From: Pseudolactococcus reticulitermitis
GTDB lineage: Bacteria; Bacillota; Bacilli; Lactobacillales; Streptococcaceae
Assembly (NCBI RefSeq): GCF_002260845.1
Contig: NZ_BEDT01000005.1
Location: forward strand, 1-64,000
Direction: 5' to 3'
DNA length: 64,000 nt
Within the stretch, counting starts at the first letter, position 1; each line of letters begins with the position of its first letter. The translations under genes and the position numbers were made by a program. The notes beneath the pieces were generated by a model. That model saw only the letters and a program-made list of their open reading frames with translations, made no database searches and had not been told where the DNA came from. Positions 1 through 64,000 of the stretch are shown one piece after another.

Positions 1-52
1 AGGATAGGTGAAAAGATATATTGGGAGGCAAGTTCTCAATACATCAGAAGTT

Positions 53-126
53 CGGGAAGTAGCTCAGCTTGGTAGAGTACTTGGTTTGGGACCAAGGTGT
101 CGCAGGTTCGAATCCTGTCTTCCCGA
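53..126 (+). tRNA. tRNA-Pro (anticodon UGG)
   Basis: A 74-nt cloverleaf can be drawn by eye. The acceptor stem is CGGGAAG with CTTCCCG and the discriminator base is A126. The anticodon stem CTTGG/CCAAG encloses the loop TTTGGGA, which gives anticodon TGG and reads proline codons. The T arm carries GGTTCGAATCC. No CCA is encoded directly after the discriminator. Confidence 0.96.
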
Positions 127-160
127 TAAATTAGGATACTGAGGACGATGGCGTAGCCAA

Positions 161-235
161 ACTTCTTTAGAAAATTAGAGATTTGCGTAAGCAAGTGTAG
201 CTTGTGCGGACAAATCATCTATTTTCTAAAGAAGT
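161..235 (+). repeat. Long inverted repeat (hairpin) downstream of tRNA-Pro
   Basis: ACTTCTTTAGAAAAT at 161-175 is perfectly complementary to 221-235. The pairing continues inward to GATTTG/CAAATC (about 180-185 and 211-216) with one bulge, giving a stem of roughly 24 bp around a 25-nt loop. There is no U-tract directly after it, so it is not a standard terminator. It may be a processing signal or a small palindromic element. Confidence 0.7.
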
Positions 236-257
236 TAGTCTGAAGTTCAACTGGTTG

Positions 258-281
258 ACGACTGGTTTCAGTCGTTTTTTT
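258..281 (+). terminator. Rho-independent terminator after tRNA-Pro
   Basis: Stem ACGACTG/CAGTCGT (258-264 and 269-275) with loop GTTT is followed by a run of seven T. It ends the tRNA transcription unit before the rsmD promoter. Confidence 0.85.
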
Positions 282-306
282 GTACATACGATTATTGAAC
301 TTAATT

Positions 307-315
307 TGCTATAAT
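307..315 (+). promoter_or_regulatory. Extended -10 promoter for the rsmD operon
   Basis: TGCTATAAT is a perfect TGN-TATAAT extended -10, 26 bp before the rsmD start codon. No good -35 hexamer lies 16-18 bp upstream, which is usual for extended -10 promoters. Confidence 0.7.
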
Positions 316-341
316 AAGAAGAGATAACTTGAGGTGATGAG

Positions 342-884
342 ATGAGAGTGGTTGCAGGACAATACGGGGGGAGAACCCTTAAAACATTAGAGGGGAAAAA
401 TACGCGTCCGACTGGCGATAAAGTCAGAGCTGCGATTTTTTCTATGTTAGGTCAATACTTCGATGGCGGACTTGTTTTAGACTTATATTCTGGATCAGGG
501 GGTCTTGCGATTGAAGCTATTTCACGTGGCTGTGAGAAAGCTGTTCTAGTTGAAAAAGATAGACAGGCGCAACAAGTTATCCAAGCTAATATTGAGATGA
601 CGAAACATCTCGAGCGTTTTAGTCTGATGAAAATGACATCTGATAAAGCGATTTCACTTTTAGACAAACCTTTCGATTTAGTATTTTTAGACCCACCCTA
701 TGCCAAAGAGCAGATTGTTAAGGATATTGAAAGGCTTGAGGATAGCGGGCTTTTATCGCCAGACGTAATCATTGTGTGTGAAACGGATAAATCAGTTGAA
801 TTACCGGAAAGTATCAGCAATTTCAATTTAATCAAGCAAAAAATTTATGGTATATCGAAAGTGAGTCTCTATGAAGGCGCTTGA
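342..884 (+). CDS. rsmD: 16S rRNA (guanine(966)-N(2))-methyltransferase RsmD
   Basis: The enzyme transfers a methyl group from S-adenosylmethionine to N2 of G966 in 16S rRNA during small-subunit assembly. The 180-residue protein has the usual family length. It shows the SAM-binding motif LDLYSGSGGLAIEA (about residues 46-59) and the catalytic motif DPPY at 117-120, typical of N6/N2 amino-methyltransferases. The start is ATG 342, preceded by a GAGGTGATGA Shine-Dalgarno region. Its 3' end overlaps the next gene by 14 bp, so it is the first gene of a tightly packed operon with coaD; rsmD-coaD pairing is common in Firmicutes. Confidence 0.95.
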   Translation: MRVVAGQYGGRTLKTLEGKNTRPTGDKVRAAIFSMLGQYFDGGLVLDLYSGSGGLAIEAISRGCEKAVLVEKDRQAQQVIQANIEMTKHLERFSLMKMTSDKAISLLDKPFDLVFLDPPYAKEQIVKDIERLEDSGLLSPDVIIVCETDKSVELPESISNFNLIKQKIYGISKVSLYEGA

Positions 885-1332
885 ACAAGCCTATTGGCAG
901 AAATTTAAAGCTGCTACTAACATTGCGTCACCATTATTTGGCTCAAGCTGGTCATTTGGTAATACTGCAAAAATGGCGGATGACTTAGGACAACTCGTCC
1001 TTGAAGGCAAGAAAACAGGCACAACTTCTGCACTTGCTTTTTATGAACTTGAAGGCGCTGCTTTGCCAAGAGCGAACAAAGTTTACGATATGTTGTTAAA
1101 TGGTGCCAATGACCCGATTGCGATTTTACAGACGAAAAAAGTTAAACGTTTTATGTTCAATGACGTGACCGAAGAAATGGCCCGTTTAGAGGGTGAAGGC
1201 GATTTATCGATTGCTTACTGGCAAGCAGCCCATCGTGAGGTTTTCAAGACGGCGTTTGCCAGAGAAAATCTGACTTATGATGAGGCAAACCTTGCTTTAA
1301 TCTACGAAGAATTTGAGGTCATTTACAAATGA
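871..1332 (+). CDS. ASCH domain-containing protein
   Basis: The 153-residue protein resembles the ASCH superfamily, a PUA-like beta-barrel fold thought to bind RNA or nucleotides. Family-like features are the N-terminal W-FG-GNT segment, the basic GKKTGT stretch near residues 49-54 and the C-terminal E-F-V pattern. It has no signal peptide or membrane segment and is therefore cytoplasmic. The start overlaps rsmD by 14 bp and the end overlaps coaD by 4 bp (ATGA), so translation is probably coupled. Stand-alone ASCH proteins have been linked to RNA processing or to hydrolysis of modified nucleosides, but the substrate cannot be deduced here. Confidence 0.82.
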
Positions 1333-1811
1333 AAATCGGTTTATACACAGGAACTTTTGACCCGATTACCAACGGTCATCTGGATATTATTCACCGCGCT
1401 GCGAAACTTTTCGATAAACTTTATGTCGGCATTTTCAACAACGACAAGAAAAATCCCCTTTTCACATCGGCTGAGCGGGCGGAGATGATGGGCGAGCTAT
1501 TGGCAGAGTTTGAACAGATTGACGTTATCGTGCATGAGTCGGATTTGACGGTCAATGTCGCTCAGAAATTGGGCGTGACGGCGCTGGTTCGAAGCGTCAG
1601 AAATGCGCAAGACTTAGACTACGAGTCGGCCATGATTTATTTTAACCATGACATGACAGGGGTTGAGACTGTTCTGCTCGCGGCCAGTCCAGAATTACAG
1701 TATGTGAGTAGCACGCGAATGAAAGAGTTGGCACACTTTGGCGTCGATGTGTCAAAATGGGTGCCGGCGCTTGTGGCACTTGAATTGGAGAAAAAATTTG
1801 AACAAAAATAA
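1329..1811 (+). CDS. coaD: Phosphopantetheine adenylyltransferase (CoaD)
   Basis: CoaD catalyses the penultimate step of coenzyme A synthesis, joining 4'-phosphopantetheine and ATP to give dephospho-CoA. The 160-residue length is normal. Visible motifs are the nucleotidyltransferase signature [11 protein letters not shown] (residues 7-17, the T/H-x-G-H motif), the substrate-binding [13 protein letters not shown] and the C-terminal SSTRMKEL. The family more often has RGLRN, so the SVRN form is a mild variant. It overlaps the ASCH gene by 4 bp, and the next gene starts inside it. Confidence 0.96.
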
Positions 1812-2856
1812 GAAGTCATTCATCAAAGTCCGCTGGGGCATTGCTAGTCTTGTCGGTATCCTAGTCCTTATCGGTGTGCTACTCCCCCTACCCTACTATG
1901 TTGAGATGCCTGGTACGACTGAAAATGTGGGTGAGATGGTTAAAGTCAATCAGCCACCATTAACCCAAACATCTGAAAAAGGTTCCTTGAATTTAACGAC
2001 TGTTTCGATGATGCGGGCAACGGGTGCTAGTTTGCTTTATGCGGCGGTGACGGATTTTACCGATGTTTACAGCAAGGCAGATATGATGGGCAATCAGACG
2101 GACGCTGACTACAATCGCATGAACGCTTTTTACATGGCAAGCGCGCAGAATGCGGCGATTTACGAGGCGTTTAAACTGGCTGGTAAGCCCTTTGAGTTAG
2201 ACTACAAGGGCGTTTACGTTTTAGATGTCATGAAAAAATCGACGTTTAAGGATATTTTGCATATCGCGGATACGGTGACGGGTGTTAATGGACAAAGTTT
2301 CAAATCATCTGAGGAGCTGATGACTTATATCAAGGCTCAAAAAATCGGGGCTAAGATTTCGGTTCAATACACAAATGAAGCGGGCGAGGCAAAATCTGCA
2401 GACGGTAAAACGATTAAAATCGCAGATGGCAAGGCTGGCATTGGCATCACATTGGTCGATCATACGGCGGTTAAGAGTACGCCGGAGGTGACGATTAATG
2501 CGGGTGCGATTGGTGGGCCATCAGCAGGGATGATGTTCACGCTAGAAATTTACGCCCAACTAACGGGACAGGATTTGACACGGGGACGTGAAATTGCTGG
2601 GACTGGCACGATTGAACAGGATGGTAAAATTGGTCGAATTGGCGGGATTGATAAGAAGATTGCCACCGCCAGTCGCAATGGTGCTGAAATTTTTCTAGCG
2701 CCTGATGATGCCATCACCAAAGAGATGAAAAAAGCCGAGCCGGGTGTCAAGTCAAATTATCAAGAAGCCCTGACTGCTGCAAAAAAATTGAAGACGAAGA
2801 TGAAGATTGTCCCGGTGAAAACCGTGCAGGATGCGCTTGATTATCTGGAGAAATGA
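1798..2856 (+). CDS. SepM/YlbL-type membrane-anchored PDZ-Lon serine protease
   Basis: A 352-residue protease with one N-terminal membrane anchor (about residues 12-34), a PDZ-like domain (about 125-220) and a Lon-type catalytic domain. The Ser-Lys dyad is visible as Ser242 in GGPSAGM and a lysine in GGIDKK (286/287). The likely start is TTG 1798, placed 7 nt after GGAG and inside the coaD end. A longer frame to 1738 lacks a ribosome-binding site and reads through coaD. Streptococcal SepM trims the competence pheromone CSP; Bacillus YlbL has a role in the DNA-damage response. Which role applies here is unknown. The catalytic domain should face the cell exterior. A terminator follows. Confidence 0.9.
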
Positions 2857-2890
2857 TGCTTTGGCTTTAAAATCAATCAAAAATAAACAG

Positions 2891-2932
2891 GTCGTTAGAA
2901 GATTGTGAAATCAATTTCTGACGATTTTTTTT
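2891..2932 (+). terminator. Terminator after the rsmD-coaD-sepM-type operon
   Basis: CGTTAGAA (2893-2900) pairs with TTCTGACG (2916-2923) and is followed by eight T. GATT/AATC extends the stem internally. Confidence 0.75.
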
Positions 2933-2982
2933 GACGAGTTTGTGAAAAAATATAGCTTGATTTGGCGGTATTGAAACCAAAT

Positions 2983-3000
2983 TAATGAATAAATTCACAA
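2983..3000 (+). promoter_or_regulatory. Candidate Rex operator upstream of adhE
   Basis: TAATGAATAAATTCACAA matches 12 of 14 defined positions of the Gram-positive Rex consensus TTGTGAA-N4-TTCACAA. Further single half-sites occur at 2903-2909 and 2940-2946 (TTGTGAA) and at 3011-3017 (TTCACAA). A larger 11-bp inverted repeat GAGTTTGTGAA/TTCACAAACTC spans 2936-2946 and 2994-3004. Rex is the NADH/NAD+-sensing repressor of fermentation genes, and adhE is a classic target. Confidence 0.65.
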
Positions 3001-3039
3001 ACTCGGCAATTTCACAAATGATAAATTGCTAAATATCAC

Positions 3040-3067
3040 TTTACAAACGTTTTCAGTATGCTATAAT
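3040..3067 (+). promoter_or_regulatory. adhE promoter with overlapping cre-like site
   Basis: -35 TTTACA (3040-3045), a 16-bp spacer and -10 TATAAT (3062-3067). TACAAACGTTTTCA at 3042-3055 reads on the reverse strand as TGAAAACGTTTGTA, one mismatch from the CcpA cre consensus, and overlaps the -35. This placement would give carbon catabolite repression. Confidence 0.7.
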
Positions 3068-3078
3068 ATGGATATAGA

Positions 3079-3106
3079 GATAAGTTAAATAATTCACTAA
3101 CTTATC
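3079..3106 (+). other. Hairpin in the adhE 5' leader
   Basis: GATAAGTTA (3079-3087) and TAACTTATC (3098-3106) form a perfect 9-bp stem with a 10-nt loop, very close to the expected transcript 5' end. It may protect the mRNA end. Confidence 0.65.
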
Positions 3107-3145
3107 TAAACCTAATCGGAACTACCATTTTTAAGGAGAAAAAAG

Positions 3146-5746
3146 ATGGCTACAAAAACTGTAGAGAAAACAGAAACATTTGACGTTGCGGGCATGATTG
3201 ATGCGCTTGCTGCTAAAGGGGCGACAGCGCTCAAGGGTCTTGAAAAATTAAATCAAGAACAAATTGACCATATCGTGCATGAAATGAGTATGGCAGCGCT
3301 TGACAAACATATGCCATTGGCTAAGTTGGCGGTGGAAGAAACGGGTCGCGGTATCTATGAAGATAAAGCCATCAAAAATATGTATGCCTCTGAATATATC
3401 TGGAACGCTATCAAAGATAACAAAACAGTTGGCGTGATCAATGAAGATAAAGAAGCGGGCATCGTTGAAATTGCTGAGCCAGTCGGCGTTATTTGTGGTG
3501 TGACACCAACAACTAACCCAACGTCAACAACCATTTTCAAATCAATGATTGCCATTAAAACACGTAATCCAATCATCTTTGCTTTCCATCCATCAGCACA
3601 AGAATCATCTGCGGCAGCAGCACAAATCGTCTTGGATGCCGCAGTTGCAGCTGGTGCGCCTGAAAACTGTATCCAATGGGTGACCACACCATCAATCGAA
3701 GCGACAGGTCTTTTGATGAACCACCCAACGATTGCAACAGTTTTGGCAACTGGTGGTGCAGGCATGGTTAAATCAGCTTACTCAACTGGTAAACCAGCAC
3801 TTGGCGTAGGGCCTGGTAACACACCTGCCTACATCACAAAAGATGCTAAAATCAAACGTGCAGTAAACGATTTGTTCCTTTCAAAAACATTTGACAACGG
3901 AATGATTTGTGCGTCTGAACAAGCGATTATCGTTGATAACGAAGTTTACAACGAGGTTAAAGATGAGTTCTTGGCACACAATGCTTATATCGTATCATCT
4001 AAAGCTGAACTGGCGAAATTGCAAGCAGCTGTGATGTTGCCTGACGGTCATGCGGTTAATCCTAAAATCGTCGGATACTCAGCAAAATATATCGCTGAAT
4101 TAGCAGGCATTAAAGTACCAGCAGAAACCAAATTACTCATCGCTGAAATCGCTGGCGTTGGGGTTGACTTCCCGTTATCACGTGAAAAATTATCACCAGT
4201 CTTGGCCATGGTGAAAGCGAACTCGACCGAAGAAGGTCTTGACCTTTGTGAAGCCATGCTTGATTTGGGTGGTCTTGGTCATACGGCTGTTATCCACACA
4301 GAAGATGAAGACTTGCAAATCCAATTTGGTATTCGTATGAAAGCTTGTCGTATCCTTGTGAATACGCCAGCAGCTGAAGGTGGTATTGGGAACATCTACA
4401 ATGAAATGTTGCCATCCTTGACACTTGGTTGTGGTTCTTACGGTCATAACTCAGTGTCACATAACGTATCAGCAGTTGATTTGATTAACGTTAAGACGCT
4501 TGCTAAACGGAGAAATAATATGCAATGGTTCAAATTGCCACCAAAAGTTTACTTTGAAAAAAATTCGATCACTTACTTGCAACAAATTAAAGCTGAACGT
4601 GTGATGCTTGTTTGTGACCCAGGTATGGTTCAATTTGGCTATGCTGACCTTGTTCGTAAACAACTTGAAAAGAATCCTAATGACCCACGTGTGGAAGTCT
4701 TCTCAGACGTAGAGCCTAACCCGTCTACCAACACAGTTTATAAAGGTCTTGAAGTTTTCAATAGCTTCCAACCAGATGTGGTGATCGCCCTCGGTGGTGG
4801 TTCAGCAATGGATGCGGCGAAAGGGATGTGGATGTTCTTCGAGCACCCAGACACATCATTCTTCGGCGCGAAACAAAAATTCCTTGACATCCGTAAACGT
4901 GCTTACAAGATTGAATATGCTGAAAAAGCAACTTTCATCTGTATCCCAACAACATCAGGTACTGGTTCAGAAGTGACACCATTTGCGGTAATCACTGACT
5001 CAGAAGACCATACGAAATACCCACTCGCTGACTACGCTTTGACACCAGATGTGGCCATCATCGACCCACAACTCGTCATGTCAGTGCCTGCAAGTGTCAC
5101 TGCTGATACAGGTATGGACGTCTTGACACATGCCATCGAATCTTACGTTTCAGTCATGGCATCTGACTACACACGTGGTCTGTCATTGCAAGCCATCAAG
5201 ATTGTCTTTGAACACCTTGAAAACTCAGTTAAAACTGGTAATGCTGAAGCGCGCGAGAAAATGCACAATGCCTCTACAATGGCTGGTATGGCCTTCGCCA
5301 ATGCCTTCCTCGGCATTACCCACTCAATCGCCCACAAAGTCGGTGGTGCTTGGAACATTCCTCACGGTCGTACCAATGCCATCTTGCTCCCACACGTTAT
5401 CCGTTACAATGCCAAAGATCCTCAAAAACATGCCATGTTCCCTAAATATGATTTCTTCCGTGCTGACAGCGACTATGCTGACATTGCGCGTTTCCTAGGT
5501 CTTAAGGGTAACACTACTGCTGAGTTGGTTGAAGCGCTCGCAACTGCTGTTTATGACCTTGGTATTGCAACTGGTATCGACATGAACTGGAAAGCACAAG
5601 GCTTGACGAAGAAACAAATGGAAGCAGAAATTGATCACTTGGCTGAAAAAGCTTACGAAGACCAATGTACAACTGCTAATCCAAAAGAACCTTTAATCTC
5701 TGAATTGAAAGGGATCATCGAAATCGCTTATGACTATAAAGGTTAA
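3146..5746 (+). CDS. adhE: Bifunctional acetaldehyde-CoA/alcohol dehydrogenase AdhE
   Basis: AdhE reduces acetyl-CoA to acetaldehyde and then to ethanol, using two NADH, in mixed-acid fermentation. The 866-residue protein has the two expected halves. The N-terminal aldehyde dehydrogenase has its catalytic Cys255 in NGMICASEQ. The C-terminal iron-dependent alcohol dehydrogenase (from about residue 450) carries GGGSAMDAAK, GTGSEVTPFAVITD and the metal-binding region HSIAHKVGG with HGRTNAI. The linker is intact, so the protein should be able to form spirosomes. AAGGAG precedes ATG 3146. It is monocistronic, between its own promoter with Rex-like and cre-like sites and a strong terminator. Confidence 0.98.
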   Translation: MATKTVEKTETFDVAGMIDALAAKGATALKGLEKLNQEQIDHIVHEMSMAALDKHMPLAKLAVEETGRGIYEDKAIKNMYASEYIWNAIKDNKTVGVINEDKEAGIVEIAEPVGVICGVTPTTNPTSTTIFKSMIAIKTRNPIIFAFHPSAQESSAAAAQIVLDAAVAAGAPENCIQWVTTPSIEATGLLMNHPTIATVLATGGAGMVKSAYSTGKPALGVGPGNTPAYITKDAKIKRAVNDLFLSKTFDNGMICASEQAIIVDNEVYNEVKDEFLAHNAYIVSSKAELAKLQAAVMLPDGHAVNPKIVGYSAKYIAELAGIKVPAETKLLIAEIAGVGVDFPLSREKLSPVLAMVKANSTEEGLDLCEAMLDLGGLGHTAVIHTEDEDLQIQFGIRMKACRILVNTPAAEGGIGNIYNEMLPSLTLGCGSYGHNSVSHNVSAVDLINVKTLAKRRNNMQWFKLPPKVYFEKNSITYLQQIKAERVMLVCDPGMVQFGYADLVRKQLEKNPNDPRVEVFSDVEPNPSTNTVYKGLEVFNSFQPDVVIALGGGSAMDAAKGMWMFFEHPDTSFFGAKQKFLDIRKRAYKIEYAEKATFICIPTTSGTGSEVTPFAVITDSEDHTKYPLADYALTPDVAIIDPQLVMSVPASVTADTGMDVLTHAIESYVSVMASDYTRGLSLQAIKIVFEHLENSVKTGNAEAREKMHNASTMAGMAFANAFLGITHSIAHKVGGAWNIPHGRTNAILLPHVIRYNAKDPQKHAMFPKYDFFRADSDYADIARFLGLKGNTTAELVEALATAVYDLGIATGIDMNWKAQGLTKKQMEAEIDHLAEKAYEDQCTTANPKEPLISELKGIIEIAYDYKG

Positions 5747-5760
5747 GCGATAACGACGCA

Positions 5761-5793
5761 AAAACTTACAGACAGTGGTTTGTAAGTTTTTTT
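5761..5793 (+). terminator. adhE terminator
   Basis: AAAACTTACA (5761-5770) pairs perfectly with TGTAAGTTTT (5781-5790) and is followed by a T run. Confidence 0.92.
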
Positions 5794-5813
5794 GTGCTGG
5801 GAAATCGGAAATA

Positions 5814-5822
5814 TGATATACT
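5814..5822 (+). promoter_or_regulatory. Extended -10 promoter for the GNAT gene cluster
   Basis: TGATATACT is a TGN extended -10 located 31 bp before the GNAT start codon. No clear -35 is present. Confidence 0.55.
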
Positions 5823-5852
5823 ATTGGCAAATATAATAAAGGGAGATAAGAG

Positions 5853-6284
5853 ATGATTGAAGTCAGAAAAGCAAATTTTGAGGATCATGCCATGATTTAT
5901 CGGTTAGGTCAAGCCGAATTGGGCTATGATTTAGACGAAACCTTTAGCCAAAAGCGTTTGAGGGCGGTCTTGTCAAAATCAGCCAATCACATTTTTGTTG
6001 CCTTTGTTGACGGAGAACCTGCTGGTTATATTCATATCCAAGACTATGATGTGACGTATGCGCCTCCCTATAAGAATATCTTGGGCTTAGCTGTTTTTAA
6101 GGCCTTTCAAAGGCAAGGTGTGGGTAAAGCATTGATGCAAGCGGCAGAAGCGTTTGCGCGGGCTGATGGTGCAGCTGCGATTCGCTTGAACTCTGGGGAA
6201 AACCGGCAGGGTGCACATTTATTTTATGAGCGGATGGGTTATGACTGGGTCAAATCACAGGCCAATTTTAGAAAAGCGTTTTAA
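5853..6284 (+). CDS. GNAT family N-acetyltransferase
   Basis: A 143-residue GCN5-related acetyltransferase that moves acetyl from acetyl-CoA to an unknown amine. The acetyl-CoA pyrophosphate loop is visible as VFKAFQRQGVGKALM (Q/R-x-x-G-x-G/A type) around residues 87-101, followed by the helix and the C-terminal NRQGAHLFYERMGY motif common in this family. It is cytoplasmic, with no extra domain. GGGAGA lies upstream of ATG 5853. It leads a three-gene run with 2-bp spacing to the next two genes. The substrate cannot be deduced. Confidence 0.88.
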   Translation: MIEVRKANFEDHAMIYRLGQAELGYDLDETFSQKRLRAVLSKSANHIFVAFVDGEPAGYIHIQDYDVTYAPPYKNILGLAVFKAFQRQGVGKALMQAAEAFARADGAAAIRLNSGENRQGAHLFYERMGYDWVKSQANFRKAF

Positions 6285-6286
6285 AG

Positions 6287-6610
6287 ATGGAGAGATTAAC
6301 GTTATCAGTGACTATTGATCGCCCCATCGGTTATGACCACCATGGTACGATTTATCCGATTAATTACGGCTATGTTGCGGGCGTCATAGGTGGCGATGGG
6401 GAGGCGCAGGATGTCTACGTTTTAACGGAAGATGACAAGCCTCTGGAGAGTTTTACAGGAGAGCTAATCGCAGTCGTCCACCGTGGGGATGATGTTGAGA
6501 CCAAGTGGGTAGTGACGGACTTTGATGTGTCTTATACGGCTGATGAGATTATGGCGACAGTCCGATTTATGGAACAGTATTTTAAGTCAACGATTGAAAT
6601 GGTGGATTAA
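6287..6610 (+). CDS. Small inorganic pyrophosphatase-like protein
   Basis: The 107-residue protein resembles the family I (soluble) inorganic pyrophosphatase fold in miniature. It shows the IDRPIG and YPINYGYV segments and a GGDGEAQDVYVL stretch at the position of the metal-binding DGDPLDVLVL motif. True family I enzymes are about 165-180 residues. Here the central Asp of the D-x-D-x-x-D metal motif reads Glu and the C-terminal part is missing. Activity as a pyrophosphatase is therefore uncertain; it may have a diverged phosphate-ester or binding function. It lies 2 bp after the GNAT gene and 2 bp before the Nudix gene. Confidence 0.7.
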   Translation: MERLTLSVTIDRPIGYDHHGTIYPINYGYVAGVIGGDGEAQDVYVLTEDDKPLESFTGELIAVVHRGDDVETKWVVTDFDVSYTADEIMATVRFMEQYFKSTIEMVD

Positions 6611-6612
6611 TC

Positions 6613-7074
6613 ATGCAGGATTTAACAGCAGAGTTTGCAGGTGGGCGATTAAACATTCGTGTGGCGGCAATCATTCAACAAGATGATAAGATTTTGGTAT
6701 CACAATGGCCTAACGGGACAATCTCTTTAGTAGGCGGACGCGTTGCCCTCGGAGAAACAACGCAAGCCGCGATTAGCCGTGAAGTAGCTGAAGAAACAGG
6801 TTTAATTGTAGAAACGGCTAGCTTATGTGCGATGATTGAGAATTTTTTCAAATATGATGATACATTTTATCATGAGTTTTTGTATGTCTATAACGTGGCA
6901 ACAGAATCGTTTGAGCTTAATCAATCAGCGCTTGATTTTGACTGTCAAGAGATTTTATGGTTACCCATCAGCGATAGCGATAGATTACAACCGAAGATTT
7001 TGTCTGACCTTGTCAAAGATAAGCGTGGTCAGATGTTACATCTTGTAAATCAAGAAGCGTTTTATCCAAATTGA
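6613..7074 (+). CDS. Nudix hydrolase
   Basis: The 153-residue protein has a complete Nudix box (GX5EX7REUXEEXGU) around residues 36-58: GGRVALGE, then seven residues, then REVAEETGL. Such enzymes use Mg2+ to hydrolyse nucleoside diphosphates linked to another moiety. The N-terminal beta strand (RVAAIIQQDDKILVSQW) and the later YHEFLYVYNV strand fit small Nudix proteins of the MutT/ADP-ribose pyrophosphatase type. The substrate is unknown. It is the third gene of a tight GNAT, pyrophosphatase-like, Nudix cluster, suggesting a shared housekeeping function. Confidence 0.92.
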   Translation: MQDLTAEFAGGRLNIRVAAIIQQDDKILVSQWPNGTISLVGGRVALGETTQAAISREVAEETGLIVETASLCAMIENFFKYDDTFYHEFLYVYNVATESFELNQSALDFDCQEILWLPISDSDRLQPKILSDLVKDKRGQMLHLVNQEAFYPN

Positions 7075-7108
7075 TGAAATTTCGACTTACGAAGCAAAAA
7101 TATTTATG

Positions 7109-7138
7109 ATATACTGAAGATAATTTACTGCGTATAAT
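7109..7138 (+). promoter_or_regulatory. Candidate promoters before the DUF2798 gene
   Basis: Two -10 candidates are visible: an extended TGATATACT (7107-7115) and TATAAT (7133-7138). The second would start RNA at about 7145, exactly at the base of the hairpin that follows. Neither has a strong -35. Confidence 0.5.
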
Positions 7139-7142
7139 GGAT

Positions 7143-7195
7143 CAGCGTAAAGGTGACTTCCGAGTTCAATCGGAGGTGCTTTTGCGCTGTTTTTT
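7143..7195 (+). terminator. Strong hairpin with U-tract: attenuator or sRNA terminator
   Basis: CAGCG (7143-7147) and CGCTG (7185-7189) close a nearly continuous stem of about 19 bp. Its apex is ACTTCCGA/TCGGAGGT and a run of six T follows. It lies between the TATAAT at 7133 and the next gene. It could end the Nudix transcript, act as an attenuator, or form a very short RNA of about 50 nt. Confidence 0.75.
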
Positions 7196-7228
7196 GTGGT
7201 GAAAATAGAAAATAAGAGGTTATCCCTA

Positions 7229-7735
7229 ATGGATTTTTACATGAAGCTCCCCCGAAATGGCAAAGAATTCGCCTTATTCCTCGGCATTGTTGCCACGATT
7301 TCAGTCAATATGATTGCACCGGTAATTTCTGGTTTTGAGGTTGGCTTTAGCCTAGCAACTTGGCGCTATACGCTGATGAATTCACCGGTAATGCTAGTGG
7401 CGGTCATTATCTGTGTCTTACTCACGCATATGCCTGCAGAAAAATTAGCAGCTAAAGTGACAGCTGAAACCGATAGTTTCAATGCCAAAATCACGCTGAC
7501 GATTTTGATCAATGTTGCGATGATGTCTGTCTTGATGACGATTGTGGGTGCGATGATTGCAACGAAAACGATTAGTTTAGCACCCTTTCAACACTTCTTT
7601 GACAAATGGCCGAGAAATTTCACGATTGCGCTCGTTACAGAACTGCTGATTGCACAGCCAATCGCACGTTTTGTTTTATATCAATTGCATCAAAAAAGTG
7701 ATAAGGGCTTAAAAACTACCATTTCTGAGAAATAG
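7229..7735 (+). CDS. DUF2798 family membrane protein
   Basis: A 168-residue integral membrane protein of unknown function. Four hydrophobic segments are visible (about residues 12-30, 45-64, 87-110 and 124-150), arranged as two similar hairpins as expected for DUF2798. The second repeat has the family-like PRNFTIALVTELLIAQPIAR stretch. The start is ATG 7229 with AGAGG at 7215-7219. An in-frame GTG at 7196 sits on the terminator U-tract with no ribosome-binding site and was not used. It stands alone downstream of the hairpin at 7143-7195, which may control it. Confidence 0.78.
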   Translation: MDFYMKLPRNGKEFALFLGIVATISVNMIAPVISGFEVGFSLATWRYTLMNSPVMLVAVIICVLLTHMPAEKLAAKVTAETDSFNAKITLTILINVAMMSVLMTIVGAMIATKTISLAPFQHFFDKWPRNFTIALVTELLIAQPIARFVLYQLHQKSDKGLKTTISEK

Positions 7736-7763
7736 AGGTATAATAAAGGAGGAGGAAAATCAA

Positions 7764-7961
7764 ATGAAAATTACTTATCACAATGCAGGCAATGCGCCAG
7801 AAACTAAAACGTTTAAAGATGTTGCAGAGTTTTTAATGTTGCAAAATCGTGAAATTCCAGCGATTCAAGATCACTATGAAGTAGATGCGCTCTATGTTGG
7901 TGATGAGCAAGTTGATTTTACTGGGACAATCGGCGATTTATTTGATAAATACAACAAGTAA
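7764..7961 (+). CDS. DUF4649-like small protein
   Basis: A 65-residue acidic cytoplasmic protein with a very strong Shine-Dalgarno (AAAGGAGGAGG) 9 bp upstream. The pattern KITYH, TFKDVAEFL, Y-V-A-L-VGDEQVDFTGTIGDLFDKYNK resembles the small DUF4649 family of streptococci and lactococci. The function is unknown. It sits just before the rpsB promoter; the -35 of that promoter is 4 bp past its stop codon. Confidence 0.72.
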   Translation: MKITYHNAGNAPETKTFKDVAEFLMLQNREIPAIQDHYEVDALYVGDEQVDFTGTIGDLFDKYNK

Positions 7962-7964
7962 GTC

Positions 7965-7993
7965 TTGTCAAATACGCTAAAAGCGTGTATAAT
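7965..7993 (+). promoter_or_regulatory. rpsB promoter
   Basis: -35 TTGTCA (7965-7970), a 17-bp spacer and -10 TATAAT (7988-7993). This near-consensus promoter suits a ribosomal protein gene. Confidence 0.88.
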
Positions 7994-7998
7994 TAAAT

Positions 7999-8097
7999 GG
8001 TTGCCGTAAAAAGTTACGGTAATCGAAACCACATTTTGACATGATCGTCCCGTAGTGCTGGCTAGAAGCCAGTAGCGGGGCGAGTTGACGGTCAAAA
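7999..8097 (+). other. Structured rpsB 5' leader
   Basis: Two helical domains can be drawn. The first is GGTT...AACC (7999-8030) enclosing CCGTAA/TTACGG (8004-8019). The second is TTTTGAC/GTCAAAA (8034-8040 and 8091-8097) enclosing CGTCCCG/CGGGGCG and an apical CTGGCT/AGCCAG with loop AGA. A compact leader of this kind suggests autogenous control by S2; this is inference. Confidence 0.65.
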
Positions 8098-8129
8098 GAG
8101 GAAAAACTATTTTAAAAGGAGACTAGCTC

Positions 8130-8906
8130 ATGGCAGTCATTTCAATGAAACAACTACTCGAAGCGGGTGTTCACTTCGGTCACCAAACACGCCGTTGGAA
8201 CCCAAAAATGAAACCGTTCATCTTTACAGAACGTAACGGGATTCACGTTATCGACTTACAAAAAACAGTTAAACTTGCTGACGACGCTTATAACTATGTA
8301 CGCGACGCTGCAGCAAACGGTGCTGTTGTTCTCTTCGTAGGGACTAAAAAACAAGCTGCTGAAGCGGTTAAAGAAGAAGCGACTCGTGCTGGTCAATACT
8401 ACATCAACCATCGTTGGTTGGGTGGTACTTTGACGAACTGGGGGACAATCCAAAAACGTATCGCACGTTTGAAAGAAATCAACAAAATGGAAGAAGACGG
8501 CACTTTTGACGTTCTTCCTAAAAAAGAAGTTGTTTTGCTTAACAAACAACGCGATCGCTTAGAAAAATTCTTGGGCGGTATCGCTGATATGCCACGTATT
8601 CCTGATCTTATCTATATCGTGGATCCACATAAAGAGCAAATCGCTGTCCAAGAAGCAACTAAATTGAACATTCCAATCGTTGCCATGGTTGATACAAATG
8701 CAGATCCTGATCCAATCGACGTGATTATCCCTGCCAATGATGATGCCATTCGTGCGGTTAAATTAATCACTGGTAAAATGGCTGACGCCATCATCGAAGG
8801 TCGTCAAGGCGAAGACGCTGTTGAAGCTGAAGATGCCAACGTATCAGAACCAGCATCAGCTGAATCAATCGAAGAATTGGTAGAAGTTGTGGAAGGTTCT
8901 AACTAA
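8130..8906 (+). CDS. rpsB: 30S ribosomal protein S2
   Basis: S2 is a late-assembling protein of the 30S head/platform needed for S1 and mRNA docking. The 258-residue protein begins [20 protein letters not shown], the classic S2 N-terminus, and contains [11 protein letters not shown] and the [18 protein letters not shown] region. A C-terminal acidic tail rich in Glu (about residues 228-258) is typical of lactic acid bacteria. GGAGA precedes ATG 8130. It is followed by several small hairpins and a terminator, so rpsB and tsf are only loosely coupled. Confidence 0.98.
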
Positions 8907-8998
8907 ACAGAGGTTTAGTTAGAATTGACCGATAAGGAAACGCGTAGCGTTGCTTCAAAAACTAAGCATAGGCTTAGTTAGAATGAACCAATTCTACC
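8901..8998 (+). repeat. Duplicated hairpins at the rpsB 3' end
   Basis: AACTAAAC/GTTTAGTT (8901-8920, over the stop codon) and AACTAAGC/GCTTAGTT (8960-8979) are two perfect 8-bp hairpins. Each is followed by TAGAAT and then ACC, so a unit of about 29 bp is repeated at 59-bp spacing. TAGAAT/ATTCTA (8980-8998) and TTAGTTAG/CTAACTAA (8974-8981 and 9004-9011) offer alternative pairings. Confidence 0.7.
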
Positions 8999-9019
8999 AA
9001 GTACCTAACTAAAAAATCG

Positions 9020-9057
9020 AAAGAGGGCGGGGCCTACGCCTCAGTCCTCTTTTTTTA
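9020..9057 (+). terminator. rpsB terminator
   Basis: AAAGAGG (9020-9026) pairs with CCTCTTT (9046-9052), with an inner GGC/GCC pair, followed by a T run. Confidence 0.78.
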
Positions 9058-9078
9058 CTAAAACTGAGTTTCGGCTCC

Positions 9079-9251
9079 TTGAGACTAGGAAAAAAGATAA
9101 AAGTGCGCACGAACTAAGTCTAGCTTATAAAGTGCAACTCCTAGGGAAAAAGAGAAAGACAGAACCTTGTCTTTCCTATTTTCCTAGGAGCAGACCGCAC
9201 TTAACGCTTTTCATGTTCGCTTACGCCTTTTCCTATTTTTCATCGTCTCAA
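9079..9251 (+). other. Large folded leader upstream of tsf
   Basis: The stretch is non-coding and strongly self-complementary. The outer stem is TTGAGAC/GTCTCAA (9079-9085 and 9245-9251). A middle stem is AAGTGC/GCACTT (9130-9135 and 9197-9202). A long inner stem starts at CTCCTAGG/CCTAGGAG (9138-9145 and 9183-9190) and ends in AAAGACA/TGTCTTT near the loop. No convincing promoter is visible. It may be a regulatory leader of tsf. Confidence 0.6.
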
Positions 9252-9287
9252 AGCAGTCGCCTCAACATCTTAAAGGAGAAATCAAAA

Positions 9288-10325
9288 ATGGCAATTACTG
9301 CAGCTCAAGTAAAAGAATTGCGTGAAAAAACTGGTGCCGGCATCATGGATGCTAAAAAAGCACTTGTTGAAGTTGATGGAGATATGAACAAGGCGATTGA
9401 CTTGCTCCGTGAAAAAGGGATTGCAAAAGCAGCTAAAAAAGCTGACCGTGTCGCTGCTGAAGGTTTGACGGGTGTTTATGTTGACGGTAACGTTGCAGCA
9501 CTTGTTGAAGTCAACTCAGAAACTGATTTTGTTGCCAAAAATGAACAATTCGTTGCTTTGGTTAACGAAACAGCCGAATTGATTGCTAAAAACAAACCAG
9601 CTGACAACGATGCCGCACTTGCCATTCTAACGTCTACTGGCAAAACTTTGGCTGAGGCTTATGTTGAAGCAACGTCAACAATCGGTGAAAAAATTGCCTT
9701 CCGTCGTTTCCAATTAGTTAAAAAAACGGATGCACAAAACTTCGGTGCTTACCAACATAATGGTGGTCGTATCGGTGTTATCACAGTCGTCGAAGGTGGC
9801 GACGAAGCCCTTCCAAAAGCGGTTGCCATGCACGTTGCGGCAATGAGCCCAAGCGTTTTGTCTGCTGAAGAACTTGACCATGACTTCATCGTCAGCGAAA
9901 CAACTGCTTTGATTTCACGTATCGAAATCGAAAACGAAGACCGTAAACGTACAGGTAAAGCTTTCTTGCACGTGCCACAATTTGGTTCCGCTGCACAATT
10001 GACTGATGACGTTTTGTCTAAAGTTGAAGCTGAATTCAAAGCAGAGCTGAAAGCTGAAGGCAAACCAGAAAAAATCTGGGATAAAATCGTGCCAGGTAAA
10101 ATGGCTAAATTCTTCGTTGATAATACACAAATCGACCAAGAAAACGCGCTTTTGTCACAACTTTACGTGATGGATGACAGCAAAACGGTTGCAAAATTCC
10201 TTGAATCTAAAGACGCTAAAGCAGTGACGTTTGCACGTTTCGAAGTTGGCGAAGGGATTGAAAAAGCTGCCAACAACTTTGAAGCTGAAGTGCAAGCAAC
10301 AATGGCTGCAGCACTTGAAAACTAA
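9288..10325 (+). CDS. tsf: Elongation factor Ts
   Basis: EF-Ts is the nucleotide exchange factor that releases GDP from EF-Tu. The 345-residue protein has the expected N-terminus [20 protein letters not shown], the family signature, and the [14 protein letters not shown] motif of the core domain. The start is ATG 9288 behind AAAGGAGAA. A frame open to 9132 adds 52 residues across the big hairpin and has no ribosome-binding site, so it was rejected. It follows rpsB as in most bacteria but after an unusually long structured spacer. A terminator follows. Confidence 0.97.
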
Positions 10326-10360
10326 TTTTCAAACCATCGATTAGTCAGATGACCTAAAAA

Positions 10361-10394
10361 ATGCACCGAAATTCATCTTCCGGTGTATTTTTTT
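10361..10394 (+). terminator. tsf terminator
   Basis: GCACCG (10363-10368) pairs with CGGTGT (10381-10386), followed by a T-rich tract. Confidence 0.85.
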
Positions 10395-10403
10395 GCTTAA
10401 ATG

Positions 10404-10412
10404 TGGTATAAT
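10404..10412 (+). promoter_or_regulatory. ezrA promoter (extended -10)
   Basis: TGGTATAAT, a perfect extended -10, lies 72 bp upstream of ezrA. No strong -35 is visible. Confidence 0.7.
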
Positions 10413-10484
10413 GAAACACGGAATTTATAAATTCGAACACATGATTTAAATGTATGAATAGACCCGTGATGGAGAGTAAAAAGA

Positions 10485-12215
10485 ATGCCAAACAGTATCA
10501 TAATCGCAATCGTCGTCTTACTTGCAATCGTCGTTATTTTTTATGTGGCGTCGATGGTGTTACGCAAAAAAACAGAGGATCGGATTATTGCGCTTGAAGA
10601 ACGCAAAGAAGATCTATTTGATTTGCCGGTACAAGAAGAGATTGACGCTGTCAAAAAATTGCATCTGGTTGGGCAAAGTCAGACGATTTTTCGCGAATGG
10701 AATCAAAAATGGATTGATTTATCGTCAAATTCTTTTGCGGATTTAGAAAATCACATTTTTGAAGCGGAACAATTAAATGATTCTTTTAGATTCGTTCGGG
10801 CGCGAGCATCTGTGGACGCTTCAGAGGGTCAGATTGAACTCATGGAAGAAGACGTTCAGTCGATTCGTGAGGGGATTGCCGAATTAACCAAGCAAGAAAC
10901 GATTAATTCGTCAAAAATTCAAGATTCTTTGGATTTATATGAAGCTTTGCGGACTGAAATCATGGAGAATGCGGACAGATATGGCGTTGCGCTTGGTGAA
11001 CTTGAAGCGCAGTTAGATAATATCGAAACTGAATTTAACCAATTTGTTGACTTGAATTCAACAGGTGACCCGATTGAGGCATCTGAAGTTTTAGAGACGG
11101 CTGAGGAGCATACGATTGCCCTCGGTGCTATTGCTGAGCGAATTCCAACGGTTGTTGAAGAGTTGACTGTCAACTATCCAAAACAATTGGACGAATTAGC
11201 GCAAGGCTATCAAGACTTTTTAGCACAGGATTTTAAACTACCAGAAACTGTAAAAGTTGAAGAACGTTTGCAAGAAGTTCGTGATGATTTGAAGCAGACC
11301 TCTCAATATGTTGAGCACTTTGAATTGGATCGGGCAGACGGCTATTTGGATCAAATTCAAATGAATTTAGAGGGTCTCTACGAAATTTTTGAGACGGAAT
11401 ACAAGGCGCGTCGTGATGTGGCCAAAAATGCCAGTATTATCAAAGACTACATTGCACATACACGAGCGAATAATAAAAATCTCCTCTTGGAGATTGATCA
11501 TGTGTCTCAAGCTTATGTTTTGACTGGTAACGAAATGGGTATGATTCGTGGCTACCAAGAACAGCTGGATCAGTTAGAGTCTGGTGCCAATGAATTATTA
11601 GATGTCATTGGGGAAAATGCGCAACCTTACAGCTTGCTTGGCAAGGAAGTTGATACGATTATTTCAACGCTTGATGATATTGAGAAAAATCAACTGAAAA
11701 TCAGTAATGATTTGCAAGCTTTGCGAAAACAAGAGAAAGCAGCACAAGATGCAGCGGATAATTTTGATCGTGAAATTAGAATTCTAAAACGTTACGTTGA
11801 GAAACGTAATTTACCGGGTTTGCCACAGGTTTATCTGGATAAATTCTTTGCGACATCAGAACGTGTGCAAACTTTGTTTAAAGAATTGAATAAAGTCAAA
11901 GTGAATATTGATGGCGTCAATCATTTGGTTGATGTGACGACGGAAGATTTATCAAATCTGAAGGATACAACGGATGAGATGGTAGACAAGGCACGGTTAG
12001 CGGAAGATTTGATGCAATATGCCAATCGTTATAAAACAACGAATGAAGCTGTTGCCAAGAGTATTGCGCGGGCGTTTCAATTATTTGAACGGGATCGTAA
12101 TTATGCCGCATCCTACGAAGAAATTTCAGTCGCATTGGACGCAGTAGAGCCGGGTGCAAGTGAACGAATTGCCAATGTGTACCACAATACTAAAATGATA
12201 CCGGACTATCGTTAA
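10485..12215 (+). CDS. ezrA: Septation ring formation regulator EzrA
   Basis: EzrA is a membrane-anchored spectrin-like protein that modulates FtsZ ring assembly and links it to septal cell-wall synthesis. The 576-residue protein has one N-terminal transmembrane helix (about residues 4-25) with the rest cytoplasmic. The remainder is almost wholly helical and coiled-coil, rich in Glu, Leu and Lys, with the early [20 protein letters not shown] segment typical of EzrA. Length fits the family (about 560-575). GGAGAG precedes ATG 10485. The gene is monocistronic between its own promoter and terminator. Confidence 0.95.
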
Positions 12216-12220
12216 GTCAA

Positions 12221-12245
12221 AAACTCGCTAAACGGCGAGTTTTTT
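12221..12245 (+). terminator. ezrA terminator
   Basis: AAACTCGC (12221-12228) pairs with GCGAGTTT (12235-12242) around a 6-nt loop and continues into a T run. Confidence 0.9.
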
Positions 12246-12296
12246 GCTTGTTTTATCGGGAATTAAATGAGAAATTGGCGCATCTAATGTGAATTA

Positions 12297-12305
12297 TGAT
12301 ATAAT
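12297..12305 (+). promoter_or_regulatory. Promoter of the rml operon (extended -10)
   Basis: TGATATAAT extended -10, with a weak TTGGCG 19 bp upstream of the hexamer. It leaves a leader of about 120 nt before rmlA. Confidence 0.72.
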
Positions 12306-12324
12306 GATAGGGAATGAAATTCGA

Positions 12325-12400
12325 GCACAAATGTAACCTGATGTGAGTGGATAGCATCCTGTCTCAACGACAAAGCTATCAGGGATAGTTATATTTGAGC
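12325..12400 (+). other. Structured leader RNA upstream of rmlA
   Basis: GCACAAATGTAAC (12325-12337) pairs with GTTATATTTGAGC (12388-12400), with one mismatch and one wobble. Inside, GATAGC/GCTATC (12350-12355 and 12375-12380) encloses TGTC/GACA (12360-12372). CTATC-AGG-GATAG (12376-12388) is a mutually exclusive alternative. It is branched and riboswitch-like in shape but matches no class I recognise. Confidence 0.55.
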
Positions 12401-12434
12401 TTAGTAATAAAGAGAAAAAGAAAAGAGGCTTTTC

Positions 12435-13307
12435 ATGACAAAAGGTATTATTTTAGCAGGCGGTTCAGGAACGCGTTTGTATCCCTTGACACGTGCGGCA
12501 AGTAAACAATTGATGCCCATCTATGACAAACCGATGATTTACTACCCGCTTTCAACTTTGATGCTTGCGGGGATTAAAGAAATCTTGATTATCTCAACAC
12601 CACAAGATTTGCCACGTTTTGAAGAATTGTTAGGCGATGGTAGCGAGTTTGGTATTTCATTGAGCTATGCCGTGCAGCCTAGTCCTGATGGGTTGGCACA
12701 AGCCTTCATTATCGGTGCTGATTTCATTGGCGATGATAATGTTGCCTTGATTCTCGGCGACAATATCTACTATGGTCCTGGCATGTCGAAAATGTTAGGT
12801 CGTGCTGCGGCTAAAGAAAAAGGCGCGACAGTCTTTGGTTATCAAGTCAAGGATCCAGAACGTTTTGGTGTCGTTGAATTTGACGACAACATGCGTGCGG
12901 TTTCAGTAGAAGAAAAACCTGAACAGCCAAAATCAAACTATGCCATTACAGGTCTTTATTTCTATGATAATGATGTGGTCGAAATTGCTAAAAATATCAA
13001 ACCATCACCGCGTGGTGAGCTTGAAATCACAGATGTGAATGATGCCTACCTCAAACGTGGCGATTTGGACGTCGAAGTCATGGGTCGTGGCTTTGCGTGG
13101 TTGGACACAGGCACGCATGAGTCACTTCTTGAAGCGGCACAATATATCGAAACGGTACAACGCATGCAAAACGTTCAAGTGGCTAATCTGGAAGAAATTG
13201 CTTACCGCATGGGCTACATCACACGTGAACAAGTCATTGAATTGGCACAGTCGTTGAAGAAAAACGAATACGGTCAGTATTTGTTACGACTTGTGGAGGC
13301 TGACTAA
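12435..13307 (+). CDS. rmlA: Glucose-1-phosphate thymidylyltransferase RmlA
   Basis: RmlA makes dTDP-glucose from dTTP and glucose-1-phosphate, the first step of dTDP-L-rhamnose synthesis. The 290-residue protein starts with [17 protein letters not shown], the nucleotidyltransferase signature. It contains [10 protein letters not shown] (metal-binding Asp), [20 protein letters not shown] and the late [15 protein letters not shown] motif. The length matches RmlA. AAAGAGG lies upstream of ATG 12435. It is the first gene of the rml operon and is followed at 3 bp by rmlC. Confidence 0.98.
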
Positions 13308-13310
13308 TCC

Positions 13311-13904
13311 ATGACTGAGAACTTTTTTGAAAAAAAATTAGCAGCGCGAGAAATTGCTGAAATTCCAGGGATGTTAGAATTTGACATTCCGGTTCACGGC
13401 GATAATCGTGGCTGGTTTAAAGAAAACTTCCAAAAGGAAAAAATGCTGCCACTTGGTTTCCCGAAAAATTTCTTCGCTGAAGGTAAACTGCAAAACAACG
13501 TCTCATTTTCACGTAAAAATGTCTTACGCGGTTTACATGCTGAGCCTTGGGATAAGTACATCTCGGTTGCGGACAATGGTCGTGTACTTGGTGCATGGGT
13601 TGACTTACGCGCGGGCGAAAGCTTTGGTAATGTCTATCAAACAGAAATCGATGCCAGCAAAGGGATCTTCGTCCCACGTGGTGTTGCCAATGGTTTCCAA
13701 GTTTTGAGCGATGTTGTGTCTTATAGCTATCTCGTGAACGATTACTGGGCACTTGAACTCAAACCTAAGTATGCCTTTGTCAACTATGCTGACCCAACGC
13801 TAGGTATCAAATGGGAAGACGTTGCGAATGCTGAAGTAAGTGACGCAGATAAAAATCATCCCTTGTTAAAAGATGTGACGGCTTTGACGGCTGATTTGCT
13901 GTAA
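13311..13904 (+). CDS. rmlC: dTDP-4-dehydrorhamnose 3,5-epimerase RmlC
   Basis: RmlC epimerises dTDP-4-keto-6-deoxyglucose at C3 and C5. The 197-residue cupin has the typical HGDNRGWFKE region, the QNNVSFS segment, and RGLHAEPWDKYISV with the catalytic His (about residue 76). FVPRGVANGFQVL follows. It is of the lactococcal/streptococcal type, with a WDKY insertion in place of the shorter enterobacterial RGLHYQ. GGAGG lies near the end of rmlA. The next gene is an unrelated hydrolase rather than rmlB. Confidence 0.95.
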   Translation: MTENFFEKKLAAREIAEIPGMLEFDIPVHGDNRGWFKENFQKEKMLPLGFPKNFFAEGKLQNNVSFSRKNVLRGLHAEPWDKYISVADNGRVLGAWVDLRAGESFGNVYQTEIDASKGIFVPRGVANGFQVLSDVVSYSYLVNDYWALELKPKYAFVNYADPTLGIKWEDVANAEVSDADKNHPLLKDVTALTADLL

Positions 13905-13938
13905 GCGGTGATAAGAGGTTCTGGAGGTTTAATATAAG

Positions 13939-14424
13939 ATGACAAAAGCCTTATTAGTAATCGATTTACAAAATGGTGTTGGACCACTATTCGAGTTTGA
14001 AAAAATTATTCAAAATATCAATCAACGCATTTGCGAGTTTCGTGAAAAAGCTGAGCCAATCATTTTCATTCAACATCAGAGTGTTGGATTGGCAGAGGGG
14101 AGTGAACCTTGGCAATTTGTTTCTGAATTGGCGATTAAACCTGATGATATCGTGATTGCTAAAACACAAGGGAACGCATTTTATAAAACAGAGTTAAAGC
14201 AGACGTTGGATAATCTGGGTATCGATGCGCTTGAAATTTGTGGCGCTCAGACTGAATATTGTGTGGATGCAACGGTTAAAGCAGCCTATTATGCTGGTTA
14301 TCAGATATCAGTTACACCGAATGCCTTCTCAACTGTTGACACGCAAGAATTTCCTGCCTCTAAAATTAATAAATTTTACTGGGGAATGTGGTCGTGGTTG
14401 AGTGAAAGTTCGCCATTAGTATAA
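13939..14424 (+). CDS. Isochorismatase-family cysteine hydrolase
   Basis: A 161-residue cysteine hydrolase of the isochorismatase/nicotinamidase superfamily. The catalytic triad can be placed: Asp9 in LLVIDLQNGV, Lys in VIAKTQGNAF (about residue 74), and Cys in GAQTEYCVDATV (about residue 113). Members cleave amides or vinyl ethers; the substrate here is unknown. GGAGG-type signals (TTCTGGAGG) precede ATG 13939. It is inserted between rmlC and rmlB, which are normally adjacent, and has no obvious role in rhamnose synthesis. It may simply ride on the operon. Confidence 0.9.
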   Translation: MTKALLVIDLQNGVGPLFEFEKIIQNINQRICEFREKAEPIIFIQHQSVGLAEGSEPWQFVSELAIKPDDIVIAKTQGNAFYKTELKQTLDNLGIDALEICGAQTEYCVDATVKAAYYAGYQISVTPNAFSTVDTQEFPASKINKFYWGMWSWLSESSPLV

Positions 14425-14498
14425 AAATAGAAACATGATATGTAAAAGCTATAGCTTCTTAGAAGTAAGCTCCAAGTTCAAATAAGGAAGTAAAATAA

Positions 14499-15551
<1,053 letters not shown>

Positions 15552-15589
15552 TTTTTTGCCAGTAACTACATACTGGGAAGTGTGAAGAA

Positions 15590-15970
15590 ATGATTAATCA
15601 TATCGGTGGTTTTGCTGTTAAAGATCTTGAACGTTCTATTCAATTTTACGTAGCTGTGCTTACGCCTTTGGGGTATAAGCTCCATCATCGCTCAGAAAAT
15701 TCGGCGAATTTTTCGGACAGTCTGTCAACAGATCCTTTTGGTGATTTTGCGATTTATGAGGGCGCACCTTTTCCTTTCCATTTGGCTTTTCAAGCAAAAG
15801 ATAATCAAGCGGTCGATGCTTTCAATGAAGTAGCTATGAGTTTTGGCGCTAAAGGATATGGCAGGCCAGGGTATCATAAACATTTTCATGAAAATTATTA
15901 TGCAGCTTTCATTTACGACCCTGACGGTTATGAAATTGAGGCAGTTTTTCATAATAAACAAGCACACTAG
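15590..15970 (+). CDS. VOC/glyoxalase-superfamily protein
   Basis: A 126-residue member of the vicinal-oxygen-chelate superfamily with two beta-alpha-beta-beta-beta units. The N-terminal IGGFAVKDLERSIQFY and the C-terminal NYYAAFIYDPDGYEIEAVFH (metal-binding Glu in the last strand) are classic. The family covers glyoxalases, dioxygenases and fosfomycin-type resistance enzymes, so the reaction is not known. It lies between rmlB and rmlD and has a ribosome-binding site GGGAAG. Like the isochorismatase, it interrupts the rhamnose operon. Confidence 0.85.
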   Translation: MINHIGGFAVKDLERSIQFYVAVLTPLGYKLHHRSENSANFSDSLSTDPFGDFAIYEGAPFPFHLAFQAKDNQAVDAFNEVAMSFGAKGYGRPGYHKHFHENYYAAFIYDPDGYEIEAVFHNKQAH

Positions 15971-16018
15971 AAGTTACACTTTTTTCAAAAGTATAGGTAA
16001 CTCACAAAAGATACATCT

Positions 16019-16046
16019 GTTTTATTGACGGTTTTGTCAGTAAAAC
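16019..16046 (+). other. Hairpin upstream of rmlD
   Basis: GTTTTATTGAC (16019-16029) pairs with GTCAGTAAAAC (16036-16046), with one G-T wobble. It has no T tract after it and lies 20 bp before the rmlD start. It may be a processing or stability element. Confidence 0.5.
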
Positions 16047-16065
16047 AATAAGAATCGGAGGAGAG

Positions 16066-16920
16066 ATGATTTTAATTACGGGGGCAAATGGTCAACTAGG
16101 GACTGAGTTACGGTATCTATTAGACGAACGTGATGTGGACTATGTCGCAACGGATGTGGCGCAGCTTGATATTACAAATGCTGAGCAGGTAAACAAAGTT
16201 TTCGCAGAAGTCAAACCGACATTGATTTATCATTGTGCAGCTTATACAGCTGTTGACAAGGCAGAAGATGAGGGTAAAGCGCTTGACTATGCGATTAATG
16301 TCACAGGGACAGAAAATATCGCTAAGGCAGCAGCAGTACACGATGCAACACTTGTTTATATCTCAACTGACTATGTTTTTGACGGTCAAAAACCAGTTGG
16401 TGAAGAGTGGGAAGTGGCCGATGTGCCAGACCCGCAAACAGAGTATGGTCGCACCAAACGTATGGGCGAAGAACTCGTAGAGAAATACGCGAAAAAATTC
16501 TATATCATTCGGACAGCTTGGGTGTTTGGTAATTATGGGGCAAACTTCGTCTTTACCATGCAAAAATTGGCAGAAACACATGATAGCTTGACTGTGGTCA
16601 ACGACCAACATGGACGACCAACATGGACGCGGACTTTGGCTGAATTCATGGCATATTTAACGGATAACCGTAAGGATTTTGGTTACTATCATTTGTCAAA
16701 TGATGCAACAGAAGATGTGACTTGGTATGATTTTGCTGTTGAAATTTTAAAAGATACCAATGTGTCAGTTAAACCAGTTGATTCAAGTCAATTTCCAGCT
16801 AAAGCAAAACGTCCGCTTAATTCAACCATGAGTTTGACCAAAGCGAAAGCAACAGGTTTTGTCATTCCAACCTGGCAAGATGCTTTACAAGAATTCTACA
16901 GACAAGAAAAACCTGAATAA
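16066..16920 (+). CDS. rmlD: dTDP-4-dehydrorhamnose reductase RmlD
   Basis: RmlD performs the last step of dTDP-L-rhamnose synthesis, reduction of the 4-keto group with NAD(P)H. The 284-residue SDR has ILITGANGQLGTEL at the start, HCAAYTAVDKAE, ISTDYVFDG, the YGRTKRMGE catalytic Tyr/Lys motif, and IIRTAWVFG. GGAGGAGAG precedes ATG 16066. With rmlA, rmlC and rmlB it completes the pathway feeding the rhamnosyltransferases downstream. A terminator and a fresh promoter follow. Confidence 0.97.
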   Translation: MILITGANGQLGTELRYLLDERDVDYVATDVAQLDITNAEQVNKVFAEVKPTLIYHCAAYTAVDKAEDEGKALDYAINVTGTENIAKAAAVHDATLVYISTDYVFDGQKPVGEEWEVADVPDPQTEYGRTKRMGEELVEKYAKKFYIIRTAWVFGNYGANFVFTMQKLAETHDSLTVVNDQHGRPTWTRTLAEFMAYLTDNRKDFGYYHLSNDATEDVTWYDFAVEILKDTNVSVKPVDSSQFPAKAKRPLNSTMSLTKAKATGFVIPTWQDALQEFYRQEKPE

Positions 16921-16925
16921 ATTTT

Positions 16926-16955
16926 AAAAAAGTGTGCGATTTGCATGCTTTTTTT
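16926..16955 (+). terminator. Terminator after rmlD
   Basis: AAAAAAGTGTGC pairs with GCATGCTTTTTT through two G-T wobbles and is followed by T residues (to 16955). Confidence 0.7.
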
Positions 16956-17010
16956 GATGGATTGGATTTACTGGCAATGGTAGTGACACGTTTTGTAACC
17001 TGTTAGTAAA

Positions 17011-17039
17011 ATGACAAGCATAGCCATTTATGCTATAAT
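17011..17039 (+). promoter_or_regulatory. Promoter of the rgp polysaccharide operon
   Basis: -35 ATGACA (17011-17016), a 17-bp spacer and -10 TATAAT (17034-17039) with an upstream TGC extended element. It is the only strong promoter seen before the long gene run 17072-40991. Confidence 0.8.
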
Positions 17040-17071
17040 AGTAAGGAATATCTTGAGAAAATGGGTGAAAA

Positions 17072-18277
17072 ATGCAACATGTGTTTATAATTGGCTCGCG
17101 TGGTTTGCCGGCCCAATATGGTGGCTTTGAGACTTTTGTTGATGAGCTTGTCAAACATCAAAAGAATGAAAATATAAAATATCATGTCGCTTGTCAAAGT
17201 GAAAATTCGGATAGAGCACTACCTGGTGAACATTTTGAATATCTTGGCGCAGATTGTTTTGTAATTAGGGTACCTAAAATCGGTCCGGCGCGCGTGATTG
17301 CCTATGATATTTTGGCAATCAATGCATCGCTTAAATATTGTAAAAAAGAACAAATTGAAGCACCAATTTTTTATATTCTTGGGAATACAGCGGGTGGTTT
17401 AATTGGCCATTATGCTAATAAAATTCATAGACTTGGTGGCAAGTTATTTGTCAATCCAGATGGCTTAGAGTGGAAAAGAACTAAATGGGCAGCACCTGTA
17501 CGTTCGTACCTCAAATTTGCAGAAAAAAAAATGGTACGCTATGCTGATTTGATTATTTCAGATAACACGGGTATCAAAGAATACTTGACTAGCGAATATG
17601 GGCAAGTTAAGTCTGAAGTGATTGCCTATGGTACAGAAAAATTTAAGTCAGATTTGACAGAATCGGAAACGTTAGTCAAATATCAGGTTAAAGATTATTA
17701 TTTGATTGTCGGGCGGTTTGTGCCTGAAAATAATTATGAAACCTTAATTAGAGCTTTTATGAAAAGCTCGATTACACGTGACCTTGTGATCGTTACGAAT
17801 CACGAAGGCAATGCTTATTTTGAAGCATTGCGGGAAAAAACACAATTTGACAAAGATTCACGCATCAAATTTGTTGGGACTGTCTATAATCAAAATGAAT
17901 TGCGATATATTCGTGAGCAAGCTTTTGCCTATTTACATGGTCATGAAGTCGGGGGTACAAACCCGGGCTTACTTGAAGCGATGTGGTCAACAGCTGTCAA
18001 TGTGGTTTTAGGTGTGAATTTCAATCGGACGACAGCAGGTGATTCTGTCATTTATTTCGATAAGAAAAATTTACTGACAACGCTGTCAACGGTTGAAAAC
18101 TTGACGCAAGATGAACGCCAAAGATTACAAGAAAAAGCTCACGAAATCATCGAAGAGAAATACACTTGGGAGCACATATGCTCTCAATATGAGGGGCTTT
18201 TTAGGGCTAGTTCTACTGAGGAGCTTGAGCTTCTAACAAAAATGGAGAACTTAGCCAGGGGTAAAGATGAGAGTTAA
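17072..18277 (+). CDS. rgpA: RgpA-type rhamnosyltransferase (DUF1972 + GT4)
   Basis: The 401-residue enzyme resembles RgpA, which adds an early rhamnose in rhamnan backbone synthesis from dTDP-L-rhamnose. The N-terminal DUF1972 domain is signalled by FIIGSRGLPAQYGGFETFVD (residues 4-23). The C-terminal GT4 domain carries the E-x7-E motif in HEVGGTNPGLLEAM, where the nucleotide sugar binds. It acts at the cytoplasmic membrane face on an undecaprenyl-linked acceptor. It is the first gene after the operon promoter and overlaps rgpB by 11 bp. The exact linkage is inferred from family and position only. Confidence 0.92.
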   Translation: MQHVFIIGSRGLPAQYGGFETFVDELVKHQKNENIKYHVACQSENSDRALPGEHFEYLGADCFVIRVPKIGPARVIAYDILAINASLKYCKKEQIEAPIFYILGNTAGGLIGHYANKIHRLGGKLFVNPDGLEWKRTKWAAPVRSYLKFAEKKMVRYADLIISDNTGIKEYLTSEYGQVKSEVIAYGTEKFKSDLTESETLVKYQVKDYYLIVGRFVPENNYETLIRAFMKSSITRDLVIVTNHEGNAYFEALREKTQFDKDSRIKFVGTVYNQNELRYIREQAFAYLHGHEVGGTNPGLLEAMWSTAVNVVLGVNFNRTTAGDSVIYFDKKNLLTTLSTVENLTQDERQRLQEKAHEIIEEKYTWEHICSQYEGLFRASSTEELELLTKMENLARGKDES

Positions 18278-19208
18278 TATTTTAATGTCAACCTACAACG
18301 GCGAAAAGTTCGTCGCTGAACAGATTGAAAGTATTCAAAAGCAAACCTATACTGACTGGAATTTAATCATTCGAGATGATGGTTCTACTGATAAAACTTG
18401 CGATATTATTGCGGATTTTGTTAGCACAGATAGCCGAATTAAATTAATTCAAGCTGAAAATGTTGGCGTGATTAAATCATTTCATGAACTTGTGGCACAT
18501 AATGTTGAAGCTGACTTCTATTTTTTTGCAGACCAGGATGATTACTGGTTGCCAGAAAAACTGACAGTGATGTTAGAAGAAGCTAACAAGCATGATAATC
18601 GGAAACCGATGATGTATTATTCTGATTTGAAAGTGACTGATAAAGCACTCAATGTCACTTCGAAATCAATGATTCGGAGTCAATCTAATCATGCCAATAA
18701 AAAACTTGTCCAAGAGCTGACTGAAAATACGGTTACTGGCGGTGCTAGCATGATTAATCATGAACTGGCAAAACTCTGGCAGACAACAAATGATGTTATT
18801 ATGCATGATTGGTATTTAGCGCTTGTCGCATCAGCACTTGGCGAGCTGGTTTATATTGATCAACCCACTCATCTTTATCGTCAGCATGATGCCAATGTTT
18901 TGGGCGCAAGAACACTTTCAAAACGCGTAAAAAAATGGTTGCACCCTCACTTATGGTTTGAAAAATATTGGGGGCTTATCACAGCAAGCCAAAAGCAAGC
19001 TCAAAAATTATTGACAGAAAATCTGTCAGCAATGTCAGAGGATAATAAAGCGCTTGTGACCGCCTATGTCAATATTCTGGAGCAACCAAAAACAAAGCGA
19101 CGTCAGATTCTCAACCAATATGATTTACGTAAAAACAAAAATTATCATACCAGTATTTTTCGCACGCTTATCATCACAAAATTTGCATACAAAGGAAAAA
19201 ACAAATGA
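18267..19208 (+). CDS. rgpB: RgpB-type rhamnosyltransferase (GT2)
   Basis: A 313-residue GT2 enzyme. It shows the N-terminal NILMSTYNGEKFVAEQIESI nucleotide-binding start, IIRDDGSTDKT, and DQDDYW, the DXD-type metal site around residues 90-95. The later MHDWYLALVA and LYRQHDANVLGA motifs are typical of RgpB. It likely extends the polyrhamnose chain with dTDP-rhamnose. It overlaps rgpA by 11 bp and rgpC by 4 bp. A close paralogue lies at 34229-35176. Confidence 0.92.
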   Translation: MRVNILMSTYNGEKFVAEQIESIQKQTYTDWNLIIRDDGSTDKTCDIIADFVSTDSRIKLIQAENVGVIKSFHELVAHNVEADFYFFADQDDYWLPEKLTVMLEEANKHDNRKPMMYYSDLKVTDKALNVTSKSMIRSQSNHANKKLVQELTENTVTGGASMINHELAKLWQTTNDVIMHDWYLALVASALGELVYIDQPTHLYRQHDANVLGARTLSKRVKKWLHPHLWFEKYWGLITASQKQAQKLLTENLSAMSEDNKALVTAYVNILEQPKTKRRQILNQYDLRKNKNYHTSIFRTLIITKFAYKGKNK

Positions 19209-20014
19209 ATTTCTTCAGCCGTAGAAATCAAATTCTACTTAAAGAACTTGTCAAAACAGATTTTAAACTAAGATATCAGGGGTCAGTTATTGGCTATTTA
19301 TGGTCAGTTCTGAAACCCATTTTACTTTTTGTTATCATGTATTTGGTTTTTGTACGTTTTATGAGGTTTGGCTCAAGTGTGCCTCATTTTGCTGTGGCGC
19401 TTCTTTTGGGGATTACTGTCTGGAATTTCTTTGGTGAAGCCACAAATGTTGGGATGCTATCAATTGTAAGCAGAGTAGATTTATTAAGAAAGGTTAATTT
19501 TTCTAAGCCTGTCGTTATCTTTTCTGTCGTTACAAATGCTTTGATTAACCTGATTATTTCACTCATCGTTGTTTTTGGCTTTGCAATCATCAATGGTGTT
19601 CCGTTTGGTTGGAATATCATTTTTGTTATACCATTACTTATTGAGTTGATTTTGTTTACCACTGGTCTAGCTTTTATATTGTCAACCCTCTTCGTATATT
19701 TTCGTGATTTAGGTCCGATTTGGGAAGTGGTCATGCAGGCTGGTTTTTATGGGACGCCAATTATTTATCCAGTTACAGAAATTTCTAAAAATCATCTACT
19801 TGTTGCAAAAATTCTCATGCTCAATCCAATGGCTCAAATCATACAAGATTTACGTTATATTTTAACGTTTAGTCATAATACAAACCCAACGCTTTGGCAG
19901 CTTTGGGATTATTCTTGGATTGTCATTATTCCATACCTTATACCAGTCTTTGTTTTCGTTTTCGGGTATTGGTTCTTCATGAAGCATGCGAGTAAGTTTG
20001 CTGAAATCATTTAA
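19205..20014 (+). CDS. rgpC: RgpC polysaccharide ABC transporter permease
   Basis: A 269-residue ABC-2 permease with six hydrophobic segments. It exports the finished rhamnan chain across the cytoplasmic membrane together with RgpD. The N-terminal KELVKTDFKLRYQGSVIGYLWSV region and the NPMAQIIQDLRYIL segment near the end are typical of Wzm/RgpC/TagG permeases. It overlaps rgpB by 4 bp and is 11 bp upstream of rgpD. Confidence 0.95.
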   Translation: MNFFSRRNQILLKELVKTDFKLRYQGSVIGYLWSVLKPILLFVIMYLVFVRFMRFGSSVPHFAVALLLGITVWNFFGEATNVGMLSIVSRVDLLRKVNFSKPVVIFSVVTNALINLIISLIVVFGFAIINGVPFGWNIIFVIPLLIELILFTTGLAFILSTLFVYFRDLGPIWEVVMQAGFYGTPIIYPVTEISKNHLLVAKILMLNPMAQIIQDLRYILTFSHNTNPTLWQLWDYSWIVIIPYLIPVFVFVFGYWFFMKHASKFAEII

Positions 20015-20025
20015 GGAGTAAAAAA

Positions 20026-21207
20026 ATGTCTGAAATTGCAGTAAAAATAGATCATGTCAGTAAATATTTTCGACTCCCGACTGAAAGCTCAACAAGTCTT
20101 CGTACAACGTTAATCAATAGACTGCACGGAGTTAAGGGGTATAAAGAGCAACATGTTTTAAAAGATATTAATTTTAAAGTCGAAAAAGGCGATTTTTTTG
20201 GTATTGTGGGACGAAATGGTTCTGGAAAATCGACACTTTTAAAAATCATTTCGCAAATTTACACACCAGAAAAAGGGAACGTCACGGTTAATGGTAAACT
20301 GGTCAGCTTTATTGAGCTTGGAGTCGGTTTTAATCCAGAATTAACAGGTCGTGAGAATGTCTTCCTAAATGGTGCGATGCTTGGCTTTTCTCAAGAAGAA
20401 ATTGGGGAAATGTATGATGAAATCGTTGAATTTGCTGAACTTAGTGAATTCATGAATCAAAAATTAAAAAATTATTCCAGTGGTATGCAAGTTCGACTGG
20501 CATTTTCAGTTGCCATTAAAGCTAAAGGGGACATCTTAGTCCTTGATGAAGTTCTAGCTGTCGGAGATGAGGCTTTTCAGCGTAAATGTAATGAATTTTT
20601 TGTTGAAACCAAAAAAGATAAATCAAAAACAGTCATTTTAGTTACGCATGATATGAGTGCAGTTCAGCGTTATTGTAATAAGGCTGTTTATATTTCTGAC
20701 GGATATGCCGCTGAAAATACCGATGTGCAACACGTCACAAATCTTTATTCGGCTGATAATTTGAAAGTCACACAACATGCTGAGCATGATGCTTTAGCTG
20801 ATAGAGTTTGGCTAACGACTGAGTCTGAAACTTTATTAACGAAAACAACAGATGAGCTGCCTTTTACCATCCATTTTGAAGCCAATACTGAGCAAACCAA
20901 ATCAGAAGAAAAGCTCTATTTATCATATTTTCTGTATGATGCGACTCGAGGCGGTGCAGCCTATGAATCTCCAGCACAAGAAGTTAAGATTGGGGCAAGT
21001 CTATCTGCGGCAATTCCAATGGCAAACTTTCATAATACAGAATTTCAGCTCGGAGCGACGCTCCGAAAAGACCCATCAGATTGGGAAAATGATAATCCGC
21101 TTTCGCAAACAGAAGTTATCACAGTGACGCAACCTGGCGAAGATATCAGATTTATCTACCGTAATCCAGAAGATAGAGAGGCAGCCAGTCTGCTAAAATC
21201 ACTATAA
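20026..21207 (+). CDS. rgpD: RgpD polysaccharide ABC transporter ATPase
   Basis: A 393-residue Wzt/RgpD-type ATPase. The ATPase domain has Walker A GRNGSGKST (about residues 63-71), signature YSSGMQVRL, Walker B ILVLDEVLAVGD and the switch His in VTHDM. A C-terminal domain of about 140 residues (from 250) is beta-rich and may bind the export substrate, as in Wzt proteins with a carbohydrate-binding tail. GGAG precedes ATG 20026. It pairs with RgpC to export rhamnan. Confidence 0.95.
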   Translation: MSEIAVKIDHVSKYFRLPTESSTSLRTTLINRLHGVKGYKEQHVLKDINFKVEKGDFFGIVGRNGSGKSTLLKIISQIYTPEKGNVTVNGKLVSFIELGVGFNPELTGRENVFLNGAMLGFSQEEIGEMYDEIVEFAELSEFMNQKLKNYSSGMQVRLAFSVAIKAKGDILVLDEVLAVGDEAFQRKCNEFFVETKKDKSKTVILVTHDMSAVQRYCNKAVYISDGYAAENTDVQHVTNLYSADNLKVTQHAEHDALADRVWLTTESETLLTKTTDELPFTIHFEANTEQTKSEEKLYLSYFLYDATRGGAAYESPAQEVKIGASLSAAIPMANFHNTEFQLGATLRKDPSDWENDNPLSQTEVITVTQPGEDIRFIYRNPEDREAASLLKSL

Positions 21208-21236
21208 AAGGATGTGAGGAAAGGAGGGAGCGGACA

Positions 21237-23279
21237 GTGCCAACAAATTTTGAGCGCATGAAATATATTTTGACTAAAAATCCCAAATTACTTATTAAAG
21301 CACCGGGTAAAATTGTGAGAAAAGTCCATCAACATATTCATCCAGCTGCAAGTATACAACTAAAGATAAATAAAAATAAACGCCAAAAGACGCGTCAATT
21401 CAATCAGTACGAAAATCCTAAGCGAGTACTTGTTTATGTTATCTATGAAAATCAACCTCATCTACAAGCTTATAAATTAGGCTTTTTGGAAGCTCTTGCT
21501 AACCTTTCTGATAAAGTTTTGATTGTTTTAAATAGTGCTTTACCTGATGGTGATGTGACTAAACTTGAAAAATATGGGCAAGTTGTGACTCGAGAAAATA
21601 CGGGTTATGATACTGCCGCTTTTCGTCATGGTATTTTGCTATTAAAACATGAATTAACAAATTTTGACGAGCTCCTTTTGGTTAACGATACAAACGTTGG
21701 ACCAATGACAGATTTGTCAGTTGTTTTTCGTAAAATGTCAGCTCAAAAATTAGATTTTTGGGGGATATCTTATGGTGAAAAACAAGTTGATTTCACGGGT
21801 TTTAATCCTTATGGGATCATTCCTGAACACTTGCAGTCATATTTTCTTGTCATTGAAAAAAATATGTTTCAAACGCCTGAATTTTTACAGTATTGGGAAA
21901 ATTTATCCGACACAGATTCTCGAAATAAAGCAATTGGCAAACATGAAACAGTCTTTACTAAATATTTTTCAGATTTAGGTTTTATTCATGGCGCGGTTTC
22001 TGGCAATAATGAAGATTCTGCCATGTATATTCACCCATTAACAATGCTTAAAAAATTTGATGTCCCACTCGTCAAGTACACAGCATTTTCCAATGATACA
22101 GATGATAAGTTTGCTTGGCAAGGATTGGCGCGAAAAACAGAGGTTCCTGAATTAATTGCTTATATTAAGCATGAAACTGATTTCCCGACGGAAGTACTTG
22201 AAGAGGTCATCAATACAATCAAAGACACCCCTCACCCTGAGCATATTTTAATCATTGATGGTGTTGAAAACCAAATTCCCCAATGTACGAGATATCGAGT
22301 GATTAACAAAGCAGAGCAACTTCGAAGTTTTGGTTATACTGTTTGGACTGTTAATGCAAGTGATTTTCAAATGGGATATGCGGAATATGCAAGTCAGATT
22401 ATCATTTATCGGACGCCGTATAGCGAACAGTTTGAAGAATTGATTAAGTTGGCGCGTAAATATCATAAACCTGTCTTCTATGACATTGATGACTTGGTCT
22501 ATGATACAATTTATACAGATCAACTTGATTATGTCAAAACATTGAGTGCAGAAGAGAAGGTAGCATATGACTCGGGCGTAAAAAGCTATGGTAAATTGAT
22601 GGATTTATGTGATGCTTTCATTACCTCAACAACTGATTTGAAAAATGAATTGTTAAAGTTAGGGAAACCCGTCTATCTTAATCAAAATTTGGCAAGCAAA
22701 GAACTGATTTCAATCAGTGAACAGGCTACAGAAGTATCTAAAAAAGATGATCAAAAAGTAAAGATTGGTTATTTTTCAGGGTCAATTACACACAATGAAA
22801 ACTTTAATCTTATCATGCCGACAATTTTACAGATTTTAAAAGAGTTTCCGCAGACAGAGTTACATTTAGTCGGTCATTTAACAATCCCTGACGAAATGAA
22901 GATCTACCAAAAACAACTTGTTAGTCATGATTTTTTAGATTGGATCGATTTACCGACTTTAGTCGCAAAAATGGATATCAACCTTGCACCGCTAGTTGAT
23001 ACCGTTTTTAATCGAGCAAAATCTGAAATTAAATGGCTAGAAGCTGCTCTAGTCGGTGTTCCTACAATAGCAAGCGATATAGGCAGTTTTTCAGAAGCCA
23101 TCATGAATGAACAAACCGGCATTTTGGCAGCGGATGAGCTGTGGTACGAAAAATTGAAAGATTTAGTCGATAACAAGACGAAATTGATCGATTTAGGCAA
23201 TCGTGCTAAAAATAAAGTGATTACTGACTATCAGACGATGTCTCATAAAGATGAATTCATAGAAGTAATTAATGGCTAA
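21237..23279 (+). CDS. RgpF-like rhamnan synthesis protein fused to a GT4-type domain
   Basis: A 680-residue two-domain protein. Residues about 60-340 resemble the rhamnan synthesis F family (VLVYVIYENQPHLQAYKLGF, VTRENTGYDTAAFRHG, DELLLVNDTNVGP). The second half (from about 350) is a GT-B-like glycosyltransferase with RYRVINKAEQLRSFGY, VFYDIDDLVYDT, IGYFSGSITHNENF and the nucleotide-sugar region KSEIKWLEAALVGVP. In many streptococci RgpF is a stand-alone protein, so this is a fusion. The start GTG 21237 has AAGGAGGG 8 nt upstream; the next ATG is at 21258. It closes the rhamnan core set. Confidence 0.88.
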   Translation: MPTNFERMKYILTKNPKLLIKAPGKIVRKVHQHIHPAASIQLKINKNKRQKTRQFNQYENPKRVLVYVIYENQPHLQAYKLGFLEALANLSDKVLIVLNSALPDGDVTKLEKYGQVVTRENTGYDTAAFRHGILLLKHELTNFDELLLVNDTNVGPMTDLSVVFRKMSAQKLDFWGISYGEKQVDFTGFNPYGIIPEHLQSYFLVIEKNMFQTPEFLQYWENLSDTDSRNKAIGKHETVFTKYFSDLGFIHGAVSGNNEDSAMYIHPLTMLKKFDVPLVKYTAFSNDTDDKFAWQGLARKTEVPELIAYIKHETDFPTEVLEEVINTIKDTPHPEHILIIDGVENQIPQCTRYRVINKAEQLRSFGYTVWTVNASDFQMGYAEYASQIIIYRTPYSEQFEELIKLARKYHKPVFYDIDDLVYDTIYTDQLDYVKTLSAEEKVAYDSGVKSYGKLMDLCDAFITSTTDLKNELLKLGKPVYLNQNLASKELISISEQATEVSKKDDQKVKIGYFSGSITHNENFNLIMPTILQILKEFPQTELHLVGHLTIPDEMKIYQKQLVSHDFLDWIDLPTLVAKMDINLAPLVDTVFNRAKSEIKWLEAALVGVPTIASDIGSFSEAIMNEQTGILAADELWYEKLKDLVDNKTKLIDLGNRAKNKVITDYQTMSHKDEFIEVING

Positions 23280-23402
23280 ACAAAGTTAAAGTAGAAATAA
23301 CGAGTACTTATCGAAAAAATATTGGCTTTGTGGATATGTTTTGTGGATTTATCCCTGTTTATCATATTAACGATAAGATTTTGGTTTTCAAAAGGTTAAT
23401 TT

Positions 23403-24641
23403 ATGAAAAATATTTTATTTGTTTCCCCAACAGGTACGCTAGATAATGGGGCTGAAATTTCAATATTTGAGTTGCAAAAGCAACTTAAATCCAAAGGGCA
23501 TCATATTGTCAATGTGACTCAAGCATCGGGAGATAAGCCTTATATGGCCTCTTTCGAGAATGCTGGGATTAAAAATTACATGCTAAATGCGGTTAAGTGG
23601 TGGTGGGAAGACGCACCAGGTTCTATACAAGGAACAGAACGGGAACTTTACCACTATTATCGTGAACATCTTAATAAGATTCAAAAGATTGTTGATGACG
23701 AAAAAATTGATTTAATCGTTACAAATTCGGTCAATATGTTCCAAGGCGCATTAGTCGCAGCAATGAAAAAAATCCCTCACTTTTGGATTATCCATGAGTT
23801 TCCTGAGGGGGAATTTTCGTATTATTTAGATAAAATAGATTTCGTAAATGACTATTCGACAGAAATTTTTGCTGTTCAAGGTCGTTTGCAAGAAAAGCTG
23901 CAAGCATTATTGCCAGAACGTACCATTCACAGTTTTTATCCATATACTCAAATCTCAGATGAGAAACTACAAGTAGGAGATAAAACGCGTCTTATTTCGG
24001 TTGGGCGATTGACGGAACGTAAGAATCAATTGGAATTAATTGAAGCTTATCAGAGATTAGATCAACCGGAAGTTGAAGTGGTGTTAATTGGTAATTTTGA
24101 TAAGGCGTATAAAGAAAAAGTTGTGAGCTATATTAAAGCCAACAAAATCAAAAATGTAATACTTGCTGGACCGCAAGATAAGCCATGGTCATTAGTAACG
24201 GATAAAGATATTTTCATTGGACCGTCAAAAATGGAAACATTTGGTTTAGTTTATGTAGAAGCTTTACTACATGGCGTCCCGAGTATTGTTTCAAGCAACC
24301 CAGGGCATAAGTCAGCATATGATATTTTAGGTTTTGGACAATTTTATGAGGCTGGAAATGTGACGCAACTGACTAACTTAATTTCTGACAACTTAAGAGA
24401 TTTTGATGCCGAAAAACAAAAGAGTTTATCAGTGTTAGAAAATATTAGAGCTTTGTATTCAGTAGAGAATGCCTATCGAGAAGTCATTGCGCTTTTGGAA
24501 GAAGATTTTGAATTAAATTCGCAAAGCATTAGGCATCTGTCTAAGCTATTAACGACTAATGATAACAATTCTGAAAGTTTGACAGCAAGAGTTAAGTACT
24601 TGGTCAAAAATGCGCTCATAAAAATGAGGATATTACGATGA
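23403..24641 (+). CDS. GT4 family glycosyltransferase
   Basis: A 412-residue GT-B fold transferase. The N-terminal half begins NILFVSPTGTLDNGAEISIF. The C-terminal half has SVGRLTERKNQLELIEAY and the E-x7-E motif in METFGLVYVEALLHG. The C-terminal tail (from about 370) is less conserved. It is cytoplasmic or membrane-associated. A 123-bp spacer without a clear promoter precedes it, containing CTTATCG/CGATAAG (23307-23313 and 23371-23377). It overlaps the next gene by 4 bp. The donor and acceptor are unknown. Confidence 0.88.
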   Translation: MKNILFVSPTGTLDNGAEISIFELQKQLKSKGHHIVNVTQASGDKPYMASFENAGIKNYMLNAVKWWWEDAPGSIQGTERELYHYYREHLNKIQKIVDDEKIDLIVTNSVNMFQGALVAAMKKIPHFWIIHEFPEGEFSYYLDKIDFVNDYSTEIFAVQGRLQEKLQALLPERTIHSFYPYTQISDEKLQVGDKTRLISVGRLTERKNQLELIEAYQRLDQPEVEVVLIGNFDKAYKEKVVSYIKANKIKNVILAGPQDKPWSLVTDKDIFIGPSKMETFGLVYVEALLHGVPSIVSSNPGHKSAYDILGFGQFYEAGNVTQLTNLISDNLRDFDAEKQKSLSVLENIRALYSVENAYREVIALLEEDFELNSQSIRHLSKLLTTNDNNSESLTARVKYLVKNALIKMRILR

Positions 24642-25456
24642 AACTAACAGTCTGTCTGGTTGCCTACAGTACAAAATTTACTGAAACTGTAAGTTATAAG
24701 CGGCTAAATGATATGAAAACTTCTGTTAAAGCATCTCTAAATCTCGTTATCTTTGATAATGGGGTGATTGATTTTTCTAGTGAGAAACTGCCAGATGGTT
24801 TCGATTCTGTTCAGTATCATTTTAATCAAGAATCCACAGAACGGGGAACAAGGATTGCTTATCAATATACGCTAACGACAGCAAAAGATGACTGGTTGAT
24901 GTTGTTGGATGACGATACCATGATGACAGAAGACTATATTGGTAAAGTGATTGAAGTGTTAAGTGACCCCAAAGTTGATGCCGTTTGCCCTCAAATTTTT
25001 GATAGAGAAGTCCAAATCTCACCGACATCAAGTGAAACGATTAAGAACTTAAAGTATCCTAAAACAGCTGGGCTTTATCAGGAAGACATCACGGGTATTT
25101 CTAGCGGGCTTGTACTATCAAAGCAATTTATGGTAAAAATTGGTGGGTTTACTAAAGAATTCCCGCTAGACTATTTAGATCATTGGATTTTTTGGCAACT
25201 CAGAAAGCATCATCAAGTGATTCAAGTGATGGATGAAAAAATCTCTCATCAACTATCCGTACAACATTTAGAAGCATTATCCAAATCAAGATTTGTTAAA
25301 ATTTTTACGGCAGAGTATGACTACTACAAAACCTATCAACCCGCGCAACTCTATCAAATCAAGAAGAAATATGGTAAAATGATAGTTAAAGGTTGGCTTA
25401 ATAGAGATGTTTTTGCTGCGAAAGCACTCATAAAAATAATACTAGGAAAGAAATAA
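24638..25456 (+). CDS. GT2 family glycosyltransferase
   Basis: A 272-residue GT2-like enzyme. The N-terminus KLTVCLVAYSTKFTETVS is a variant Rossmann start. The metal-binding motif is MLLDDDTMM (about residues 88-96), with PKTAGLYQEDITGISSGLVLS later. The C-terminal YDYYKTYQPAQLYQIKKKYGK segment is basic and may touch the membrane. It overlaps the upstream gene (ATGA) and is 1 bp from the next. It probably adds one sugar to a lipid-linked intermediate; the sugar is unknown. Confidence 0.83.
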   Translation: MKLTVCLVAYSTKFTETVSYKRLNDMKTSVKASLNLVIFDNGVIDFSSEKLPDGFDSVQYHFNQESTERGTRIAYQYTLTTAKDDWLMLLDDDTMMTEDYIGKVIEVLSDPKVDAVCPQIFDREVQISPTSSETIKNLKYPKTAGLYQEDITGISSGLVLSKQFMVKIGGFTKEFPLDYLDHWIFWQLRKHHQVIQVMDEKISHQLSVQHLEALSKSRFVKIFTAEYDYYKTYQPAQLYQIKKKYGKMIVKGWLNRDVFAAKALIKIILGKK

Positions 25457-25457
25457 A

Positions 25458-26186
25458 ATGGTAGAACCGAAAATATTATTAATTATACCAGCTTATAATG
25501 AGTCCGAGGGAATTGCGCAAGTTGTTCGAAAAGTTGACCAATATCGCCAAAAATCAGAATATAAGATTGATTATATTCTGATTAATGACGGCTCTACGGA
25601 TAACGAAGAAGAAATCCTTAGAAAAAATGAGATTAATCACATCGAATTAATTCAAAATCTAGGTATTGGTGGTGCGGTTCAGACGGGCTATAAGTATGCT
25701 TTAGAGAGAGAATATGATGTTGCTATCCAGTATGATGGCGATGGGCAACATGATATTGAAAGTCTTCCTAGTCTAGTTGAGCCGCTCTTGCGTGGCGAGG
25801 CTGACTTCACCGTAGGCTCACGTTTCCTAGAGGAGAGTAATTCAGAATTTCAGTCTTCGATTACGAGACAAATCGGTATTAGAATTTTATCCGCTCTAAT
25901 TTATATGACTTCAAAAATTAGAATAAAGGACGTTACAAGCGGCTACCGAGCAGCCAATAAAAAAGTCATTTCACAGTTTGTTAATCGGTATCCAAGCCAA
26001 TATCCAGAACCTGAAACTTACATGCACTTATTTGCAAAAGACATCCGTGTCAAAGAAGTTGGGGTACGTATGTTTGAAAGAGAGACGGGAACGTCGAGTA
26101 TCAATTTATTTAAAGGCATGAACTATATGGTAAGTGTCTCTCTCGCGATACTTTTTTCTGCAATCTTGGGAGGGAAGAAATCATGA
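25458..26186 (+). CDS. DPM1-like GT2 (polyprenyl-phosphate glycosyltransferase type)
   Basis: A 242-residue GT2 of the dolichol-phosphate-mannose-synthase subgroup. It shows LLIIPAYNESEGIAQVV, ILINDGSTDNEE, IGGAVQTGYKYAL, YDGDGQHD (metal-binding) and VGSRFLEES. Such enzymes load a sugar on undecaprenyl phosphate at the inner membrane face. The donor is then used outside by GT-C enzymes. There are no clear C-terminal transmembrane pairs. It overlaps the DUF2304 gene by 4 bp, and these two are a recurrent pair in surface-polysaccharide loci. Confidence 0.88.
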   Translation: MVEPKILLIIPAYNESEGIAQVVRKVDQYRQKSEYKIDYILINDGSTDNEEEILRKNEINHIELIQNLGIGGAVQTGYKYALEREYDVAIQYDGDGQHDIESLPSLVEPLLRGEADFTVGSRFLEESNSEFQSSITRQIGIRILSALIYMTSKIRIKDVTSGYRAANKKVISQFVNRYPSQYPEPETYMHLFAKDIRVKEVGVRMFERETGTSSINLFKGMNYMVSVSLAILFSAILGGKKS

Positions 26187-26593
26187 TGCCATTACCCTTA
26201 AGAATTATAGCCATTATATTGGCCGTTCTTTTTTTCATTTATACCATCCGGCTTATTCGCAAAAATATAGCTGAAGTTCGCCACATGCTTAAGTGGTTTA
26301 TTCTTGCATTAGTCATCCTATTTGGTGCACTCTTCTCGGAACTTGCATCAAAAATCGCTAATGCAGTCGGTGTGAAAACATTAACTTCTTTTGCACTTTT
26401 TGTATTAGTTGGTATGCTGATCATGATTTCGTTACGGTATCAAATTTCTTTAATCTCAGCTGAAAAGCAAATTAAGACTTTAATTCAAGAGATTTCGATA
26501 TTGCGTAAGGATATGAAAGATGCTGAATTAGATCAAAGTGAAAAACAAGAAAAAGTCAATCAAGCAACTAAGAATTTGGAGCAAAATAATTAA
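26183..26593 (+). CDS. DUF2304 family membrane protein
   Basis: A 136-residue protein with three hydrophobic segments (about residues 4-22, 35-55 and 65-85) and a C-terminal coiled coil rich in Glu, Lys and Gln (about 90-136). This layout fits DUF2304. Members lie next to DPM1-like GT2 enzymes, as here. A role as membrane partner or anchor for that enzyme is inferred. The next gene begins directly after the stop codon. Confidence 0.82.
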   Translation: MMPLPLRIIAIILAVLFFIYTIRLIRKNIAEVRHMLKWFILALVILFGALFSELASKIANAVGVKTLTSFALFVLVGMLIMISLRYQISLISAEKQIKTLIQEISILRKDMKDAELDQSEKQEKVNQATKNLEQNN

Positions 26594-27640
26594 GTGAGTA
26601 AAATTTTAACAGTAACCATCCCTTCGTATAATACAGAAAAATATATCGATGAATGCTTGCCTTATCTTATTGATGAACGCATTATTTCAGATATCGAAAT
26701 TTTGATCGTTAGTGATGGCTCAATAGATAATACGGTATCTGTTGCGCAAAAATGGGCAGACAAGTATCCGGATTCAATCCGTGTCATTGATAAAGAAAAT
26801 GGTGGACACGGTTCAACGATTAACCGTGGGATTTTAGAAGCAACGGGTAAATATTTTAAAGTTGTGGACGGGGATGACTGGGTTGTAACTGAAAATTTTG
26901 TTAAGCTTATTGAATTTCTCAAAGGAGTTGACGTCGATCTGATTAACAACCCCTATTTTGAACATGATGAGGAAACAGCAGATGAAACACTCATGATGGC
27001 CTTAAAAATCCATGCGAATCAAATTGTTCAACATGATAAAATTATTGAACAAATCAAAATCCCACCAATGCACACGATTACCTATCGGACATCAATTTTG
27101 AAAGATAACAAGATAAGCATTGATGAAAAAATGTTTTACGTTGATGTTGAGTATATCTGTTTTCCGTTACCTTTTGTTAAAAAATCGGTTTATTTGGATT
27201 ATCCAGTTTATGTCTACCGTACGAACTCAGGGACACAATCCATGGCAATTGGTAACATGGTAAAAAATAGAACGATGCATTTAAAGATGACAAAACATAT
27301 TTGGAATTTCATAAAAAATCTTCCTAAAAATTCATCAAATTCAGTGAAAAAAGTGTTAATTCAGCGCTTCTCGGAATTGATTTTTGCTCAATATGTAATT
27401 AACCTTTCAATCCCTGATAAAGTTGAGAGAAAAAATGAAACGAGTGATTTTACATTATATTTAAAGACTGAAGAAATTCTAGAAATTCCAGAAGTTCTAA
27501 ATTTGTCTAAGCTGGTGATTCGTACTAATGGTCGCGTGATCTTACCAGGGGTAAAGTTGAGAAATATGCTGCAAAATCAGAAAGCTTGGAGAGGTGTAGA
27601 GCGAGCTTTACTGACAACTTTAAAAAAAATGAGAAATTAA
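26594..27640 (+). CDS. GT2 family glycosyltransferase
   Basis: A 348-residue GT2 enzyme starting at GTG 26594, one base after the preceding stop codon. Motifs: LTVTIPSYNTEKYIDECLPYL, ILIVSDGSIDNT, ENGGHGSTINRGI and VDGDDWV (metal-binding, about residues 90-96). The C-terminal half, with YRTNSGTQSMAIGNMVKNR, resembles capsule glycosyltransferases. It is the last gene before a 173-bp spacer that marks a change to more AT-rich DNA. Confidence 0.86.
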   Translation: MSKILTVTIPSYNTEKYIDECLPYLIDERIISDIEILIVSDGSIDNTVSVAQKWADKYPDSIRVIDKENGGHGSTINRGILEATGKYFKVVDGDDWVVTENFVKLIEFLKGVDVDLINNPYFEHDEETADETLMMALKIHANQIVQHDKIIEQIKIPPMHTITYRTSILKDNKISIDEKMFYVDVEYICFPLPFVKKSVYLDYPVYVYRTNSGTQSMAIGNMVKNRTMHLKMTKHIWNFIKNLPKNSSNSVKKVLIQRFSELIFAQYVINLSIPDKVERKNETSDFTLYLKTEEILEIPEVLNLSKLVIRTNGRVILPGVKLRNMLQNQKAWRGVERALLTTLKKMRN

Positions 27641-27813
27641 ATATTTACCTTAATATGTTTAATTCTCGTGTTTTAGAGTAGTTAAGATTTGCTGCTCTAA
27701 AAGATTCATGCAGTTATGAGGGTTATGCGGAAAAAGACAAATAAAGTAGATAAGCAAAGGATTATTAGTCAGCTTGTTGTATTTAGATATAAAATCAAGG
27801 AAATGGAAATAAA

Positions 27814-28800
27814 ATGGCGAATCTGAAACCTTTAGTCAGTGTGATTATCCCAATATATAATGTTGAAAAATATTTGGATGATTGTTTAGAATCTATTATT
27901 AATCAAACCTACGAAAATCTGGAAATTATTTTGATTAATGATGGATCAACAGATCGTTCATTGGATATAGCTGAGACTTATGTTAATAAGGACAAGAGAT
28001 TCAAACTTATTAATCAAAAGGGGCAAGGTGTTGCAACGGCCAGAAATAATGGGTTAGATAAGGTGGCTGGCCAATATATTATGTTTTTGGATTCTGATGA
28101 CAAGATTTCAAAGGATGCTATAGAAATTTTATTACGACCAATCAATGGAAAAACGCATATTTTTTCAATGGCAAAGTACTCTACTCAAGATGCTTTGAGT
28201 GACCATCATGAGAATATAGAGATAGTTTCTATAAAGGGTAAAATAATAAATAGGATAAAAGCTGTGCAATCATCAGGTTATCCCTCTTTTAGCCCTTGGG
28301 GGAAATTATATAGTCGTGATATTTTTGAAAATATTCGCTTTCCTAATTTGGCAATACATGAGGATACTTCCATCATATTACCTGTTATAGAGCAAGCTGA
28401 TGAAATTGTACTTGTAAATCAATCATTATGGTATTATCGACAAGTTGTTTCAAGCCTAACGAATATAAAAATTTCTCAAAAAAATTATGATATTTTTGAA
28501 AAAAATAGCATACAAATAGAGTTTGCAAAAGAAAAATATCCAGAGATACTAAATTATGTTTACAAATTATGTATGAATGAAAATGATTTTATTATGATGA
28601 AGTGTATCCGTGATGGTTCAAGTTTTTCAATGATTCTTTTTAATAAGCTTTTCCAACAAAATCAGGAATTTGCAATGATTAGCAAACAAAGAAGAGCTTT
28701 ATATTGGAATATCAATTTATATAAAGGTTATTTAAAATTATCAATTTTGCTTTATAATAATGAATTTATTAGGGGATTAGCAAAAAAATTACTTACATGA
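27814..28800 (+). CDS. GT2 family glycosyltransferase
   Basis: A 328-residue capsule-type GT2 enzyme. It has VSVIIPIYNVEKYLDDCLES, ILINDGSTDRS, GVATARNNGLD and MFLDSDDK (metal site), then SPWGKLYSRDIFENIRFP and HEDTSIILPV, typical of enzymes that add sugars in exopolysaccharide repeats. AAGGAAATGG lies upstream of ATG 27814. The gene is clearly AT-richer than the rml/rgp part. The sugar is unknown. Confidence 0.87.
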   Translation: MANLKPLVSVIIPIYNVEKYLDDCLESIINQTYENLEIILINDGSTDRSLDIAETYVNKDKRFKLINQKGQGVATARNNGLDKVAGQYIMFLDSDDKISKDAIEILLRPINGKTHIFSMAKYSTQDALSDHHENIEIVSIKGKIINRIKAVQSSGYPSFSPWGKLYSRDIFENIRFPNLAIHEDTSIILPVIEQADEIVLVNQSLWYYRQVVSSLTNIKISQKNYDIFEKNSIQIEFAKEKYPEILNYVYKLCMNENDFIMMKCIRDGSSFSMILFNKLFQQNQEFAMISKQRRALYWNINLYKGYLKLSILLYNNEFIRGLAKKLLT

Positions 28801-28815
28801 AAGAGTAGAATAAGG

Positions 28816-29811
28816 ATGAAAAAAATAACAGCCGTGATGCCTGTTTATAATACAGAAATCTATCTAGAAAAATCTATACAAAGCGTTTTATCACAAGATA
28901 TAGGACAGGAAAACTTTATTCTTATTGCTATAAATGATGGTTCAACAGACAAATCACTTGAAATTCTTCACTTATATGAGAAGAAATACCCTAATTGTAT
29001 TAAAGTCGTTAATCAAGAGAATCAAGGCGTAGGTAAGGCAAGGAATGTTGGTATTGAGTTGGCAGATTCAAAATACATTTCATTTCTTGATTCAGATGAT
29101 TATTATGAAATAGATTTTTTGAGCAAGCACATTGAAAAGGCTGAGGAAACTAGTGTTGATGTTATCATTTCAGGATTTCGTAGAATTACAAGTGAAGGTA
29201 AAGTTCTGAGAACATATTCGCCTAGCTCACCTCAGAGGTATACGAAGTACTCAACAATGTCCTCGTGTAATCGAATCTATCGTTTAGACTTTTTGAAAAG
29301 AAAAAAGATATTGTTTTTTGAAGATACGTTTGTTGAAGATACTCCATTTTGTTTATCCATTATTGCTCAGGGGGCGGAGTATGGATTTATAGATTATATT
29401 GGTTATAATTGGTTATTCAATCCTGAGTCATTTTCAAGTACCAAGCTAAAAGTAGGAAATGAAGAAAATACTGACAAAGCAGTTGAGATGCTAGAAATAT
29501 TTTTAGACATTGGAGCTATTAAATTAAAAAATTCTCCAGAATTTTCCTACTTCATGTTTAAAGCTATCTCCCATCAACTACTTAGACAGGGAAAACAGGC
29601 AAGTCGAGAAGGATTTCTTACACAATTTTATAAAGAAAAAGAATTACTTGAAAATAGACTTCCAAGTGCTTTAAAACTAACTTCAATTATTAAAGGATCC
29701 GTAGGAGATGAAATAAAAGTGAGATTAGTTGTAACTACTTTCTTTAGTATCTATAAATTAGGTTTGATGTCTTTATTTGCCAGAATTTATACAAAAGGAG
29801 ATAAGATTTGA
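28816..29811 (+). CDS. GT2 family glycosyltransferase
   Basis: A 331-residue GT2 enzyme with ITAVMPVYNTEIYLEKSI, IAINDGSTDKS, GVGKARNVGIE and SFLDSDDYYEID (metal site), followed by FVEDTPFCLSII. It resembles the preceding gene in layout, and both are AT-rich, suggesting they arrived together. AAGGATG precedes ATG 28816. Its stop codon overlaps the TTG start of the LicD gene by 4 bp, so the two are probably translated together. Confidence 0.87.
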   Translation: MKKITAVMPVYNTEIYLEKSIQSVLSQDIGQENFILIAINDGSTDKSLEILHLYEKKYPNCIKVVNQENQGVGKARNVGIELADSKYISFLDSDDYYEIDFLSKHIEKAEETSVDVIISGFRRITSEGKVLRTYSPSSPQRYTKYSTMSSCNRIYRLDFLKRKKILFFEDTFVEDTPFCLSIIAQGAEYGFIDYIGYNWLFNPESFSSTKLKVGNEENTDKAVEMLEIFLDIGAIKLKNSPEFSYFMFKAISHQLLRQGKQASREGFLTQFYKEKELLENRLPSALKLTSIIKGSVGDEIKVRLVVTTFFSIYKLGLMSLFARIYTKGDKI

Positions 29812-30629
29812 AAAAAGTTTCATTAGATGAAATAAAAAAAATTGAACTTGAACTATTAGATTTAGTAGACAAGGTATGTCGTGAAAATGATATTGAATAC
29901 TCTCTAGGGGGAGGATCATTACTTGGTAGTGTGAGACATAAAGGGTTCATCCCTTGGGATGACGATATAGATATTATGCTAACTCGTGAAAATTACGACA
30001 AACTTATAAAGCTTCTTAGCCATCAAGAGGAAGCGGAGCTATGGCACTATTCTATTAAAGAGACTTTTCAACCCTATGCGAAACTCTGTAACAAACAAAC
30101 TTATCAAGCTAAAGCTGGATTTGATTTTCTTTGGTCAAAAATTGGTGTAAATATTGATATTTTTCCCATGGATACTATGCCAGCAAAAGAAGATGTTAGA
30201 GTTCAGTTTATGCATGAAGCGCAGCATAAAGCGGAAATTTTATATTCAACATCCTTTCCAGCATTTGTAAGTGGTTCAAAGTGGTACTACTCTTTCGCTC
30301 GTCTTTTTCTCCGAGGTCCAAAATATCTTAAATATCATGGTAAAAATAGACAAGTGGCAAAAGATGTGGATGAGTTCATGGCGAAGTATCAGTTAGATGC
30401 TAAAGCCAATCAGATTGGTTTTCTTGCCAGCCGGTATTTTGACAAAGAACATTTTCCAATCGAAATATTTGAAGCATATGAAGATGCACAGTTTGAAGGT
30501 TTAAGTGTTAGAAAAATTGTTGATCATGATAGCTATTTACGCCAAATTCATGGAGACTATATGCAGCTTCCCCCAGAAAATCAGCGAATAAATCATGATT
30601 ATGTTACTTTTTACTGGAAAGAAGATTAA
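29808..30629 (+). CDS. LicD family phosphotransferase
   Basis: A 273-residue LicD-type enzyme. It carries the family core GGGSLLGSVRHKGFIPWDDDID, split here as GGGSLLGSVRH and GFIPWDDDIDIML, around residues 33-56; the DDDID acidic cluster binds metal. LicD proteins move phosphocholine, or other phospho-alcohols from CDP donors, to polysaccharides. The start is TTG 29808 with AAAAGGAG 8 nt upstream. The next gene is a CDP-alditol-type cytidylyltransferase, so the donor is probably a CDP-alditol made by the neighbours. The fukutin-like domain family is certain; the substrate is inference. Confidence 0.9.
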   Translation: MKKVSLDEIKKIELELLDLVDKVCRENDIEYSLGGGSLLGSVRHKGFIPWDDDIDIMLTRENYDKLIKLLSHQEEAELWHYSIKETFQPYAKLCNKQTYQAKAGFDFLWSKIGVNIDIFPMDTMPAKEDVRVQFMHEAQHKAEILYSTSFPAFVSGSKWYYSFARLFLRGPKYLKYHGKNRQVAKDVDEFMAKYQLDAKANQIGFLASRYFDKEHFPIEIFEAYEDAQFEGLSVRKIVDHDSYLRQIHGDYMQLPPENQRINHDYVTFYWKED

Positions 30630-30631
30630 AT

Positions 30632-31354
30632 ATGAATATTGGTTTAATATTTGCAGGTGGTACAGGCTCAAGGATGAACTCCAAAGATAAGCCTAAACAA
30701 TTTTTAGAAGTTCAAGGTAAACCGATTATCGTGCATACAATTGACTTGTTTGAAGCAACAGAAGAAGTTGATGCAGTCGTTGTTGTGATATTGTCGGATT
30801 ATCGGGACTATATGACTGAATTGGTCAAGAAGTTTAACTTGAAAAAAGTAAAAGCAATTGTTCCAGGTGGTGAAACAGGACAACTTTCAATATTTAATGG
30901 TCTTGAAGCTGCAGAAAAGCTTGCCAACCAGGAAGAGTCGGTTGTGTTGATACATGATGGGGTGCGTCCACTAATTAATAGCAAAGTCATTCGTGATAAT
31001 ATAGCATGTGTCAAAAATAACGGTTCGGCTATAACAACAGCTCCTGCTAAAGAAACAATTGTACTTGTTAATGCTTCTCAGCAAGTATCAGAGGTTGTGG
31101 ATCGGACACGCTCATTTACAGCTAAAGCGCCTCAAAGTTTTAAGCTTTCAGAGATTCTAGAAGTTGAACGCGATGCAATCTCTAAAGGGATTACCGATGC
31201 GATTGATTCCAGTACACTTATGGGGATGTATGATAAAACACTACATATTGTAGAAGGACCTTATGAAAATATAAAAATTACAACACCAGATGATTTTTAT
31301 ATGTTTAAAGCACTCTGTGATGCGCGTGAAATAGGTCAAATTTATGGGGTATAA
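30632..31354 (+). CDS. IspD/TarI-type cytidylyltransferase
   Basis: A 240-residue cytidylyltransferase. It shows GLIFAGGTGSRMNSKDKPKQF (CTP-binding signature), VLIHDGVRPLI and the C-terminal IKITTPDDFYMFKAL. IspD and TarI are close relatives. Here the context (LicD on one side, an SDR on the other) favours a CDP-alditol such as ribitol, arabinitol or glycerol over isoprenoid synthesis. It is 2 bp from the LicD gene and 3 bp from the SDR gene. Confidence 0.85.
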   Translation: MNIGLIFAGGTGSRMNSKDKPKQFLEVQGKPIIVHTIDLFEATEEVDAVVVVILSDYRDYMTELVKKFNLKKVKAIVPGGETGQLSIFNGLEAAEKLANQEESVVLIHDGVRPLINSKVIRDNIACVKNNGSAITTAPAKETIVLVNASQQVSEVVDRTRSFTAKAPQSFKLSEILEVERDAISKGITDAIDSSTLMGMYDKTLHIVEGPYENIKITTPDDFYMFKALCDAREIGQIYGV

Positions 31355-31357
31355 GCA

Positions 31358-32407
31358 ATGATTACATTTGAAAATAGGATTGTTCAAGAAGACTTAAAAG
31401 AAATTATCAGCGCTTCTTATCTTAACCTTGAAAAATTACGAGGCAAAACAATACTGATTACTGGTGTTTCAGGCATGTTAGCAACTTATTTAGCTTACAC
31501 GATTTATTACTTAAATGTTCACGAAAATTTCCAGACAAAAGTTATTGGTACTGCTCGAAACATGGAAAAAGCGGATGCTAAGTTTCGAAATTTGTCAAAA
31601 GAATATTTTGAATTGATACAGCATGATGTTACTGAGCCACTGGATTATGAAGGCGATATTGATTATATTATCCATGCGGCAAGTAATGCAAGTCCCAAGT
31701 TTATTTCAACTGATCCAGTAGGGATTATTAAGGCGAATACTTTGGGAACGATGAATCTGTTAGAGCTTTCGAGAAAAAAAACAATCCAAAATTTTCTTTT
31801 TTTATCAACGCGAGAAATTTATGGAAAATCAATCAAAAATAGCTTGACAGAACAAGATTATGGTGGTTTTGACATCCTTTCTCCGAGAGCTTGTTACCCA
31901 GAAAGCAAACGGATGGCAGAAACATTATTAGCAAGTTACGCTGTACAATATAACATGCCATATACGGTAGCTCGAATTGCACATTCTTATGGTCCGGGTA
32001 TGGAAATAAATCATGATGGCCGTATCATGAGTGATTTGATTTCAAATGTTGTTAATAGCGAAGATATTATTCTTAAATCTGAAGGAACTGCTGAGCGAGC
32101 TTTTTGTTATATCTCAGATGCAACGACAGCACTCTTAGCCATTTTGTTAAATGGTGATTCTGGACAAGCATACAACGTGGCAAATGAAGATGAACCTATT
32201 CAAATCAGAGATTTAGCACAAAAATTAGTAATATTATTGCCTGAAAAAAACTTAAAAGTTAAATTTGACATTCCTGAATCGCAAAGTACTGCTTACAGTA
32301 CAGATGGTAGAACCGTGATGGATATGTCCAAAATAGAGAAATTAGGCTGGCACAGAATTGTTACTCTTGATTCAGGTCTAAAGAAGACAATAGAAAGTTT
32401 TGAATAA
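31358..32407 (+). CDS. NAD-dependent epimerase/dehydratase (extended SDR)
   Basis: A 349-residue extended SDR. The N-terminus carries an extra stretch of about 30 residues before ILITGVSGMLATYLAY (about 32-47), a slightly changed Rossmann glycine motif. IIHAASNASPKFI, FLSTREIYG and the YPESKRMAET active-site Tyr/Lys are visible. It resembles sugar-nucleotide dehydratases and decarboxylases. With the IspD-type gene upstream, it could act on a CDP- or UDP-linked intermediate. It overlaps the next gene by 1 bp (TAATG). Confidence 0.82.
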   Translation: MITFENRIVQEDLKEIISASYLNLEKLRGKTILITGVSGMLATYLAYTIYYLNVHENFQTKVIGTARNMEKADAKFRNLSKEYFELIQHDVTEPLDYEGDIDYIIHAASNASPKFISTDPVGIIKANTLGTMNLLELSRKKTIQNFLFLSTREIYGKSIKNSLTEQDYGGFDILSPRACYPESKRMAETLLASYAVQYNMPYTVARIAHSYGPGMEINHDGRIMSDLISNVVNSEDIILKSEGTAERAFCYISDATTALLAILLNGDSGQAYNVANEDEPIQIRDLAQKLVILLPEKNLKVKFDIPESQSTAYSTDGRTVMDMSKIEKLGWHRIVTLDSGLKKTIESFE

Positions 32408-33354
32408 TGAAAACAGCAGTATTGATGGCAACTTACAATGGAGAAAAGCTTATTGAGAAGCAGTTAGATTCTATAAAAAATCAAGTGCTTTCTCCTGACT
32501 ATGTTATCATCCGTGATGACGGCTCAACTGATGGGACGGTTCAATTTGTTCGAAATTATATCAAGCAGAATAACTTGGTCGGATGGGATATTGTTCAGAA
32601 CGAGAAAAATTTAGGGTGGCGTTTAAATTTTCGGCAACTATTGATTGATTCTCAAAATACTGATGCTGATGTTATTTTTTTATCAGATCAAGACGATGTT
32701 TGGCATTTAGAAAAAAATATAAAACAAGTAGAAATACTTTCAAGTCATTCGGAGATAGAAGTTTTAAGTGCGGATACTGAATTTAATGTTAGTACAAGTG
32801 AAGCGACAATTCCAACAAACTATGTATTTAAGGATAATACCCAAGAACTTTCAAAATTTCCTATAGAACGTTTTTATAAGGCGGGCTTTCGTCAAGGCAT
32901 GACTTTGGCGATAAAAAAAGAATTTATAGAGCGATTTTTGAAATATTGGCAAGAAGACTATAATTTGTTGCCTCATGATGCACTTATTGAGTGTTTAGCT
33001 GGATTATTGGAAGTTGGCTATAATCTGAATGAGTCTGTTGCTATTCATAATCGCCATGAGACGAATGCAAGTGGTAAAGCAGTTGTAACGCTTAAATCTT
33101 CAAAAGAGCTTCATATTCAAGAACTTTATGCAAAGTATCAAGGCTATTACGAAATTGTTTATAAAGTGCTTCAAGATAATAATTCTTCGTTAGCCCAAGT
33201 GGAAAAAAAATATTATGAGTTTACTAAAAGACGAATAGCAAATGCAAAATCAGGTAACTTCTTTAAAACATTTGAACAAGTTATAAGAGATTGGAAAAAT
33301 TACGAACACGCTTCAAGTCGGATCAGAGATATTTTATTTGCTTTTAAAAAGTAG
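32407..33354 (+). CDS. GT2 family glycosyltransferase (rhamnosyltransferase-like)
   Basis: A 315-residue GT2 enzyme of the RgpB/RfbF-like group. It has VLMATYNGEKLIEKQLDSI, VIIRDDGSTDGT, IFLSDQDDVW (metal-binding) and FYKAGFRQGMTLAIKKEF. It starts on the last base of the SDR stop codon, so translation is probably coupled. It may use dTDP-rhamnose, but this rests on family resemblance alone. Later residues (from about 230) are helical and less conserved. Confidence 0.84.
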   Translation: MKTAVLMATYNGEKLIEKQLDSIKNQVLSPDYVIIRDDGSTDGTVQFVRNYIKQNNLVGWDIVQNEKNLGWRLNFRQLLIDSQNTDADVIFLSDQDDVWHLEKNIKQVEILSSHSEIEVLSADTEFNVSTSEATIPTNYVFKDNTQELSKFPIERFYKAGFRQGMTLAIKKEFIERFLKYWQEDYNLLPHDALIECLAGLLEVGYNLNESVAIHNRHETNASGKAVVTLKSSKELHIQELYAKYQGYYEIVYKVLQDNNSSLAQVEKKYYEFTKRRIANAKSGNFFKTFEQVIRDWKNYEHASSRIRDILFAFKK

Positions 33355-33365
33355 GACAGTAATAG

Positions 33366-34187
33366 ATGAAAATTTTAGCGGGAATAGTAACTTATAACCC
33401 AGATATTAAAAGACTAAGTGAAAATATAGCAGCAGTATCTTCTCAAGTTGATAAGGTACTTATTGTTGATAACAATTCCACTAACTTAGAAGAATTTAAA
33501 GAATACGATAATATTGAAGTTATCGCTTTAGATGAAAATAAGGGTATTGCTCTTGCTTTAAACGAAATAGGGAATTATGCCATAAAAAATGAGTATGATT
33601 GGTTTTTAACGCTTGATCAGGATTCAGTCGTCTCTGATGACCTGATTAAAGAATACTTACCTTATTGTACATTACCAAAAGCTGCGATATTGACTTGCCA
33701 TTTTCAAGATGTTAATGATGTTGTTAAAAGTGAAGTGTATAAAGAACCATACCAAGAAGTCCAGTTATGTATCACTTCAGGAGCATTGATGAATACTCAG
33801 TATTTTGAGAAGTCTGCGAAATTTGATGAACGTATGTTTATTGACTTAGTCGACTATGACATTAATCTTCAGTATAGTAAACTCTCATATAAAATGTATC
33901 AAATTGGTTTTATAGGTTTTAGGCATGAAATTGGTGATCGTGTACATAAAAAATTTTTAGGTAGAGATATTTATGTTAATAATCACTCGGCTATTCGACG
34001 TTACTATTTTTCAAGAAATACAATTTATTTAATTCGAAAATATGGCTGGAATGATATAACAAAAGGGCTGTTTATAGCTAATAATGGACATGCATTAAAG
34101 GTTATTTTATTTGAAAGACAAAAGTGCAAAAAAACTTGGTTATATTTCAAAGGACTTCTAGATGGTAGACTGATGGATTTGAAATAA
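33366..34187 (+). CDS. GT2 family glycosyltransferase (rhamnosyltransferase-type)
   Basis: A 273-residue GT2 enzyme. It begins ILAGIVTYNPDIKRLSENI and shows VLIVDNNST, LTLDQDSVV (metal-binding, about residues 78-86) and MFIDLVDYDINLQ. These are typical of rhamnosyltransferases that use dTDP-L-rhamnose. The gene is AT-rich. A spacer of 41 bp separates it from the next GT2 gene. Confidence 0.86.
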   Translation: MKILAGIVTYNPDIKRLSENIAAVSSQVDKVLIVDNNSTNLEEFKEYDNIEVIALDENKGIALALNEIGNYAIKNEYDWFLTLDQDSVVSDDLIKEYLPYCTLPKAAILTCHFQDVNDVVKSEVYKEPYQEVQLCITSGALMNTQYFEKSAKFDERMFIDLVDYDINLQYSKLSYKMYQIGFIGFRHEIGDRVHKKFLGRDIYVNNHSAIRRYYFSRNTIYLIRKYGWNDITKGLFIANNGHALKVILFERQKCKKTWLYFKGLLDGRLMDLK

Positions 34188-34228
34188 TCGAAAGTTTATT
34201 TAATAAGAAGTAGAAAGGCGATAAAAAA

Positions 34229-35176
34229 GTGCAAATCAATATACTAATGTCCACTTATAATGGCGAAAAGTATCTCTCTCAGCAGATTGAAAGCATCATT
34301 GCTCAAACGGAAACGAAGTGGCGCTTGATTATTCGAGATGATGGCTCAAAAGACAATACGGTATCCACCATCAAACAATTTGCAGATCAAGATAAAAGAA
34401 TTGATTTTGTCCAAGGTGAAAATGTAGGTGTTATTAATTCTTTTTTTCAGTTGGTAAAACATTCGAAGGCTGATTTTTATTTCTTTTGTGATCAAGATGA
34501 TGTCTGGCTCCCAAATAAATTAGAAATTATGTTAAATGTGGCTATGTTCTGCAAAGAAGAAGTTCCTTTACTAGTTTATTCGGACTTGAAAGTTGTAGAT
34601 AGTAGTTTAAATGTGTTACATCAAAGTATGATAGATGAAATTACAGGGCCAGCCAGTACAAATTTAAAAGAAGAAATGCGACGTAACTGTGTAACAGGGT
34701 GTGCGAGCATGATAAATAATGCATTGGCAGAGACATGGAAAGATACTGATGATATCATAATGCATGACTGGTATTTAGCACAGGTAGCAGCAGCGCATAA
34801 TAATCTAGTATACATAAATGAACCGACTGTTTTGTATCGACAACACGAGAATAATGTTCTTGGGGCGGGAAAAGGAGATTTGGCAAGTAAATTGACTGCT
34901 ATGAAGGCTGATGGTTATACAAATCTAGCTTGGCAAGAAATTCTAAAAGAACAGTGGCAGCTTCATCGTGTAATGGGCACTCTTCCAGAAACAAACGAAA
35001 ATAAAAAAGTAATAAAAACATACCTAGGTATTTTACATGAAGTATGGATAAAACGTATGTTTGTGATGCTACGCTATCAAAAGGGTAATACAAAAAAAAT
35101 TTATCTCATTTTAAGAACATTCTTACTAGTAACAAAAATAGGATATAGAAAGTTTATCTCTCAAGAGAATACTTGA
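34229..35176 (+). CDS. RgpB-like GT2 glycosyltransferase (paralogue)
   Basis: A 315-residue GT2 enzyme, clearly a paralogue of the RgpB at 18267. Both share NILMSTYNGEK, LIIRDDGS, GENVGVI or AENVGVI, DFYFF-DQDD, YSDLKV, NCVTGCASMIN versus NTVTGGASMIN, MHDWYLA and LYRQH-NVLGA. The start GTG 34229 has GAAAGGCG about 9 nt upstream. It probably adds a further rhamnose, in the side-chain module. Base composition is more AT-rich than for rgpB, so it is not a recent tandem copy. Confidence 0.88.
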   Translation: MQINILMSTYNGEKYLSQQIESIIAQTETKWRLIIRDDGSKDNTVSTIKQFADQDKRIDFVQGENVGVINSFFQLVKHSKADFYFFCDQDDVWLPNKLEIMLNVAMFCKEEVPLLVYSDLKVVDSSLNVLHQSMIDEITGPASTNLKEEMRRNCVTGCASMINNALAETWKDTDDIIMHDWYLAQVAAAHNNLVYINEPTVLYRQHENNVLGAGKGDLASKLTAMKADGYTNLAWQEILKEQWQLHRVMGTLPETNENKKVIKTYLGILHEVWIKRMFVMLRYQKGNTKKIYLILRTFLLVTKIGYRKFISQENT

Positions 35177-35215
35177 CAAAATTTTTTCAAAGTTACATAT
35201 ATGTTGGAGGCCGAT

Positions 35216-36643
35216 TTGAAACTCATAAAAAATATGGTATACAGTACATCTTACCAGCTCTTAGCACTCATTTTACCATTAGTCACAGCCCCATATGTAT
35301 CGCGTATTTTAGAACCTAAGGGGATAGGGATTTTTTCTGTAACAACGGCTTATGCAACGTATTTTGTCTTGTTAGGGGGATTAGGGATAACACTTTATGG
35401 AAATAGAGAAATCGCTTATGCTTTTTCTGATATCAGGGAAAGAAGTAAGCTATTCTTTGAAATTAATACCTTACGCGCAGTAAGTGTGCTAATTTCATTT
35501 GTTATCTTCATTATAAGCATTTGGTTTCAGCCAAACTATCAAAACTTGTTTTTATTACAAGGAATTCTAATTATAGCTACTGCTCTTGATATCTCCTGGT
35601 TCTTTATGGGAATGGAAAATTTCAAAGTAGTAATAGTCCGAAATACAATTATTAGAATTATAACCGTGATTTTAACATTTATTCTAGTTAAAACAGCAAA
35701 TGATTTATGGATATATATTCTCCTAGTAGTTATTTCTCAATTATTTTCAAATTTAAGTTTATGGCCATTTTTAAGGAAAAATATTATTTATATTTCTCCT
35801 AAAGAATGGGAAGTATTAAAGCATTTAAAGCCAACTTTATGGTTGTTTTTTCCACAGATCGCAACACAAATCTACCTCTCGCTGAACAAAAATATGTTGG
35901 GTGCTTTAGATGGTATGGCTGCAGCTGGTTTTTTTAACCAATCAGATACAATTATAAGAATATCTTTTACCCTTGTATCGAGTTTTGGTGCAGCATTTCT
36001 ACCACGATTATCCTCAATGCATGCCCAAGGAAAGACCGATGATGTACATGATTTGACATTAAAGTCTCTAGATTTGAGTTATGCCATATCATTTTTGATA
36101 ATTGCCGGAATTATGGGAGTATCACATACATTTGCGCCATTTTTCTTCGGGAAACAATATGATCAAGTATCAAGTCTGATGTTCGTTCAAGCGACTATGA
36201 TTATTTTTGTTGCAATAGCGAGTGTTCTTGGCAACCAATATTTGCTTTCTGCCAGACGGACTAAAGAGTTTGCGGTTTCCTCTCTTTGTGGTTTAATTGT
36301 TAACGTAGTATTGAATTTGTTGCTCATTCCAAAAATGGGCGCGATGGGAGCAGTTATTTCAACAGTTTTAACAGAGATATCCACAACATCATATCAAATA
36401 TGGGTACTCAGGGGTACTTTTAAGATGAAAGAAATTTTTCATGGTGTATGGAAATATATGTCTGGAGCTGTGATTGTGTTTGTGTTCATGTTTACAATTA
36501 ATAATAACATGCAAGTTAGTGTACTAAATTATATAATTCAGACGATTATCGCTGTATTGATTTATTCGGTAACATTATATGTGTTACGCGCACCAGTAAA
36601 TACGTTAATTAGTCCTTATATTAGAAAAATAATGAAGAGATAG
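35216..36643 (+). CDS. Wzx-type oligosaccharide flippase
   Basis: A polytopic membrane protein of about 475 residues with roughly 12-14 hydrophobic segments, of the polysaccharide flippase (MOP) family. The N-terminus KNMVYSTSYQLLALILPLVTAPY is typical of Gram-positive Wzx. The start is set at TTG 35216 because GGAGG (35206-35210) sits 5 nt upstream; the ATG at 35201 overlaps that ribosome-binding site. It would flip undecaprenyl-linked oligosaccharide outward. Having both this and the RgpC/D exporter implies two export routes in one locus. Confidence 0.92.
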   Translation: MKLIKNMVYSTSYQLLALILPLVTAPYVSRILEPKGIGIFSVTTAYATYFVLLGGLGITLYGNREIAYAFSDIRERSKLFFEINTLRAVSVLISFVIFIISIWFQPNYQNLFLLQGILIIATALDISWFFMGMENFKVVIVRNTIIRIITVILTFILVKTANDLWIYILLVVISQLFSNLSLWPFLRKNIIYISPKEWEVLKHLKPTLWLFFPQIATQIYLSLNKNMLGALDGMAAAGFFNQSDTIIRISFTLVSSFGAAFLPRLSSMHAQGKTDDVHDLTLKSLDLSYAISFLIIAGIMGVSHTFAPFFFGKQYDQVSSLMFVQATMIIFVAIASVLGNQYLLSARRTKEFAVSSLCGLIVNVVLNLLLIPKMGAMGAVISTVLTEISTTSYQIWVLRGTFKMKEIFHGVWKYMSGAVIVFVFMFTINNNMQVSVLNYIIQTIIAVLIYSVTLYVLRAPVNTLISPYIRKIMKR

Positions 36644-36668
36644 GTTATTTCAAATAGTGAGAGTAATT

Positions 36669-38363
36669 ATGACAAAGAAAATAAATAAAAAATTATTGAT
36701 TTTAATCAGTGCTGTTGCATTAGCATTTCTAGGAATGGAACAACAAGTCAGTGCTGATACTTTACCGACAAATCAAACAAATATTGACTTAAAGGTTACC
36801 AATAACGGGATACCTGTTATTCATACTTCTTATAGTGCAATGAATATCAATCGTGCCTATAAAGAAATAAAAAACGGAAAAATTAGTCAAAAAGCTAGAA
36901 ATTCTGCTGCGTGGATATTGACAACTCAAAACACGAATAGTGAAAGTGATGTTGGTGTTATTACGCTGAGTAATGGGCAAAAGATTGGTCAGGGTATTAC
37001 GCATACAGATGAAGAAATGGCATCAATAATTTCTGGCCTAATGAATGTTGACGATTTATCGTTGATTAGTGAAATAAATCGTTCTAATACAACGATTCCC
37101 TTTTTAAATCCAGAACACGTGATTTATAAGTTTACAAATAACAAGGGAGTAGCTAAAGCAAGTGTAGAACAAGGTTATACACTTATTCTTGATGCTAATA
37201 ATAATTTTGTTAAGCTTACTAAGCTACAAGGGACTTCTGAAAATGTGTTAGTGGATCTCGCCAATACAGATAATAAAATCAAATTTACTGAGGATAGCAA
37301 GTTAAAAAATCTGGCTACAAATTTTGGTCAATATGTTGTAGGCACCAATCAAAAATTTAGTTTTAATCTTTCTATAAGTAAAGATATGTGGCAACAAGCT
37401 GGGAGTGTCAATCTGGTTTTACCGCCACAATCGAATCTTTCTTTTGATTCAATAGAAGTTTTGGAAAATAATGACGCGGTAGCAGTCGTTACGAATCCTG
37501 ATTTGAATGATACGATGGTATTTAATTCTTCTGACCCTGTGATAGCGGCGAATATTGCATTAAATGAAACTCAAAGTGATATATTGCTACGAGTTACAGT
37601 ACATGTGAATCTTGAGGGAAATAATATCAGTACTAATGATCTTATCTATACCTCTATGAAAGCCATGTCTGTCAATAACGATGGAAGTTCAAGTGTAGCC
37701 TCCACTCCTAATTTAGTTGTAGCAGGGGTAAATTTTGCAATGACCCAAAAAAATGCGACGGAGTTTGCTCGAGGCGGAAAATTTATATTAGCTAAATCAA
37801 AAGGTAATGCTTATAAAGTCTATGGGAAAAATAATAAGTGGCATGAGGTTGATAATTTAAATCATGTTCAAACCTCAGAGTCCTTAGTTTTAGAAGGTGG
37901 AGAACGGTATATACTAGGGAGCGAGACCCCCCTAAAAATTCCTTTAGATGTTTTAAGATTTAACTTCAGTGAAAAAAACAGCAGAGAAATCAATAAAAGC
38001 TTAATACAAATTATAGGATTGGCGCAAGGTGATAATTACTTTCTTTATAGAATTGACGAAGGTCAGAATTCATCAGATTCCGATAAAATTTTTAAATTTT
38101 CTATTTTTAGTCGGAGTTACTTCTCACCTAATAATTCTCTGTTGGTTGATAACTCCATAAATAATCCTAAAGAACCTTTAGTTGGCATTGTGGGTCAAAT
38201 TCCTGACTATGTTGCGGGAGCTAATGAGTATAGTAATTTAACATTAGATGGAAGTAAACAAGAACAACAAATTAATCGGAGACATATATTTGTAGCAATC
38301 GGTTTTATGGTGATTTTAATCTTAGTGGCGACAATTTTCATTGTAAGATATAGAGGGTTGTGA
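36669..38363 (+). CDS. Unrecognised membrane-anchored cell-surface protein
   Basis: A protein of about 564 residues with no family I recognise. It has a signal peptide (KKINKKLLILISAVALAFLG, cleavage near VSAD). A large extracellular region of about 500 residues is rich in Asn, Ser, Thr and beta-strand patterns. One C-terminal transmembrane helix (FVAIGFMVILILVATIFIV) ends in a short basic tail RYRGL. There is no LPXTG motif. The start is ATG 36669; a GTG at 36657 is also possible. It lies between the flippase and the DUF2142 gene in the same direction, so a role in assembling or attaching polysaccharide outside the cell is plausible but unproven. Confidence 0.8.
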   Translation: MTKKINKKLLILISAVALAFLGMEQQVSADTLPTNQTNIDLKVTNNGIPVIHTSYSAMNINRAYKEIKNGKISQKARNSAAWILTTQNTNSESDVGVITLSNGQKIGQGITHTDEEMASIISGLMNVDDLSLISEINRSNTTIPFLNPEHVIYKFTNNKGVAKASVEQGYTLILDANNNFVKLTKLQGTSENVLVDLANTDNKIKFTEDSKLKNLATNFGQYVVGTNQKFSFNLSISKDMWQQAGSVNLVLPPQSNLSFDSIEVLENNDAVAVVTNPDLNDTMVFNSSDPVIAANIALNETQSDILLRVTVHVNLEGNNISTNDLIYTSMKAMSVNNDGSSSVASTPNLVVAGVNFAMTQKNATEFARGGKFILAKSKGNAYKVYGKNNKWHEVDNLNHVQTSESLVLEGGERYILGSETPLKIPLDVLRFNFSEKNSREINKSLIQIIGLAQGDNYFLYRIDEGQNSSDSDKIFKFSIFSRSYFSPNNSLLVDNSINNPKEPLVGIVGQIPDYVAGANEYSNLTLDGSKQEQQINRRHIFVAIGFMVILILVATIFIVRYRGL

Positions 38364-38373
38364 GGCGTAAAAA

Positions 38374-39783
38374 ATGAAAAATAGAATAGAAGAAGAAAAA
38401 ATAATCTCCTCTTCCATAAATGGGAAAAAAAGTAAATTGCATAAGGGTTATTTGATTCTTAGTGTTTTACTTGGTATGATTCTTGCAATTGGTATGCCTT
38501 TTTTCAATGAGCCTGACGGTCAATTTCACTATGTCGTGAGTTCTAACATGGTGAATCTATCCAACGATATCTCAGCATATGGTGAAGTTAGTATAGGAAC
38601 TGGAATTGATCAACAGCTTGAAGTCTATCAACAGGGCGGTTACTTTCAAAAGTATTACTTAACAAGAATAGTTGAAATGCCAATGAGCAAACAACCTAGA
38701 CAGGGCTTGACTGAGAATCCAAATATCAAATCTTATAATTTTTTGGGACATCTGATTCCTGCACTAGGCGTGTGGATTGGTCATAAAATTTATCCTTCAA
38801 TGGGTATGATGATAACAACAGCGCGTTTATTTTCTGTATTGATTAACTCGTTATTGATGTTTTTAATCATTAAGTCTGTTAAAAAAGGGAAAATGATCTT
38901 TGTCGCACTCTCTTTAACACCAGTAACGTTGAACTCGTTTGCAAGTTTGTCCTATGATTCTCTTAGCTTTGTATTAGTGGCTTGGTTGATAGCTATTGTG
39001 ATTAACAGTCTAGTTGATCAGCAGATTAAATGGTGGAGGTGGCTAGAACTCGCAGTAGCTTCTGTGGCCATCTACTTTGGCGCTAAAACTAATTTTAAAG
39101 TTTTATTACTTTTTATACCAGTCTTAATCGCCATGTTTGTTTTCCCCAAACTCTATCAGAAACTGTCTCGATTTTTCAGTGATTTGTGGACAAATAAAAA
39201 GGCCTTGGTGCTGTCGTTATTAGTAGGGCTGGGCTTAATATTTGTTATTTTGATTGTTTTATTAGGTTTGAGGCATAATGGCATTTTTTATAGTATATAC
39301 AGATTTATCATTAATTATGTTGTCAATTTGAGAGACTATTTATCAGTGAGCTCCGTATTTTATAATTTGTTAGGTTCGCCATATCCTAACATTAACTATA
39401 CACCTGCTTGGGTAAGTATGATTTGGTATATTGTGCTGTTTGCAGTATTGCTTTCTGAGGATAAGTTTATAAAAAGTAAATTCATTTCATTAACGAGTAT
39501 GGTTATCTTTTTAATGGGAATTGCCGCTGTTTACTATGTGTATATGACATATACACCGACTGGAGCGCCAGTGGGAAATCCGACTATATTAGGTCAAATG
39601 CAAGGTTTACAAGGAAGATATTTTACACCAACATTATTTTTATTATTATTTGTAACTTGTTATGAAAAATTTAAAATCAAAATTAATGGACAAAAAGGTA
39701 TCTTATTATTTGTCATGGGTATAGCAGTAATCACAAATGTTTTACTCTTATTTTCAACACTTTTTGGTGCTTATTATTTATAG
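38374..39783 (+). CDS. DUF2142 family polytopic membrane protein
   Basis: A 469-residue membrane protein with about 10-11 hydrophobic segments. The first loop has FFNEPDGQFHYVVSSNMVNL, the acidic motif typical of DUF2142 and reminiscent of the Asp/Glu motif in GT-C glycosyltransferases. A large outer loop follows. A GT-C function using polyprenyl-linked sugars, or polysaccharide transfer outside the membrane, is inferred. It sits 10 bp after the unknown surface protein gene. Confidence 0.82.
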   Translation: MKNRIEEEKIISSSINGKKSKLHKGYLILSVLLGMILAIGMPFFNEPDGQFHYVVSSNMVNLSNDISAYGEVSIGTGIDQQLEVYQQGGYFQKYYLTRIVEMPMSKQPRQGLTENPNIKSYNFLGHLIPALGVWIGHKIYPSMGMMITTARLFSVLINSLLMFLIIKSVKKGKMIFVALSLTPVTLNSFASLSYDSLSFVLVAWLIAIVINSLVDQQIKWWRWLELAVASVAIYFGAKTNFKVLLLFIPVLIAMFVFPKLYQKLSRFFSDLWTNKKALVLSLLVGLGLIFVILIVLLGLRHNGIFYSIYRFIINYVVNLRDYLSVSSVFYNLLGSPYPNINYTPAWVSMIWYIVLFAVLLSEDKFIKSKFISLTSMVIFLMGIAAVYYVYMTYTPTGAPVGNPTILGQMQGLQGRYFTPTLFLLLFVTCYEKFKIKINGQKGILLFVMGIAVITNVLLLFSTLFGAYYL

Positions 39784-39860
39784 AGCTGAAAACGGTGATA
39801 GTTTATATTAGAACTTTTTAGTCATAACTTATATAGATATTGTTGATATCAGGAGAAAAA

Positions 39861-40991
39861 ATGAAATATAACACAAAAAATTATGATTATCTGATTGTTG
39901 GGGCGGGGCCTTATGGTTCTGTATTTGCCTATGAAGCTGCAAAACGTGGTAAAAAATCTTTGATGATTGAACGTCGGGCTCACATTGGTGGTAATATGTA
40001 TACGCATAAAGAGCATGGTATTAATGTTCATGATTATGGTGCTCATATTTTCCATACGGATAATAAAATGGTATGGGATTATATTAATCAATTTACGGAA
40101 TTTAATAATTATATTAATCAGGTGGTTGCAGATTATAAAGGTGAGCTTTATAATCTTCCCTTTAACATGAATACTTTTTATCAAATGTGGGGAGTCAAAA
40201 CGCCAGCAGAAGCAGCAGCAAAAATTGAAGAGCAAAAGTCCAAAGCAGGGATTTCAGGAAATCCTAAAAATTTGGAAGAACAAGCTATTAGTCTGATTGG
40301 TACTGATATTTATCAGAAACTAATCAAAGGTTACACAGAAAAACAATGGGGGCGCAAAGCTACTGAATTACCGTCATTCATTATCCGCCGGCTTCCAGTA
40401 CGCTACACTTTTGATAATAATTACTTCAATCATCGCTATCAAGGTGTTCCAGTGGATGGCTATACGGCTATCTTTGATAAAATGCTTGACTCAGATCTTA
40501 TCGATGTTCAAACAGGTGTTGATTTTTTCAATGATAAAGAAATCTTTTTAGAGGAATTTCCAAAGGTTGTTTATACTGGCATGATTGATCAGTTCTTTGA
40601 CTATTCTTTTGGAGAACTTGAATACCGTTCTGTACGATTTGAAACAGAAACTGTAGCGTCTGATAATATTCAAGGAAATGCTGTTATCAATTATACTGAT
40701 GCAGAAACGCCTTACACACGTGTAATGGAGTGGCGACATTTTGATAAGAAAGCTGATGAAGGTTATACGATTTTAACAAAAGAGTTTCCGCAAAATTGGG
40801 ATTGCGCCAAAGAAGCTTATTATCCAGTCAATGATGAAAAGAATTCTGGCATTTTCAAAAAATATAACGATGAAACTAAAAAATATCCTAATGTTATTTT
40901 TGGTGGACGTTTAGGTAATTACCAATACTATGATATGGATCAAGTTTTTGGCATCGCTTTAAAAGCAGTTGAGAAAGAATTTAAAGATTGA
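39861..40991 (+). CDS. glf: UDP-galactopyranose mutase
   Basis: Glf converts UDP-galactopyranose to UDP-galactofuranose using reduced FAD. The protein of about 376 residues begins with the FAD-binding YDYLIVGAGPYGSVFAYEA and has IERRAHIGGNMYT, HDYGAHIFHTDN, GYTEKQWGRKATELP and the C-terminal FGGRLGNYQYYDMDQVF. The start is ATG 39861 with AGGAGA upstream; an in-frame TTG at 39840 has no ribosome-binding site. Its presence means the polysaccharide probably contains galactofuranose. It ends the locus and is followed by a terminator. Confidence 0.97.
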   Translation: MKYNTKNYDYLIVGAGPYGSVFAYEAAKRGKKSLMIERRAHIGGNMYTHKEHGINVHDYGAHIFHTDNKMVWDYINQFTEFNNYINQVVADYKGELYNLPFNMNTFYQMWGVKTPAEAAAKIEEQKSKAGISGNPKNLEEQAISLIGTDIYQKLIKGYTEKQWGRKATELPSFIIRRLPVRYTFDNNYFNHRYQGVPVDGYTAIFDKMLDSDLIDVQTGVDFFNDKEIFLEEFPKVVYTGMIDQFFDYSFGELEYRSVRFETETVASDNIQGNAVINYTDAETPYTRVMEWRHFDKKADEGYTILTKEFPQNWDCAKEAYYPVNDEKNSGIFKKYNDETKKYPNVIFGGRLGNYQYYDMDQVFGIALKAVEKEFKD

Positions 40992-41020
40992 GCATCTGGT
41001 AGTGACTAGTATTAAATCAA

Positions 41021-41057
41021 AAAGCTCGTGTGGAAAAGATTGCCACCGAGTTTTTTT
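41021..41057 (+). terminator. Terminator after glf, end of the polysaccharide locus
   Basis: CTCG-GTGG pairs with CCAC-CGAG (41025-41050) and is followed by seven T. Confidence 0.88.
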
Positions 41058-41078
41058 ATATCATCATAAATTTATTAT

Positions 41079-41149
41079 TTGACAAGCAGCTTATGGTATA
41101 ATAAAAGAAATAGGCCTTGTTTACAGCACATGCTTTGTAAGCGATTACG
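41079..41149 (+). promoter_or_regulatory. Promoter and cre-like site for the ChW peptidase gene
   Basis: The extended -10 TGGTATAAT is at 41094-41102. A TTGACA at 41079-41084 is only 12 bp upstream of the hexamer, too close to be its -35. TGTAAGCGATTACG (41136-41149) matches the CcpA cre consensus with one mismatch, downstream of the start site, where binding would block elongation. Confidence 0.6.
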
Positions 41150-41177
41150 CAAAATGATGGTGGTCAGGAGTTGACTG

Positions 41178-43061
41178 ATGAAGCGGAATAAATTAAGTAT
41201 AGTGATAGCTATAGGTGTGCTCATGATAGCATTAGTTGTGAGACCTTTAGTGATACAAGCGAGTGAACCGACGACGGGTGATAGTCAGGTACAGATTGAT
41301 AATTCAAGTGAGCAGTTTTCTGCTCCATCGAGTAGCAGTTCGTCAGACGCCGATCCGACAGATGATGACTTATCTACAGGAACGACAACGTCTGAAACAC
41401 CAGATGTTGTGGCGAGCCTAGAAGTTAGCGTGTCCAAATCTAAAATTACGATTGGTCAAACTGTTCAAGTTGCAACGATTGTCTTACCAAGTACAGCAGA
41501 GCAGAAGTTGCAATATAACTCGTCAAATTCAGCCGTTGCTAGTATTGATAGTCAAGGTAAGGTTACAGGTCTGGCGACTGGTCAAACAGAAATCACAGTG
41601 ACCTCACAGGACGGTCTGAAAACGGCAAAACTAACGATGACTGTCGTTAAAACATCGGTTGTGTATCAGTCGCATATTCAAAATATTGGTTGGCAAAAGA
41701 CTGTAACAGATGGCGCCCTGTCTGGCACACAAGGAAAAGCTTTGCGACTTGAGGGGGTAAAAGTTAAACTGGATAATGCGACTTATGCTGGGCATATTGA
41801 GTATCAAGTCCATATTCAAGGTATTGGTTGGCAATCAAAAGTATCTAATGGGGCTATGGCGGGAACATCGGGTCAAGCTAGACGTTTAGAAGCGATCAAA
41901 CTATTGCTAACAGATGAACTGAGCAGTCATTATGATGTCTACTATCGTGTTCACGTTCAAAATGTCGGTTGGTTATCTTGGGCGAAAAATGGGGCAACAG
42001 CAGGTAGCCAAGGGCTTTCAGCTCGAATGGAAGGGATTGAAATTAAACTTGTCCCTAAAGGGATGGGTGCTTTTGAACAGTCACGTGCTTTTGTTTCAGG
42101 GACGACACTTTCGTACCAGACACACATCCAAGGTATTGGTTGGCAGGCTTCAAAAGGCAATAATCAAATTTCAGGGACGACGGGGCAGGGGAAACGGATT
42201 GAAGCGTTGAAAGTTTCTGCTGCTCGAACAGGACTTAATGGTTCGGTCATTTATCAAACTCATGTTCAAAACATTGGCTGGCAAGCTAAAGCATCTAATG
42301 GCGCTATGGCGGGAACAACGGGTCAAGGTAAGCAGGTCGAAGCTATCAATATCAGCTTAACGGGCGAGTTGGCGAGCTTTTACGATATTTATTATCGCGT
42401 GCATGTCCAAGACAAAGGTTGGCTAGCTTGGACGAAAAATGGTGGGAATGCAGGTTCAAGTGGTGCCGCTAAGCGCCTTGAAGCGTTGCAGATTCAATTA
42501 GTTCCTAAAGGGGCTGCTGGTCCAGCAACAGGAAAAGCGTTCTTGTCAGCGAGTGATTTTAAACCAAAAATCGGCAAACCTTACTATTATTCTCAATTAG
42601 ACCCACGTTGGTCAGGCAATCGCTTTAATTTATCGACTATCGGGCCATCTGGCTGTGTGCCGACAAGTCTTGCCATGATTTTAAAAGGCAGTTATGGCAT
42701 GAATTTGACCCCTGCAGATGTCGCAGCGCGTATGGACTATTACAGTGGCTGGTCATTCGGTGCTTCAGGTAAAGATCTAATTGCAACAGCAAAATCTTAC
42801 GGTCATGCAGTCGAAGTTGTCACGTCACAAGGCGTTGCTGAGCAACGTTTGAGAGAGGGTTATCCGCTTATCTGGTTAGAAAATGTCGGGATTGGTCATG
42901 CAGTCGTTTCTTTTGGCAATAGGGGCGGGAGTACAGAAGTATTTGATCCTTATGGTCGTCAATTTTTCAATGGCTGGTATAGCATTTCCTACCTGTGGAG
43001 CAGACCATCAGCAGATACCATGGATTGGGATGCCGGTAGACCAGTTTTTGTCATTAAATAG
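41178..43061 (+). CDS. Secreted protein with Big2 domain, six ChW repeats and a C39-like peptidase domain
   Basis: The 627-residue protein has a signal peptide or anchor (residues 1-29) and a Ser/Thr/Asp-rich linker. A bacterial Ig-like (Big2) domain covers about 75-158. Six ChW repeats (163-445) follow, in two triplets of the order YQ-H, YQ-H, YRVH. The last part (465-627) is a papain-like C39-family domain with Cys493 in GPSGCVPTSLAM and His574 in GIGHAVVSF. It likely binds the cell wall through the ChW repeats and cleaves a peptide bond there or in a secreted protein. CAGGAG precedes ATG 41178. Transcription may be repressed by CcpA. Confidence 0.88.
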   Translation: MKRNKLSIVIAIGVLMIALVVRPLVIQASEPTTGDSQVQIDNSSEQFSAPSSSSSSDADPTDDDLSTGTTTSETPDVVASLEVSVSKSKITIGQTVQVATIVLPSTAEQKLQYNSSNSAVASIDSQGKVTGLATGQTEITVTSQDGLKTAKLTMTVVKTSVVYQSHIQNIGWQKTVTDGALSGTQGKALRLEGVKVKLDNATYAGHIEYQVHIQGIGWQSKVSNGAMAGTSGQARRLEAIKLLLTDELSSHYDVYYRVHVQNVGWLSWAKNGATAGSQGLSARMEGIEIKLVPKGMGAFEQSRAFVSGTTLSYQTHIQGIGWQASKGNNQISGTTGQGKRIEALKVSAARTGLNGSVIYQTHVQNIGWQAKASNGAMAGTTGQGKQVEAINISLTGELASFYDIYYRVHVQDKGWLAWTKNGGNAGSSGAAKRLEALQIQLVPKGAAGPATGKAFLSASDFKPKIGKPYYYSQLDPRWSGNRFNLSTIGPSGCVPTSLAMILKGSYGMNLTPADVAARMDYYSGWSFGASGKDLIATAKSYGHAVEVVTSQGVAEQRLREGYPLIWLENVGIGHAVVSFGNRGGSTEVFDPYGRQFFNGWYSISYLWSRPSADTMDWDAGRPVFVIK

Positions 43062-43073
43062 TGAGGAATCAAG

Positions 43074-43430
43074 ATGAAGAAAATAGGATTAATTTTAATG
43101 GTTTTGGCAAGTAGCGCATTGGTCGCTTGTGGGGCAAAAAAGGATGATGATGCTCCTGTCAAATCGACATCAAAATCAACGAGTGCAATAAAAAAGCCAA
43201 CTCTCTCAAAATCTTCAGAAACGCCTATGTCTTCTGAAATACTCCCTTCTTCTAACCAGACAGTCAAAACGTCAGATGTCCAAGGCTCTGACGTGACCGA
43301 GGCCAGACTAAGTCTTTATGAAGCGGGCGTTAATTCTTCAAGTATTTCAGACGAGGAACTTTTGAAATATTGGGATGAAGCTAAGAAAGAAAAAATAGAT
43401 TTCGTAAAGTATGTTCAAGATAAAATTTGA
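43074..43430 (+). CDS. Small lipoprotein
   Basis: A 118-residue lipoprotein. The signal sequence ends in the lipobox LVAC (Cys20). Mature residues form a Lys/Ser/Thr-rich low-complexity spacer, then a short C-terminal helix region (SLYEAGVNSSSISDEELLKYWDEA) that looks like a protein-binding domain. No known family was recognised. GAGGAATC lies upstream of ATG 43074 and the gene is 12 bp after the C39-like gene, so they are co-transcribed. A role with the wall enzymes on either side is only suggested by location. Confidence 0.82.
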   Translation: MKKIGLILMVLASSALVACGAKKDDDAPVKSTSKSTSAIKKPTLSKSSETPMSSEILPSSNQTVKTSDVQGSDVTEARLSLYEAGVNSSSISDEELLKYWDEAKKEKIDFVKYVQDKI

Positions 43431-43476
43431 TATTTTTAATAATATACTCGTCGTTTTTGATATTCATCAATAAATC

Positions 43477-43485
43477 TGATATGAT
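43477..43485 (+). promoter_or_regulatory. Candidate extended -10 promoter for the amidase gene
   Basis: TGATATGAT lies 63 bp upstream of ATG 43549. The -35 is poor. Confidence 0.45.
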
Positions 43486-43548
43486 AGATAGTAAAGGGAA
43501 TATAATGATAAATTAGTAGTAAATTAACTAAAGATAAGAGCGGTGAAG

Positions 43549-46458
43549 ATGATGAAGAAAAAATGGATTTTATTAGCAATAGTCGCAGTATCGACTTGTT
43601 TGTTGGGCATGAAAGGAGAGGCGGCAAGTGCAGTCAATGACTATATCATCAAGAATAATGTGAAACCTGCAGGAGAAACCGTATCCCTTGGTAGAATTTA
43701 TAATCAAGACCCCAACAGAAATGGTGGCATCAACATGAATTATACCGATGGGAAACCAAAGATGGTGATTATCCATGAAGTTGGTGTTGATGGCGGGTCA
43801 ATTAATGGCTCCATTGACTACATGGTTAGAACGCAGGATTCGGCTTTTGTCCACTCATTTGTTGATGGCTCACAACTTATCACCATAGCGGATAAAGCAA
43901 AAAAATCTTGGGGTTCAGGTGGTTGGGGGAACCAGTATGGTATCCAAATTGAGCAAATGCGTGTGACGACGAGTGCTGCGTTTTATAAACAAATCGCCAC
44001 ACTGGCCAAGTGGTCAGCAGAACAGTTGATAATCTATGATATGGGGGCACCAAAATTAATGTCAAGTCCTAGCAGCCCTCAAAGGAATGATCTATCAATC
44101 AAGCCTGATGGTAATTTAGCTAGTCATAAGATGATTGCCTATAAGTTTAACCAGACGACAGATCATGTTGATCCAGATGCCTATTGGGCAAGGTTTGGTT
44201 ACAACATGAATCAGTTCCGAGATTTGGTTGAATACTACTATAATCAACTTGGAACTCCGAAGATTAACAGTACCTCAGTAGAAGGTAATCCAGCCACTGG
44301 TGAGTTTAAAGTGCGTGTTAAGACAAGCGGTGCTGTAACAAGAGTTTCGGTGCCAATCTGGTCTCATGATAATGGACAGGATGATTTACTCTGGTATCCG
44401 GCAACTAAAGTCAAAGATGATGAATATTTAGCAACATTTGATGGTGCGAATCATAATTACCAAAGTGGCCTCTATGCTATCCATGCCTATGCTTATAGTC
44501 CAAGTAAGCATGCCACTACGGTTGTGAATGGTAATTTACAAGTCAACTATCCAACGACGCCTATCGTTCATTACCAAACTCATGTGCAAAGTATCGGCTG
44601 GCAACAGTCCGTGACGGATGGTGAAACGAGCGGCACAGTTGGGCAATCACTTCGAGTTGAAGCGTTGAAGTTAGCGGTAACGGGTAATGTATCAGGAGGC
44701 GTCCAGTATCAAACGCACGTGCAAGGGATTGGCTGGCAAAATGGTGTGGCCAATAATGCCTTATCTGGAACAACAGGTAAATCATTACGTGTGGAAGCTG
44801 TTCGAATTGGTTTAACGGGTGACCTTAAATCACAATATGATATCTATTATCGTGTCCAATCACAAAATAAAGGCTGGTTCGGCTGGGCTAAAAATGGTGA
44901 TTCAGCTGGGACACAAGGTTTTGGTTTACGGCTGGAGTCGTTGCAGGTTAAACTGGTTAAAAAAGGTACAGCCTTTGATGTTGGGAGTGAGGCTTTCGTG
45001 ACATCGGATTTGGCGGTCAGCTATCAAACGCATATTCAAGGGATTGGTTGGCAAGCATCCGTTAAAGATGGTGCAGTAAGTGGGACTATAGGAAAAAGCT
45101 TGAGGTTAGAAAGTGTTAAAATCAATGTTGATAATGTTGCCTTTAACAAGATGACTGGTGGTGTTCAATATCAAACTCATGTTCAGAGTATTGGTTGGCA
45201 AAATCCTGTTTCAGACAATGCCCTATCTGGAACAACCGGCAAGAGTTTGCGCGTAGAAGCAATCAAAATCAACTTAACGGGTACCTTAGGCCAAAACTAT
45301 GATATTTATTATCGGGTTAACGTGCAAGATAAGGGTTGGCTTGGTTGGACTAAAAATGGTGAATCTGCTGGTACGCAAGGTTTTGCTTTACGACTTGAAG
45401 CAATGCAGGTCAAACTGGTCAAAAAAGGCACAGCCTTTGATGTTGGTGGAGATGCCTTTTTCAACTCGGAGTTAGTCGTCAACTATCAAACACATGTTCA
45501 AAATCTTGGCTGGCAAACAATGGTTAAAGAGGGCGAGACAAGTGGCACATCTGGTAAAGGACTACGGTTGGAAGGAATCAAAATTGATGTTGCCAATGTG
45601 GCCTTCCATAAGATGAACGGTGGTATTCAGTATCAAACGCATATCCAAAATATCGGATGGCAAAATGCTGTGTCTGATAACGCCATCTCAGGGACGACAG
45701 GTCAAGGACTACGCCTAGAAGCGATCCGGATTAATTTAACGGGTACTTTGGCAGAAAACTATGATATCTATTATCGCGTTCACATCCAAAATAAAGGTTG
45801 GTTAGGTTGGGCTAAAGATGGGGCTTCAGCAGGAAGTGAAGGACAGGCCCTTCGCCTAGAAGCGATTCAAATCAAATTAGTGAAAAAAGGGATTGCCTTT
45901 GATACAGGGGGGACAGCTTTCGTCGTGCCCCCACCAGCCCCAACACTAATGCCAGTATTTAATTTGTCAGGTGTTAACGATACCCAAAAAGCCTGGTTTA
46001 ATGCTATCTATCCAGAGGCTCAAAAATTAGCAAAGGCCAATGACTTATTGCCATCGATTATGATGAGCCAAACTATACTTGAGACTGGATGGGGACAAAG
46101 TGAGTTAGCGACAAAAGCTAACAATTTCTTTGGAGTCAAAGCTGATGTTTCTTGGAAGGGCGCTAAGTATACTGCCTTAACCAATGAGGTCATCAATGGG
46201 AAGACGGTCCAAGTCATGGCTGACTTTCGTAAGTATAACAGTCAGGCTGAGTCCTTGAAGGATTATGTGACGAAGATCAAAACAACTCTGAATGATAGAG
46301 GAACGGATTATCGTTATCGAGCTGCATGGCGCAGCAATGCCAAAACGTATGACAATGCCGCAAAAGCCTTGCAAGCAGGCGGTTATGCAACAGATCCAGA
46401 ATACGCAACGAAGTTGATTACTCGAATTGACAAATACAAATTAAACGCACTAGACTAA
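43549..46458 (+). CDS. Bifunctional autolysin: amidase, Bsp-like domain, nine ChW repeats, GH73 glucosaminidase
   Basis: A secreted protein of about 969 residues. A signal peptide (about 1-28) is followed by an Amidase_2-type N-acetylmuramoyl-L-alanine amidase (about 55-230; His76 in VIIHEVG, later HVDPDAYW). A GBS-Bsp-like beta domain covers about 236-333. Nine ChW repeats (342-780) form three triplets. The C-terminus (about 813-969) is a GH73 glucosaminidase with Glu845 in QTILETGWG. It would cut both the peptide link and the glycan strand of peptidoglycan. The start could be ATG 43549 or 43552. A strong terminator follows. Confidence 0.9.
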   Translation: MMKKKWILLAIVAVSTCLLGMKGEAASAVNDYIIKNNVKPAGETVSLGRIYNQDPNRNGGINMNYTDGKPKMVIIHEVGVDGGSINGSIDYMVRTQDSAFVHSFVDGSQLITIADKAKKSWGSGGWGNQYGIQIEQMRVTTSAAFYKQIATLAKWSAEQLIIYDMGAPKLMSSPSSPQRNDLSIKPDGNLASHKMIAYKFNQTTDHVDPDAYWARFGYNMNQFRDLVEYYYNQLGTPKINSTSVEGNPATGEFKVRVKTSGAVTRVSVPIWSHDNGQDDLLWYPATKVKDDEYLATFDGANHNYQSGLYAIHAYAYSPSKHATTVVNGNLQVNYPTTPIVHYQTHVQSIGWQQSVTDGETSGTVGQSLRVEALKLAVTGNVSGGVQYQTHVQGIGWQNGVANNALSGTTGKSLRVEAVRIGLTGDLKSQYDIYYRVQSQNKGWFGWAKNGDSAGTQGFGLRLESLQVKLVKKGTAFDVGSEAFVTSDLAVSYQTHIQGIGWQASVKDGAVSGTIGKSLRLESVKINVDNVAFNKMTGGVQYQTHVQSIGWQNPVSDNALSGTTGKSLRVEAIKINLTGTLGQNYDIYYRVNVQDKGWLGWTKNGESAGTQGFALRLEAMQVKLVKKGTAFDVGGDAFFNSELVVNYQTHVQNLGWQTMVKEGETSGTSGKGLRLEGIKIDVANVAFHKMNGGIQYQTHIQNIGWQNAVSDNAISGTTGQGLRLEAIRINLTGTLAENYDIYYRVHIQNKGWLGWAKDGASAGSEGQALRLEAIQIKLVKKGIAFDTGGTAFVVPPPAPTLMPVFNLSGVNDTQKAWFNAIYPEAQKLAKANDLLPSIMMSQTILETGWGQSELATKANNFFGVKADVSWKGAKYTALTNEVINGKTVQVMADFRKYNSQAESLKDYVTKIKTTLNDRGTDYRYRAAWRSNAKTYDNAAKALQAGGYATDPEYATKLITRIDKYKLNALD
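44572..45890 (+). repeat. Three tandem ChW triplet repeats
   Basis: Higher-order units begin at 44572, 45022 and 45484 (periods 450 and 462 bp). Each holds two YQTH-type and one YRV-type ChW repeat, then a spacer like KLVKKGTAFDVG. The gene at 41178 holds two such units, beginning at 41664 and 42114. Confidence 0.88.
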
Positions 46459-46469
46459 TCGAAATAATA

Positions 46470-46515
46470 AAAAGTTCTATGATTTTGGAGGTCAAATCAA
46501 TCATAGAACTTTTTT
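46470..46515 (+). terminator. Terminator after the autolysin gene
   Basis: AAAGTTCTATGATT (46471-46484) is perfectly complementary to AATCATAGAACTTT (46499-46512), and T residues follow. The flanking A and T runs make it bidirectional. Confidence 0.93.
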
Positions 46516-46530
46516 GAAAACTTGAAAATG

Positions 46531-46612
46531 TGACCATTCATGGCATATTTTGGTTACTCATACAAGGATTTGGTTATTCATGGTATATTTTCGACCATTC
46601 ACGGCATCTTGG
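46531..46612 (+). repeat. Four-unit 20-bp tandem repeat
   Basis: Degenerate units start at 46531 (TGACCATTCATGGCATATTT), 46551 (TGGTTACTCATACAAGGATT), 46571 (TGGTTATTCATGGTATATTT) and 46591 (shifted by one base). Units 1 and 3 are best conserved. The spacing is close to two helical turns. Confidence 0.7.
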
Positions 46613-46631
46613 AAATAAACTCGGATTGTTG

Positions 46632-46674
46632 TGCTATAGTATAGTCATAAACAAATCGCGCGAAAATTGTTTAT
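46632..46674 (+). promoter_or_regulatory. Candidate promoter and operator before the HU-like pseudogene
   Basis: Extended -10 TGCTATAGT (46632-46640). Directly after the expected start site, ATAAACAA (46647-46654) and TTGTTTAT (46667-46674) form a perfect inverted repeat with a 12-bp spacer. Confidence 0.45.
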
Positions 46675-46700
46675 AGCCCATACGCAAAATCGGATATCCC

Positions 46701-46787
46701 AAAACACGGCGGTGTTTGACTCAAAACACGGCGGTGTTTGACTCAAAACATGGCGGTGTTTCACTCAAAACATGGCCATGTTTTGAG
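46701..46787 (+). repeat. Four-unit 22-bp palindromic tandem repeat
   Basis: Units begin at 46701, 46723, 46745 and 46767. The first two are identical, AAAACACGGCGGTGTTTGAC plus TC. The third has two substitutions. The fourth becomes the perfect palindrome AAAACATGGCCATGTTTT. Each unit can form a six- to nine-bp hairpin, or a dyad-symmetric protein site. There are no variable spacers, so this is not CRISPR. Confidence 0.9.
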
Positions 46788-46884
46788 AAGCATCGTTCAA
46801 ACGCAGTGAAGCGGTTAAACTAAACACGACTTACCGTTGGAAATAATCGTTTGACCCTTCCCTTACACACAAAAGGAGCTAAAA

Positions 46885-47278
46885 ATATCTATTGCTTATT
46901 CTGTCAACGCAAAAATCAATCCAAGCCAACCTGTTGCCCTCGGTCGCTATTATGCCACAGCTAAATCAAGTGGCGATGTGACACTTAAACAGCTTGGGAA
47001 AGAAATCGCACAACGCTCAACAGTCAACCATGCGGATACATTGGCTGTATTAGAAGTCTTAACCCAACTGTTAAGGGGGAGCATATTGTAAATGATGAAA
47101 TCGTTCGTTTAAGTGATTTCGGTCGATTTAATGTCTCACTCAAATTGATAAGACCAGAAAGCCAAGCAGCTTTCACAAGTAAAAATATTGAGAAAGCAAA
47201 AATCAATTTCCGTCCTGGAAAAGACTTGCAGGATATGCTGAAAACGTTGCCTATAAAAAAGTGTCACAAGCTGAATAA
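46885..47278 (+). pseudogene. Broken HU-like (histone-like) DNA-binding protein gene
   Basis: Translation across three lesions gives a protein of about 130 residues. It reads SIAYSVNAKINPSQPVALGR, then YYATAKSSGDVTLKQLGKEI, LAVLEVL, EIVRLSDFGRFNVSL and KAKINFRPGKDLQDMLKTL. This matches the HU/IHF-like family best known from Bacteroidetes. AAAGGAG (46872-46878) is intact, but the start codon at 46885 reads ATA. One-base deletions shift the frame near 47073-47080 and again near 47250. The final frame ends AYKKVSQAE at TAA 47276-47278. Either a decayed gene or several sequencing errors; three lesions favour decay. Confidence 0.8.
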
Positions 47279-47290
47279 TCACAGCGTATT

Positions 47291-47332
47291 TAAAAGCAGT
47301 CATAGCTATATTCAGCTATGACTGCTTTTTAT
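47291..47332. terminator. Bidirectional terminator between the HU-like pseudogene and pepA
   Basis: AAAAGCAGTCATAGCT (47292-47307) pairs perfectly with AGCTATGACTGCTTTT (47314-47329). It has an A run on one side and a T run on the other, serving the converging pseudogene and pepA. Confidence 0.92.
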
Positions 47333-47337
47333 ATGTT

Positions 47338-48423
47338 TTACACGCCAGTTCCTCGAATCAAGTCAACAGTAGACCGATCCAATCCTTGCACAATCTCTTG
47401 TAGAAAAGCTTGTGCCGTATCGAAATCTTCCAGTGAAAAGAGCGTTTGATGACTATGGATATAACGGGCACAAACACCGATTGTTGTTGATGGAATCCCT
47501 GCGTGTTTGAGGTGAGCAGCCCCCGCATCTGTGCCACCTTTTGAGACGTAGTACTGATATTTAACGCCAGCTGATTCTGCGGTATCCAGTAAGAAATCAC
47601 GCATAGTTGGCAATAAGATATGACCGGGATCGAATATTCTCATCAATGTCCCGTCGCCGATGCGACCGTCAGCACTAGCATCAAAAGTATCTTGGGCAGG
47701 TGAACAGTCGACGGCGAAGAAAAGGTCTGGATTGAACTTAGTCGTTGAAACGTGCGCCCCACGGAGACCAACTTCTTCCTGAACATTAGCACCTGCGATG
47801 AGCGTATTTGGCAATTCGATTTTATTTTCGCTCAGATGTTCTAAGAGTTCATTCACCATGAGGCAACCGTAGCGATTATCCCAAGCTTTACTGATGACAT
47901 TTTTTTGATTGGCAGTCAGGATAGCTTCAGTTTGTGGGATAATGACCGCACCGGGGTGCACGCCATAGCGCTCCGCCTCCGCCTTATCTGCAAAGCCTGC
48001 GTCGAAAATAATGTCCTCAACTTGTGGCATGGCAGGGGCGCCACCTACTCCACGCATCAGATGTGGCGGTACGCCACCCGTGATGACCGGAAGTTCAACC
48101 CCGTTTCTGGCAAATAAAGTAAAGCGCTGAGCCGAGATGACGAGGGGGTTCCAACCGCCGAGTGAGACGACACGCAGGGTGCCATCGGGCTTGATTTTGC
48201 TAACCATGAAGCCGACTTCGTCCATGTGGCTAGCGACCATAATCCGTGGCGCGTTGGTATCTGCAGCATGTTTGATACCGAAAATGCCACCGAGGCCATC
48301 GGTTTGCACCTCATCGACGTGAGGGGTGATGTGTTGGCGCATGAAGTCTTGCATGGGGCGCTCGAAACCGGATGTGGCTTGAATTTCAGTAATAGTTTTG
48401 ATTTTGTCAAAAGTAATCGACAT
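47338..48423 (-). CDS. pepA: Glutamyl aminopeptidase PepA (family M42)
   Basis: PepA is a metal-dependent aminopeptidase that removes N-terminal Glu or Asp from peptides in the cytosol. The 361-residue protein has the M42 features VASHMDEVGFMV (metal-binding His), WDNRYGC (bridging Asp), QEEVGLRGA (catalytic Glu pair), FAVDCSPAQD and IHSHQTLFSLED. The start is set at ATG 48423, with AAGGAG 9 nt upstream on the reverse strand. A frame open to 48453 adds 10 residues but lacks a ribosome-binding site. It is on the opposite strand from its neighbours; the order pepA, small protein, thioredoxin, tRNA-binding, ssbB resembles streptococcal genomes. Confidence 0.95.
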   Translation of the reverse strand: MSITFDKIKTITEIQATSGFERPMQDFMRQHITPHVDEVQTDGLGGIFGIKHAADTNAPRIMVASHMDEVGFMVSKIKPDGTLRVVSLGGWNPLVISAQRFTLFARNGVELPVITGGVPPHLMRGVGGAPAMPQVEDIIFDAGFADKAEAERYGVHPGAVIIPQTEAILTANQKNVISKAWDNRYGCLMVNELLEHLSENKIELPNTLIAGANVQEEVGLRGAHVSTTKFNPDLFFAVDCSPAQDTFDASADGRIGDGTLMRIFDPGHILLPTMRDFLLDTAESAGVKYQYYVSKGGTDAGAAHLKHAGIPSTTIGVCARYIHSHQTLFSLEDFDTAQAFLQEIVQGLDRSTVDLIRGTGV

Positions 48424-48465
48424 GTTGGGATTCTCCTTAATAATTATGTGCATAGTTATACTTCC

Positions 48466-48474
48466 ATAATACCA
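48466..48474 (-). promoter_or_regulatory. pepA promoter (extended -10, reverse strand)
   Basis: On the reverse strand this reads TGGTATTAT, a TGN extended -10 about 43 bp before the pepA start codon. Confidence 0.55.
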
Positions 48475-48546
48475 AAATAATGCTGAGATGGGGCAGAAAA
48501 ATGCGACCAGTTAGCTAGAAAATGAAAATTATGCTAAAATATAATC

Positions 48547-48846
48547 ATGAAGAAAATTTTGAAAATGGGTATGGGCGCACTTGTCGGTGCAAGTCTTGTC
48601 GTCAGTGTCGGCACGCTCTACCAAAAGCGCAAGGATAAAAATCTGCGCAAGCTCTTGGCTCTGGCTAAACAGCATTTTATGTTTGATGATCTATTAGCCA
48701 GTTGGCTTGTGAGCGAGCCGATTCTTTTTCATGTTCATGAAGGTGGCATTATTCGTGCGGATGGCACAGTTATAACGTTTGAGATTGATGCTGATACTTT
48801 GCGGATTGTTGAAACACACGAGTCAGAAGTGACTGCAGTAGATTAA
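48547..48846 (+). CDS. DUF4651-like small membrane-anchored protein
   Basis: A 99-residue protein with a hydrophobic N-terminus (GMGALVGASLVVSVGTLY) that is probably a single membrane anchor, then a short soluble domain. The pattern resembles the DUF4651 family of streptococci, which lies in the same place beside pepA and a thioredoxin-like gene. The function is unknown. ATG 48547 follows an AT-rich region with a possible -10. It is 12 bp before the thioredoxin-like gene. Confidence 0.7.
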   Translation: MKKILKMGMGALVGASLVVSVGTLYQKRKDKNLRKLLALAKQHFMFDDLLASWLVSEPILFHVHEGGIIRADGTVITFEIDADTLRIVETHESEVTAVD

Positions 48847-48858
48847 GGAGAGATAAAA

Positions 48859-49176
48859 ATGATTATTCCAAATAGTGTAGAAGAATTAGCAACATACGTT
48901 GAAAAAGGTCGCAATGTCTTCTTTTTCACAGCAGATTGGTGTGGGGATTGTTCCTTTATTAAGCCAGCTATGCCAGAAATTGAAGCAGCGCATCCGGAAT
49001 ATACCTTTATCGAAGTTGACCGTGATGTTTATATTGACGTTGCCATTGAATGGGGCATCATGGGCATCCCGAGTTTTGTCGTGATTGAAGACGGCAAAGA
49101 AACAGGTCGTCTGGTCAATAAATTACGGAAAACAAAAGAAGAAGTGACTGCGTTTTTGACTAATGTCAAAGGTTGA
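48859..49176 (+). CDS. Thioredoxin family protein
   Basis: A 105-residue thioredoxin-fold protein. The active site is WCGDC in FFTADWCGDCSFIKP (about residues 28-32), differing from the usual WCGPC by an Asp in place of Pro. The cis-proline is in IMGIPSFVV. It could act as a dithiol oxidoreductase, though the Asp should change its redox potential. AAGGAGAG precedes ATG 48859. It is in an operon with the tRNA-binding protein gene downstream. Confidence 0.9.
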   Translation: MIIPNSVEELATYVEKGRNVFFFTADWCGDCSFIKPAMPEIEAAHPEYTFIEVDRDVYIDVAIEWGIMGIPSFVVIEDGKETGRLVNKLRKTKEEVTAFLTNVKG

Positions 49177-49198
49177 GACGCCTAAAGGAGTAGAAAAA

Positions 49199-49822
49199 AT
49201 GATTGCGATTTATAACACCCACTTAAATGATGTCTTGATGTTGATTACCGGGGACAATCAGGGTGAAAAATTAACGGCAACGCGCAAGGACAATGTTGCT
49301 AAAGTTATGCGTGAGGATAATGGTCAAGTTGTGGCTTGGAACTTCTTTGACGCGTCAACTTTGTTTCCGATTACGGGCAATGGTCAAGTTGATCTTTCAG
49401 ACGCCGATGTTGATACACTCAACGGTGCCATTAAAGTCGCAGGATTTGAAGATGTTTTGGTTCCCGATCATGCGCCTAAATTTGTGGTTGGTGAAATTAC
49501 ATCACTCGTGCCACATCCAGATTCTGACCACCTTAATATCGCGCAGGTTAAGATTGCTGAGGATAAAACGGTTCAAATCGTGGCAGGTGCGCCGAATGCG
49601 CGTGTTGGTCTGAAAACGATTGTTGCCTTACCCGGTGCAATGATGCCAAGTGGTGCCTTGATTTTTGCTGGTCAACTCCGTGGTGAGCCGAGCTTTGGCA
49701 TGATGGCTAGTCCACGCGAATTGGCCTTGCCAAACGCCCCACAGAAACGTGGGATTATCGAACTTGCGGGAAGTGAAGTGCCAGGAACTGCTTTTGATCC
49801 AGTTAAACATTGGCAGAAATAA
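49199..49822 (+). CDS. YtpR-type tRNA-binding domain protein
   Basis: A 207-residue protein with a C-terminal EMAP/MetRS-type tRNA-binding OB fold. FVVGEITSLVPHPDSDHLNIAQVKI and VQIVAGAPNARVGLKTIVALPGAMMPSGA mark the domain, split here only for quoting at about residues 90-150. The N-terminal 85 residues are a DUF4479-like extension. The start is ATG 49199 with AAAGGAG 8 nt upstream; a frame open to 49163 overlaps the thioredoxin-like gene and has no such site. Its exact target is unknown. Confidence 0.9.
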   Translation: MIAIYNTHLNDVLMLITGDNQGEKLTATRKDNVAKVMREDNGQVVAWNFFDASTLFPITGNGQVDLSDADVDTLNGAIKVAGFEDVLVPDHAPKFVVGEITSLVPHPDSDHLNIAQVKIAEDKTVQIVAGAPNARVGLKTIVALPGAMMPSGALIFAGQLRGEPSFGMMASPRELALPNAPQKRGIIELAGSEVPGTAFDPVKHWQK

Positions 49823-49836
49823 AAAATAACTAAAAC

Positions 49837-49876
49837 AAAATCCTCTTGTTTACGTATAAGTAGATAGGAGGATTTT
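49837..49876 (+). terminator. Terminator-like hairpin overlapping the ssbB promoter and Shine-Dalgarno
   Basis: AAAATCCTC (49837-49845) pairs with GAGGATTTT (49868-49876), followed by T. The right arm contains the ssbB ribosome-binding site AGGAGG, and the loop contains the ComX-like box. Confidence 0.75.
49851..49858 (+). promoter_or_regulatory. ComX-box-like promoter of ssbB
   Basis: TACGTATA differs at one base from the competence sigma factor (ComX) box TACGAATA. It lies 22 bp before the ssbB start codon, so an RNA starting from it would begin just upstream of AGGAGG. Confidence 0.55.
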
Positions 49877-49880
49877 TTAT

Positions 49881-50276
49881 ATGTTAAATAAAAGTTTATT
49901 AATCGGTCGCTTAACTGCGCAGCCGGAAGTGAAGAAAACGCCGACAGATAAATCTGTCTTGCGCGTGACTTTAGCCGTTAGTCGACAATTTAAGAATGCT
50001 GACGGGCAACGTGAAGCAGACTTTTTGGCGATTGTCATCTGGGGAAAACCTGCTGAATTGTTCGCGTCCTATGCTAAAAAAGGGAGTCTGGTCTCAATCG
50101 AGGGCGAACTTCGGACACGACGCTACGAAGATAAGACGGGTGTGACCCACTACGTGACGGAAGTTTTATGCCAACAGTTTAATTTGCTAGAAAGTCGAGC
50201 GGCCGTTGCTTTGAGAGAGGGGCAATTTGATGATGTCTCAGATGTTATGTTAGAGGCTGAGGATTTGCCGTTTTAG
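49881..50276 (+). CDS. ssbB: Single-stranded DNA-binding protein (SsbB-type)
   Basis: A 131-residue SSB with an OB fold: NKSLLIGRLTAQPEV, LRVTLAVSRQFK, DFLAIVIWGKPAELFASYAKKGSLVSIEGEL (quoted here in segments) and YVTEVLCQQFNLLES. The short acidic tail ends DLPF, like the SSB C-terminal tip. The length and location fit competence-type SsbB, which protects incoming single strands during transformation, rather than the replication SSB. The Shine-Dalgarno AGGAGG is partly inside the hairpin at 49837-49876. The ComX-like box upstream supports competence control. Confidence 0.9.
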   Translation: MLNKSLLIGRLTAQPEVKKTPTDKSVLRVTLAVSRQFKNADGQREADFLAIVIWGKPAELFASYAKKGSLVSIEGELRTRRYEDKTGVTHYVTEVLCQQFNLLESRAAVALREGQFDDVSDVMLEAEDLPF

Positions 50277-50461
50277 TATCTGGTTATCAATTCTTTTTCC
50301 TGTAAAACTGTAAAAGGTACCCAATACGTGATTTGAAACGCTTTTAAAGTAATGGAGAAATTAAAGGTTATGATTTTGTAGGTTAAGATATGGAAAAATG
50401 GATTGTCGTAATGGCAGTTCATTTTATCTGATATATTTTTCTCTGTAATAATCAAAAATCC

Positions 50462-50490
50462 TTGACGAATCCTGACCAACTGAGTATAAT
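50462..50490 (+). promoter_or_regulatory. groESL promoter
   Basis: -35 TTGACG (50462-50467), a 17-bp spacer and -10 TATAAT (50485-50490), just upstream of the CIRCE element. Confidence 0.9.
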
Positions 50491-50497
50491 AGAGGTG

Positions 50498-50524
50498 TTA
50501 GCACTCGAACACAGAGAGTGCCAA
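50498..50524 (+). promoter_or_regulatory. CIRCE element (HrcA operator)
   Basis: TTAGCACTC-N9-GAGTGCCAA matches the CIRCE consensus TTAGCACTC-N9-GAGTGCTAA with one mismatch. The repressor HrcA binds here and is released upon heat shock. Confidence 0.95.
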
Positions 50525-50552
50525 AAATTAAAAATAATTGGAGGCTTACCAG

Positions 50553-50837
50553 ATGTTAAAACCATTAGGTGATCGTATTGTTTTACGTGTTAAAAAAGAA
50601 GAAGAGAAATCTGTCGGTGGCATTGTTCTGACGACTAGCGCGCAAGAAAAACCGTCAACAGCAGAAGTTATCGCTGTTGGTCAAGGAGGTCGGACACATC
50701 GTGGTGATGTGATTGCCCCTAGTGTTGCTGTTGGGGACATCGTCGTATTTGAGAAGTTCGCAGGAACCGAAATCAAAGATGGTACGGATGAATTTCTAAT
50801 TGTGCGCGAAGGCGATATTTTAGCAGTTGTAGAATAA
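50553..50837 (+). CDS. groES: Co-chaperonin GroES
   Basis: GroES is the 10-kDa lid of the GroEL folding chamber. The 94-residue protein begins MLKPLGDRIVLRVKKEEEKSVGG and has the mobile-loop region GGIVLTTSAQEKP and the C-terminal GDILAVVE. The start is ATG 50553 with GGAGG (50540-50544); an in-frame TTG at 50538 would overlap that site. It heads the heat-shock operon with groEL, controlled by the CIRCE element. Confidence 0.98.
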   Translation: MLKPLGDRIVLRVKKEEEKSVGGIVLTTSAQEKPSTAEVIAVGQGGRTHRGDVIAPSVAVGDIVVFEKFAGTEIKDGTDEFLIVREGDILAVVE

Positions 50838-50872
50838 ATTATTAAACTCAATCAATAAAACTCAGGAGGTAA

Positions 50873-52507
<1,635 letters not shown>

Positions 52508-52523
52508 TCACTTTTAATACAGA

Positions 52524-52572
52524 AAAAATAGTAAAACCACAGATCAGGCAGACTTGCGGTTTTACTATTTTT
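52524..52572. terminator. Bidirectional terminator between groEL and the lipoprotein gene
   Basis: AAAAATAGTAAAACC (52524-52538) pairs perfectly with GGTTTTACTATTTTT (52558-52572). It is positioned to end groEL and, in reverse, the lipoprotein gene. Confidence 0.9.
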
Positions 52573-52580
52573 ATTTTAGA

Positions 52581-53108
52581 TTAACTGATATTATCAGTAT
52601 CTTCTTGTGTGATGGTGATATTAGCCAACTCAGTATGGTCGGGTTTGAGATAAATGACCTGAATTTTAGCATCAGGCGCGATGGCTTTAAGGGTGTTCAA
52701 AACAGGTTTCATCCCTTTGACTAAAGTCGGTTTTAAAGCTTCGGCATCAACAGTTACCCCAGGATCTTTGGCATAAGTATAGGTGTAGACAAGGGTATGT
52801 CCGTCTCCTTTGGTGATGGTAATGTCCGAAAACATATCTCCGAATTGTTTTTTGAGGGTATCGGTTTGGGATTGTGCGCCCTCAATCATCAGATCGAAAT
52901 TATCAGATGACGCTGATTTGTCACTAGAAGATGTTTTGCTTGTGTCCTTTGCTTCAGAACTAGCTTTCTTTTCTTCAGATTTTGATGATTTTTTAACGGT
53001 TTCCGTTTTTTTGTCTGCTGAACTGTCTGTTGATGGCTTGCTACTACAAGCAGCTAGTCCTGTCAATAATGCAGTAGCAGAGAGCAAGATGGCGATTTGT
53101 TTTTTCAT
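52581..53108 (-). CDS. Lipoprotein (DUF4854-like)
   Basis: A 175-residue lipoprotein. The signal sequence ends in the lipobox LAAC (Cys21). A Ser/Lys/Thr-rich spacer of about 50 residues is followed by a compact C-terminal domain. That domain has MIEGAQSQTDTLKKQFGDMF and LVYTYTYAKDPG, resembling DUF4854-type proteins of streptococci. The function is unknown. It is on the reverse strand between groEL and purA, with GGAAATC near its start codon. The family call is tentative; the lipoprotein call is firm. Confidence 0.78.
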   Translation of the reverse strand: MKKQIAILLSATALLTGLAACSSKPSTDSSADKKTETVKKSSKSEEKKASSEAKDTSKTSSSDKSASSDNFDLMIEGAQSQTDTLKKQFGDMFSDITITKGDGHTLVYTYTYAKDPGVTVDAEALKPTLVKGMKPVLNTLKAIAPDAKIQVIYLKPDHTELANITITQEDTDNIS

Positions 53109-53247
53109 AATGATTTCCTCTTTCCTGATTATAATTATATCATATTTTTAAAATTAGGAAAGATAATAATTAGAATGACTGATTAAGATGTTGCAAGTTT
53201 CTAAACTAGATAATAGGCTGTCGTAGGAGATTTTTCAAGGTGTAGAC

Positions 53248-53352
53248 TTGCTACCAAAACAGGGTTTTCAAAGTCTGAATTGGCTTAAAATAGCAGCTAT
53301 TTTCCGAACTTTGCAGACGGATGGTCAGGAAAATAGGGATGGGTGGTAGCAA
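53248..53352 (+). other. Dyad-rich upstream region of purA
   Basis: TTGCTACCA (53248-53256) and TGGTAGCAA (53344-53352) are a perfect 9-bp inverted repeat. AAAATAG-CAG-CTATTTT (53287-53303) lies inside and leads straight into the PurR-like box. All of this is upstream of the promoter, so it acts, if at all, at the DNA level. Confidence 0.55.
53300..53312 (+). promoter_or_regulatory. PurR box upstream of purA
   Basis: TTTTCCGAACTTT matches the lactococcal PurBox AWWWCCGAACWWT at 12 of 13 positions. Its centre lies about 76 bp upstream of the expected start site (-10 at 53370-53375), the spacing known for PurR-activated lactococcal promoters. Confidence 0.78.
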
Positions 53353-53366
53353 TCACAGCCTAGATT

Positions 53367-53375
53367 TGATATAAT
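53367..53375 (+). promoter_or_regulatory. purA promoter (extended -10)
   Basis: TGATATAAT is a perfect extended -10. The lack of a -35 fits activation by PurR from the upstream box. Confidence 0.78.
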
Positions 53376-53404
53376 AAAGTGTTGCAATTTGAGCAAGTTT
53401 TTAA

Positions 53405-54736
<1,332 letters not shown>

Positions 54737-54748
54737 GATTAAAAATGA

Positions 54749-54778
54749 AGCACTTGGTTGAGGTCAAGTGTTTTTTTA
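54749..54778 (+). terminator. purA terminator
   Basis: CACTTG (54751-54756) pairs with CAAGTG (54765-54770) around an 8-nt loop and is followed by seven T. Confidence 0.85.
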
Positions 54779-54796
54779 TATGACCAGCCCCGAATT

Positions 54797-54825
54797 TTGT
54801 CAAGACCCGCGTTTTTTGATATAAT
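54797..54825 (+). promoter_or_regulatory. pepN promoter
   Basis: -35 TTGTCA (54797-54802), a 17-bp spacer, and -10 TATAAT (54820-54825) preceded by TGA. It is one of the strongest promoters in the window. Confidence 0.9.
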
Positions 54826-54854
54826 GAAACAGAATAAAATGAAGGATAGTGGAG

Positions 54855-57392
54855 ATGAACATGAGCGAATTTAAGCATTTGTATAATGATTTTAAACCAG
54901 AAAATTATCAAATTTTTCTGGACGTTAACCGAGAAACGAAACGTTTTGAGGGACAAGTCACCGTAACGGGTGAGAGTCTGACGACTAATCTTGCTTTTCA
55001 CCAAAAAGACTTAGCAATCACATCTGTTACCGTCAATGGACAAGCAGTCGATTTCACATTGGATGACCCATCAGAAACGGTGATTTTTAACGTCTCTGAA
55101 TTAGGTCAAACGACCGTTGACTTCACTTACTCAGCAGCCTTGACAGACAATATGACAGGAATTTACCCGTCATATTACGATGCTGACGGTGAGAAAAAAC
55201 AATTAGTCGGTACACAATTTGAGACGCATTTTGCCCGTCAAGCCTTCCCATCGATTGACGAGCCAGCAGCCAAAGCAACCTTTGACTTGTCAGTCAAATT
55301 TGACGAAAAAGAAGGCGAAGCAATCGTCTCAAATATGCCAGAAATTTCAAATGAAAATGGTGTGCATACCTTTGATACAACGGTTAAGATGTCATCTTAC
55401 CTTTTGGCCTTCGTCTTTGGTGATATGCAATCAAAACTTGGCAAAACGAAAAACGGCACACAAGTTGGTGTTTTTGCAACCAAAGCCCACAAAGCCCAAG
55501 CGCTTGATTTTCCTTTGGATATTGCCATTCGTGTCATCGAATTTTACGAAGATTATTTCAAAGTCGCCTACCCATTGCCACATTCGTGGCATATCGGTCT
55601 GCCTGATTTTTCTGCAGGCGCCATGGAAAACTGGGGGGCAATCACTTATCGTGAAGTCGCCTTGCTCGCTGACCCAGATAATTCAACCCTTGCCAGCCGC
55701 CAATACGTGGCGCTTGTCATCGCCCATGAGCTTGCCCATCAATGGTTCGGTGACCTTGTCACTATGGACTGGTGGGATGACCTCTGGTTGAACGAATCTT
55801 TCGCCAATATGATGGAGTACGTTGCCATTGACGCGATTGAGCCTGACTGGCACATCTGGGAGCAGTTCTCAGTATCAGAAGCTCCTATGGCGCTCAACCG
55901 TGATGCCATCGATGGCGTCCAATCCGTCCATGTCGCTGTCAACCACCCTGACGAAATTAACACGCTCTTTGACGGTGCGATTGTTTATGCCAAAGGCGCT
56001 CGTCTCATGGTCATGCTCCGCAAATGGCTCGGCGACACCGACTTTTCTGCCGGACTTCATGCTTATTTCGACGTGCATCAGTATGGCAATACCGTTGGTC
56101 GCGATTTGTGGGATGCCTTGTCAGCAGCGTCAGGTCGTGATGTCTCAGCCTTTATGACATCGTGGATTGAGCAGCCTGGCTACCCAGTATTAAGCGTATC
56201 TGTGGCAAACGATGAACTCGTTTTACGCCAACAACAATTCTTCACAGGCGAGGGTGTGGCTCAAGGTCGTCTGTGGCAAATTCCACTTAACACGAACTGG
56301 ACGGGTCTGCCTGATGTCTTGTCAGAAGCAGAAGTTAGCATTCCTAACTTTGCGGCTTTATCAGCTAAAAATAAGGACAAACCGTTACTTTTCAATGCGC
56401 AAAATGCCGCACATTACTTGGTCAAATACGATGCTGCATTAACTGAAAAAGTAACCGCAGCAGTGCCAACTTTTGATACGATTACAAAAGTCCAACTCAT
56501 CCAATCTGCCTTGAAATTAGCAGAAGGTAGCTTGTCTGACTATGCTGATTTGGTGAAATTACTGGCAACATTTGATGATGAACCCTCAAACGTTGTCAAC
56601 TTGGCCATGTCACAAGCACTCAATGCTTTGAAAATTTTCATTGACGAAGACACCGAATCTGAAGTCAACTTCAAGAAATTTGTGGCTCGTTTGTTTGATA
56701 AACAGTACAAGCGTTTGGGCTGGACTAAAATTGACGGTGAGTCGTTCAATGATGAACAGTTGCGCGCTTTACCGATTTCATGGGAAGTCTACGCTGAAAA
56801 CGCGGATGCCGTTGCCCAATCATCTGAGGTCTTTAGCCAGCACGCTACGGATATTCACAGTATTCCAGCTGATATCAGACAAGTTGTCCTAAAAAATGAA
56901 ATTGTTGAAAATGAGACAGACGAGTTGGTTCAAAGCTATTTCGATGCTTACGCTAAAACGACTGACCAAACCTTCCAACGTGAGTTGAATGTTGCCGTGT
57001 CTAGCACGAAGAAAATGACAACAGTTGAAACGATTATCTCGCAATATCGTAATACTGATTTGGTGAAACCGCAAGATTTGCGTTTCTGGTTCTCATCACT
57101 GATTAGTCGTGAATTCTCTCAAACTGTTGCCTTTGACTGGTTGGCTGAAAATTGGGATTGGGTGCAAGAAAAGTTAGGTGGCGACATGGCGTCAGGTGAC
57201 TTTATCAAAGTCATTGGCAATAGCTTTGATACTGAAGCCAAACTCCAAGCCTTTATCGACTTTACAGAACCATTTAAAGATGAGCCAGCCTTTAAGCGTA
57301 TTATCGAGATGGCGAAAACGCAAATCGCTGCTAAAATCGCTTTGTTAGCCAATCAAAAAGCAAAAGTTGTGGCTTTGTTTGAAACGATTTAG
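54855..57392 (+). CDS. pepN: Aminopeptidase N (PepN, family M1)
   Basis: PepN is the main general aminopeptidase of lactic acid bacteria, cutting N-terminal residues from peptides in the cytosol. The protein of about 845 residues has the exopeptidase motif GAMENWG and the zinc motif HELAHQWFGD followed by NESFANMMEY (HEXXH-18-E). It has no signal peptide. The start could be ATG 54855 (AAGGA 8 nt upstream) or ATG 54861 (GGAG 6 nt upstream); the protein from SEFKHLYNDFKPENYQIFLD matches the known PepN N-terminus. It is monocistronic, with its own promoter and terminator. Confidence 0.97.
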   Translation: MNMSEFKHLYNDFKPENYQIFLDVNRETKRFEGQVTVTGESLTTNLAFHQKDLAITSVTVNGQAVDFTLDDPSETVIFNVSELGQTTVDFTYSAALTDNMTGIYPSYYDADGEKKQLVGTQFETHFARQAFPSIDEPAAKATFDLSVKFDEKEGEAIVSNMPEISNENGVHTFDTTVKMSSYLLAFVFGDMQSKLGKTKNGTQVGVFATKAHKAQALDFPLDIAIRVIEFYEDYFKVAYPLPHSWHIGLPDFSAGAMENWGAITYREVALLADPDNSTLASRQYVALVIAHELAHQWFGDLVTMDWWDDLWLNESFANMMEYVAIDAIEPDWHIWEQFSVSEAPMALNRDAIDGVQSVHVAVNHPDEINTLFDGAIVYAKGARLMVMLRKWLGDTDFSAGLHAYFDVHQYGNTVGRDLWDALSAASGRDVSAFMTSWIEQPGYPVLSVSVANDELVLRQQQFFTGEGVAQGRLWQIPLNTNWTGLPDVLSEAEVSIPNFAALSAKNKDKPLLFNAQNAAHYLVKYDAALTEKVTAAVPTFDTITKVQLIQSALKLAEGSLSDYADLVKLLATFDDEPSNVVNLAMSQALNALKIFIDEDTESEVNFKKFVARLFDKQYKRLGWTKIDGESFNDEQLRALPISWEVYAENADAVAQSSEVFSQHATDIHSIPADIRQVVLKNEIVENETDELVQSYFDAYAKTTDQTFQRELNVAVSSTKKMTTVETIISQYRNTDLVKPQDLRFWFSSLISREFSQTVAFDWLAENWDWVQEKLGGDMASGDFIKVIGNSFDTEAKLQAFIDFTEPFKDEPAFKRIIEMAKTQIAAKIALLANQKAKVVALFETI

Positions 57393-57410
57393 GTCTTAGT
57401 TAATCAATGA

Positions 57411-57440
57411 AAAAGCGCTCAGATTGAGTCGCTTTTTTTC
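57411..57440 (+). terminator. pepN terminator
   Basis: AAAAGCG pairs with CGCTTTT, with an inner CTCA/TGAG, followed by T residues. Confidence 0.85.
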
Positions 57441-57464
57441 TTGCGTCAAGTTATTTGTTGCGAT

Positions 57465-57504
57465 TTAAGAAAGATTTAATAGTTACTTAAGAGACGGCTT
57501 AATA
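57465..57504 (+). promoter_or_regulatory. Direct-repeat operator upstream of the ABC transporter genes
   Basis: TTAAGA (57465), TTAATA (57476), TTAAGA (57487) and TTAATA (57499) are spaced by 11, 11 and 12 bp. They end 9 bp before an extended -10. Helical-turn-spaced direct repeats are typical binding sites for OmpR-type response regulators. The regulator encoded at 60140-60823 is the likely binder. Confidence 0.6.
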
Positions 57505-57510
57505 TTTGCA

Positions 57511-57519
57511 TGATATGAT
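57511..57519 (+). promoter_or_regulatory. Promoter of the ABC transporter operon
   Basis: TGATATGAT extended -10, 33 bp before the first gene. The -35 region is occupied by the TTAAGA/TTAATA repeats. Confidence 0.6.
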
Positions 57520-57552
57520 AGGACTATCAACAAAAGGAAAGCGAGAATAGAG

Positions 57553-58476
57553 ATGACAAATACAATCTTATCTTTAAAAAATGTGACAAAAAAATTCGGA
57601 CGGCAGTTGGCGCTTGAACATGTGTCACTTGATGTCAAAAAAGGTGATATTTATGGCTTAATCGGTCGAAATGGTTCGGGTAAGACAACAATTATGAAAA
57701 TCATTGCAGATTTATCAAAGGAAACATCGGGGCAGATTACACTTTTGGGACATTCAAAAGAATCTAGTAGCTATGCGCAAGCCCTAAATCGGGCTGGGTC
57801 TGTTATTGAGTCGCCAGTGGCTTTTAATACCTTAACAGCCTATCAAAATATGAAAATTATTTGCTTACAGCGTGGTATTCATGATTTTTCTGTGATTGAT
57901 GAAACTCTAAAATTTGTCAATCTTGCAGACACTGGTAAGAAAAAGTTTAAGCAATTCTCTCTTGGTATGAAACAACGTTTGGGCATCGCTATGGCACTTG
58001 TCAATCAACCGGATTTTCTGATTTTGGATGAACCAGTAAATGGTCTAGATCCGATTGCAATCGTGGAACTGCGCGACTTACTTGAAAAAATCAATCAAGA
58101 AAGAGAGACGACAATTTTTATTTCAAGTCATATTTTGACAGAATTATACCATGTTTCAACGCGTTTTGGTTTCATTCATAATGGTAAAATGATTCAGGAA
58201 ATTACAAAGGCAGAATTCGATGCGATTGTGACAGAGGGAATTATCGTTAAGGTAGAGGATACTGCCAAAGCATCGGTTGTTTTGGCAGAGCATCTAGCGG
58301 CTGAGTTTGAAGTCTTATCTCAGCACGAAATTAAAATTTCTAGCACATCCGCGACAGTTGCAGAGATTAATAAGTTGTTAGTGGTTAATGATATTCACGT
58401 TGAAGGCATAGATAAGCAGGAATATAGTCTGGAAGATTATTATACTAATTTAGTGAAAACAGTAGGGGAGGAATAA
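57553..58476 (+). CDS. ABC transporter ATPase (lantibiotic/bacitracin-resistance type)
   Basis: A 307-residue ATPase of the BcrA/EpiF-like group. It shows Walker A GRNGSGKTT, signature SLGMKQRLGIAMAL, Walker B FLILDEPVNGLDP and the switch His in SSHILTEL, then a C-terminal extension of about 90 residues. Such pumps often give immunity to or resistance against peptide antibiotics acting at the membrane. It is linked to a permease gene directly downstream and to a sensor pair on the opposite strand. The substrate is inferred from family and context. Confidence 0.9.
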   Translation: MTNTILSLKNVTKKFGRQLALEHVSLDVKKGDIYGLIGRNGSGKTTIMKIIADLSKETSGQITLLGHSKESSSYAQALNRAGSVIESPVAFNTLTAYQNMKIICLQRGIHDFSVIDETLKFVNLADTGKKKFKQFSLGMKQRLGIAMALVNQPDFLILDEPVNGLDPIAIVELRDLLEKINQERETTIFISSHILTELYHVSTRFGFIHNGKMIQEITKAEFDAIVTEGIIVKVEDTAKASVVLAEHLAAEFEVLSQHEIKISSTSATVAEINKLLVVNDIHVEGIDKQEYSLEDYYTNLVKTVGEE

Positions 58477-58479
58477 GTG

Positions 58480-59241
58480 ATGATACGTTTAATGAAAGCA
58501 GATTTTTATCGATTGAGTCGGACAATTGGCGTCTATATTACTTTGTTAGTCGTCGTTGGGTTTGGTATTTTAAATACCATTTTTGAAGCGGTCGCTTCGG
58601 TTGGTATAGAAGTAGACGGCGGTTCAGGTTTAGATCTCGTTTGGAATTTACCATATCTGATGCAAAACACAGTTACCTCTACCCCACTTTTAAATTATTG
58701 TTTTATCAGTATCTTTGTGATTTTAATCGGATATGAATTTTCTTTAAAAACCTATAAAAATAGTCTGACATCAGGCACTAGCAGAATGACCTTTGTTTTA
58801 GCTAAATATGTGACTGAGTTGCTCGTTTTGATTTTAGCGACATTTATATTTTTTATGGCTGTTCTTATGGCAGGTATTGTCAAATATGGTCTAGCAGATG
58901 TTAATTTATTTTCTATCTTTTCTGATATGTTTTTATTCTCACTTGTGATGGGCTTGATGGTAAGTGTTTTATTCAGTTTAGCGACCCTGATTTTAATTTT
59001 GACACAAAGTTCAGTGATTGCCGCAGTATTTATCGTGATATATCCCTTAATCCTCCAAATCATTGGGCTTGTCAGCAAATGGGAGAATATAAAATATTTT
59101 GACCTATTTGGTTTTCCTCAAATGATAGGCTTGAATCAACTAACTTTAAGTGAAAGTCTGCCTTATTTGCTCGTAGGTTTGATTATTATTCTACTGTCAC
59201 TAGTCGGAAGTGCCTTTGTGATTAAACATAAAGAGTTATAA
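58480..59241 (+). CDS. ABC transporter permease (ABC-2 type)
   Basis: A 253-residue permease with six hydrophobic segments. It begins IRLMKADFYRLSRTIGVYITL, typical of BcrB/EpiG-like permeases. GGGGAGG (58464-58470) lies 8-9 nt upstream of ATG 58480; a GTG at 58477 is the alternative start. It forms the transporter with the preceding ATPase. It ends only 6 bp before the converging sensor kinase gene, with no terminator between. Confidence 0.87.
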   Translation: MIRLMKADFYRLSRTIGVYITLLVVVGFGILNTIFEAVASVGIEVDGGSGLDLVWNLPYLMQNTVTSTPLLNYCFISIFVILIGYEFSLKTYKNSLTSGTSRMTFVLAKYVTELLVLILATFIFFMAVLMAGIVKYGLADVNLFSIFSDMFLFSLVMGLMVSVLFSLATLILILTQSSVIAAVFIVIYPLILQIIGLVSKWENIKYFDLFGFPQMIGLNQLTLSESLPYLLVGLIIILLSLVGSAFVIKHKEL

Positions 59242-59247
59242 GGTTTA

Positions 59248-60138
59248 TCAGCTCACTTGCAAGACAAGTTCAATCTTAAACTCGGTATCATTCGTTTCAA
59301 TAGTAGGGGTGATGTTAATCAGATGGCAGAGTTCTTGAATAATATTGAGTCCAAGTCCAGTACTTTTGTTAGTACGAGAAGGTTCATTGGTTTTGAAACG
59401 TTCCAATAGTAGCTCAGGATTGTCAATTTTGGCTTGCAAACCATTTGAAAAACTAAGTTTTAAGTGCTGATTATCGGATTGTGTCATGCTAACTTTGAGA
59501 AAATCTTTACCGTGATTGAGGACATTGCCAAGGATATTTTGGAAAATCCGTTGTAAGATGATGACATCAATAATGGCATAATGTTGTTCAAATAGCTCAA
59601 ACTGAGGTGTCATCTGACGTTCCTCAAAACTTTCGTAATAGAGAAAAAGACTTTCGCGCAAAATTTCAGAAATATTTGTCTTCTCCAAATGAAGGGCGAT
59701 ATTTTTTTCTTGAATCATATTATAACTCATGAGGTAGTCAACATAGCGCTTGATACTTGCAAGGCTACTGTCGATTTTAGTTACAATTTCACGATTTTCA
59801 GCTGGTAACGTTTTTTCAAGCAGTTGTGTATAGCCAGAAGCAACCGTTAGCGGTGTTTTCAAGTCGTGTGTTAAGTTAGTCAATAACTCATGCAGGAGTT
59901 TATCTTTTTTGACTTGTTCACGGTGGAAAGTTTTATTTTTGCGAATCAAACGATTGTTTTCGTTCAACAAATTTTTAATCCAAGGATTTTTCGTTGTTGA
60001 CGTGATTTCGGCATTCGTTTCTTTTTCGGCAATAAAAGTGATTTGGCGCGTGATTTGGTGTAAGTCAATGATAAGAAATACGAGATAGGCACATAAAATG
60101 ACGATGATAAAAAGAAGAATTACTAGGAAAATGGTCAT
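59248..60138 (-). CDS. Sensor histidine kinase
   Basis: A 296-residue kinase with one N-terminal membrane segment (about residues 2-24) and almost no extracellular domain. The phospho-acceptor is in NLTHDLKTPLTVASGY (HisKA, about residues 91-106), the N box is FQNILGNVLNHG and the G box is STGLGLNII. Such short kinases sense membrane-related stress, often with help from an ABC transporter. It lies 1 bp after the response regulator gene and converges on the transporter genes. Confidence 0.92.
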   Translation of the reverse strand: MTIFLVILLFIIVILCAYLVFLIIDLHQITRQITFIAEKETNAEITSTTKNPWIKNLLNENNRLIRKNKTFHREQVKKDKLLHELLTNLTHDLKTPLTVASGYTQLLEKTLPAENREIVTKIDSSLASIKRYVDYLMSYNMIQEKNIALHLEKTNISEILRESLFLYYESFEERQMTPQFELFEQHYAIIDVIILQRIFQNILGNVLNHGKDFLKVSMTQSDNQHLKLSFSNGLQAKIDNPELLLERFKTNEPSRTNKSTGLGLNIIQELCHLINITPTIETNDTEFKIELVLQVS

Positions 60139-60139
60139 A

Positions 60140-60823
60140 TCAATTCCTTTCTTTTACTAGGCGAATCCCCATGCCCCAAACGGTTTCAATATAGTCATTT
60201 TCTGGGTCAGCAGCTTTTAGTTTCTTGCGCAGATTGCTGAGGTGAACGTTCAAAGTATTTTCGCCACCTAAATAACTTTCTTGCCAAACTCGTTCATAAA
60301 GACTTTCTTTGGTGAAAATCTTAGTCGGGTGATTAATGAGTAACGCCATAATTTGATATTCTTTTTGGGCAACGGTCAGTTGACTTTCACCGATTTTAAG
60401 TGCAAGATTTTCAGCATCTAAGCATAAATTTTTATAGGATAGCGTTTGCTTTTGTGGTAATTCACGACTGCCTTTACGGAGCTGTACCTCAATCCGTGCC
60501 TGTAATTCATCCAGATTAAAAGGCTTAGTGATGTAATCATCAGCACCATTTTTCAGCAATTCGACGATTTTCGCCTTATCATCAATCGCTGTCGTGATGA
60601 TAATCGGTGTCTGGCTCGTTTTACGAATCGTCGTTAAAACACTTTCGCCAGTCACACCGGGCAACATCAAATCAAGCAAAATCAAGTCGAACTGTCCTTG
60701 AGTGACTTGCAATAGACCATCGGTTCCTGTATTAGCAATCGTGAGCTGATAGCTATCTTTTAGTAATAAGTCTAGTAATTGACAGATGTTACTGTCATCT
60801 TCAATGATTAATATCTTGCGCAC
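60140..60823 (-). CDS. OmpR-family response regulator
   Basis: A 227-residue regulator. The receiver domain has phospho-Asp in LILLDLMLPG (about residue 52), with the DD pair in IIEDDSN and Lys in TKPFN. The C-terminal winged-helix (about 130-225) has VAQKEYQIMALLINHP and NTLNVHLSNLRKKL. The start is GTG 60823 with AGGAG 6 nt upstream on the reverse strand. It likely binds the repeats at 57465-57504 to control the ABC genes, and perhaps itself. Confidence 0.93.
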   Translation of the reverse strand: MRKILIIEDDSNICQLLDLLLKDSYQLTIANTGTDGLLQVTQGQFDLILLDLMLPGVTGESVLTTIRKTSQTPIIITTAIDDKAKIVELLKNGADDYITKPFNLDELQARIEVQLRKGSRELPQKQTLSYKNLCLDAENLALKIGESQLTVAQKEYQIMALLINHPTKIFTKESLYERVWQESYLGGENTLNVHLSNLRKKLKAADPENDYIETVWGMGIRLVKERN

Positions 60824-60851
60824 TCGGATCTCCTAGCTAGTATGCTAATTA

Positions 60852-60879
60852 AATTTGTTACATCATATTATAACAAATT
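60852..60879 (-). promoter_or_regulatory. Response regulator promoter with inverted repeat operator
   Basis: On the reverse strand TGTTATAAT (60867-60875) is an extended -10. AATTTGTTA (60852-60860) and TAACAAATT (60871-60879) form a perfect 9-bp inverted repeat with a 10-bp spacer over this -10, suited to repressor binding. Confidence 0.6.
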
Positions 60880-60933
60880 GCAAGTGATATCTAAAATATT
60901 TCCAATAATTCTTTGGATATTGTTTTTAGAACA

Positions 60934-60962
60934 TTGAGAATGTCGTATAAAAGTGATAAAAT
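60934..60962 (+). promoter_or_regulatory. Promoter of the NfeD-like/flotillin operon
   Basis: -35 TTGAGA (60934-60939), a 17-bp spacer and -10 TAAAAT (60957-60962) with an upstream TGA. Confidence 0.7.
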
Positions 60963-61005
60963 AAGGCATGGCATCCATGTCAAATAATTAGAAGGAGACC
61001 ATGTT

Positions 61006-61209
61006 TTGGATCTTCAAGATTTTGTATTGTTAAATGAGACAGGTAGGGTTATTGACGTATTTGGGCAAATTGCCAAAGTTCAAGTCAGCACCGTAGAAGG
61101 TATTTTCACAATCAATGGCAAATGTCATGAGGCTAATTTGAGTGTTGGTGACTTTGTGACAGTTGGTCAACTGATTGCCAATAACACCTATTCTGTTGAG
61201 AAAATTTAA
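61006..61209 (+). CDS. Small NfeD-like OB-fold protein
   Basis: A 67-residue protein whose pattern resembles the C-terminal OB-fold of NfeD: GRVIDVFGQIAKVQVS, G-FTINGKCHEANLSVGDFV and VGQLIANNTYSVEKI. Full NfeD proteins have extra membrane segments, which are absent here. The start is TTG 61006 with AAGGAG 8 nt upstream. An ATG at 61001 in another frame encodes only 10 residues. The gene lies 41 bp before a flotillin gene; NfeD and flotillins are usual partners, so it may help to organise the flotillin assembly. Confidence 0.65.
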   Translation: MDLQDFVLLNETGRVIDVFGQIAKVQVSTVEGIFTINGKCHEANLSVGDFVTVGQLIANNTYSVEKI

Positions 61210-61250
61210 CAAGCTCTTGAGTACTAGAACGTTGTGACAGAGGAGTTTTT

Positions 61251-62711
61251 ATGAAAAATCATTTATTTTTACTTTTAGGAGGATTTACCTTGACAACTGG
61301 GCTGATTATTACGATTGCAATCGTAGCCGTCGTTTTACTGTTACTGATTATTTTTTTAGCCCAATACAAACGTGTTGCGCCTAATGAAATCATGGTCATC
61401 TCAGGTGGTGGTATCCAACCAGACCCAGTAACGGGCTCAAAAACAAAAATTGTAAGTGGTGGTGGGACTTTCGTCATTCCTGTCCTTCAAGAGTATACGT
61501 ACATTTCTCAAAAACCATTTACAGTGGCAAGTACCGTTACAAAGGTGCCAACAGTCAACCAAGTCCCAATCAATGTTAAAACACTTGCAACAATCCGAAT
61601 TGGTCAATCTGATGCGATGCGTAGAACTGCGGCACAACGTATTTTGGGTACTGATTTGGATGCATTAGTTATCGACTTGTCAGATGTACTGGGCAACCAA
61701 GTACGTTCAATCATCGGTCAATTAACGCCTGAGGAAGCAAATACTGACCGAACTAAGTTCCAAGAAAACGTTGTGAATTTGGTTGAACCCTTACTCGCAG
61801 AGTTCGGTTTGGAACTAATCACTTTGTCGGTTGAGAGTGTTTCGGATGATTCAGGTTATTACAATAACTTAGCGATTATTGAAATTAAAAACAATGAGAG
61901 CCGATCACGCATTCAAAAAGCAGAAGCTGATAAAAATGCACGGAGTAAGGAAGCTGAATCTCAACAAATCGCGATTAAAGCTGAGAAAGAATCTGAGCAA
62001 AAGATTGCGGAAGTTGAAAAAGATACGCAAATTAAAACAGCTGAATATGATCGTGAAAAACAAATCGCAATCATCGAAGCACAACGCGAACAAGAGCTTC
62101 AAAATATCGAAGCCAGACGGCAACAAGAATTGGCGAAAGCTGATGCGGACAAGCTAGTAGCTGAGCGTAACGTTGAAACCGCTAAGGTCGAACAAGCACA
62201 GAAAAAAGTCGAAGCTGAAACAGTTGCGCAAGTGAAGTTGATCGCCGAGCAAAAAGAAGCAGATGCAAAAGCTTATGCTGTTACAGCTGAGGCACAAGCG
62301 GAAGCGGATCGTATTCGCAGGAGCGGTGAAGCCGAAGCTGAAAGTATTCGCCAAATTGGTCTAGCCAAAGCAGAAAGTCAAGAGAAATTAGCCAAGGCTT
62401 TTGAATCTAATGGTCAAATGATCATCATGCAAGAACTTGTCAAAATCTTGCCAGAGGTTGCTTCTAAGCTTGCAGAACCATTGTCTCAAATTCAAAATAT
62501 GACAGTTTACGACGGCGTTGAAAGTATCTCAGGCGCTTCTGCTAGTCAATTGCCAGGATTATTTGATTTTATAAAATCATCAACAGGCATGGATTTAGCT
62601 AACATGATGGAACAGCGTGCTGCAGGCACATTGACGGTTCAAGAAACTGGTAAATTAGCAAAAGTCGCTGAACACGTCAACATCGTTTCTGATGAGCAAA
62701 TAGACGAGTGA
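61251..62711 (+). CDS. Flotillin-family membrane protein
   Basis: A 486-residue flotillin-like (YuaG/FloT) protein. It has an N-terminal membrane segment (about residues 14-36) and an SPFH domain with the KRVAPNEIMVISGGG start (about 41-200). A long coiled coil rich in Ala, Glu, Lys and Gln (about 205-390) follows. It forms scaffolds in the cytoplasmic membrane. GAGGAG precedes ATG 61251. An internal TTG at 61290 has a perfect AGGAGG 7 nt upstream and would remove 13 residues, so the true start is open. The mini-NfeD-like gene is directly upstream. Confidence 0.9.
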   Translation: MKNHLFLLLGGFTLTTGLIITIAIVAVVLLLLIIFLAQYKRVAPNEIMVISGGGIQPDPVTGSKTKIVSGGGTFVIPVLQEYTYISQKPFTVASTVTKVPTVNQVPINVKTLATIRIGQSDAMRRTAAQRILGTDLDALVIDLSDVLGNQVRSIIGQLTPEEANTDRTKFQENVVNLVEPLLAEFGLELITLSVESVSDDSGYYNNLAIIEIKNNESRSRIQKAEADKNARSKEAESQQIAIKAEKESEQKIAEVEKDTQIKTAEYDREKQIAIIEAQREQELQNIEARRQQELAKADADKLVAERNVETAKVEQAQKKVEAETVAQVKLIAEQKEADAKAYAVTAEAQAEADRIRRSGEAEAESIRQIGLAKAESQEKLAKAFESNGQMIIMQELVKILPEVASKLAEPLSQIQNMTVYDGVESISGASASQLPGLFDFIKSSTGMDLANMMEQRAAGTLTVQETGKLAKVAEHVNIVSDEQIDE

Positions 62712-62724
62712 TGTTAAATACTAT

Positions 62725-62758
62725 CAAACAAACGAGGTCTTTGCTTTGTTTGTTTTTT
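62725..62758 (+). terminator. Terminator after the flotillin gene
   Basis: CAAACAAA (62725-62732) pairs with TTTGTTTG (62745-62752), followed by six T. Confidence 0.85.
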
Positions 62759-62774
62759 ATTCTCATTAAAATAC

Positions 62775-62803
62775 TTGCCAAGCTCAATCACTTTTGGTAT
62801 AAT
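62775..62803 (+). promoter_or_regulatory. rplU operon promoter
   Basis: -35 TTGCCA (62775-62780), a 17-bp spacer and -10 TATAAT (62798-62803) with upstream TGG. Confidence 0.9.
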
Positions 62804-62809
62804 AATAAC

Positions 62810-62960
62810 GTTGTCTTTGTGAGTTTCATAGCTTTCAAGAGTACAACCGCACGAAGTCAGGTTCGGGCACAGCTTTAAAATTGAACAAAAAGCAATTTTA
62901 GAGTGGTGTCTAAGTGAAGTATTTCCACCTACTAAGGCGAGTCTAACATATTATATAAGG
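62810..62960 (+). other. rplU leader RNA (L21-leader region)
   Basis: A 150-nt leader precedes rplU. Visible stems are GCaCGAA/TTCGgGC (62852-62871) and AAAATTG/CAATTTT (62877-62899). The L21 leader is a known cis-acting RNA at this position in Firmicutes; I could not confirm the detailed match by eye. Confidence 0.55.
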
Positions 62961-62973
62961 AGGAAACACGCAA

Positions 62974-63285
62974 ATGACTTATGCAATCGTAAAAACTGGC
63001 GGGAAACAAGTCAAAGTTGAAGTAGGACAAGCTATCTACGTTGAGAAATTGGACGTTGAAGCTGGCGCTACTGTCACTTTTGATGAAGTTGTCCTTGTTG
63101 GCGGTGAAAAAACTGTGATTGGGGCGCCATTCGTATCTGGTGCAACTGTTGTCGCAGAAGTTGAGAAACAAGGTAAACAAAAGAAAGTTGTTACTTTCAA
63201 ATACAAACCTAAAAAACACTCACACCGTAAACAAGGTCACCGTCAACCGTATACAAAAGTTGTCATCAAAGAAATCAACGCTTAA
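62974..63285 (+). CDS. rplU: 50S ribosomal protein L21
   Basis: The 103-residue L21 binds 23S rRNA in the large subunit. It begins [19 protein letters not shown] and ends in the basic family tail [20 protein letters not shown] (residues 78-97). AAGGAGG precedes ATG 62974. It is the first gene of the conserved rplU-prp-rpmA operon. Confidence 0.98.
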
Positions 63286-63303
63286 TCGCGGTATTTCAAT
63301 CAG

Positions 63304-63636
63304 ATGATTAACATCAAGTTTAGTCGAAAAGATGACCAGATTACACGCTTTGTGATCACAGGACACGCCTTTAATGGCAAAATGGCGCACGACATTGTTT
63401 GTGCTGGTGTTTCAAGTCTTGCGATTACGACGGTAAATTCGCTAGAGACAATCGCGCATTTTCAACCTTTAGTTGAAGTGGACGAGGTCGAAGGTGGCTT
63501 TCTCGATTGTGAAATCTTGTCAGATTTATCCGACAAACAAGCTGAAATTGCTCAGATATTATTGCTGAACTTTGAAAATGGTGTTAGCGCCATTGCCGAG
63601 GAAGCAGAATATAGCAGTTTCATCAAAGTTACCTAA
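63304..63636 (+). CDS. prp: Ribosomal-processing cysteine protease Prp
   Basis: The 110-residue protease (YsxB family) cuts the N-terminal extension from ribosomal protein L27. The catalytic His is in ITGHAFNG (about residue 21) and the Cys in DIVCAGVSSL (about residue 33), as expected. It is always found between rplU and rpmA in Firmicutes. No good Shine-Dalgarno precedes ATG 63304, and the gap to rplU is only 18 bp, so translation is probably coupled to rplU. Confidence 0.95.
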   Translation: MINIKFSRKDDQITRFVITGHAFNGKMAHDIVCAGVSSLAITTVNSLETIAHFQPLVEVDEVEGGFLDCEILSDLSDKQAEIAQILLLNFENGVSAIAEEAEYSSFIKVT

Positions 63637-63652
63637 GGGTATCTACTAAGTG

Positions 63653-63687
63653 AATTGTTTTGGTGACAGTTTAGCACCAAAACAATT
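63653..63687 (+). other. Perfect hairpin between prp and rpmA
   Basis: AATTGTTTTGGTG (63653-63665) pairs perfectly with CACCAAAACAATT (63675-63687) around a 9-nt loop. There is no U run, so it is not a terminator. It may block ribosomes, protect mRNA ends or be a processing site. Confidence 0.75.
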
Positions 63688-63717
63688 TCCGACATTAAAT
63701 CAAGGAGGAAAAACCCT

Positions 63718-64000
63718 ATGTTGAAAATGAATCTATCGTTGTTCGCCCACAAAAAAGGTGGTGGTTCAACTTCCAATGGTCGTGATTCACAATCTAAACG
63801 TCTTGGCTCTAAAGCTGCTGACGGACAAACTGTGACTGGCGGATCAATCCTTTACCGTCAACGCGGTACTAAAATCCATCCAGGTGAAAACGTTGGCCGT
63901 GGTGGTGACGATACACTTTTCGCTAAAATCGAAGGCGTTGTGAAATTCGAACGTTTCGGTCGCGATAAGAAAAAAGTATCTGTTTACCCAGTAGCAAAAA
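63718..64000 (+). CDS. rpmA: 50S ribosomal protein L27 (runs past window end)
   Basis: The visible 94 residues encode almost the whole protein; the 3' end lies outside the window. The N-terminus [20 protein letters not shown] has the short Firmicutes extension ending LSLFA just before HKKGGG. Prp cuts after this extension to expose the functional N-terminus near the peptidyl-transferase centre. [18 protein letters not shown] and the [15 protein letters not shown] segment are characteristic. AAGGAGG precedes ATG 63718. Confidence 0.97.

Follow-up and report, generated by a model that had tools for sequence, protein, structure and literature searches.

Several systems are known in which a DNA-binding protein has iterated sites beside its own gene, namely ParB-parS, ParR-parC and the Rep-iteron systems. 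Intergenic palindromes of the REP/BIME type, often located past terminators, co-vary with the REP-associated transposase, and the BlpR and ComE promoters, which are of the LytTR type and serve bacteriocin and competence functions, contain direct repeats. In the HU/IHF superfamily, HU is a non-specific DNA binder and IHF is sequence-specific, with one degenerate site class per genome; canonical members have about 90 aa, basic arms and an R-N-P tip. For HU clades, Burroughs and co-workers reportedly predicted in 2017 functions in partition and in conflicts involving mobile elements. To our knowledge, cognate palindrome arrays have not been reported for the HU-HIG family (PF18291), and we know of no protein of the HU superfamily with cognate iterated sites. 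The literature searched, in which most subscription papers were out of reach, yielded no description of arrays beside HU-HIG genes, and in the accessible part of PMC11035120 a protein named HU-HIG is merely listed. The HU-HIG family is already known; what would be new at the locus described here are the putatively matched iterated sites beside the gene.

The window, that is, the whole stretch of 64,000 nucleotides analysed from Pseudolactococcus reticulitermitis (genome G000), contains an array of four 22-bp palindromic units in the leader of a broken HU-like gene (Table 1). The preliminary description had placed four tandem units with dyad symmetry about 100 bp upstream of this gene, and both statements were borne out. 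Tandem Repeats Finder delimited the array at 46700-46783, with period 22, 3.8 copies and 93% matches, and its score of 133 was the highest among the six rows obtained for the window. The pattern AAACANGNNNNTGTTT, drawn up after the units had been seen, was matched exactly five times in the window, at four sites of which the last counts on both strands, when 0.14 matches were expected; that count was reached in 0 of 100 shuffles. Lag 22 was also the top local period in the 300 bp upstream of the gene, with agreement at 42 of 44 positions. The last unit, previously described as a perfect 18-bp palindrome, is indeed enclosed by a perfect palindrome, but this measures 24 bp (46764-46787). When the window-type unit was sought in the rest of the genome with up to two mismatches, no further tandem array was present among the matches listed.

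Table 1. Features of the HU-HIG module in the window and related arrays elsewhere in G000.
Feature	Position	Strand	Remarks
Terminator-like inverted repeat belonging to the upstream glucosaminidase gene	46469..46514	+	16-nt perfect arms, then T run
'20-bp array', ACCATTCATGGCATATTTT-like direct repeats	46532..46610	+	promoter-proximal, common to other genes
Candidate -10 TATAGT	46640..46645	+	sequence; three leaders side by side
ATAAACAAATCGCGCG..TTGTTTAT hairpin at presumed transcript 5' end	46647..46674	+	all three G000 HU-HIG leaders
Window array	46700..46787	.	four 22-bp palindromic units; cores 46702-46717, 46724-46739, 46746-46761, 46768-46783
HU-HIG first piece	46888..47088	+	PF18291 8.7e-07; 68% identical to intact G011 protein over 63 residues
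HU-HIG second piece, different frame	47073..47258	+	PF18291 4.2e-11, match within 47073-47285
Terminator-like hairpin past HU-HIG gene	47292..47329	+	16-nt perfect arms
Dispersed G000 arrays	loci L105-L112, L114-L116

The broken gene belongs to the HU-HIG family: its two pieces scored 29.5 and 43.4 bits against PF18291, for which the curated cut-off is 26.2, and a whole-genome search placed the second piece at 47091-47255. The expected start position (46885) reads ATA, with no ATG, and the frame is shifted near 47072. In the window the HU-HIG gene is dead and the array survives as a leftover. Just upstream of the module, 43543-46458 codes for a large glucosaminidase that contains nine stretches of the ChW type as well as a GBS Bsp-like repeat.

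Two intact HU-HIG paralogues, G000b and G000c, are present in the same genome, and the leader of each carries a 22-bp array whose units differ: about seven units resembling GCGGTAGCAAAAAACTATCGTA in G000b and seven units of the TTTTACACGAGCAGTAAA type in G000c. In the congener G011, the HU-HIG leader contains three 22-bp units of a third kind, AAGTGTAGGCCTGTACTT. The CGCG hairpin and the 20-bp repeats are common to all three G000 leaders, and those of G000b and G000c each have one single window-type palindrome after the hairpin. Arrays were thus found upstream of the nearest intact homologues (both paralogues and G011); as the preliminary description had named their absence there as the refuting outcome, the result for these homologues is in its favour. 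Against it stand the 11 of 41 HU-HIG genes that failed at p<=0.05 in the test given below and the poorer fit of five human-gut homologues. The G011 gene (L008/L013, contig C15) lies inside an apparent cluster of surface-protein genes, which we take to be WxL/DUF916-like. In G001, a congener without HU-HIG, the site homologous to the flanks of the window module has a gap of about 130 bp versus 880 bp in G000, and that homologous to the flanks of G000b has about 130 bp versus 1.2 kb. Since the flanking genes are present there without the module, it was either inserted in G000 or lost from G001.

The existence of the 20-bp array was also confirmed. Its direct repeats of 20-21 bp lie ahead of the candidate promoter, with a spacing that falls within the 20-22 bp of LytTR promoters, and we take them to be of the LytTR/BlpR type. 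Similar direct repeats of 20-21 bp precede a C39-peptidase exporter gene (L099, PF03412, G000:C3:61425-) and, as judged by eye, an HTH gene (L100, G000:C7:17378-), and for this reason the 20-bp array looks like a separate promoter element, a site of a LytTR-type regulon outside the 22-bp array system. HU-HIG may be under peptide-signal control. The proposal that both arrays and the HU-like gene are remnants of one module is supported for the 22-bp array and the gene, which belong together, but not for the 20-bp array. The beginning of the L100 product resembles a double-glycine leader peptide.

HU-HIG is rare in Bacillota, where one of 398 sampled genomes, G000 itself, gave a match at E<=1e-14. 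Among 335 Streptococcaceae genomes, matches well above canonical HU were obtained in G000, G011, G022 and G025 only, the G025 homologue being broken and without an array. In Bacteroidota, 17 of 296 sampled genomes gave 33 matches at E<=1e-17, of which the 30 with an assigned locus entered the analysis. The resulting set of 41 genes comprises these 30 and 11 Streptococcaceae genes, including the broken genes of the window and of G025. No relative was found in the viral contigs scanned with A1; a scan of genome contigs gave two loci, one of them G011 again, and of 17 matches in plasmid and phage records five loci, all human-gut homologues, were examined.

The intact G000 paralogues scored 94.6 and 96 bits against PF18291. 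TIGR01201 (HU_rel) was the one NCBIfam subfamily that gave matches: G000b, the G011 protein and L061 scored above its cut-off, and G000c and two G022 proteins below it. With 130 and 134 aa, the paralogues consist essentially of the HU-HIG domain alone; some homologues are longer. As regards the fold, the 34 solved chains matched by sequence were all of HU/IHF type, with no recognisable HU-HIG structure in the PDB by sequence; a search of solved structures with three sequences found nothing, and the structure model was poor (pLDDT 42). Alignment A3 of the Streptococcaceae HU-HIG proteins (127-170 aa) displayed an N-terminal extension and an acidic arm region in place of the canonical length, basic arms and R-N-P tip. 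Because the arm has acidic residues and no such tip, the contact of HU-HIG with DNA may differ from that of HU.

The association between HU-HIG genes and 22-bp periodicity was evaluated against first-order Markov resamples. A period of 22 or 44 bp within 300 bp on either side of the gene was significant at p<=0.01 for 28 of the 41 genes, that of the window included, and at p<=0.05 for 30; in far flanks, 800-1100 bp away, the corresponding figures were 0/41 and 4/41. When proteins were clustered at 55% identity, 20 of the 30 clusters had at least one member at p<=0.01. Considering each near 300-bp flank separately, 30 of 82 were significant, 27 of them at lags 21-23 or 43-46; with a different set of shuffles the number was 28 of 82. 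Control flanks yielded one significant case in 77 at 500-800 bp (lag 54) and three in 76 at 900-1200 bp (lags 11, 14 and 30), and flanks of canonical HU genes two in 52 (lags 31 and 57); none of these was at lag 22 or 44.

The 11 genes failing at p<=0.05 were L072, L075, L083, L084, L085, L087, L088, L089, G025, G022_C191 and G022_C64. L085 and L087 have arrays of 23-bp palindromes, and L088 has a 23-bp array lacking palindromy. The array of G022_C64 does have a 22-bp period but lies farther than 300 bp from the gene. For the human-gut plasmid and phage homologues, none of the five reached p<=0.01 at lag 22 or 44 within 300 bp, and L060 reached p<=0.05 (p 0.025). In L057 the sequence immediately upstream of the HU-HIG gene has a 20-bp period (p 0.005), and in L058 a period of 22 bp occurs farther away, 300-700 bp upstream (p 0.0025), at about 1900-2034. 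In these two Bacteroides/Parabacteroides plasmid records, HU-HIG adjoins genes for DUF4248 and an N-acetylmuramoyl-L-alanine amidase.

By column permutation, the best arrays were palindromic at p<=0.05 in 25 of the 41 cases, the flank of G022_C64 having been set by hand to -560..-230 with its array already seen. Examples are GACCATGGTCAC, AAAACCTGCGCAGGTTTT, CAGACATAACTATGTCT, AACATCCGGATGTT, TTGCCCATGGGCAA and TTTGCTATAGCAAA. Inspection by eye identified cores common to related proteins: the ATGCGCAT type in L064-L067, L069 and L071, TTCACC..GGTGAA in L077, L081 and L082, and TCAT..ATGA in L061 and L062. Motif similarity increased with protein identity (Pearson 0.65, p 0.0002) over 30 of the 41 arrays, selected by score, with L088, L076, L079 and the window dropped by name, L065, L069 and L077 taken in by name, and the downstream array substituted by hand in the case of L069; below the score were G025, G022_C191, L072, L075, L083, L084 and L089. 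Among individual pairs, L081 and L082 had a motif similarity of 0.76 despite 41% protein identity, G000b and G000c, which are 75% identical, scored just 0.51, and L064 versus L080 gave 0.37 at 53% identity. The correlation partly reflects shared descent.

The explanation that we consider probable is that the arrays are occupied in phase by HU-HIG dimers, which recognise palindromes specific to each gene and form architectural or roadblock complexes. According to it, HU-HIG proteins (PF18291/TIGR01201 HU_rel) would be sequence-specific members of the HU/IHF superfamily, and each dimer would recognise its own palindrome of about 10-18 bp. Iteration at 22 bp, about two helical turns, would align adjacent dimers along the same face of the DNA in a phased complex. 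As a rule, one array adjoins the HU-HIG gene, and some genomes also have similar arrays dispersed in intergenic DNA, often just past terminators, where the complex would most likely be an architectural site or a transcription roadblock. With the array between promoter and gene, as in the window, HU-HIG would also be able to limit its own expression. The interval of 22 bp, the divergence of the linkers, the palindromy of the units and the places where the arrays lie argue for a protein on DNA. As a tentative extension, HU-HIG proteins could be orthogonal, sequence-specific chromatin proteins. Each paralogue would evolve its own palindrome and, beside its gene, an array phased at two turns, and in some lineages it would give rise to dispersed arrays that divide the chromosome into insulated domains, which would amount to boundary elements programmed by proteins in bacteria; we would lean against this.

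The unit of G000c recurs across the genome, and a wider pattern detected arrays at 11 places outside the leaders of the HU-HIG genes. These arrays occupy intergenic DNA and are weakly palindromic (1/11 at p<=0.05). With neighbours taken from simple ORF calls, for which the previous ORF of L105 and L106 is probably not the true neighbour, the upstream ORF had the orientation of the array in nine of the 11, the next gene was convergent in seven, and a terminator-like hairpin, identified by script, preceded the array in seven. As judged by eye, the genes upstream of several of them encode surface proteins with LPXTG-like ends or repeats. Two such loci, L107 and L108 (G000:C1, 40.7 kb and 781.8 kb), consist of related surface-protein genes whose near-identical 3' flanks end in a 22-bp array, and the sequences suggest duplication or recombination.

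In unbiased scans, with lag 22 at >=30/44 as threshold, 400 kb of G000 gave three lag-22 clusters, which all belonged to this type and included the G000c leader, and 324 kb of G011 gave 15, one being the HU-HIG leader. A single cluster was obtained in 98 kb of G022. Dispersion of the arrays was observed in two genomes, and a third had one further array. G001 had no strong lag-22 clusters in the 400 kb scanned, and at >=26 there were two weak clusters at lag 22 and three at lag 44, none having both. No strong arrays were detected either in the 400 kb covered for G1118, a Bacteroidota genome, and its own HU-HIG array was also below the threshold. Palindromy at p<=0.05 was found in 14 of the 15 lag-22 arrays of G011 and in six of the eight tested among its 23 lag-21 clusters. 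The core of the G011 HU-HIG leader occurred as a 22-bp tandem at two more sites, and its single loose matches were no commoner than in shuffles. Altogether, G011, whose genome is about 70% complete, has at least five families of 22-bp cores, in addition to the lag-21 clusters, and one detected HU-HIG gene. Its loci L177-L196 contain many 21-bp and 22-bp arrays, the longest of about 680 bp, some of which share longer flanks, as judged by eye.

The dispersed arrays bear on the best surviving alternative, namely that they are interspersed repeats of the REP/BIME kind, spread or used by another factor, which HU-HIG adjoins through shared insertion hot spots or co-carriage. Intergenic repeats scattered in one genome, as in REP/BIME, are what G000 and G011 contain, and the location of the G000 arrays next to terminator-like hairpins and convergent genes would be accommodated, as would the longer flanks shared by some G011 arrays. 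Since the array families of G011 outnumber its detected HU-HIG gene, other proteins may be involved. However, the link with HU-HIG genes extends over two phyla, the cores differ between most loci and motif similarity rises with protein similarity, which shared hot spots would not produce. We regard this alternative as unlikely.

The position of the arrays was tallied for the 30 of 41 loci with confident arrays, again with neighbours from simple ORF calls. In 17 the array was downstream of the HU-HIG gene and in 13 upstream. Of the downstream arrays, nine face a convergent gene and eight are in tandem; a terminator-like hairpin was found before or at the array start in eight of them (L061, L062, L064-L067, L069 and L071). 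A further one has the hairpin inside the array and another one past the array, and in the other seven none was detected. Arrays past terminators and between convergent genes suggest a roadblock or boundary function.

This distribution is hard to reconcile with plain autoregulation, in which the array is the operator of the neighbouring gene only. Such a reading would suit the Streptococcaceae, where seven of nine tallied arrays are upstream, and the window array, which sits between the candidate promoter and the HU-HIG start. Nevertheless, the 17 downstream arrays, their convergent neighbours and hairpins, and the similar units at 11 other places in G000 make it improbable. Of the three readings offered in the preliminary description, operators for the HU-like protein is the one favoured, in so far as the units would be recognition sites; the positions argue against a plain operator as the general account. 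Another, RNA hairpins in the leader, working as an attenuator or as protein-binding RNA, is very unlikely. The window leader folds well (z -5.5) and its units are able to pair, which is explained by their palindromy, but many arrays lie downstream of the gene, some of them between convergent genes or beyond a terminator-like hairpin, and so argue for DNA sites instead of leader RNA; likewise, a strict step of 22 bp combined with linkers that diverge is the mark of a DNA site. The remaining one, iterons of a lost replicon, which tandem iterated units do resemble, is scarcely credible because the intact homologues of G000 and G011 lie among ordinary chromosomal genes, the units vary between genes and no replication initiator was noted by eye in the ORF lists of the loci read.

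If recognition of the arrays by HU-HIG is correct, a large and poorly studied branch of HU would acquire a testable function, the many natural pairs of protein and site would serve to learn how the HU fold reads sequence, and the chromosome architecture of Bacteroidota and of some Streptococcaceae would become easier to approach. For the window, the link between HU-HIG and arrays accounts for an otherwise orphan repeat.

Finally, the locus can be compared with the known systems. The likeness to BlpR and ComE promoters lies in the 20-bp array, which resembles their direct repeats and also occurs ahead of a C39-peptidase exporter gene; it is thus a matter of the promoter, and the 22-bp array has no part in it. 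The name of the HU-HIG family refers to C-terminal fusions to wHTH, Ig or Gly-rich regions; the G000 paralogues are essentially the domain alone, and only some homologues are longer. As in ParB-parS, ParR-parC and Rep-iteron systems, the HU-HIG gene adjoins iterated sites, but no motor or initiator gene was noted by eye in the ORF lists of the loci read. With REP/BIME elements the arrays have in common that they are intergenic, often past terminators, and co-vary with a protein; the differences are that this protein is HU-like and not a transposase, and that the units are phased at 22 bp. HU-HIG belongs to the same superfamily as IHF and HU (DNABII), as indicated by PF00216 matches and the nearest solved chains. 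It differs from IHF in that the cores linked to it vary by gene and are arranged in 22-bp arrays, and in having an arm without the canonical tip.
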